Positions 1 to 30,426 of a DNA stretch of 30,426 nt are shown one piece after another. The stretch is from positions 1 through 30,426 of IMG/VR virus record IMGVR_UViG_3300032291_001638, one strand, 5' to 3'. The notes under the pieces were generated by a model. The model saw only the letters and a list, made by a program, of their open reading frames with translations, did no database searches and was not told the origin of the DNA. Made by a program: the position numbers and the translations under genes. This stretch comes from a virus. Numbering within the stretch: position 1 is the stretch's first letter; every line of letters starts with the position of its first letter.

Positions 1-3000
1 AAAATCACGTAAGTATACACCATTTGATGCAGATACAAAAACATTGAATGTATCATAGTTTCCACCATCAACATACATATCAGTTTCTACTTGAGTTGAA
101 TTACCTCCAATTTGAGTTGCAAGGGTTTGTGCAGTTCCAGATAAGTTTATTGTTTGTTGTCCAAAAAATGTATTACTTCCAGTTGTTGCAAAACTACCAG
201 TTGAAATAGATGTTATTGGTGTTCCGTTTAATAATAAACTTCCACTTACATTAAGAGTTCCCTCTATGAATGTGTTAGACCCACTATCTATTAAGAAACC
301 TGTCTTTCTTGCAGAAGTTGATGTACCTGTTCCTACTGCAAATATAGTTTCATTGGTTAAATCTTTATTTCCATCAATAGAGTTCCATCTACCAAAGAAT
401 GCAGAACCGAATGAAGTTGTGTCACTTAATAAACTACTACCTGTGACAATTAATCCATTTCCGAATATAATATTTCTAATTGCGTTATGGTATGCATTTG
501 TACTAACTATTCTTGCGTTTGCAATATCACCATAAAGAATGTTAGCACCACCACCAATAAAGTTATCACTAAATGATGTTGCATTTGTACTTGCTGTGGG
601 TTGTGCACCTACTACTATAATTGAGTTGGATTGTCCTGCAATATTATTTCTATTTACTGCAACACTTCCTAATCCGGCAGATGATGAAAAGAATTGATTT
701 GTAAAAGTAAATCCTGCATCATTGATAATATTATTGAACATTGAAACTGCAGATGAACTTAATTGTAAACTTACAGTTCCCGCAATAGTATTACTCGTTA
801 ATGTTGTAGTAGACCCTGTTAATGCACTTTGATTTGCAGTAATATTTAATGTACCTAGTATATTGTTAGTAGTCATTGATAATCCACTAGTCAATTTCTC
901 TGCATTAGATGTTGCATTAGGCCCTATGGATACAGTTCCTAAAATATTATTTTGTAGCATACTGTATGCGGATGAACTAACAGGTCCTCTCATAGTTACT
1001 ACACCCACAATATTATTTTGGTTCATTGCAGGTGAGAATGCCATGGAAGCACTTATTTGTGGAACTGCTGCGGGGCCTAAGTAAGTATTTGAATTACCAC
1101 CTATATATCTTTTAAATCCTGCAGTCGGTGCTGCTGGGTTTGTAAAGATGTTGTTACTACCAGATATAATTGTATCTGCCGTATTACTATTTGTTTTGAA
1201 TATAAAGTTTCCAATACCTGCAGAAGATGCAGATAAATGTGCAGATGCAGATGTAAATCCTTTTGCTACTAACATCATACTACCTGATGCATCTGATATT
1301 GTATAGAAGTTACCTGCGTTATCTATTAGAGTTTGGTCACCTGTGAATGTGTTACTTCCGGTTGTTGCAAAACTACCTGTATTTATTGTAAATGATGATG
1401 TTGCAACTAATGTAGATACATCACCTGCTCCACCAACCCACACATATCCTTGTTGTAAAGATGCAGTCAAAGCACCTGCTGAATTGATACCACCTGCTCC
1501 TGCTTTAAATGCAGATGCAGTAATTGGTGTGTTTAATGATTCTATTGATGTTGTGTTACTACCAAAAGTTACTTTACCGGTCGAACCAGAACGAGCACCT
1601 ATATCAAAACTAACTGCTCCTGCAGTAAATTCTATTGTATTACCTTGTCCTCCTTGAGTATTTTCAAATATAATTTTACTTCCACTTACTCTATTGATAA
1701 ATTTAATATCATTTGTTCCACCAGGTCCTGCAGCTCCTTCTGTAATAAATTGTATTGTGTTTGCTGCAGCTAGATTAGTTATCTGACCTGAATTAGCACT
1801 AATGTTAAATCCGTTCGGCATAGTGAAATTACCACTTCCTTGCAACGATAATGATGAGGATACTAATGTTTGATTGCCGGTAAATGTATTACTACCTGTT
1901 GTTGCGAAACCTGTTCCAGTTACTATACCATTTATTCTACTATCGACTGATGCTGAATAGTCAACAAAGTTTGTAACAGATGATGATAATAATCCAGAAG
2001 GTAATGTTCCACCTCCACCGAATGATGAAGTTGCAACTGTTACTGTTTTACCAGTTGAGTCTCCTACCCAAACATATCCTTGTTGCAAAGATGCAGTAAA
2101 TGTATTTCTTACATTTAATGAAGAAGATACGAATAAAGGTTTGTGAACAGTTATAGTTCCATTTGTGTAATCACCATTGCCTTCAAAACTAATTTGTGTA
2201 AATTGACCTGCGTTGTTTTGTGCAACTGCAATTTGTGGTTTATTAAATGGTGTAGGATTACCACTACCATCTAATACTTGTGATGAAGTTACTGCCAATT
2301 TAATAATATTGTAAGTATCAGTATTTAAACTGGTATACACACCACCATCGGTAGATGCACCCGCTTGTACTGAACTATCAGCAGTTTGTGAATAAAAACC
2401 TCTTACATCCATTACTGCTCTTTGGCCAGTTGATGTATCTCTTGCTCTAATTTCAAAACTAGATTCAAGCGAACCTGTTAAACTTATAGTTTGTAATGCA
2501 AGACCACTAAATGTATATGTTCCACCACCTGTTACAGTTCCACTACTTAAAGTTACTTCATAGTTTGCACCGAAATTAGTAGATGTGATTGTTGCATTTG
2601 TTACACCAGGTCCATTTACTGTTATACCAACCCAATTATTATTTGCCCAATATAACATTAAAGAGTCTGAACCAAATTCACCATATGATACTTCTACAAC
2701 ATTACTTCCACCAGCACCTTGGTCTGTTATTGGATAACTGCCTGTATAAGTTGTGTCGAAATTAAAATCTCCTAATATAGTTTGACTTCCAGTTGATGCA
2801 CTACCTGTTGTAATGAAACTACCTGTATTGATTGTACTACCACTAACATCAGGAATATTAACTGCAAAGGTTGTATTATCTCCCTTAGTAAATGTTAAGT
2901 TTCTTGTACCATTGTCAAATGATGCAGTAATTAAAGATGATGCAGTTACAGATGAACTAACAAATCCTAATGATGTAATTTGTGCAGATGATGATATAAC

Positions 3001-3867
3001 ACCTGCAGGTAATGTACTACCAGTTAAGTTAGCACCATATATGTTTGCTGATGTAGAAATGTCGTTTGATGATGATAAAGCACTACCTGTTAAAACTAAA
3101 GGTGTGTTTACTATTCTTACCTTACCACCATTCAAAGCAGCTAAATCTAAATTACCTCCACCTTGATTTATAATTTCTAAGTTATTGAATCCAGCAGTTA
3201 CATCAGTCCAATATATTCCGTTAGTATATAACTTACTTGCTCTATCTATTATTTGATTGCCAGTAAATGTATTACTACCGGTTGTTGCAAATGTTCCGTT
3301 TAATGCAGCTTGTGATTGTGTGAATTGATTTAAAGCAGTCACAGAAGTATTTAAACTTGCTGTGGTTCCATTTAAATTACTTATTGATACATTGACACTA
3401 GCCGAATTAGTTTCTAAAGAATTAAGTCTTAAATCCGTAGATTGGGTATAAGCATTAAAAGATGCAGTAGTAACTAAACTACCTGTATCTGTTGTGCTAC
3501 CAGAAGTTAAAGGAACACCATTTATTAAAAGTTGTCCTTGTATCTTTACACTACCACTTAGAGTTTGTATATCTGTCAACTCATCACCTAATTGGTTTGA
3601 GCCTGATGAGTATATTACTGATGCAGTTTCTGTTTGCACATATAATACACTTGCAGAGATAACACCACTAACACTCAAGTTACCGGTGATTGTTTGATTA
3701 CCTACGAATGTGTTAGAGCCAGTTGTTGCATACGACCCTGTTAGTTGTATTGCATCAATCATATCAGTATTAAACTCTCTTAATAATTCGGGAGTAATAA
3801 ACTTACTATTATTGTCAGGAAAGTTTGCCTGATTTACTGCTTCTAATTGCTGTTTGTTCAATGACAT
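1..3867 (-). CDS. Long tail fibre / tail spike protein, partial (C-terminus outside window)
   Basis: An uninterrupted frame of 1289 codons runs from the ATG at 3867 through base 1, so the C-terminus is missing. The N-terminus (residues 1-40) is helical and polar. After that the protein is low-complexity and rich in Ser, Thr, Gly and Asn. A motif of the form ATTGSNTFxGxQ recurs about five times, near 3701-3737, 3260-3300, 1877-1917, 1340-1380 and 161-201, separating blocks of different length. This is typical of modular phage fibres. Around residues 930-1110 short strands of the type NNIxGTV recur every 20-30 residues, as in a parallel beta-helix. It is the last gene visible in the packaging/tail block, 5 bases after its upstream neighbour. 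Its likely role is host recognition at the tail tip. The receptor and any C-terminal chaperone domain cannot be seen. Confidence 0.85.
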   Translation of the reverse strand, partial: MSLNKQQLEAVNQANFPDNNSKFITPELLREFNTDMIDAIQLTGSYATTGSNTFVGNQTITGNLSVSGVISASVLYVQTETASVIYSSGSNQLGDELTDIQTLSGSVKIQGQLLINGVPLTSGSTTDTGSLVTTASFNAYTQSTDLRLNSLETNSASVNVSISNLNGTTASLNTSVTALNQFTQSQAALNGTFATTGSNTFTGNQIIDRASKLYTNGIYWTDVTAGFNNLEIINQGGGNLDLAALNGGKVRIVNTPLVLTGSALSSSNDISTSANIYGANLTGSTLPAGVISSSAQITSLGFVSSSVTASSLITASFDNGTRNLTFTKGDNTTFAVNIPDVSGSTINTGSFITTGSASTGSQTILGDFNFDTTYTGSYPITDQGAGGSNVVEVSYGEFGSDSLMLYWANNNWVGITVNGPGVTNATITSTNFGANYEVTLSSGTVTGGGTYTFSGLALQTISLTGSLESSFEIRARDTSTGQRAVMDVRGFYSQTADSSVQAGASTDGGVYTSLNTDTYNIIKLAVTSSQVLDGSGNPTPFNKPQIAVAQNNAGQFTQISFEGNGDYTNGTITVHKPLFVSSSLNVRNTFTASLQQGYVWVGDSTGKTVTVATSSFGGGGTLPSGLLSSSVTNFVDYSASVDSRINGIVTGTGFATTGSNTFTGNQTLVSSSLSLQGSGNFTMPNGFNISANSGQITNLAAANTIQFITEGAAGPGGTNDIKFINRVSGSKIIFENTQGGQGNTIEFTAGAVSFDIGARSGSTGKVTFGSNTTSIESLNTPITASAFKAGAGGINSAGALTASLQQGYVWVGGAGDVSTLVATSSFTINTGSFATTGSNTFTGDQTLIDNAGNFYTISDASGSMMLVAKGFTSASAHLSASSAGIGNFIFKTNSNTADTIISGSNNIFTNPAAPTAGFKRYIGGNSNTYLGPAAVPQISASMAFSPAMNQNNIVGVVTMRGPVSSSAYSMLQNNILGTVSIGPNATSNAEKLTSGLSMTTNNILGTLNITANQSALTGSTTTLTSNTIAGTVSLQLSSSAVSMFNNIINDAGFTFTNQFFSSSAGLGSVAVNRNNIAGQSNSIIVVGAQPTASTNATSFSDNFIGGGANILYGDIANARIVSTNAYHNAIRNIIFGNGLIVTGSSLLSDTTSFGSAFFGRWNSIDGNKDLTNETIFAVGTGTSTSARKTGFLIDSGSNTFIEGTLNVSGSLLLNGTPITSISTGSFATTGSNTFFGQQTINLSGTAQTLATQIGGNSTQVETDMYVDGGNYDTFNVFVSASNGVYLRDF

Positions 3868-3872
3868 ATATT

Positions 3873-4151
3873 TTAATTTAACGGAGAACCAATATTGAAA
3901 CCATCACTATATCCATCAGAGAATGCACCTATGTTTGGAACAGGTGTTCCTTGGATTACACCAATACCTTGTTGCATCAATGCACCTTGACAACACTTAA
4001 CATCGTAAGTGTCTTCGTTTAAACATAGACATGCTCGTCTACTATTCTTAGGTGATGATAATCCTCTTGTTGGCCCTATATAATACCCTGAGTTATTCTC
4101 ACGATTAACTGAATATCTTAATGCACCATTTCTACTATTGCTCCAAGGCAT
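3873..4151 (-). CDS. Small Cys-rich phage protein, probable minor structural
   Basis: This gene encodes 92 residues from the ATG at 4151. The N-terminus is polar and basic. The centre holds a compact Cys cluster (ACLCLNEDTY followed by VKCCQGALMQQGIG, residues about 40-65), and the C-terminus is Gly/Ser-rich. The four Cys and the QGIG turn suggest a small disulphide- or metal-stabilised fold. I recall similar short Cys-cluster proteins next to fibre genes in other environmental phages but cannot assign a function. It sits between the tail-chaperone-like gene and the fibre gene, 5 bases upstream of the latter. It may be a virion component or a fibre assembly factor, which is inference from position only. 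Confidence 0.7.
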   Translation of the reverse strand: MPWSNSRNGALRYSVNRENNSGYYIGPTRGLSSPKNSRRACLCLNEDTYDVKCCQGALMQQGIGVIQGTPVPNIGAFSDGYSDGFNIGSPLN

Positions 4152-4196
4152 ATGTAATGTTTTATGTTTAACAATCTTATTTCCAAAAATGGTTGA

Positions 4197-4313
4197 TTAT
4201 TTCATAGACTTAATAACCTCCTTATGCAACAGAGTTTCTAATTGATTCTTATCAGCTTTATATGCAAGAAACAATAAACATTTCTCTAATGGTTCTTCTA
4301 CTACTCTATCTAT
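4197..4313 (-). CDS. Candidate -1 frameshift extension of the tail assembly chaperone
   Basis: Reading -1 from the last AAA codon of the zero frame gives a 38-residue extension beginning IDRVVEEPLEKC and ending KEVIKSMK. It looks like real protein: charged, amphipathic and helical. It has no ATG of its own at the junction. The nearest in-frame ATG is at 4505, deep inside the zero-frame gene, where the translation looks like off-frame sequence. The extension ends 45 bases before the next gene. The best reading is a C-terminal domain appended by programmed frameshifting, equivalent to the T part of lambda GT. The alternative is a recent real frameshift or a sequencing slip in the six-A run. Confidence 0.5.
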   Translation of the reverse strand: MDRVVEEPLEKCLLFLAYKADKNQLETLLHKEVIKSMK

Positions 4314-4321
4314 TTTTTCGA
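4310..4321 (-). promoter_or_regulatory. Candidate -1 ribosomal slippage site
   Basis: On the minus strand the zero frame reads TCG AAA AAA TAG. A six-A run ends directly at the stop codon, so a lysyl-tRNA pausing on AAA can re-pair one base back and continue in the -1 frame as ATA GAT. It is not a perfect X-XXY-YYZ heptamer, since the P-site would slip onto GAA. I did not identify a downstream stimulatory structure. Confidence 0.4.
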
Positions 4322-4963
4322 TGTCTCCTTCAGCAAGTTCGAATATTGTTGAATAGCTTCTCCACTTTCTGCCAAAATTGTATTGATGCTGGGATGAAAC
4401 TCCGTCTCCGTCAAAGATTTCAGGGTATCTTTCATTAAGTCCATTTGCAAATTGAGAAAAAAAAACAAACAACCAAAGTGCACATCCATAGTTACATCTA
4501 ACCATACCTTATCATCTATAACGCCTGTATACTTTTCTATTTGATATAAACCATGTCTATCCTTTTTAGTTACTGGTCTGTATAGTATTGACATTATCTT
4601 GCCCCAGTTCTTATCTATACTAATCGTATCATACTGAGATATGTCTGCATATGCACCATAAGTCATCTTTGATAAGTTAGGTTCAAATCCGTATTCAACA
4701 TCTGCAATCTTTACAAACTTATGTAACTCCATATGCTCAGGCTTTAAGAACTTTGATATCTTTTCTTTTAGCATGTTAAAACTTTCAGCAGATAGATTAC
4801 TCATTTCTTCGTATGGTATTCCTGCTAAGTGATGTAACATTAACGCAGTCACTGCATCTTCATCATCTTTATATGCTTCAATGTCAGCCATCATATGTAA
4901 ATACTTCTTTAGAGTAACATCTTTCCATTCTGTTAGTGCAAGCACCTTAATTGTCTTTTTCAT
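4310..4963 (-). CDS. Probable tail assembly chaperone, zero-frame product
   Basis: This gene encodes 217 residues from the ATG at 4963, mostly acidic and helical. The layout is an N-terminal WKDVTLKKY segment (residues 13-21), a helical middle and the conserved-looking stretch MTYGAYADIS (residues about 100-109). A 'PVTKK' and 'GLYQIEKYTG' region near residues 130-145 follows. I recognise this layout from tail-chaperone-like proteins of environmental phages (moderate certainty), which cap the tape measure during tail assembly. The frame ends at a TAG directly after two AAA codons. The -1 frame stays open for 38 more codons, so a longer 255-residue form is possible, as in lambda G/GT. Oddly, the gene lies about 7.5 kb from the tape measure rather than next to it. 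Confidence 0.6.
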   Translation of the reverse strand: MKKTIKVLALTEWKDVTLKKYLHMMADIEAYKDDEDAVTALMLHHLAGIPYEEMSNLSAESFNMLKEKISKFLKPEHMELHKFVKIADVEYGFEPNLSKMTYGAYADISQYDTISIDKNWGKIMSILYRPVTKKDRHGLYQIEKYTGVIDDKVWLDVTMDVHFGCLFFFLNLQMDLMKDTLKSLTETEFHPSINTILAESGEAIQQYSNLLKETSKK

Positions 4964-4964
4964 A

Positions 4965-5153
4965 TTAGTAGTCGTAGTTGTTTGTTAAATAGTTTATTGT
5001 AATCAATAGTTTTTTGTTCTTTGCTTCTTCGTTGTTTAACTTAGCATTCATTGCTATTAGTTGTGCACGGAGTGTTTCGTTTTGGTGTTGCATCTCTTTT
5101 GCATAACTAATTAGGTCTTTAATCTCTTGTGATGTCCATACTTGTTCTTTCAT
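4965..5153 (-). CDS. Small coiled-coil protein of unknown function
   Basis: This gene encodes 62 residues if translation starts at the ATG at 5153, just after the terminase stop (TAA-T-ATG). An in-frame ATG at 5174 inside the terminase gene would add seven residues and has a GGAAG purine run two bases upstream, so it cannot be excluded. The protein is almost entirely heptad-like (EMQHQNETLRAQLIAMNAKL), predicting a single long coiled coil, and ends in an Asn/Tyr-rich tail. It has no membrane segment and no known domain. Its position between terminase and the chaperone-like gene suggests a small assembly factor, but nothing in the sequence fixes that. Confidence 0.65.
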   Translation of the reverse strand: MKEQVWTSQEIKDLISYAKEMQHQNETLRAQLIAMNAKLNNEEAKNKKLLITINYLTNNYDY

Positions 5154-5154
5154 A

Positions 5155-6312
5155 TTATCTGATTGTAATTGCATAACTTCCTTTTCTTACTGCTTTTTGT
5201 GTTAACTTCATCATACCTACATATCGCATTGCATCTAACAAATGGTCTAATCCACCTTCTGGTGTGTCAGTTGTATATCCATGCTTATCCGTTGCATATT
5301 GATATCCATACATTTCGTTTATTAAATTAGTTGATGTCTTTAAGATATGTAGTTTATAATTCTGCAATACTGAAATACCAAACCTAATACTATCAGGCCC
5401 TTTCTTAACTGCTTTAGCATTGAATCCACATCTATATAATTCCTCTATGCTTCTTGGTTCTGAACTATCACAGAATATCTCATGTGATTTATCTATACCT
5501 AACTTTTCCAATCTATCGCTAATATCTTTCATAACCATTCCTTTCTCATATATCAATTCCTCTAAATAAAGATTCTCACCTTCTTTGAATACTGCAACTA
5601 ATGCAAGTTCATCTCCACCATATCCCCAGTCCAAACCAAACGCAACAAACTCTGCATCAAAGTTATCTACAACTTCAAATTGGTATATTGCTTTATCATT
5701 AGCGGCGTATTCACCTAATCCATATATCTTCCATAGTTTAGGGTTTTTACTTTCTAATGCTTCAATTGATGTGACCATTTCTTTTGGCAAGTATGGATTG
5801 TCTTTGTAATTAGTATTAAATCTTTCACAATCCTCCATCTTTCTTAACCAATGATAAGGAGATATAGTAGGGTTATAAGCTAAAATAATTTTACCTGTTG
5901 TTCTTATACTCAACTGAAAGTATGCATCTTCGTCAACCTCATTAGCCTCATCGATAAACAACGCATCAGATTTTAATCCACGCAATTTGTCCGGGTCGTC
6001 TGTATTTATGAATTGTATTGTTGCACCATTAGGAAATGCATATATCCTATCTGCAATATTCATACTACTCTCATCCCATATTCCTAAGTTTTGCATTATC
6101 TCTTTAAAGTCTTTCATTACTGTTTTCTTTAATGAGGGTATAGTCTTTCTTACAATAGTAATGGTTTGTTTGTTTTGTAATGCATCAAATATTAGAAACT
6201 GAATGATTGCATAAGTCTTACCACTTCTCGTTCCTCCGATATGGTGTGTAACTCTTGCAATACTTTTTAATATATTGTCAAATGTAATTGTTGTATCAAT
6301 CGTTAGTTCCAA
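5155..6312 (-). CDS. terL: Terminase large subunit (ATPase-nuclease)
   Basis: This gene encodes 385 residues. Walker A is GGTRSGKT (26-33). Walker B is ALFIDEAN (117-124), with the catalytic Glu next to the Asp. The coupling motif region is LAYNP (144-148). The C-terminal RNase H-like nuclease carries Asp228 in LDWGYGG, Asp282 in FCDSSEP and Asp356/Asp360 in LDHLLDAMRY. This is the PBSX/Terminase_3-type headful-packaging ATPase that docks on the portal, translocates DNA and cuts it. The only plausible start is TTG at 6312, because no in-frame ATG precedes the Walker A motif. That start overlaps the small subunit gene by 17 bases, suggesting translational coupling. Confidence 0.95.
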   Translation of the reverse strand: MELTIDTTITFDNILKSIARVTHHIGGTRSGKTYAIIQFLIFDALQNKQTITIVRKTIPSLKKTVMKDFKEIMQNLGIWDESSMNIADRIYAFPNGATIQFINTDDPDKLRGLKSDALFIDEANEVDEDAYFQLSIRTTGKIILAYNPTISPYHWLRKMEDCERFNTNYKDNPYLPKEMVTSIEALESKNPKLWKIYGLGEYAANDKAIYQFEVVDNFDAEFVAFGLDWGYGGDELALVAVFKEGENLYLEELIYEKGMVMKDISDRLEKLGIDKSHEIFCDSSEPRSIEELYRCGFNAKAVKKGPDSIRFGISVLQNYKLHILKTSTNLINEMYGYQYATDKHGYTTDTPEGGLDHLLDAMRYVGMMKLTQKAVRKGSYAITIR

Positions 6313-6595
6313 TGTCTTTTCTATTTATGTTGATTGATATCTGATGTATCCTTTGGTCTATCTGTCCACTTAATTCCATTTGTGTTTTCTTTGGCACGAT
6401 ATATTCTAATAACTTCAAATACAACTTTGCAGCCTCTAATGGGTCTTGCTTTCTTATTTTCTCTAAATCTTCACTAATGTTATCTAATCCTCTATTAGCA
6501 AGTCTAGCAATAGTAAGTTTAGCCTGTTCAGTACTTCTATTCAGTTGTCCTGCAGGTCTACCTTTTCCTAATTGATTTCCTTTCTCGAATGGCAT
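6296..6595 (-). CDS. Probable terminase small subunit
   Basis: This gene encodes 99 residues from the ATG at 6595. The N-terminus (KGNQLGKGRPAGQLNRST) is basic and Gly/Pro-rich, as in many DNA-binding small terminases and related phage proteins. Residues about 24-75 are helical (LARLANRGLD-like segment, then DPLEAAKLYLKLLEYIVPKK), fitting an oligomerisation domain. The assignment rests mainly on its position immediately upstream of the large subunit, with a 17-base overlap, and on size. I see no clear helix-turn-helix. Such proteins bind the packaging site and regulate the large subunit ATPase. Confidence 0.65.
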   Translation of the reverse strand: MPFEKGNQLGKGRPAGQLNRSTEQAKLTIARLANRGLDNISEDLEKIRKQDPLEAAKLYLKLLEYIVPKKTQMELSGQIDQRIHQISININRKDIGTND

Positions 6596-6631
6596 AATTT
6601 GTTTTCTTATGTTATTTTAACACTCCTAACT

Positions 6632-6736
6632 TTATTTGTTAGTGTATACACACCATGCGATAGATAATCCAATGGTGAACAGGTATGCAAGAATGAGAAC
6701 CCATATCTCATCTATGTCTTTATTCTTATTTTTCAT
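6632..6736 (-). CDS. 34-residue single-pass membrane peptide
   Basis: The ATG at 6736 opens a 34-codon frame ending at TAA (6632-6634). After the charged N-terminus MKNKNKDIDE comes a hydrophobic stretch from WVLILAYLF to about WCVY, long enough to span a membrane once. A short polar tail TNK follows. The gene overlaps its upstream neighbour by exactly 11 bases (ATGAAAAATAA), the same overlap geometry as two other junctions in this genome, which supports it as real. Function is unknown. A small holin, pinholin or spanin-like role, or a host-membrane effector, would fit the topology. Confidence 0.55.
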   Translation of the reverse strand: MKNKNKDIDEIWVLILAYLFTIGLSIAWCVYTNK

Positions 6737-6908
6737 ATTGTATTCTTTCTATGTGAAATCCATGTAGCAATGCTCCATCACTATCGTATATCATAAACAT
6801 ATGGTAGTCTATCTTATCATCCGATACTAATACAAAGTCACAATGTTTTATAAACTGCCAATCAAAGAATAACTCTAATCGGTTTGTGTATCTTGCATTA
6901 GTATTCAT
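6726..6908 (-). CDS. Small hypothetical protein
   Basis: This gene encodes 60 residues from the ATG at 6908 (MNTNARYTNR). This start overlaps the upstream zinc-finger gene by 11 bases; a longer form from 6935 would overlap by 38 and is less likely. The sequence alternates aromatic and charged residues (LFFDWQFIKHCDFVLV, then YHMFMIYDSDGAL), which suggests a compact beta-sheet domain. No family is recognised. It belongs to a run of overlapping small genes between the sigma factor and terminase. Confidence 0.6.
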   Translation of the reverse strand: MNTNARYTNRLELFFDWQFIKHCDFVLVSDDKIDYHMFMIYDSDGALLHGFHIERIQYEK

Positions 6909-7359
6909 AATGACCTCTTGTGTCCGGGTAATCATTTCTAATCATATTCTTAGACCTTTCTTTTTTAGATGCATCACATCTTCTATCTAATATCCAAGTC
7001 ATTATTCCATTCTCTTCTATTTCTTTTAGTTGTTTATCATAATGTGCAATTACTACTGATTTATCTCCTGTCTTTTGATATTCTTTCCATGCATTACTTA
7101 ATGCAGTCCGAATTGAACAAAATCTATTAGATGCAGCACTTGTTCTATTATCAAATGGATATGGTTTTTTTAGGGGTAATCCTGCCCATCTGCCAGTTGA
7201 TGGTACACCTTCACCATACTTCTTTTTAGCAGTTTCGTAATTTATCTTTGAAACGCATTCTTTGCAATTCCATCTTGGTTTAAATGTATGGAACTCTTTA
7301 TCACATTCCTTACATCTTCGTGTCTCTCCTACTACTTTATTAAATGGTTTCTTAAACAT
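6898..7359 (-). CDS. Zinc-finger (four-Cys) phage protein of unknown function
   Basis: This gene encodes 153 residues from the ATG at 7359, which overlaps the sigma-factor stop by 8 bases (ATGTTTAA). The N-terminus has two CKEC pairs (RRCKECDKEF and WNCKEC) separated by about 12 residues, a typical zinc ribbon. The middle (NRFCSIRTALSNAWKEYQKTGD) and the segment GIMTWILDRRCDASKKE are helical. The C-terminus ends in YPDTRGHYEY. I recall this C-terminal motif from other Bacteroidota phages, always without a known role. The fixed neighbourhood downstream of a sigma factor makes a nucleic-acid-binding regulator plausible, but that is inference. Confidence 0.75.
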   Translation of the reverse strand: MFKKPFNKVVGETRRCKECDKEFHTFKPRWNCKECVSKINYETAKKKYGEGVPSTGRWAGLPLKKPYPFDNRTSAASNRFCSIRTALSNAWKEYQKTGDKSVVIAHYDKQLKEIEENGIMTWILDRRCDASKKERSKNMIRNDYPDTRGHYEY

Positions 7360-7882
7360 CAAATGGATTATCTATAACTTTTTCTAAATGCTTCCTCATT
7401 CTTTTGATTTGAATGAATACTGTTGACTTACTTATTCCTATCTTATCTGCTAATTCTTGTAGTGTGTCATCTCCCATCCAATACATAGAATATAGTTTAG
7501 CTGATGTCCACATCTTTGTTCTTTCTAGTCTTTTTAACTCTTGTAATACTTCTTCATGTGCTGATACTATATTCATATCTAAATCATAATCATATTCTTC
7601 AAACGGGTCATCATGCACTACTTCACCTATATACTTTACTCTATTTAACTTCTTAACTTTGTTTATCCATCTATGTTTCAAAAATGCCATTGCATACATT
7701 CTATTGTATGATTCTTTCCAATACAATTTAGGATGGCACTTCTTAATTAGATATTCCCAAAGGTCAGCAACCAAGTCTTCCGACTCTTCTCTGTTCTTTG
7801 TGATGTTGTATGAAACTTGGTGCAACCAGACAGAACTATCTTTATAAAAGTTTTCCAATCTTCTATTACACTCAAGTTGCAT
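7352..7882 (-). CDS. Phage RNA polymerase sigma factor (sigma-70 family, ECF-like)
   Basis: This gene encodes 176 residues from the ATG at 7882. A TTG at 7915 would give 11 more residues and a 17-base overlap with the upstream gene. Residues about 20-75 resemble region 2 (SYNITKNREESEDLVADLWEYL: a helix with an acidic dyad, then an aromatic-rich segment). Residues about 137-167 form a region 4 helix-turn-helix (DDTLQELADKIGISKSTVFIQIKRM has the L-x-E-I/L-A-x-x-x-G-I-S signature). The two are joined by an acidic linker (DDPFEEYDYDLD). It probably redirects host RNA polymerase to phage promoters. The repeated promoter motif at 9034-9062 and 10406-10434 is a candidate target. Confidence 0.85.
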   Translation of the reverse strand: MQLECNRRLENFYKDSSVWLHQVSYNITKNREESEDLVADLWEYLIKKCHPKLYWKESYNRMYAMAFLKHRWINKVKKLNRVKYIGEVVHDDPFEEYDYDLDMNIVSAHEEVLQELKRLERTKMWTSAKLYSMYWMGDDTLQELADKIGISKSTVFIQIKRMRKHLEKVIDNPFDV

Positions 7883-7898
7883 ACTACTAGTAAGTTCG

Positions 7899-8159
7899 TT
7901 AGACACCTTGCTCAACTTTCTTAATAAACTCTCTAATCGTAGTTGCTGCTCTTACCCAATGGCCTGATGCAGAACCACATGAACAAGGTTGTGGTTCGGT
8001 TGTTTTTAATATCTTATTATGATTATTCCATACCCAACCCATTTTATCATTAGGTATATGTGTGCTAATTGATTGCATCGTTTCTTTCAATTCTGCATAC
8101 TCTAATGGAGTGTATGGATGAAATATTTCTGGTGGTAATGTTGTTGTATCTACTTCCAT
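7899..8159 (-). CDS. Small hypothetical protein with CSCGSASGHW motif
   Basis: This gene encodes 86 residues from the ATG at 8159. The N-terminal half is Pro-rich and acidic (TTLPPEIFHPYTPLEY). It is followed by a helix and the motif CSCGSASGHWVRA (residues about 58-70), which contains two Cys and a His that could bind a metal. The C-terminus is helical (IREFIKKVEQG). The motif looks conserved among small Bacteroidota phage proteins, from memory only. It ends 16 bases before the sigma-factor ATG. Function is unknown. Confidence 0.65.
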   Translation of the reverse strand: MEVDTTTLPPEIFHPYTPLEYAELKETMQSISTHIPNDKMGWVWNNHNKILKTTEPQPCSCGSASGHWVRAATTIREFIKKVEQGV

Positions 8160-8160
8160 A

Positions 8161-8433
8161 TTACTTCTTTAAGTTTTTCAATTTTGGTAATTTCATTTCC
8201 TTTTGCTCAGGTTGAGGCATTGGTTGTCTTGCAGGAATTGGTTTAGATAAATCTAAGAATGGTCTAAGTGTTTCAAATGCAGGATGATAAGGACTAAATG
8301 TAAATCCAATACTACTAAGGATTATCATAAGGTCATTCACATTTGTACATCTACTGAAATCTACCATATAAAGACTATCCTTGTCAATGTTATTTACTGG
8401 TGTTCCGTCTAAGTTTGCTTTTTCTGCTATCAT
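8161..8433 (-). CDS. Small hypothetical protein
   Basis: This gene encodes 90 residues from the ATG at 8433 (MIAEKANLDG), 10 bases after the upstream stop. A GTG at 8472 would extend it into the previous gene and is less likely. Residues 1-60 look like a small alpha/beta domain. The C-terminal 30 residues are a Pro/Lys-rich tail (IPARQPMPQPEQKEMKLPK) that is probably disordered. It lies one base before the next gene. No family is recognised. Confidence 0.6.
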   Translation of the reverse strand: MIAEKANLDGTPVNNIDKDSLYMVDFSRCTNVNDLMIILSSIGFTFSPYHPAFETLRPFLDLSKPIPARQPMPQPEQKEMKLPKLKNLKK

Positions 8434-8443
8434 ATATTTTGTT

Positions 8444-8635
8444 TTATAATTTAATTTGTCCGAAGTTATCACAATTGAATAACTTATTTAAATATTGTTT
8501 TCTACTTTCACAACCACAATCTGGGTTTTTAAAGAAAGTCCATGCAATCCATCCAGCTAGGGATTTACCCCAGCCAAATGTAATTACATCAATCAAAGAC
8601 TCTAACCATGAGCCAAACGGGAAAATACATTTCAT
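8444..8635 (-). CDS. Small Cys/Trp-rich hypothetical protein
   Basis: This gene encodes 63 residues from the ATG at 8635 (MKCIFPFGSWLE). The first part is hydrophobic and Trp-rich (ITFGWGKSLAGWIAWTFF, residues about 18-35) and could be membrane-associated. The second part is a polar Cys segment (DCGCESRKQYLNKLF). I recall the start MKCIFPFG and the CGC motif from other phages of this type, without function. The gene begins 4 bases after the HNH endonuclease stop, so it is part of the same transcript. Confidence 0.65.
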   Translation of the reverse strand: MKCIFPFGSWLESLIDVITFGWGKSLAGWIAWTFFKNPDCGCESRKQYLNKLFNCDNFGQIKL

Positions 8636-8639
8636 AATT

Positions 8640-9008
8640 TTAATTTCTATAATGTGGGTGTTTTGGATTTGAAGCACCATATAATACTCCTGCTTCTATT
8701 CCGTATTTCATATTGTCTAATTGGTCTACAAGTTGTAAGTTATCTAATGTATTGTTATGTTTGTCATGGTCTATGTGATGACATTGTAATCCATCTTTAA
8801 TCATTCCTTTGTGACATTCATATACAAACCTATGGATAAGATACATTTTACCTTCTCCTTTCTCATGTATACAAAATTGCTGATATCCTCTAGTATGAGG
8901 AACCTTTGCTAATTGTCTAACCTTATTAAATTTAAGAGAATAAATATTACCATCTATGTCCGATGCGTAAGTTGTAAATACTGGGTGTCTTTTTAAATCT
9001 GTTGTCAT
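8640..9008 (-). CDS. Free-standing HNH homing endonuclease
   Basis: This gene encodes 122 residues from the ATG at 9008. The N-terminus (residues 1-55) has the small beta repeats seen before HNH domains in phage endonucleases (YASDIDGNIYSLK, then GYQQFCIHEKG). The HNH core is MYLIHRFVYECHKG (55-68) followed by QCHHIDHDKHNNTLDNLQLV (75-94), with His77, His78, Asp80 and Asn86 as candidate metal and catalytic residues. Such proteins nick specific DNA and promote their own spread. It is the first gene after promoter 9034-9062, with a leader of only about 20 nt. This may mean that it inserted between the promoter and the older operon. Confidence 0.85.
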   Translation of the reverse strand: MTTDLKRHPVFTTYASDIDGNIYSLKFNKVRQLAKVPHTRGYQQFCIHEKGEGKMYLIHRFVYECHKGMIKDGLQCHHIDHDKHNNTLDNLQLVDQLDNMKYGIEAGVLYGASNPKHPHYRN

Positions 9009-9033
9009 TTTATTTATGTTTTTGTTATGATGT

Positions 9034-9062
9034 AATATACAAATAATTACTGATATTACCAA
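9034..9062 (-). promoter_or_regulatory. Promoter for the endonuclease-sigma-terminase block
   Basis: On the minus strand the site reads TTGGTA (9057-9062), a 17-base spacer, then TATATT (9034-9039) followed by ACAT. It fits sigma-70 -35/-10 spacing and also the Bacteroidota TTTG / TAnnTT pattern. The identical hexamers with the identical spacer recur at 10406-10434. It lies just downstream of a strong terminator, as expected for a new transcription unit. Confidence 0.65.
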
Positions 9063-9094
9063 ACATATATATCATTTTAAAAACCCAAACGCAT

Positions 9095-9128
9095 AAAAAA
9101 GACCAGGGAATGACAAAAAACCCTGGTC
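9095..9128 (-). terminator. Intrinsic terminator ending the replication block
   Basis: Perfect 8-bp inverted repeat gaccaggg (9101-9108) and ccctggtc (9121-9128). On the minus strand it is followed by six T (9095-9100). It closes the initiator transcript immediately before the next promoter. Confidence 0.85.
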
Positions 9129-9141
9129 TGTAATATGTTGA

Positions 9142-9195
9142 ATAGGAACTTCATATTGTAATGCTGAATAGCAATGAAGTATTTTTTAATCCTAT
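9142..9195 (-). other. Nested foldback in the 3' region of the replication transcript
   Basis: Three inverted repeats are nested: ATAGGA (9142-9147) with TCCTAT (9190-9195), ACTTCAT (9148-9154) with ATGAAGT (9174-9180), and TGCT (9162-9165) with AGCA (9170-9173). On the plus strand the middle stem is followed by six T (9182-9187), so it could stop antisense transcription. On the minus strand it could be a structured 3' RNA or a protection hairpin. No open frame explains it. Confidence 0.45.
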
Positions 9196-9232
9196 CTCAT
9201 GTATAACAAATTACTTTTTAAATATAATCAAA

Positions 9233-9514
9233 TTATTTTACATTAACAAATATATCTTCTATTTTTATATTTTGTCTTTTTACATCATGCACATACGCTC
9301 TAAATGATTTCCATTGTTTAAATGTTATTTTTTCTATACCATATTCAGCGAGTAATTTAAGATTGTGTAATATCAAATGTGTATATTGATGATTATAGTT
9401 TCTATCACCTAATGCAATATCATATGCATCTTTTAATAATTGTTGCAATTCTTCCCAAGTACATTCTTGAAATTCATTACTTAATTTATCTTCCCAGTCT
9501 TTTTTCCAATTCAT
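9233..9514 (-). CDS. Hypothetical protein of the replication block
   Basis: This gene encodes 93 residues from the ATG at 9514, 3 bases after the initiator stop. It is helical and charged, with Trp-rich ends (MNWKKDWEDKL, KQWKSFRAYVHDVKRQ). No membrane segment, Cys cluster or known domain is visible. Position suggests a role with the initiator, such as a helicase-loader-like accessory factor or a replication regulator, but the sequence does not show this. Confidence 0.65.
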   Translation of the reverse strand: MNWKKDWEDKLSNEFQECTWEELQQLLKDAYDIALGDRNYNHQYTHLILHNLKLLAEYGIEKITFKQWKSFRAYVHDVKRQNIKIEDIFVNVK

Positions 9515-9517
9515 AAC

Positions 9518-10279
9518 TTATTGATTTAATTTAATTGTAATTGTTGTGTCTAATTCTTTTTGTTGCTCAACTGATAAATTTAGTTTAGCAAAGAATTTAT
9601 CCCATCCTATTTCTGATATATCATCATATATCTCACTATATTCACTTAAAGGTATTTCATAGTTTAATAATTGTTGATATAGTTTATAAGCTACTCTATA
9701 ACTTAGTCCTTGTTCTATATCACTATCCAGGACAATGTCCTTAGACTTGTCCGTTGCTTTAACTTGTTCCTTGTTTTTATCCTTGTCTTTAACCTTGTCC
9801 TTGTCCTTGGGGGTATCGATAGGGTATGGATACTCTATGGATAGGGTATCAATAGGGTTAGTATAGTCTATCAATACCTTATACTCTTTTCTTTGTCTTG
9901 TATCAGTTTTACCATATGCATAGTCTATTAACTTTCCAGTCCACTTAATAATATTATTTTGTTCTAATATCTTTACAGCAGATAATACTGCTTTGTTAGT
10001 GCTTTCTAAAAAATCATTTCCATACTGATAAACACAGAATTTATTTATTAACCATTTGTCATCAGTTAATTGACTAACTCTTTTGTTGAATACTTTTAAT
10101 ATATCTTCAGCTGATACATTAGTATTACAATAGTAATTTAATAATTTAATGTTTCGTTTATAAACTCCTGCATTATCACAGGTGTCTAAAAGGTATTGCC
10201 AAATGATTTTATAATCACTACTTAATTCGGTATACCATTCATCTTTCCATTTGTCGGTGTCGGTAAATCTCTTTGCCAT
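9518..10279 (-). CDS. Replication initiator / replisome organiser-like protein
   Basis: This gene encodes 253 residues from the ATG at 10279. The N-terminal domain (about 1-115, opening AKRFTDTDKWKDEWYTELS with a later WQYLLDTCDNAGVY) matches the winged-helix N-terminus of phage replisome organisers and DnaD-like initiators. Residues 158-180 are a Lys/Asp repeat (KDKDKVKDKDKNK) that is surely flexible. The C-terminal part (about 190-253) is a helical domain ending DTTITIKLNQ, which may load helicase. The gene contains four 11-bp iteron-like repeats at 9814-9857, as the lambda O gene contains the lambda origin. It is preceded by a structured leader with a terminator-like hairpin, suggesting control of its level by RNA. 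Confidence 0.7.
   Translation of the reverse strand: MAKRFTDTDKWKDEWYTELSSDYKIIWQYLLDTCDNAGVYKRNIKLLNYYCNTNVSAEDILKVFNKRVSQLTDDKWLINKFCVYQYGNDFLESTNKAVLSAVKILEQNNIIKWTGKLIDYAYGKTDTRQRKEYKVLIDYTNPIDTLSIEYPYPIDTPKDKDKVKDKDKNKEQVKATDKSKDIVLDSDIEQGLSYRVAYKLYQQLLNYEIPLSEYSEIYDDISEIGWDKFFAKLNLSVEQQKELDTTITIKLNQ
9729..9741. repeat. Perfect palindrome inside the initiator gene
   Basis: AGGACA-A-TGTCCT is a perfect 6+1+6 palindrome about 75 bases downstream (in coding direction) of the iteron-like array. It could be a protein-binding site near an origin, or chance within the Lys/Asp-rich coding region, where GGACA is frequent. Confidence 0.3.
9814..9857 (-). repeat. Four tandem 11-bp iteron-like repeats, candidate replication origin
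   Basis: On the minus strand the units are CCCTATTGATA, CCCTATCCATA, GAGTATCCATA and CCCTATCGATA, head to tail without gaps (9847-9857, 9836-9846, 9825-9835, 9814-9824). A degenerate TATCAATA remains in phase at 9869. The period is not a multiple of three, so the repetition is at DNA level and not forced by the protein. An 11-bp period places each copy on nearly the same helix face. Confidence 0.6.
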
Positions 10280-10288
10280 AATTTAATT

Positions 10289-10335
10289 AAAAACCCCGTT
10301 GAACTATGAAGTAGGATTTCATAATTCTCAGGGGT
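10289..10335 (-). terminator. Terminator-like hairpin directly before the initiator start
   Basis: On the minus strand ACCCC (10331-10335) pairs with GGGGT (10293-10297) around the 10-bp inner stem, across a 3x3 internal loop. TTTTT follows (10289-10293). The initiator ATG is only about 13 bases further on. It would act as an attenuator or would mask the start region. Confidence 0.55.
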
Positions 10336-10399
10336 GTGTTTTGGAATTTCTTCCGTTATCTTTAATATAGTATCCTACACTATATGTTTTTTGTTTGAT
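10289..10399 (-). ncRNA. Structured leader or small RNA upstream of the initiator, with complementary hairpin loops
   Basis: The predicted transcript starts near 10399 and could end near 10289, about 110 nt. Hairpin 1 (10365-10385) is ATATAGT-GTAGGAT-ACTATAT, a perfect 7-bp stem. Hairpin 2 (10301-10327) is GAATTATGAA-ATCCTAC-TTCATAGTTC, a 10-bp stem with one G-U pair. The loops GTAGGAT and ATCCTAC are perfect reverse complements, so a 7-bp kissing interaction is possible. Hairpin 2 is extended by ACCCC/GGGGT and followed by five T. Promoter and terminator-like end make this either an attenuated leader of the initiator mRNA or a stand-alone RNA. Confidence 0.55.
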
Positions 10400-10405
10400 A
10401 TATGT

Positions 10406-10434
10406 AATATACGGCAAATATATTAAACTACCAA
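10406..10434 (-). promoter_or_regulatory. Promoter for the replication initiator leader
   Basis: On the minus strand TTGGTA (10429-10434), a 17-base spacer and TATATT (10406-10411) followed by ACAT. The motif, spacing and downstream tetramer match the site at 9034-9062 although the spacers differ in sequence, which argues for a functional element. It follows the terminator of the virion block by about 30 bases. Confidence 0.65.
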
Positions 10435-10463
10435 ATATAAGTACATGTATTTTTAAAAAGCAT

Positions 10464-10488
10464 AAAAAACCCCCATTTCTGAGGGTTT
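10464..10488 (-). terminator. Intrinsic terminator ending the virion block
   Basis: On the minus strand AAACCCTC (10481-10488) pairs with GGGGGTTT (10467-10474) around a 6-base loop, with one G-U pair. A run of six T extends to 10464. It lies 54 bases beyond the stop of the membrane/coiled-coil gene. Confidence 0.85.
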
Positions 10489-10541
10489 AGTTACTTTTCG
10501 TATATTCACCTTACTTTACAAAGAAAGTGTCTTAAATTAGG

Positions 10542-10811
10542 TTATAACCTATTTTGTTGTAGGTATTTTATCTCTACTCTTAATGCAGATACTTCTTCAA
10601 CTAATTTTAAGATTTGTGCTCTCATAATTTCTTTCTCATCAGACGATTCTTGTAATAAAGCTTCTAGTTTAGATATACGAGACGAACAATCATTTTTAAT
10701 CCATCTTTCGTTATCTTCTTTTACTGCAGCTCTTTTCTCAAAGAATCTCCATGCAGATGCACCACCTAATGTAGTTATTGCAGTTATGATTACTGTGTAT
10801 ATATTTTCCAT
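10542..10811 (-). CDS. Membrane-anchored coiled-coil protein (holin- or spanin-like topology)
   Basis: This gene encodes 89 residues from the ATG at 10811, two bases after the upstream stop. Residues about 5-22 (YTVIITAITTLGGASAWRFF) form one hydrophobic span. The rest is a charged coiled coil (SRISKLEALLQE, then KEIMRAQILKLVEEVSALRVEIKYL). An N-terminal anchor with a long coil is the topology of inner-membrane spanins, and the size also fits small holins. No lysin is visible beside it, so lysis is only a guess. It is the last gene before the block terminator. Confidence 0.65.
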   Translation of the reverse strand: MENIYTVIITAITTLGGASAWRFFEKRAAVKEDNERWIKNDCSSRISKLEALLQESSDEKEIMRAQILKLVEEVSALRVEIKYLQQNRL

Positions 10812-10813
10812 AA

Positions 10814-11122
10814 TTAGTCTTGTATTGGAATGCAATTAGGAACTTCTCTACCATCCATATCCTTTGTACCATACTGTTCATAACCTTCCCAACAAGGGTC
10901 GTTTGCATCTTTTAGATTGATACCTCTGAATTTTGTATTGTATGTCACCGCAGCCATTACTTTAGCTGATGTGTCTTTTATTTTAGACATATTTTCTTTG
11001 TCCCAATATGAGTAACAAATTGCTGCAGCTTGAGATTGTTCATATCCATTATTGATTTCTTCACCTATACAACGAGAGATAAAATCGTTTTCACTCTCAC
11101 CTGATTTTACATTTACTGGCAT
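10814..11122 (-). CDS. Phage protein with GESENDF...CIGEE...AICYSYW motif
   Basis: This gene encodes 102 residues from the ATG at 11122. The N-terminal motif (MPVNVKSGESENDFISRC, then Q-A-A-A-I-C-Y-S-Y-W) is a short domain that I have seen attached to, or next to, prohead proteases and portal genes. The C-terminal part (DPCWEGYEQYGTKDMDGREVPNCIPI) carries a Cys pair and is also familiar from capsid-maturation neighbours. Its place two genes after the protease fits a head-maturation partner. The biochemical role is unknown. Confidence 0.7.
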   Translation of the reverse strand: MPVNVKSGESENDFISRCIGEEINNGYEQSQAAAICYSYWDKENMSKIKDTSAKVMAAVTYNTKFRGINLKDANDPCWEGYEQYGTKDMDGREVPNCIPIQD

Positions 11123-11126
11123 AATA

Positions 11127-11459
11127 TTAGTTATTTACTTTGTATGTTTTATTATTAAATCTTACTTTGTATACTGTGTTGAAGTCCAATGTTCTCCAAT
11201 CACCATCTAGTCCTACTACTGGAATATTATACATATCCATTTCAGCCTTTGTATCACTACCTCCTGCAATTCCATTACCGATAGGCCCGTCAATCCAATA
11301 CATATCGTAATATCTTTTCTTACCTGTTTCAGTTATCCAACCTACTCTTGCAGGGTTTGATGCAGTTGCTTGATTAAGTAATATATCCTCAAATTCAGAA
11401 AAACTGATTTCTTGTGATATAAACTCAACTAACTTTTTATTTACAACATTACTTGTCAT
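11127..11459 (-). CDS. Hypothetical protein downstream of the prohead protease
   Basis: This gene encodes 110 residues from the ATG at 11459, which overlaps the protease stop by 11 bases (ATGACAAGTAA). A longer form from 11492 would start in the Lys-rich protease tail and is unlikely. The N-terminus is helical (KKLVEFISQEISFSEFEDIL). From residue 45 the sequence is beta-rich and aromatic (GWITETGKKRYYDMYWIDG, ending VYKVRFNNKTYKVNN). No family is recognised. The overlap suggests coupled translation with the protease. Confidence 0.6.
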   Translation of the reverse strand: MTSNVVNKKLVEFISQEISFSEFEDILLNQATASNPARVGWITETGKKRYYDMYWIDGPIGNGIAGGSDTKAEMDMYNIPVVGLDGDWRTLDFNTVYKVRFNNKTYKVNN

Positions 11460-12498
11460 CTTTCTTTTTCTTTTTAGCAGGTTCTCCTGCATATGTTGAA
11501 TTAGGTATTGATGGCATATATCCTGCAGGTGCAGCTTCCGTTTCAGTTAGTAATCCTAACTCTCTTAATTTATTTCTACTATATCCTAATCCTGCCTTAC
11601 CTCCCCAAAGTAAGAAGCTAATCGTTCCACAAGCATTCATATCACTTTCGTCATAGTATGCTTCTGCTCTACTTAAATAAGAATACATTCTTTTCAAAGT
11701 CTCTACTGAAATAGGTTCTCCTTTTGCAAGTTGTTGTGCTCTTACTTTACCTACTTGAGTTGCACATTTATTATTATTCTTTTCGTTTAACTCTATTCCT
11801 CTTTTTGCATTATTAGATACACCACTACCATAGTCAGCGTATGATTCCATTTCTATTCTTTGTCCTTTTCCGTATCTCTTATCTTTTTTGATAATTGCTT
11901 TGATTTGTCCTAATAGTATTTCAGCTTCTCCTTCTGTTAATTCATCTATTGCTTTCTCTAAAGATAATTTCAAATCTGATTTACGATGTTCAAACAAACC
12001 TTCAATTGAATATCCGTTGAATGTTCCGTCTTTTACTTTTTTCCAAACATCATCATTCTCTACTTTGTATACTGCAAATAATGTTCCTTTTGGTAAAGTA
12101 AATCCGTATAAGTTTGATTTATCTTTTGTTGGTTGTTCTACTAACCATAATTCAGTTAAGTAAACACCTGATACTTTCTTACCATGTTCTTCGGTTACCT
12201 CAGCACCAAATCCATTCTTCATAAACTTTCTAGCAACATTCTCAATAGTCTCTTCACTAAAATACACATAGTATCTTTCACCATCCTCACTCATTCTTAA
12301 TATCTTCTTATTAGGAATTAACATAGGGCCGGCAACAAGTCTTTTTTCGTCAGATACTTCTGCAAACTTTACTTCGTTTGAAAAGTATACAAAATCTCTT
12401 TCTATTGCTCCTGCAGCTACGAATGAGTTGGCAAATACACCATCTTCTTCGTCTTGTAATATTAGTTCAAATAATTCTTCCATATTATCTTTTAACAT
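11449..12498 (-). CDS. Prohead maturation protease (XkdF / Peptidase_S78_2 type) with extra C-terminal domain
   Basis: This gene encodes 349 residues from the ATG at 12498; a second ATG at 12483 is possible. The protease domain spans about 35-175: KFAEVSDEKRLVAGPMLIPNK (44-64), His105 in EEHGKKVSGVYLTE, and Ser164 in FNGYSIEGLF, the likely catalytic His and Ser. Such enzymes cleave scaffold and capsid protein delta domains inside the procapsid. Residues 219-312 form a separate domain (YADYGSGVSNNAKRG, then CATQVGKVRAQQLAKGE, then GTISFLLWGGKAG). The tail is a Lys-rich run. The gene lies after the tape measure rather than between portal and capsid genes, which is unusual. The extra domain might be a scaffold or capsid-binding part. 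Confidence 0.85.
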   Translation of the reverse strand: MLKDNMEELFELILQDEEDGVFANSFVAAGAIERDFVYFSNEVKFAEVSDEKRLVAGPMLIPNKKILRMSEDGERYYVYFSEETIENVARKFMKNGFGAEVTEEHGKKVSGVYLTELWLVEQPTKDKSNLYGFTLPKGTLFAVYKVENDDVWKKVKDGTFNGYSIEGLFEHRKSDLKLSLEKAIDELTEGEAEILLGQIKAIIKKDKRYGKGQRIEMESYADYGSGVSNNAKRGIELNEKNNNKCATQVGKVRAQQLAKGEPISVETLKRMYSYLSRAEAYYDESDMNACGTISFLLWGGKAGLGYSRNKLRELGLLTETEAAPAGYMPSIPNSTYAGEPAKKKKKDDK

Positions 12499-12510
12499 AG
12501 TTTATATTTT

Positions 12511-14295
12511 TTATCCACCACTAAATGTTGCAGCTCTATTAGTTCTTCTATCTAAAGCTTGTTGGCTTGATATTTGACTACTTACTACATAAGCCTGAAT
12601 TGGTTTCTGTGCTGCACCTATTGTTTGTGCTATTTGTGCAGTTGGATTGATACCTTGTCCACTTTGTATTTGTGGTGCTTGAACATTTGGAATAGTAGGT
12701 GCTGTGATTGCAGGAGTTGAAACTGAACCACCACTTGAACCACCTTTTGCACCTGGGATAGTAGGTATCTTAGTAGAAACAATTTTCTTAACATTTAATA
12801 AACCTGCAAGAATAACAGTACCTGCTGCAATTGCACCGAATGGAGGTGGGTATGTAGCCAATGCTTTAGTAGCACCTGCGTAAGTATCTATGGTTGCCTG
12901 TGCAATTGCTAATGCTTTACCTGCAACTGTATTCCTACCTACTGCATCTGCAATAGTTCCTAATGCATTACTGATGATACCTAACTTAGCTTCTTGTTGT
13001 GCAGCTTCTATTTGAGTTCGTGCAGTTGCAGTTTCTTTGTCAAATGCAAGTAATGCATCTGCTGAAACTTTTCTTGCAACCATATCCTCTCTTTCTAACT
13101 GACGTGTTTTATCAAACGCAGCTATCTCATCTTGGAATGTTGCATCACCTAATGCCTTTTTATAATTGTAATCAGCTAATATAAGATTTGCTGAATCTAC
13201 TCTAGCTTGAGACTCCATCTCAAACTTCTTCTGTGCTTCCTCTTCTTCTTTTTTCTTTCTTTCTTCTGCTATCCTTTCTAAATCATCTGATACTTTTTTA
13301 TCAATAGCTTCTTTATCTTTTCTAGCCTTCTCTAATCTTTCTGCTTCTTCGTCTGCGTATTTCTTATCTATTGCTGCAAGTTCTTTTGCCTGTGCTTCTT
13401 TTAGTGTTTTAGTATCTTCACCATATTTAGTAGCAAGGAATACAAGTTTTGAATACTTTTCATTTACAGTAAATACTTCTTTTTCTTGGTCAGCCATAAG
13501 AGTTTTCATTGCCTCTTTCTGTGCATCCTGTATTTCTTTTAAGTCAGCATCTCTTTTTGCTTTGGCTTCTTTTGCTCTTGCTGCAGCTTTATCTGCTGCT
13601 TCTTTTGCCTTCTTATCTTTTTCTTCTTGTAATTTAGTTGCAGCATCTGTTCTTTTCTTTTCATCATCTGCAAGCTTCTTAGCCATTTCATTATTTTCCT
13701 CTAATGATGCAGTTGTTTCTTTTATTTTACTATCAGATACTCCAAAGAATTTAGCAACCTTATTCATCACACCCGCTAATGCTTCAAAACCCTTGGTTAT
13801 AATAGGTAATACAATGTTTCCAACTTTTTCTAATATTGCAAACAAAGGTGCAACAACTGAGTTGAATGCAGACATTGCTTTAGATAATCCTTCTTGTCCT
13901 TCTTTTGTTTTAGATAATGCTTCTTTGATTGCAAAGAATGCAGCAACTAATAAACCTACGATACCTAATGATATTGTAAGTGTTTTACCAAATGTTGCAA
14001 ATGAGTCACCAGCAGTCTTAATACCACTACCCAATGCACCTAATGGTCCAGGTAATGCTGCAAGTCTATCTTCAAATTGTCCTGCTTTAAACTTTGCTCT
14101 ATCTTGTGCATCATTTAAATCATCTAATTTGGAACGCAATTTTTCATATTCCGAACCTGTGGCTTTACCTTGCAGTTCTAATTTCTGCATGGCAGTTGTG
14201 GTCTCTCTAATTTGTGATTTAAGAGAACCTAATGCACCAGCTGCTTCATCTGCGTTGGTATTTACATCAACTTCGATTTCTACTACTTCTGCCAT
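12511..14295 (-). CDS. Tail tape measure protein
   Basis: This gene encodes 594 residues from the ATG at 14295. The N-terminus is coiled coil (AAGALGSLKSQIRETTTAM). Residues about 105-126 (LTISLGIVGLLVAAFFAIKE) and about 147-170 are hydrophobic spans. Residues 200-390 are a very long Ala/Lys/Glu helix rich in heptads. The segment 460-510 is again hydrophobic (GAIAAGTVILAGLL), followed by a Gly/Ser/Pro/Gln-rich tail. This profile is characteristic of tape measures, which set tail length and enter the host membrane during DNA ejection. By the usual rule of about 0.15 nm per residue, a tail near 90 nm would be expected, which is inference. Confidence 0.85.
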   Translation of the reverse strand: MAEVVEIEVDVNTNADEAAGALGSLKSQIRETTTAMQKLELQGKATGSEYEKLRSKLDDLNDAQDRAKFKAGQFEDRLAALPGPLGALGSGIKTAGDSFATFGKTLTISLGIVGLLVAAFFAIKEALSKTKEGQEGLSKAMSAFNSVVAPLFAILEKVGNIVLPIITKGFEALAGVMNKVAKFFGVSDSKIKETTASLEENNEMAKKLADDEKKRTDAATKLQEEKDKKAKEAADKAAARAKEAKAKRDADLKEIQDAQKEAMKTLMADQEKEVFTVNEKYSKLVFLATKYGEDTKTLKEAQAKELAAIDKKYADEEAERLEKARKDKEAIDKKVSDDLERIAEERKKKEEEEAQKKFEMESQARVDSANLILADYNYKKALGDATFQDEIAAFDKTRQLEREDMVARKVSADALLAFDKETATARTQIEAAQQEAKLGIISNALGTIADAVGRNTVAGKALAIAQATIDTYAGATKALATYPPPFGAIAAGTVILAGLLNVKKIVSTKIPTIPGAKGGSSGGSVSTPAITAPTIPNVQAPQIQSGQGINPTAQIAQTIGAAQKPIQAYVVSSQISSQQALDRRTNRAATFSGG

Positions 14296-14432
14296 AGTTT
14301 ATTGCGTTTTAACCATTTAAAAAATGATTTTATAGATGTAGGATATTCGTATTTACCTTTAGCAATATCAATTCTTTCTGATACTCCATAATAGTCTTTT
14401 GTTGACAAAAGGTCAATTGTATTCTTAATCAT
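14283..14432 (-). CDS. 49-residue hypothetical protein before the tape measure
   Basis: ATG at 14432, TAG at 14283-14285. It overlaps the tape measure start by 13 bases, and its ATG lies 19 bases after the preceding stop, so it fills what would otherwise be a gap. The sequence is polar and basic, with STKDYYGVSERIDIAKGKYEY followed by SFFKWLKRN. It has no membrane segment. The second half could be an amphipathic basic helix. Tight packing between two genes supports it, but no family is recognised. Confidence 0.5.
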   Translation of the reverse strand: MIKNTIDLLSTKDYYGVSERIDIAKGKYEYPTSIKSFFKWLKRNKLWQK

Positions 14433-14451
14433 ATTCTTTTAACAAATGAGA

Positions 14452-15324
14452 TTAGATAAATAAGTGAAGGTAGTCCGAATGATTTCCCCAATATGGATGT
14501 TCTAAGTAAGTATTATCTTTTCTGTAAATAGAATTATGTGAAGTGAAATGATGTCCGTGATTTATGTGTATTGCTTGATTTTCACAATTCCATTGTTTTC
14601 TTTTTAACTTTTGTGTTTCAATCATACCACTATTTGTTCTTAATGCATTAGGTAATATTGATAAACAATGTTCTATTGCGTCATCGAATGTCATAGTCAT
14701 CTCATGGAATGGTTCATCACTTTGACCTTTATGTTGCCAACCTTCTCTATTTATACCACCATAATTCATATTGGTATATACTTGACCACTTTCAAATTCA
14801 GGATAATCAAAATATCCAATAGGATACATTACATCATGTTCTAAAAAAGAAACATAATCATACTGTTTCATTTCCTTTGCAGAATATAAACACTGCATGA
14901 TTTGTAGTAATTGATTCAAATGTGATAATGATTGATACCAACTATTCAATTGATGAAACGGATTATCAGGCATTTCGTTCCACATACATGTAACGATATC
15001 TGCTTTACCTTCTGATGCAATCTTAATTGTATCTAATGATTTGTAAATAGAAGGCCATAAATCACGATTATTATTATTAGAATAAAATATTCCTAATCTT
15101 TTATGTGATGATTTTGGTATAGTAACTATATCACCTTCTTTAACTTTTTCTGAAAATACCTCTCCATTCAATTCTCCTGTTATTTCCAGATACTTTACTA
15201 CACCAACCATAGTATCACCTATAATGTTGTTATCTGACCTTAAAACTAATCTATTGTCTTTTACTTTTGATTGTATTGTTCCTGTACAATCTACCCCACC
15301 ATAAGTTGCTTTAGTTATTTGCAT
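14452..15324 (-). CDS. Glycosyltransferase-like protein with N-terminal beta domain
   Basis: This gene encodes 290 residues from the ATG at 15324, overlapping the methyltransferase gene by 14 bases. Residues 1-70 (ITKATYGGVDCTG to EGDIVTIP) form a small all-beta domain that I have seen fused to sugar-active or host-interaction proteins. Residues 75-290 resemble a GT-A glycosyltransferase. LGIFYSNNNNRDLW begins the nucleotide-binding fold. YVSFLEHDVMYP (157-168) carries the acidic metal site (Glu162-His-Asp164). HINHGHHFTSHN (253-264) resembles the C-terminal His motif of such enzymes. It probably transfers a sugar; donor and acceptor are unknown. It forms a cassette with the next two genes in the middle of tail genes, so a virion protein is a reasonable acceptor. 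Confidence 0.65.
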   Translation of the reverse strand: MQITKATYGGVDCTGTIQSKVKDNRLVLRSDNNIIGDTMVGVVKYLEITGELNGEVFSEKVKEGDIVTIPKSSHKRLGIFYSNNNNRDLWPSIYKSLDTIKIASEGKADIVTCMWNEMPDNPFHQLNSWYQSLSHLNQLLQIMQCLYSAKEMKQYDYVSFLEHDVMYPIGYFDYPEFESGQVYTNMNYGGINREGWQHKGQSDEPFHEMTMTFDDAIEHCLSILPNALRTNSGMIETQKLKRKQWNCENQAIHINHGHHFTSHNSIYRKDNTYLEHPYWGNHSDYLHLFI

Positions 15325-15835
15325 AATAATATACTCCTACTCTGTTTATATCGTATTCACCTAATTGGTAAATTTGATGATTATTAAAATTCCATTCTTT
15401 AATTTTTCTTTCACACATTGCTTTTGTTGGTTCATTATGATATTCAATTGCAATTTCATCTACAAACCACATTTCATCTTCGGTTATATTATCAAAAAAG
15501 ATTTCAGCTCCTTCAATATCACATTTAATTACCTGTGGTTTATACTGATTTAAAACATATTTCATCTTTTCTTCGGAGTCCATATGTAAAAAAAATATAG
15601 TGTATCTATCATCGTTACCATACAATCTTTCATATTTTTCAATATCTTGCATAGCAGAATCAAATCCAATTACTTGAATTGCATCTTTTGAAATAAAATA
15701 TTCAGATGATGATAACCAACCATCATTCCATGTACTATCCCAAAAGGAACAACCCATATCCAATACTCTTTTATCTTTTACATTTAAAAATCTCCAATGG
15801 TTTTCTGGATTCTCTGATGTTATTTTTTCTATCAT
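15311..15835 (-). CDS. SAM-dependent methyltransferase, FkbM-like
   Basis: This gene encodes 174 residues from the ATG at 15835. The start overlaps the upstream stop in an ATGA arrangement. Motif I is RVLDMGCS (23-30). The acidic residue binding the SAM ribose is in GFDS (57-60). The FkbM-type motif KCDIEGAE is at 104-111, followed by EIAIEYHNE. FkbM enzymes methylate hydroxyls, often on sugars. With glycosyltransferase-like genes on both sides in overlapping frames, O-methylation of a glycan is the most economical role. The protein is short for the family but the core motifs are complete. Confidence 0.8.
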   Translation of the reverse strand: MIEKITSENPENHWRFLNVKDKRVLDMGCSFWDSTWNDGWLSSSEYFISKDAIQVIGFDSAMQDIEKYERLYGNDDRYTIFFLHMDSEEKMKYVLNQYKPQVIKCDIEGAEIFFDNITEDEMWFVDEIAIEYHNEPTKAMCERKIKEWNFNNHQIYQLGEYDINRVGVYYYANN

Positions 15836-16782
15836 AATAAAACTGATTTAGATGCAGTTGTTTGAATCCAATTCCAATACATTGAACTTGCAGTGCCTGG
15901 ATTAATATTTAATTCTGCATTATATGGTAATCCATTCATATATTGTGCTTTATAGAACAATCCCATATTAGGAGCTGTTACACCTGCATTATGCATTATG
16001 TTTAATTTATGATAATCTTCTATTGTAGATGTTCCCCAACTAAATTCAAAGTTAGGATGACAATTAGTTTTTGCACCTCTTCTCCATCCACCCCATAATA
16101 CTGCCCACATATCTGCACACCATATTTGTAATTCGTGATATGATGGTTCTTTACTTTTCTTAATATTATTTAAGTCTGTAATTTGTTTGAATAATAACTC
16201 TGAATCTTTTTCTACTCTACTCCAAAAGTCATAATCAATATTCTTCATAAGATATTGAGCACCAATAGCATTGATTTCATTTGCTTCTATGACACTTTCA
16301 TCCATTTCCATAATCTCACACATCTTTTGGATTATATCGTCTCCTTTCCCTTTTATATAAGAATGAGCAATATACCAACGAGTATCACTACCATACCATT
16401 CTTCATCCATTATTAAATCATCAGTAATCCACTCTGAAATTGGTTTAGTAAATATAATATCACAATCATGATAGAAGATTGCATCCAATGATAATTCAGG
16501 AAATCTTTCCCAATGTTGTTTTAGAATGTTTGGTCTAATTGAACTGATGTAATGTTTTGTTTCTCTTGTGTCATCATAAAAGAAGAATCTTGCAGGATAA
16601 CCTTCGGCTAACTTACTCCATTCATTTGGTATTTCACCATTTTGTTTCCAACATACAATGTCAACATTATTTAAGTTAACACCCATTGATTGAAAATTAT
16701 TTAACATTACTTCAACTTGCCAAGCATAATACAAAGATGCCGGTTGTGCAGATACAAATCTTAAATTCCTAATACTAATCAT
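15832..16782 (-). CDS. Glycosyltransferase-like protein (GT-A, DxD)
   Basis: This gene encodes 316 residues from the ATG at 16782. The N-terminus (SIRNLRFVSAQPASLYYAWQVEVML) and VDIVCWKQNGEIP suggest the sugar-nucleotide fold. AIFYHDCDIIFTKP (101-114) has a clear DxD motif (Asp106-Cys-Asp108) for metal and nucleotide-sugar binding. Later, LQIWCADMWAVLWGGW and IMHNAGVTAPNMGLFYKAQY look like acceptor-side elements, and NAGV resembles the C-terminal His/Asn motifs of GT-A enzymes. It is first in a three-gene cassette, 41 bases after a Thr-tract protein. A protein-glycosylating role on virion proteins is inference; modification of host or DNA sugars is an alternative. Confidence 0.7.
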   Translation of the reverse strand: MISIRNLRFVSAQPASLYYAWQVEVMLNNFQSMGVNLNNVDIVCWKQNGEIPNEWSKLAEGYPARFFFYDDTRETKHYISSIRPNILKQHWERFPELSLDAIFYHDCDIIFTKPISEWITDDLIMDEEWYGSDTRWYIAHSYIKGKGDDIIQKMCEIMEMDESVIEANEINAIGAQYLMKNIDYDFWSRVEKDSELLFKQITDLNNIKKSKEPSYHELQIWCADMWAVLWGGWRRGAKTNCHPNFEFSWGTSTIEDYHKLNIMHNAGVTAPNMGLFYKAQYMNGLPYNAELNINPGTASSMYWNWIQTTASKSVLL

Positions 16783-16823
16783 AACTTTTTTGTTTATAAT
16801 TTAACACAGGATATTCAATTTGT

Positions 16824-17720
16824 TTATTCACTACAATCATCACACGGAACGCCTGGATATCTGTTCGTTATACTATAAGTTCCTAATGATGTACCTGTTG
16901 ATGTATTATTAACTTGGAAACAATAATATCCAGCAATACCACCACCTGCAATTCGTATACCATCACCAGGAGCTAGTAAAGGTGCATTTAATATTGTAAA
17001 TACTCCAATGATATCACCAGGACCTAAACAACTTGTCAATAAATACTTTTGAGATGCAAGAGTAGTTGTAGTTGTAGTAGTAGGTGCTGCAGTTGTTGTT
17101 GTTGTTGTAGTTGTAGAAGTTGTTGTTGTTGTAGTTGTGGTACTAGTTGTTGTAGTTGTTCCACCTGGACATCCCGATAAATCTCTAATTAACCAAAAAG
17201 GTTGGTCTAAATATGGGATTGTTCTACTACATACATATCTTAATGAACTACCTGAAACTGGAAAAGATAAGGTTGCCTTTGTTATTGTAGTTGCACCATC
17301 TGCAATGGTATACATATTTGTTTGTTGACTAATAGTTCTAATTGCATCCATTTCAAAAAATCTACTTCCAGTTGTTCTTGCAACAACTGTTCCTGTATGA
17401 TTTGATACAAAAGATGCACTTAACCATGCATTATTATCTAAACCTAATGGTAAAGTTTGTGCTGTAATTTGAGTTGTACTTCCTGATGTTAATGTAGTTG
17501 CAATTATACTACCTGATGTATTAACATAATTTAATGCAACATCATTTGAAGTTATATTTTTTACATTTAATACTTTTGCAACAGGTGCTTGAGGACTATC
17601 CCATGGATTACTTCTAATCACACTTCCTGAATTAAAAAAATAATGGAAATCTGCAAATAATGAATACTCTAAATCATTTACATCCCAAACAGGACCTCCT
17701 AATAATTGTGTTAATGACAT
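16824..17720 (-). CDS. Virion surface protein with Thr tract and Cys-containing C-terminal domain
   Basis: This gene encodes 298 residues from the ATG at 17720. Residues 1-180 are a beta-rich domain with a fibre-like composition (VKNITSNDVALNYVNTSG). Residues 188-220 are almost pure Thr with a few Ser and one AAP, a mucin-like spacer. The C-terminal domain (225-298) has Cys231, a Cys near 272 and CDDC close to the end, and is Gly-rich. The gene lies 4 bases after the 709-residue repeat protein. Thr tracts this dense suggest a rigid or glycosylated stalk displaying the terminal domain. Tail-tip location is inferred from neighbours. Confidence 0.75.
   Translation of the reverse strand: MSLTQLLGGPVWDVNDLEYSLFADFHYFFNSGSVIRSNPWDSPQAPVAKVLNVKNITSNDVALNYVNTSGSIIATTLTSGSTTQITAQTLPLGLDNNAWLSASFVSNHTGTVVARTTGSRFFEMDAIRTISQQTNMYTIADGATTITKATLSFPVSGSSLRYVCSRTIPYLDQPFWLIRDLSGCPGGTTTTTSTTTTTTTTSTTTTTTTTAAPTTTTTTTLASQKYLLTSCLGPGDIIGVFTILNAPLLAPGDGIRIAGGGIAGYYCFQVNNTSTGTSLGTYSITNRYPGVPCDDCSE
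17058..17159 (-). repeat. Thr-codon microsatellite (ACA/ACT-rich) in the 298-residue protein
   Basis: About 34 consecutive codons are nearly all ACN (ACA and ACT dominate), interrupted by single AGT and GCT/CCT codons. Related arrays occur at 19192-19323, 24251-24448 and 25187-25267, so the four tracts share long near-identical stretches at DNA level. Confidence 0.8.
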
Positions 17721-17724
17721 AATG

Positions 17725-19854
17725 TTATGATATTACTGATGATGTGAATAATCCATTAGAGCCTGTGTAATCAACTTCAAAACTAAATCCTGCACTATCA
17801 AACCACGCATCTGCAGTGTAAATATTACTAAATGCAGGTGGTAATGTAGTAGTTGTTGTAGTTGATGTTGTACAACCTCCTACTGCAGAGAATGAAGAAG
17901 TATAGTTAGGTCCTGATGGTAAAGTAATTTTCTTATCTTGAGTACAGAAACTACCACTTGTTCCACTAGCTACTGAGAATGAAGAACTAAAATTATTTCC
18001 ACAATATACATAGTCACCAATAAATGTAGTTCCTGTATTGTTGTTTATAATAGTAGCTAAGTAACAACCAGGTGCCAATGTTGTAGTTGTAGTAGTTGTA
18101 GCTGCACATCCACCTACTGGTCCAAAAGATGAAGTATAATAAGATGCACTTGGTGGTAAATCTATTTTTCTATCTTGAGTACAGAAACTTGCACTTGTTC
18201 CAGATTCTACACTAAATGATTGAGATACAGAAGTTCCACAATATACATAATTACCAACCCATGTAGTTCCAATATTATTATTTACAATAGTTGCTAAGTA
18301 ACAACCTGGTGCTAAAGTAGTCGTAGTTGTTGTTGTAGAATTACATCCACCAACAGCAGAGAACGATGATGTATAGTTAGGTCCTGACGGTAAGTCTATT
18401 TTTCTGTCTTGAGTACAGAATGAAGCAGAAGTACCACTAGAAACACTAAATGATTGAGAGAAGTTAGTTCCACAATATACATAATCTCCTGTGAATGTAA
18501 ATCCTGAAGTATTATTTATAATAGTAGCTAAGTAACATCCAGGTGCTAATGTAGTTGTTGTCGTAGTAGTTGAATTACAACTTCCAGAAATATTAATTAC
18601 ATAGTTAGGGCCAGTAGGTAAATCTATTTTACCATCTTGTACACACAATGTTATAGTTGATTCAGTTGGTACTGAGTAAGAAGAACTTACACTTGCTCCA
18701 CAATAAACATAATTACCAAAGAAGTCAAAGAATGTACCATTATTAGTAATTACAAATGTAGAACATCCAGGTGCTAATGTAGTTGTAGTTACACAACTTC
18801 CTGAAGTAATCAAATTACCACCACTTACTCTTTGTGGTATACCGATTGCACATATTTGATTATTAAATGGTGCATTTTGTGAATCTACCGTTGCACCACT
18901 AATTGCATTTCCATAACAGTTCACATAATTACCAAACCAAACATTTGTACTATCTGGGTTTAATATCCAAGTTTGACAACTTCCAGGAGCAATTGTAGTT
19001 GTAGTACATGCACCTAAGTTAGTTACAACAACCGGAGTTCCTCTTTCATACTTGTCACCTTGAATACAAATAGTATATTCTTCATTAGCTGATATTGCAA
19101 TACTTTGAGAATAGTTCGTTCCACATAATACATAATCAAAGTCAACTGTTACTCCCGAAGGTAAGTATAGTGAATACAAATTACAAGCAGCAATTGTAGT
19201 TGTTGTGGTAGTAGTACCTGCAATTGTAGTAGTTGTAGTTGTAGGGCCAGCAGTTGTCGTCGTAGTTGTAGTTGTAGGCCCAGCAGTTGTAGTCGTAGTA
19301 GGGCCTGCAGTAGTTGTTGGAGTATTTGTATTTGCTGCAGTAAATGTATTTCCAATAATAGGCCCTAATAGTTGTAGATTACATTCACCTGTTTTAAGTG
19401 AATAATCGTTTATAGCACGCAAATGATAATAGTTACCCCTAAAGTTTACAATATCATTTAATTCCATTTGGAAATATTCAGCTAAAGGTATAATTGCTGA
19501 ACAATTTACCAATCTTGTTTTTGGATTATATAATAAACTTATGTAAGTATCCCAATAATTTGTGTAAAGACTACCTATTGGTATTTCTCCATAGGATGCA
19601 TTTTCGTTTGTAAATAATAACGAATTAGAATCTACAGTTGGAAAACTACCTGTTACTACATTATAATTGTCAAAATATGGAAATGCATTTTGTTGAAATG
19701 TTACACCACCAAAAGTTGCTGAACCACTTTCAATCCAATAAGTTTCACAATCAATCAATCCATTATAAAAAAATAAACGAGGCAATACTCTTGCAGGAGT
19801 ATATTGTTCACTATTGATATAAGTTGGTATGTATATTGGTATTCTTTGACTCAT
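17725..19854 (-). CDS. Tail protein with six tandem four-Cys repeats and Thr linkers
   Basis: This gene encodes 709 residues from the ATG at 19854. Residues 1-170 are a globular domain (ARVLPRLFFYNGLIDCETYW, later YWDTYISLLYNPKTRLVNC and NDIVNFRGNYYHLRAINDYS) that looks like a tail hub or fibre-attachment domain. Residues 178-221 are a Thr tract broken by AGP. Six repeats of 60-66 residues follow (about 224-283, 293-354, 364-426, 440-504, 518-583, 598-661). Each has four Cys in the frame C...YVxCG...C(T/V/I)Q...GxC, joined by TTTTTLAPG linkers. The last three repeats are nearly identical, pointing to recent duplication. The C-terminus (670-709) is a short beta segment. It is likely a surface-exposed adhesin or side fibre. 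Confidence 0.8.
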   Translation of the reverse strand: MSQRIPIYIPTYINSEQYTPARVLPRLFFYNGLIDCETYWIESGSATFGGVTFQQNAFPYFDNYNVVTGSFPTVDSNSLLFTNENASYGEIPIGSLYTNYWDTYISLLYNPKTRLVNCSAIIPLAEYFQMELNDIVNFRGNYYHLRAINDYSLKTGECNLQLLGPIIGNTFTAANTNTPTTTAGPTTTTTAGPTTTTTTTTAGPTTTTTTIAGTTTTTTTIAACNLYSLYLPSGVTVDFDYVLCGTNYSQSIAISANEEYTICIQGDKYERGTPVVVTNLGACTTTTIAPGSCQTWILNPDSTNVWFGNYVNCYGNAISGATVDSQNAPFNNQICAIGIPQRVSGGNLITSGSCVTTTTLAPGCSTFVITNNGTFFDFFGNYVYCGASVSSSYSVPTESTITLCVQDGKIDLPTGPNYVINISGSCNSTTTTTTTLAPGCYLATIINNTSGFTFTGDYVYCGTNFSQSFSVSSGTSASFCTQDRKIDLPSGPNYTSSFSAVGGCNSTTTTTTTLAPGCYLATIVNNNIGTTWVGNYVYCGTSVSQSFSVESGTSASFCTQDRKIDLPPSASYYTSSFGPVGGCAATTTTTTTLAPGCYLATIINNNTGTTFIGDYVYCGNNFSSSFSVASGTSGSFCTQDKKITLPSGPNYTSSFSAVGGCTTSTTTTTTLPPAFSNIYTADAWFDSAGFSFEVDYTGSNGLFTSSVIS
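17872..19185 (-). repeat. Six tandem repeats encoding four-Cys domains
   Basis: Units begin near 19185, 18978, 18765, 18537, 18303 and 18063. Spacing grows from about 207 to 240 bases because the Thr linkers lengthen. The three units nearest the C-terminus share long runs of near-identical DNA, including the codons for YVYCG and FCTQD. Confidence 0.8.
19192..19323 (-). repeat. Thr-codon microsatellite in the 709-residue protein
   Basis: About 44 codons, mostly ACN, divided by AGP and IAG spacers into blocks of 3 to 8 Thr. It separates the N-terminal attachment-like domain from the Cys repeats. Confidence 0.8.
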
Positions 19855-19864
19855 AAGTTATTTT

Positions 19865-21886
19865 TTATCTACGGCATCTTGCTGATGAAACCGATATTAC
19901 TCCTGTTGATGAATTGATTGCGTAAATTAAAAGGCCATTACTAAAGAATGTATATCCAATTATTGGGTCAAGACCATATTGGTCTCTGTATGCAACTTGA
20001 CCAGATGTTAATAAACCATTTGCAGTATATATTTGTATATCCAATGTTGAATCACATGCAGCTAATGCACCACCTGATGTAAAACTCCAAGTACCTGCAC
20101 TATATTGTGTGACAGGTGGATTGACACCTCCAACACTTCCAGATAAACCTGTTCCTGTTATTCTAAGTAAAGGAGATGAACCAAATGTAGTTTTAACTTC
20201 AAACTTACCTTGTGAATAAAAGTTTGTTGTATCTGTATAATATGTTTTTCCATATTCTCTATTAGCAGCCTTTGAAAATTGTTGTGAAATATAATCTTGG
20301 TCTAAAGTATCACCAAAGTTTAATTCATTCACTGCTAAATTATTTGCAGGTATAACTTCTATTTTTTCGTCTACATTGATATATCTGTTAAAGTCTTTTA
20401 TCTCACCTTGCAAATACCATCTATTAAATGTTTCAATTATAAATCTATTTTGTGTAGTTTTATCAGGATAAATTATTAAATTAAATTTCTTTTGTAATCC
20501 TGTAATAAAATCTATTTGTTTAATTCCACTAGTACCAAACGGCATGTTAGAAGGTATGTCCATTACTCTACCATCAGCAGCCTGTTTAACTTCTGTAATT
20601 TCTATAAAAGATTTAGTTGTTCCTTGTGGGTCTAATGTCACAACTGGTAAAGATGCAACCGATGATGGATAATTTGGTGATTGTCTTATTTGAAAATAAT
20701 AATTACCTGCAGGTATAGTATCAAATTTGAACTGACTTGCTAACTCATATGTTGTATTGATACCAACAGTTATAGCTCCTCTACTTTGTTGTAATTGGTC
20801 AAAGAATCGTATATAAGATGATACTGCACGAGTTGAATAAGGAGTTGAACTACCTGTTTCTAACATTCTTATTTGCCATGTTCCATTTGCAGAAAGTGTA
20901 CCTGGCATATTATTTGCCGAGCCACTTACATTTATGTTTATATTTAATGCACCTTTTAAGTTAGTCGTTTTCTCAACTCTATATGCACCATTTGTATAAA
21001 AGTTTTGTGGGTCAGATAATTCATTATACCATGGTAGTGTAACCCAACTACCTGAAGGCAAATTTATATCTGTCATACCACTACCCGATACTGCGCCTAC
21101 TTTTATTTTACCATATGTTTCCAAATCAATACCACTAAACTCAGGATACTTTAATGAATTATTACAAATCATATAAACATCATTTATAAATGGTTCATTC
21201 ATAAAAGAAGATGTATATGTAAAACCTGCTTCAGTAAAGATTGCATCTACTACTGGTTTAATTCTAATTGCAGGTTTAAAGTTTTGTACACATAGTGCAC
21301 CATCTTGGTCATCTATTCCATATAAATCCAATTGACCTTGTGTAAATGTATATGCACTACCATAGTCTGCAAGTGGATAAACTATATTTCCACCAAATAA
21401 ATTACCACCCCAACTTGCCGAAATATTATCGTAAGATGCAGTGTGATTGTATACAGCTAATGTAGTTAAATCGGTTAAATATTTTCTATTGATATCTCTA
21501 CCAAAACTAGATAAACTACCATAAATAGTTACATCATAACTTTCAATAAATTTATTTTCTCTTAAATTTACTTTATTCAATTGCAAGTAACCATCAGATA
21601 GATACACAGAATCAAAATCAAAGTATGCAGGAACCTTTATATTGGTTGCAAATAGAAAAGGTGAGTCAATACTAATATCGTAGACATGCTCGAAAAATGC
21701 GTTGTTTACTTTCGTTCCAGGTAGGCTTATTTGCTTTGTGAAATCAGAAGGTAAAATACCTACATCAAATAAACCTGTTATATTATTTGATAATTGTATA
21801 TCTTCGTCTTCAAATATATCTAATTGAACAGAAGGATTTCCTGCCAATAATCTAAAAGTAAACGATTGTGTACTAATTATTCCCAT
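19865..21886 (-). CDS. Large tail protein, candidate tail hub / baseplate component
   Basis: This gene encodes 673 residues from the ATG at 21886, overlapping the upstream stop by one base (TAATG). The N-terminal region has the pattern LPSDFTKQISLPGTKVNNAFFEHVYDISID (residues about 47-76, mentioned by its key elements DFTKQISLPGTK and NNAFF). I recall this pattern from tail or hub proteins of Bacteroidota phages. The middle is beta-rich with Ser/Thr insertions, and NFKPAIRIKPVVDAIFTEAGFTY suggests a short helical element. The C-terminus returns to beta strands and ends SSARCRR. Size and location between distal tail and Thr-tract proteins fit a structural hub. No enzymatic motif is seen. Confidence 0.65.
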   Translation of the reverse strand: MGIISTQSFTFRLLAGNPSVQLDIFEDEDIQLSNNITGLFDVGILPSDFTKQISLPGTKVNNAFFEHVYDISIDSPFLFATNIKVPAYFDFDSVYLSDGYLQLNKVNLRENKFIESYDVTIYGSLSSFGRDINRKYLTDLTTLAVYNHTASYDNISASWGGNLFGGNIVYPLADYGSAYTFTQGQLDLYGIDDQDGALCVQNFKPAIRIKPVVDAIFTEAGFTYTSSFMNEPFINDVYMICNNSLKYPEFSGIDLETYGKIKVGAVSGSGMTDINLPSGSWVTLPWYNELSDPQNFYTNGAYRVEKTTNLKGALNININVSGSANNMPGTLSANGTWQIRMLETGSSTPYSTRAVSSYIRFFDQLQQSRGAITVGINTTYELASQFKFDTIPAGNYYFQIRQSPNYPSSVASLPVVTLDPQGTTKSFIEITEVKQAADGRVMDIPSNMPFGTSGIKQIDFITGLQKKFNLIIYPDKTTQNRFIIETFNRWYLQGEIKDFNRYINVDEKIEVIPANNLAVNELNFGDTLDQDYISQQFSKAANREYGKTYYTDTTNFYSQGKFEVKTTFGSSPLLRITGTGLSGSVGGVNPPVTQYSAGTWSFTSGGALAACDSTLDIQIYTANGLLTSGQVAYRDQYGLDPIIGYTFFSNGLLIYAINSSTGVISVSSARCRR

Positions 21887-23052
21887 TAGATGATAAGCTT
21901 GTAAGGTTGTCCATATTGGAAGTCAAACTGATATTGTACCAATTTATCTACAACACCTGTTTTGAATACTATATTTTGAGTTACAATAGTTAATGGTCTT
22001 AATGTAGATGTTGCTTCATTATAAATCCAATAAATCTCATCAGACACTAACAATTGTTTTAGTATTTCATTGTATGCGTCATCTAACCAATTAGAGTTTA
22101 CACTTAAACCTTGTTTTGAGTCTACAATATATGCAGCATTTGCAGTATCATATCTTTGATAAGTTAATGTAGAACTTTCCCAACTACCTAATTGTGGTTG
22201 ATATGTTCTTCTTTCAGTTTGAAATGATTCTCTACTTACTAAATCAAAATTCATCCAATCAAATTGTCCGTATCTATTTTTCCATTTAATTCTTACATTA
22301 GGATACTTCTGTTTGCAAGTTATATCGTATTTAACAGGTGTTCCCAATGGTGTTGAACCATTATAAGCTTGAACAGTATAATAAGTCAATGATGAGTTTA
22401 CAATTGGAAATCCAGACTGTGCTGCACCAATAGGATATTGTGAAATTTGACCACTTGTTGCAGTTGTTGAAGTTAATGCAAAATCAGCAGTTCCAACATT
22501 ACTTGTATAAACTATTTTTGTTGGAGTTGTCCCACCGGTAGTTCCAACATATACTCCTGATGTACCAGTATTATCTATAAATGCAGATTGTGTTGCAGGG
22601 CCATCGGTCATCAAAGGCCAATGTGGACTTTTAGAATATACTTCTTGTCCTATTCCTTCTTGAAATATAGAATAACCATCTAATGCTTTATATGTAGATG
22701 ATTTAACATGACTACCAGTTATGTATGTAGTACCTGAAAGATATTGTGTATAAAAATCTACTGCAAAGTAAACTACATTAGAGGTATTAGCTTCTGCGTA
22801 ATCTGTTAATGTAGAGTTTATAATTCTATTTAAGTCAAAAATACCTGTGTTAGAAGTATTTGCATATTTTGTAATGACATAATTAGCAGAACTACCTGAG
22901 TTATTTAATGCACCTTGCCAATAATATAATTCACCAATATATTGAAATGATGAAGATGTAATCAATGCTGCGTTAGACTCCAATACCGAAAATATAATCG
23001 GTGATTGTGCTAAAGATACATTTGCTGGTATTTGAGTTATAGATAAAGCCAT
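21886..23052 (-). CDS. Tail protein, candidate distal tail component
   Basis: This gene encodes 388 residues from the ATG at 23052. It is almost wholly beta-rich. A conserved-looking core lies at residues about 255-285 (RIKWKNRYGQFDWMNFDL, then FQTERRTYQPQ), and a C-terminal portion contains KQLLVSDEIYWIYN and VDKLVQYQFDFQYG. The FD-rich core is familiar from Bacteroidota phage structural proteins located before the hub-like protein. It probably forms the end of the tail tube or a baseplate wedge. This is assignment by position and composition only. Confidence 0.6.
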   Translation of the reverse strand: MALSITQIPANVSLAQSPIIFSVLESNAALITSSSFQYIGELYYWQGALNNSGSSANYVITKYANTSNTGIFDLNRIINSTLTDYAEANTSNVVYFAVDFYTQYLSGTTYITGSHVKSSTYKALDGYSIFQEGIGQEVYSKSPHWPLMTDGPATQSAFIDNTGTSGVYVGTTGGTTPTKIVYTSNVGTADFALTSTTATSGQISQYPIGAAQSGFPIVNSSLTYYTVQAYNGSTPLGTPVKYDITCKQKYPNVRIKWKNRYGQFDWMNFDLVSRESFQTERRTYQPQLGSWESSTLTYQRYDTANAAYIVDSKQGLSVNSNWLDDAYNEILKQLLVSDEIYWIYNEATSTLRPLTIVTQNIVFKTGVVDKLVQYQFDFQYGQPYKLII

Positions 23053-23102
23053 TACTAATTCGTTTCTTATCTAACCACCGAAATTAAAAAAATAAGTGAG
23101 GG

Positions 23103-23489
23103 TTATTTCTTTCTTACAGATACTGCCAAATCAGTTGCAATCTTTTTACCTATTGCTTTAGCATAATCTTTTATTCTTGCTCTAACTTCAGGGTCTTTCA
23201 TTGCTTTAGAACCATAATTCCAATGTTCTGAATTATTTCTTTTTAGAGACTTCCTTTGCTTACTTGCTGGTGTAGGAGGTTCATTCCACCATTGACCATA
23301 AGATGCACCAGGAGGGCCCGTATAGAATTTAATCATACCACTTCCGTCAGGCATAATAGTTACCATTCTTTCCGGTGTGTTATAACTTCTCAAAACATTT
23401 CTTAGATTGCCAGTATCTCTAGGTGCAATTGCACTTGCTGCATTTCTAATTGACTTTGCTACATTCTTTAAAGGTATATCTAATGCCAT
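23103..23489 (-). CDS. HK97 gp10-like neck / tail completion protein
   Basis: This gene encodes 128 residues from the ATG at 23489. The N-terminal helix followed by APRDTGNLR (residues 22-30) is the hallmark of HK97 gp10-like proteins, which act at the head-tail junction or tail terminator. The centre is beta-rich (MVTIMPDGSGMIKFYTGP), with WWNEPP before a basic C-terminal helix (RARIKDYAKAIGKKIATDL). The gene follows the adhesin gene by 11 bases. In most phages this protein sits directly after the connector genes, so the adhesin appears inserted into, or fused with, the neck cluster. Confidence 0.75.
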   Translation of the reverse strand: MALDIPLKNVAKSIRNAASAIAPRDTGNLRNVLRSYNTPERMVTIMPDGSGMIKFYTGPPGASYGQWWNEPPTPASKQRKSLKRNNSEHWNYGSKAMKDPEVRARIKDYAKAIGKKIATDLAVSVRKK

Positions 23490-23500
23490 TTATTTATAGT

Positions 23501-26500
23501 TTAAGGTGCTAGAGTTGTTGTAGTTGTTCCACCACAAACTCCTAAATTAGTTATTATTGTATTAGTAGGAACTTCTGCAATAGGTGTAGCATAACTACAT
23601 ACATTTACACTTGATGATGCTGGTACAGAAATAGTTTGTGAACTACCAGTACAATTAACAATATAAACATTTCTTGCAGTACTAACATTTGTATTTTGGA
23701 ATGACCAATTATAACAAATAGAGCCTGAACATATATGTGCTCCTAATATTGCACATCTATTACATTGGTCAGCACCATATCCATATCCATATGTAAATTC
23801 ATTAGCTTGTGTTATTACAAATGATGGAATTACTGCAGAAGAACTTGCAACTAATGTTTCACATCTATCAGTTGTTGGATTATATAATACTAATCCAACT
23901 GCAGAAGCAGGCCAGAATAAACTTCCACTTTGTATTGCTACATAACTATATGATGAAGTAGTACAACAATCAACTGATTGATAAAAATTATAAATACCAG
24001 GAGCCAATGTTGTAGTAGTTGTAGTTGCACAAGCTAATGCACAACTATTATAAGGAATTGTATCCATTGTCAATGCTCCACCAGGAGTTGATACTGAATT
24101 TATTAAATAAGAATATGCAGTATTTGGATTGGTTCTATAAAACTTACCTATTGTTACAACTGTACCTGCGGGGAATTTGACAGGTGTTGGGCCTGTTAAA
24201 GTACATCCTGTACAACTATATTCATCAGCACTATAATAATCATATGATATTGTTGTTGTCGTAGTTGTACCTGCTGTTGTCGTAGTCGTTGTTGCTGCTG
24301 CCGTAGTCGTTGTAGTTGTAGGTGCTACAGTCGTTGTAGTTGTAGTAGGAGCAAGTGTTGTTGTCGTAGTACTAGTTGTACTTGTTGTAGTCGTAGTAGT
24401 AGGAGCAAGTGTTGTCGTGCTAGTTGTACTTGTTGTTGTGGTTGTAGTTGGTGCATTCCAAATAAATGTACCATTACTACTAAATGTATGGTATGTATAT
24501 CCACCACTTTGTGAAATACTTCCACCTGTTGCTCTTGGAGTACCTGCGTATCTGATTTTTACAATACCATTTTGACCTGCAGTTCCTACTCCTTCACTAA
24601 CACCTGTTCCACCATTTCCAGCTGAACCAGCATTTTCAGGGTCATCGTTTGAACCAGCTCCTTTACCACCACTAGAATAATAAAATCCATCTAACCATAG
24701 TTTAGATAAACCTGGTTTTCTTGCACCTAAATCTCCTATATCGTATGGAGCACTTGAGGCACCACCACCATTACCACCTCTATATAGATTCAAACCAACT
24801 AATTGTGCACCACTATTACCTGCAAATCCTTGTCCTGCAGTTCCACTACCGCCAGCTCCTGCTTGACTATATCCACCTCCACCTGAACCACCATTAGCGC
24901 CATTTCCAAGTCCTGATTGTCTTCCACCATATCCACCACCTATTGCTTCTAAACCTAAAAATGTAGAGTTTGTTCCACTTTGATTATTTGAACCACCATA
25001 TGTTCCTGCAGTTCCACCGGTACCAACAACTACATCTAATGAATTTAAACCAGTTAAAGTTGTGCTACCACTTATATATCCACCAGCACCACCACCCGCA
25101 GCATATGCTTCTCTTCCTGCAAAGTTATCATTACTTCCACCACCACCACCTGCAACTAATAAATACTCAATATTTAAGAAAGGACTTTCAGTTGTAGTTG
25201 TAGTTGTAGTACTTGTTGTGGAAGTAGTAGTACTTGTAGTACTAGTCGTACTTGTTGTAGTAGTTGTACCAGGCGTTATGGTTTTATTACATAAATAAAA
25301 TGTATTATTTTGTTGTATTTCAGCTTGTGTTAAATCTCTATTGTAATATAAAATATATTGTATAGAGCCACTCAATGCATTCCAAGTTATTGGCCCAAAT
25401 GGAGATGTATATGTTCTTTGAGGGCCACCAAACAATTGTATTGAAGATGATGTAGCTGCTGCTCCTGTAAATGTAATTCCGTTACCATTAAAAGCTCTGC
25501 CTATATTTTCATTTAATCCTGAACCGCTTCCTGATAATGGATTAGTATCCATTGATAGAGTTACTTCTGATAATCCACCACTTCCACTTTGTCTACCAAT
25601 ATAAGTAAACTGATGAGGTAATGTTAATGATGCAGTAATTGGTGTATCTTTGGTAGTTACTAATGCGTGATATGCTACCAAATCAGGTGTAGTACTTCCT
25701 GATGTTTGCGTTGAAAATGACCAAACCGGATTATTCACTAAACTACCACTTGTACCATTAAAAGCTATAAGTTGTCCGTATTGTGTAACATTATTTACAT
25801 CATTTATTTTTCCATAAGTATCAATTGTCCATTTCCAACTTTGATACATTTGATTTGCATCTATATCAAATTCTATATACGATGATGTTCCATCAAATTG
25901 TAATGCACTTGATGAATTAGTAAGATTACCATACCAATTTGCATTATATCCATTACCAGATTTGTCCGTCAATGTACCATCTGTATTATAAGAAGTATAA
26001 TCAAATGCCATTATTAAACCATCTCTAACGATATCAATGGTTTGGCATTGTACACATACACTACAAGTAGTAAAAGTTTTAAGTACAGGTAAACCAACAA
26101 GATTCCAACTATCAAAGTCTTCAACTTCTTCTAATACTTCATAACATGCACCATCATAAGGATAATATGATGAAAATACACTACCAGTTGCAACTTGAGT
26201 ATTTAATACTGCGTAATAAGTTTCAGATGTCGAACAATTTTGTATTTGATAACCGCTACCAGACGGGTTAATCAAAAAAAAAAGACAACGGTTTCTATCG
26301 TTGTGAGTAGTCAAAGTAAATGTGGCGACATGGCCAGCTAGTCCATTATTAAATCTATCGACAAAAGGTTCACAAACAATATCTGTATCTATATCAAATG
26401 CTGCTACTGAATATTCTGTATATGAAGTTAAATCATTTATAATAGCAAGTGTGTTTGCAAGAATATCAATAGTATCGTCAACACCAAAAAATGGAATACT

Positions 26501-26779
26501 TTGTGCATTAGTGACAGGGTTAGATTCGTTATTCTTATTTTTAATCTTATCAGCTATTATCAATTGTACTTGAAACTTAGTTGTTGATTCTTGTATGTTT
26601 GTAGTGAATATATTTACATTACCTATCGGATACATTGGAAATTCCTTTGTATCTACCTCTAACAAATCGCCAGTTGTTACTTTAGCAATAGAAGGGTGAT
26701 TGGTCATTATTGTTTTAAAATAATCCAATGCATTATAATATAAAGTATAATTCGTTCCTTGATTGTATATTACTGACAT
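23501..26779 (-). CDS. Mosaic adhesin with connector/terminator-like N-terminus, LamG-like, Gly-rich and Cys domains
   Basis: This gene encodes 1092 residues from the ATG at 26779. Residues 1-165 look like a neck or tail-terminator domain (DYFKTIMTNHPSIAKVTTGD, later FQVQLIIADK). Residues about 235-247 are Cys-rich (CSVCVQC). Residues 253-497 resemble a LamG/concanavalin-type lectin (GLIMAFDYTSYN, ALQFDGTSSYIEF, IQYILYYNRDLTQAE). Residues 505-530 are a Thr/Ser tract. Residues 537-744 are a glycine-rich domain (YLLVAGGGGG to GIVKIRY) known from phage fibre tips, followed by GYTYHTFSSNGTF. Residues 778-843 are a long Thr tract. Cys modules and a four-Cys domain (1022-1082) follow. The protein ends in TTTTTLAP. 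It is likely a surface glycan-binding protein anchored at the neck. Confidence 0.8.
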   Translation of the reverse strand: MSVIYNQGTNYTLYYNALDYFKTIMTNHPSIAKVTTGDLLEVDTKEFPMYPIGNVNIFTTNIQESTTKFQVQLIIADKIKNKNNESNPVTNAQSIPFFGVDDTIDILANTLAIINDLTSYTEYSVAAFDIDTDIVCEPFVDRFNNGLAGHVATFTLTTHNDRNRCLFFLINPSGSGYQIQNCSTSETYYAVLNTQVATGSVFSSYYPYDGACYEVLEEVEDFDSWNLVGLPVLKTFTTCSVCVQCQTIDIVRDGLIMAFDYTSYNTDGTLTDKSGNGYNANWYGNLTNSSSALQFDGTSSYIEFDIDANQMYQSWKWTIDTYGKINDVNNVTQYGQLIAFNGTSGSLVNNPVWSFSTQTSGSTTPDLVAYHALVTTKDTPITASLTLPHQFTYIGRQSGSGGLSEVTLSMDTNPLSGSGSGLNENIGRAFNGNGITFTGAAATSSSIQLFGGPQRTYTSPFGPITWNALSGSIQYILYYNRDLTQAEIQQNNTFYLCNKTITPGTTTTTSTTSTTSTTTSTTSTTTTTTTESPFLNIEYLLVAGGGGGSNDNFAGREAYAAGGGAGGYISGSTTLTGLNSLDVVVGTGGTAGTYGGSNNQSGTNSTFLGLEAIGGGYGGRQSGLGNGANGGSGGGGYSQAGAGGSGTAGQGFAGNSGAQLVGLNLYRGGNGGGASSAPYDIGDLGARKPGLSKLWLDGFYYSSGGKGAGSNDDPENAGSAGNGGTGVSEGVGTAGQNGIVKIRYAGTPRATGGSISQSGGYTYHTFSSNGTFIWNAPTTTTTTSTTSTTTLAPTTTTTTSTTSTTTTTLAPTTTTTTVAPTTTTTTAAATTTTTTAGTTTTTTISYDYYSADEYSCTGCTLTGPTPVKFPAGTVVTIGKFYRTNPNTAYSYLINSVSTPGGALTMDTIPYNSCALACATTTTTTLAPGIYNFYQSVDCCTTSSYSYVAIQSGSLFWPASAVGLVLYNPTTDRCETLVASSSAVIPSFVITQANEFTYGYGYGADQCNRCAILGAHICSGSICYNWSFQNTNVSTARNVYIVNCTGSSQTISVPASSSVNVCSYATPIAEVPTNTIITNLGVCGGTTTTTLAP
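24251..24448 (-). repeat. Long Thr-codon array in the mosaic adhesin
   Basis: About 66 codons, mostly ACN, with Ser, LAP, VAP and AG interruptions, between the glycine-rich domain and the Cys modules. Confidence 0.8.
25187..25267 (-). repeat. Thr/Ser-codon array in the mosaic adhesin
   Basis: About 27 codons alternating short Thr blocks with single Ser codons, between the LamG-like and glycine-rich domains. Confidence 0.8.
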
Positions 26780-26791
26780 ATTAAAAGTTTA

Positions 26792-27310
26792 TTATAATTG
26801 AATACCACCAAAATATTGATTTGTTTGGTCTGGATAAATCTGTGTTTGATTGCCTACTGATTGTAAGTATTGTGGTATTGAGTTTGAGTAAGATATCAAA
26901 TAGTTTTGTAATCTTAAAGCATAATAGTCAGCGTTAGTTTGTGCTTGTTGCTTTAGATAATCAATTTCCAATTTAGAAGGTGCAGTTGCCTGTTCAGACG
27001 ATTGTTTAACTGCTCCGTTAGATTTGAATTGTATTGAACTAAATGGTATATACTCAACACATGTATACCAAATCAAAGTTGGTTTAATATGGTCGTCTAA
27101 TAAGTCTTGATAAGCTATTGATAAATCACCAACAGTTCCTGCAATGATTTGTGCCTGTAAGTAATCGTATAAAACTGTACCGATAAGGTTTTTAATATAC
27201 TTTACTTGTGCCGTATTCATAAATGGTAATAGAGCATCTGCATCTATCGCACCCTGTAAAGGACTATTCTTTATGATATCGTTTCTTGTTATAAAAAGTG
27301 CTGTTGCCAT
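26792..27310 (-). CDS. Probable head-tail adaptor
   Basis: This gene encodes 172 residues from the ATG at 27310, 5 bases after the portal stop. It is mainly helical (ALLPFMNTAQVKYIKNLIG, YQDLLDDHIKPTLIWYTCVEY, LEIDYLKQQAQTNADYYALRL), with a Gln/Asn-rich C-terminus. Helical proteins of this size directly downstream of the portal are usually connectors that bind the portal ring and gate the tail. I recall close relatives in Bacteroidota phages, with no firm function. Assignment is from position, size and fold class. Confidence 0.65.
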   Translation of the reverse strand: MATALFITRNDIIKNSPLQGAIDADALLPFMNTAQVKYIKNLIGTVLYDYLQAQIIAGTVGDLSIAYQDLLDDHIKPTLIWYTCVEYIPFSSIQFKSNGAVKQSSEQATAPSKLEIDYLKQQAQTNADYYALRLQNYLISYSNSIPQYLQSVGNQTQIYPDQTNQYFGGIQL

Positions 27311-27315
27311 AATGG

Positions 27316-28605
27316 TTATTTATATATTTCGTATTCTTTACTTAATGATGTCGGCATTCTAAATGCTTCTTCGTCTGCTTTGTTTGGTAGAGGTTCCTCT
27401 ACTGTTTGGTCTTCACCCTGCTCTGTTGTTGCTGGATTTTCTAATGATTTATTTGTTTCATCTTCTACCTGTGCAACTGACTTATCTTGCTCCTCAGCTT
27501 GTTGAGAAAGAATTACCAATGGAGTTGATTGTTCAAAGTATAATTCCATATCACTATATCCACCTTCTCTTAATGCCATATCCAATGTATTTAAGATTAA
27601 GTTTTGGAATGGAGATATAGTCATAGATTGCATGATACTAAATGCAGTCATCATTTCTTCTGATTGTGAACTAAATCCGTTGTTTTGAGTTCTAATACCA
27701 AATAATAAAGGACTGGTTACTCTATGTGCAACTAAGATTCTATCTTGTGCGTATTCTGCAACATACTGAAACTTTTCATGTAAGTTGTCTATTTGGATAA
27801 CATCGATTGTCGGTTTAGTTGTAGGGTCGTCATTGAACGACAACATAAACTTACCAGCGTTCTTAGTACCTGTAAATTTAGCATATAATAAATCTTCTAT
27901 TGTTTGTCTTTCTTCAGGTGCAGGAACTCCACTATTCATATTCAACATCACCATTGGCAAGAAACCATTTTCAATATTGTTTAAGTGTAGGTTTGATAAT
28001 TCACCTTCAACGATAGAGTATTGCATTGCAGATACCCAATCAGGCAAACTATAATAGTATAAATTTGGAGTATAATTCTTTACCCATAGTATTTCCATCT
28101 TTTCATTAGAAGTCCCAAATGCAGGTATCTTTTTCTTATCTCTAACCTTTCTTTGGTCATTCCAATCTACACAATAATAATAGTTTTGTATCTTTGGATT
28201 ATCGTATATCTTTTCTGCACGAAGTGTCTGAATTGGAGTATGAAACATCTTAATTATTTTAGTATGTTCATCATTCCAATAAACTTGATATGCTGCATTA
28301 CCAAATAACTTTAAGTCAAATGCAACTCTCTTTGTTTCCTCTTGTGGAATCATCTTTTGTAATGTATCATTGAATGTTAAATTCTTTGAGTATAAACCTT
28401 TACCATATATTAAATCAGCAATACCTTCTACACATGCAGCATTAGTTGTTGATGCATTATATGCAACATTAACTGCGTCAAAGAAGTCATCGTGTCCAAA
28501 AACACCGAATGGCACCCATGTATATCGAGTTTTAGTATCCTCTGTAATATAAGGAAGTTGGTTATTAGTTACATTTACAATTGAAAGTTTCGTTTCTTTT
28601 TTCAT
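27316..28605 (-). CDS. Portal protein
   Basis: This gene encodes 429 residues from the ATG at 28605. The layout matches HK97/SPP1-type portals. There is an N-terminal clip/wing region with NAACVEGIADLIYGKGL, then a helical-beta centre (FDLKLFGNAAYQVYW, KIIKMFHTPIQTLRAEKI). The stem/crown region has NAGKFMLSF and ILVAHRVTSPLLFGIRTQNNGF, the usual portal signature near the central channel. The last 70 residues are acidic and Gln-rich (probably disordered). Twelve copies would form the DNA entry ring bound by the terminase. It lies downstream of the capsid and tube genes, not upstream of the capsid gene as is usual. Confidence 0.85.
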   Translation of the reverse strand: MKKETKLSIVNVTNNQLPYITEDTKTRYTWVPFGVFGHDDFFDAVNVAYNASTTNAACVEGIADLIYGKGLYSKNLTFNDTLQKMIPQEETKRVAFDLKLFGNAAYQVYWNDEHTKIIKMFHTPIQTLRAEKIYDNPKIQNYYYCVDWNDQRKVRDKKKIPAFGTSNEKMEILWVKNYTPNLYYYSLPDWVSAMQYSIVEGELSNLHLNNIENGFLPMVMLNMNSGVPAPEERQTIEDLLYAKFTGTKNAGKFMLSFNDDPTTKPTIDVIQIDNLHEKFQYVAEYAQDRILVAHRVTSPLLFGIRTQNNGFSSQSEEMMTAFSIMQSMTISPFQNLILNTLDMALREGGYSDMELYFEQSTPLVILSQQAEEQDKSVAQVEDETNKSLENPATTEQGEDQTVEEPLPNKADEEAFRMPTSLSKEYEIYK

Positions 28606-28606
28606 A

Positions 28607-28960
28607 TTAGTCTATAATTACATATTCGTTTGTAGAAGGATTAGAAATAAATCCATCATTCTGTGTTTTGTATTCTGGTTTAGCAATACTTTGTGAAGTA
28701 AATACTTGTACTGAACCATTAAAAATACTTGCACTACCAGCAGTTATAAATGCTCTATACTCCTCTCCGACTATTGCACCACTTACAGATGCAGTAAAAG
28801 ATAACATACTTTCGTATGTGTTATAAGTTACTCCGGATAAAGATGCAGTAGTATTAGTTAGTCTTGTCATATCTTGAAGTGACATTGTAAATGCATTAGA
28901 GGTAGTTTGTGCTACTCTAATGGTGTAATTATTACTGCCAGAGATAAAATAAGTAAGCAT
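28607..28960 (-). CDS. Small beta-rich structural-type protein
   Basis: This gene encodes 117 residues from the ATG at 28960, 1 base before the portal gene start region. The sequence is rich in Ser and Thr with regular beta alternation (NYTIRVAQTTSNAFTMSLQDM, VSGAIVGEEYRAFITAGSASIFNGSVQVF). It resembles small tail or head decoration domains, but no family is recognised. It is the first gene after an internal terminator, so it is probably produced at the lower level of the portal group. Confidence 0.6.
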   Translation of the reverse strand: MLTYFISGSNNYTIRVAQTTSNAFTMSLQDMTRLTNTTASLSGVTYNTYESMLSFTASVSGAIVGEEYRAFITAGSASIFNGSVQVFTSQSIAKPEYKTQNDGFISNPSTNEYVIID

Positions 28961-29016
28961 TATCTTGTATTAGTTTGTTCTTATGTTTAACATTGGAAAT
29001 AGTAAATATAGTGAAT

Positions 29017-29048
29017 AAAAAAACCCCACTCAATAGAGCAGGGTCTTT
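29017..29048 (-). terminator. Intrinsic terminator after the probable tail tube gene
   Basis: On the minus strand a stem of about 13 bp with three G-U pairs closes a TATT loop: AAAGACCCTGCTC pairs with GAGTGGGGTTTTT. T continues to 29017. It lies 24 bases after the tube stop and 57 bases before the next start, with no promoter-like site in between. Partial read-through is therefore expected. Confidence 0.75.
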
Positions 29049-29071
29049 ATAATATATTTGTGATATACTGA

Positions 29072-29632
29072 TTAGTCGTTAGTTCCGTATACAACTGTGT
29101 AGTTAGCGGTTAAACCTGCTAATGGATTAGTTGTAGTTGAGCCTGATAAGAATTGAGCTGGTAATTTTTCTTGTCCAGTCATAGTTACAGAATAACCAAA
29201 AAGGTCACCCATACCTGCTCCTGTTTGAATTGTACCTGCAGTTAAATCTGCACCCTCTTCTTTACCTACTAAAAATGCTTCTCCGTTCATTGTTGCTACG
29301 ATGATTTGAGGTCTACCATAAGCTAAAAGCTTTAATTGAGTAGTCATTTCATTTGTCAATTTCTTTAAGTTAAGAGTTAACTCTTGAGAAAAGAAAGTTG
29401 TACCATTTTCACGAGAAGTGTTTACCGTCTCAGTATATGCACTTGTTCCTTTTAACTGATAATAATACAGGGTTGAGCCTGAAGGTATTCCAGTTAAAAG
29501 AGGGTCAGCTGTTGCTGTTCCTGCTGTTTGTGTGAAAGAAGATGTTGTATAATTTAAGAAGTAAACGCCGGCTAAACCACCGATACTATCTTTACAAACT
29601 TCATTTCTTCCAGCTGCTAAATTACATGGCAT
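29072..29632 (-). CDS. Probable major tail tube protein
   Basis: This gene encodes 186 residues from the ATG at 29632. The N-terminus carries two Cys (MPCNLAAGRNEVCKDSIGG). The core is beta-rich, with the segment VNTSRENGTTFFSQELTLNLKKL and later LKLLAYGRPQIIVATM and AFLVGKEEGADLTAGTIQTG. I recognise this pattern from abundant tail-tube-like proteins of Bacteroidota phages, moderately sure. A dedicated terminator on each side fits a product needed in many copies. The alternative is a capsid decoration protein. Confidence 0.65.
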   Translation of the reverse strand: MPCNLAAGRNEVCKDSIGGLAGVYFLNYTTSSFTQTAGTATADPLLTGIPSGSTLYYYQLKGTSAYTETVNTSRENGTTFFSQELTLNLKKLTNEMTTQLKLLAYGRPQIIVATMNGEAFLVGKEEGADLTAGTIQTGAGMGDLFGYSVTMTGQEKLPAQFLSGSTTTNPLAGLTANYTVVYGTND

Positions 29633-29658
29633 ATTGATTAAGTTTTATTTTGTTATTA

Positions 29659-29688
29659 AAAAAGGGTGAGTGTTTAACCCACCCTTTA
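29659..29688 (-). terminator. Intrinsic terminator after the major capsid gene
   Basis: On the minus strand AAAGGGTG (29681-29688) pairs with CACCCTTT (29662-29669), and an inner GT/AC pair extends the stem. Six T follow to 29659. The next start is only 27 bases further on, without room for a promoter, so downstream genes depend on read-through. Confidence 0.8.
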
Positions 29689-29699
29689 ATTAGTTTTTA

Positions 29700-30426
29700 T
29701 TAGTAAGCTCCGTAGTAAACGATATCTTGTGCGATACCGAATTGTACAGCTGCAGTGTATCTCATAATCACTCTGTAATTTTGAGAACCATCAATGTTAG
29801 CCATGTCTAATACTTTCACTTCATTGTAGTCAGAAAGTAAACCTGTTCCGAAGAATAAGTTTGATTTTTGAGCTGCAACTACTTTGTTAGCAGACATACC
29901 AGGACACATTACGATATCAATACCATTGAAGTTGTATGGTTTTTCACCTACAGTCAATTGGTTGTTGTATCCGTTAGCACCTACTGAACCACCACCTAAA
30001 GCAGTTTGGTAAGCCTTAGCAACACCTGTACCTACATATAATAATAAATCTTCTTTACCATAAACTGTATCAGGGATAGAGTTAACGATATCGTTTAATT
30101 TAGCAATTACATTTGCAGATGTGATAGAACCACTAATTGGTTGACCACCGATTAAAGTGCTACCAGAGTATGCAGGGATAACACCAGTTGATACTGTGAT
30201 TGCACCTGATACTACTGTTGTAGATAATGCTACTGAAGCAGAGAATAAAGATTCGAAACCTGTGAAAGAACCATTTGTGTTAGTTCCTCTCCAGATTGCG
30301 ATTTCAGTTGCTTCTGCAACTTTACCACCTGTGTAAGAAATTAAGTAGTCATTGAAATTAGCAGGGATAGTATCGAATGCACTATATCCTAATTGTAATG
30401 CTTGCCATGAATCTACAAACTCTTGC
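29700..30426 (-). CDS. Major capsid protein, partial (N-terminus outside window)
   Basis: The frame is open from the right edge to the TAA at 29700-29702, giving 241 C-terminal residues. An internal ATG at 29957 is not the true start. The sequence opens QEFVDSWQALQLGYSAFDTIP and continues through VAEATEIAIWRGTN. Later it has LLLYVGTGVAKAYQTAL and VKVLDMANIDGSQNYRVIMRY, and it ends IAQDIVYYGAY. I recognise this as the C-terminal half of an HK97-fold capsid protein of Bacteroidota phages: the P-domain/A-domain pattern with a final strand ending in an aromatic motif. It builds the icosahedral shell. Codon use here favours a narrower set (for example GGT, GCA, TTA), as expected for a highly expressed gene. 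Confidence 0.85.
   Translation of the reverse strand, partial: QEFVDSWQALQLGYSAFDTIPANFNDYLISYTGGKVAEATEIAIWRGTNTNGSFTGFESLFSASVALSTTVVSGAITVSTGVIPAYSGSTLIGGQPISGSITSANVIAKLNDIVNSIPDTVYGKEDLLLYVGTGVAKAYQTALGGGSVGANGYNNQLTVGEKPYNFNGIDIVMCPGMSANKVVAAQKSNLFFGTGLLSDYNEVKVLDMANIDGSQNYRVIMRYTAAVQFGIAQDIVYYGAY

Follow-up and report, generated by a model that had tools for sequence, protein, structure and literature searches.

A leader RNA with mutually complementary hairpin loops and terminator anatomy ahead of replication-type genes in uncultured phages

RNA I and RNA II of plasmid ColE1 meet through fully paired 7-nt loops. In the I-complex plasmids (IncI, IncB/O, IncK), where RNAI and the rep leader form kissing loops ahead of a replication gene, a single RNAI loop nucleotide can change compatibility, and such changes can render replicons compatible (PMC10724649). 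Phages offer related cases. In one published summary, P4 immunity silences replication genes by premature termination via complementary segments of one leader, the partners of a processed RNA being the up- and downstream segments seqA and seqC (PMC4825925). The same source describes IsrK of the Salmonella prophage Gifsy-1, a small terminated RNA that on read-through becomes an mRNA extending into an antirepressor gene; translation of this long form is activated by the short one, and 'kissing' is a word that the paper does not use (PMC4825925).

Here we describe a locus resembling these systems in an uncultured phage sequence of 30,426 nucleotides (IMG/VR record IMGVR_UViG_3300032291_001638, positions 1 to 30,426), referred to in its whole length as the window. 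The features discussed are the following, all read on the minus strand.

10467 to 10488, minus: intrinsic terminator closing the upstream operon, just before the leader promoter
10404 to 10435, minus: promoter, with -33 TTTG at 10435-10432, a 20-nt spacer and -7 box TATATTAC at 10411-10404
10289 to 10399, minus: leader RNA of about 111 nt, running from the predicted start through the U run
10365 to 10385, minus: hairpin 1 (H1), stem ATATAGT/ACTATAT
10372 to 10378, minus: loop 1, GTAGGAT, partner of loop 2
10343 to 10354, minus: mini-hairpin GGAA-GAAA-UUCC with a GNRA tetraloop, between H1 and H2
10293 to 10335, minus: hairpin 2 (H2), terminator stem ACCCC/GGGGU plus GAATTATGAA/TTCATAGTTC
10311 to 10317, minus: loop 2, ATCCTAC, exact reverse complement of loop 1
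10289 to 10293, minus: terminator U run
9518 to 10279, minus: ORF that immediately follows the leader, 253 aa, probably a DnaD-like replisome organizer or replication initiator

A sequence-only reading of this DNA had proposed a kissing-loop leader RNA made of two hairpins whose loops are exact reverse complements. Re-reading of the minus strand bears out both hairpins and both loops, and the proposed span of 10289 to 10399 coincides with the RNA start predicted from the -7 box and the predicted end at the U run. The inventory of hairpins was incomplete, the mini-hairpin at 10354-10343 having been overlooked. The 7-nt loop of H1 is supported by comparative data, whereas thermodynamics alone draws a shorter H1 loop in the window. 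The upper part of H2, GAATTATGAA-ATCCTAC-TTCATAGTTC (10327-10301), includes one U-G pair and is extended by ACCCC (10335-10331) and GGGGT (10297-10293). With this ACCCC/GGGGU base followed by a U run, H2 is by its anatomy an intrinsic terminator. Nine bases separate the U run from the ATG of the next ORF at 10279.

Judged by analogy, the nearest known counterparts of the leader are the immunity RNA of P4, which is the closest precedent, and the kissing-loop copy control of plasmids, and we claim membership in neither. The locus shares with P4 an untranslated phage leader before replication genes, complementary segments within the same transcript and, by prediction, premature termination. It differs in that only two hairpin loops pair, one of them carried by the terminator; compared with the seqA-CI-seqC layout of P4, which has two targets, we found one complementary loop pair only. 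With IsrK it shares the order of promoter, terminator and read-through gene, a likeness of anatomy only, and one relative of the leader (L079, below) likewise precedes an antirepressor. The plasmid comparison, already drawn by the sequence-only reading for ColE1 and IncI, holds for the geometry, the kissing of 6-8 loop nucleotides found in I-complex plasmids and ColE1 being present here as well as the position ahead of a replication gene. It fails for the antisense layout: RNAI is an antisense RNA from the other strand and ColE1 uses a sense-antisense pair controlling a primer RNA, whereas here both loops lie on one strand, in one transcript, in the leader of a probable initiator. No antisense promoter across the leader appeared in sigma-70 or Bacteroidota-consensus scans, both of them simple consensus matches.

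Folding of the leader in the window gave an energy of -27.8 kcal/mol (z = -4.45), which none of 200 shuffles equalled. Dinucleotide shuffling of the leader, repeated 60,000 times, never produced two hairpins with fully complementary 7-nt loops. Across phage loci totalling about 1.2 Mb, seven complementary loop bases occurred elsewhere only at two unrelated sites (L058 and L064) and in further copies of the leader.

Relatives were gathered stepwise, via the window ORF, then leader patterns, then terminase. The leader was found on 23 other uncultured phage contigs, giving with the window 24 copies and 15 distinct sequences; because pattern-based searches favour copies with a conserved scaffold, these numbers probably underestimate both prevalence and loop diversity. 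Each phage contig holds one convincing copy. Seven types of loop 1 were distinguished (loop 1/loop 2).

GTAGGAT/ATCCTAC: window, L002
GTAGGCT/AGCCTAC: L004, L005
GTAGGAA/TTCCTAC: L074, L079
GTTGGAT/ATCCAAC: L200, L203, L206, L208, L209, L215, L217, L226
ATCTCAC/GTGAGAT: L205, L211, L245
ATCGCAC/GTGCGAT: L216, L259
GTGAGAT/ATCTCAC: L229, L238, L241, L268, L270

Complementarity of the two loops is perfect in all 24 copies, with no exception, so that the case named beforehand as fatal to the kissing-loop proposal, one loop changing without the other, occurs in none of them. L259, L268 and L270 amount to an independent test, since they were reached via terminase without any leader pattern. One loop duplex occurs in both polarities, with GTGAGAT in H1 and ATCTCAC in H2 of L229 (5307-5411) and the reverse arrangement in L205 (8210-8314). 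In L268 and L270 the tetraloop of the mini-hairpin is GCAA. The distant copy L079 (8820-8916) has no mini-hairpin and a shorter linker and retains its loop pair; among the copies, it alone sits in a phage contig that carries an integrase-like ORF along with a Bro-N/KilAC antirepressor.

Compensatory changes in the loops, which the sequence-only reading had regarded as decisive, are present in relatives, and the stems show such changes as well. Among 13 distinct aligned sequences, all 91 cells of the loop-loop helix are Watson-Crick pairs and six of its seven pairs have changed on both sides; loop-loop covariation was also assessed on an 11-sequence alignment. Pairing overall reaches 99.1% of cells in the 13 sequences, compared with 33-45% when partners are slid by 1-3 columns and 81% after shuffling, and alignment slips in L004 account for some of the few unpaired cells. 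Both stems covary too, with compensation in 4 of 7 stem pairs of H1 and 6 of 10 pairs of the upper stem of H2. The G-C base of the terminator is conserved and its U run invariant across the alignment, despite the variable upper stem and loop. We consider it almost certain from these comparisons that the loop-loop pairing is real. Complementarity of two ordinary hairpins by chance, for which one could cite the abundance of hairpins in an AT-rich window, is refuted by the covariation; together with the shuffles, it leaves this explanation a negligible probability.

The same alignment tells which molecule folds. About 18 cells pair as G-U when the minus strand is read; on the opposite strand they would be A-C mismatches, which argues that the folded molecule is the minus-strand leader RNA and not DNA. 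A DNA element, with single-stranded hairpins or cruciforms of a replication origin beside the initiator, would suit the location next to a replication gene; given these mismatches, and a conserved promoter and U run that indicate RNA, we regard it as very improbable.

Divergence is concentrated in the loops. Mean pairwise difference is 0.41 for each loop, 0.24 and 0.29 for the stems, about 0.1 for the linkers and 0 for the mini-hairpin. Exactly 2 of 105 leader bases distinguish the window from L200, and these two bases form one of the loop pairs; a simple count puts the chance that two random changes strike one of the seven loop pairs at about 7/5460. Between the window and L205, 10 of 14 loop bases differ and only 6 of the 91 others (P = 2e-7). 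Computed loop-loop energies of cognate pairs range from -7.4 to -9.8 kcal/mol and most mixed pairs are far weaker, although the GTAGGAT, GTAGGCT and GTAGGAA types are predicted to cross-pair still.

This pattern looks like that of specificity determinants, and may be so, the alternative being neutral compensation. The latter belongs to an explanation in which the leader acts purely in cis: loop pairing and the GNRA mini-hairpin would build a compact tertiary fold, a sensor or protein-binding site governing the terminator, while compensated changes let the loop letters drift neutrally, with no action in trans. One RNA does carry both loops, its linker hardly varies, rough geometry would permit pairing in cis, and loop type is independent of the downstream gene family. 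Neutral drift, on the other hand, poorly explains loops that change while linkers and the H2 stem do not (window and L200, window and L205), and L079 keeps its loop pair without a mini-hairpin. Altogether we find the purely cis-acting leader possible and rather unlikely.

The leader comes with a promoter of its own, as the sequence-only reading had maintained. This promoter, TTTG-N20-TATATTAC, is by its sequence of the Bacteroidota type, and the spacing TTTG-N20-TATATTNN recurs in 14 of 17 leader copies examined as well as in the leaderless relatives L003 and L009. The sigma-A box of Flavobacterium, TAnnTTTG, is positioned at -12 to -5 (PMC9723704); the same placement applied to TATATTAC predicts a transcription start at 10399. 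Promoter type and distant Flavobacterium terminase matches suggest that the host probably belongs to Bacteroidota.

Next to the leader, the window ORF matches no Pfam or PHROG family. Its AlphaFold model (mean pLDDT 75.6) matches the DnaD-like replication protein A0A8S5TW24 (E 2.9e-4), together with viral DnaD-like and replisome-organizer models; a fold search against the PDB returned nothing significant. For P0001, the only relative among cultured phages was a distant one, in Pseudanabaena phage Pan5. The proteins encoded directly behind the leader in relatives include recognised replication-initiation genes.

L074, L200: DUF6291 proteins
L203: DnaD-like/replisome-organizer protein
L205, L259 (weakly L229): Lin1244-type replication initiation proteins
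L245: DUF1376-like protein, below the cut-off
L270: another replication-initiation family
L079: Bro-N/KilAC antirepressor

The name 'initiator' given earlier to the window ORF is therefore likely, on the strength of the predicted fold and the relatives' genes, despite the missing family matches. Putative initiators appear chimera-like, sharing C-terminal ends and having unrelated N-terminal domains; shared C-terminal ends connect the window ORF (9518-10279) with L009, L205 with L245, and L074 with L229 and L259. Elsewhere in the window (16824-19854, 23501-26779 and 14452-16782), long threonine tracts mark predicted virion proteins whose neighbouring ORFs resemble glycosyltransferases by eye and gave no Pfam match; these virion proteins might be sugar-decorated.

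One loop type precedes different gene families and one family follows different loop types. Since the two do not track each other, it is unlikely that the protein reads the loops. In every copy found, a replication-type or antirepressor ORF begins with its ATG within about 15 bases downstream. This weighs against a stand-alone small RNA of about 111 nt that targets host or other RNAs, or multimerises, with the downstream gene as a mere neighbour; so does the lack of enrichment of loop 7-mers, which in most phage pieces examined occur about once, in the leader itself. The complete promoter-to-terminator unit, its sharing by several unrelated downstream genes and its scatter over the terminase tree would fit such an RNA, which we nevertheless hold to be improbable.

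Leader presence and loop type are both scattered over that TerL tree, as expected for a mobile control cassette; with its weak inner forks and one long branch (L004), the tree gives only rough counts of gains and losses. In L003, whose ORF is 95% identical to that of the window, the same promoter leads straight to the ATG without a leader, which presents the leader as an added layer of control. Rfam searches at gathering and loose thresholds returned no family match, c4 antisense RNA (RF01695) included, and blastn against cultured phages and plasmids found no leader; Flavobacterium phage matches to the region were rejected as leaders, comprising the promoter region only. A covariance model run with strict filters on 299 genomes from the genus of a Flavobacterium seed detected no leader, eight weak matches being terminators or other sequence without loop pairing, and its opposite-strand matches were weak echoes of the same hairpins. 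The leader pattern was found in 0 of 395 genomes of the class of the Flavobacterium seed. A pattern scan of genome contigs yielded, among the matches listed, an unrelated Flavobacterium repeat and chance matches. The repeat, ACCATAACATTAGTAGGTTAAG...GGTAGATTTGGGGCAAAAAGGGTGGAAGAAATTCCACCTTTTTT, includes a hairpin and a U run and lies on Flavobacterium chromosomes; possibly a small RNA, it is unrelated to the leader and without an Rfam match in L122; its sites are in L092, L121, L122 (two), L152, L159, L163 (two), L164 (two), L193 (two) and L194.

The reading that we consider best, and in which our confidence is about even, is a cis-encoded RNA attenuator heading a phage replication operon, with the loops as specificity determinants. 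That the leader attenuates the downstream gene seems fairly probable; specificity of the loops in trans is doubtful. Transcription would start near 10399, RNA polymerase making H1 and then the H2 terminator. Many transcripts would end at 10289 as an RNA of about 111 nt, and the replication gene would be expressed only from read-through or relieved transcripts. H1 would grip H2 by seven loop-loop base pairs, setting how well H2 forms or holds. A search of the leader for a competing antiterminator helix found none, which counts against this reading and leaves the loop pairing as the one visible handle on the terminator. The terminated RNA, carrying both loops, could probably also pair, in trans, with leaders of the same loop type while these are being transcribed, as P4 CI RNA does, and such pairing would make the loops determinants of immunity or copy-control specificity. 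Trans action could be weak, since a molecule that carries both loops is more apt to pair in cis. The attenuator gains support from P4 and IsrK, in which terminated leaders have been described ahead of replication or antirepressor genes (PMC4825925). Its patchy occurrence among relatives also counts against it, because phages can evidently do without the leader.

More speculatively still, and with less confidence than in the trans specificity of the loops, the leader might serve an RNA incompatibility system of phages. Loop types would then resemble the incompatibility groups of plasmids: a resident phage would, through its terminated leader, block the replication gene of an incomer of the same type, and selection for escape would drive the lockstep change of both loops in an otherwise almost invariant leader.

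The leader represents a structured RNA family without an Rfam entry, in which a tertiary contact is demonstrated by covariation. It is placed where control of replication is possible, in little-studied phages probably of Bacteroidota. Natural orthogonal loop pairs on a near-constant scaffold make specificity directly testable. If true, loop specificity would link plasmid-style RNA copy control to phages, and the pairing may control when, and beside which relatives, a phage replicates.
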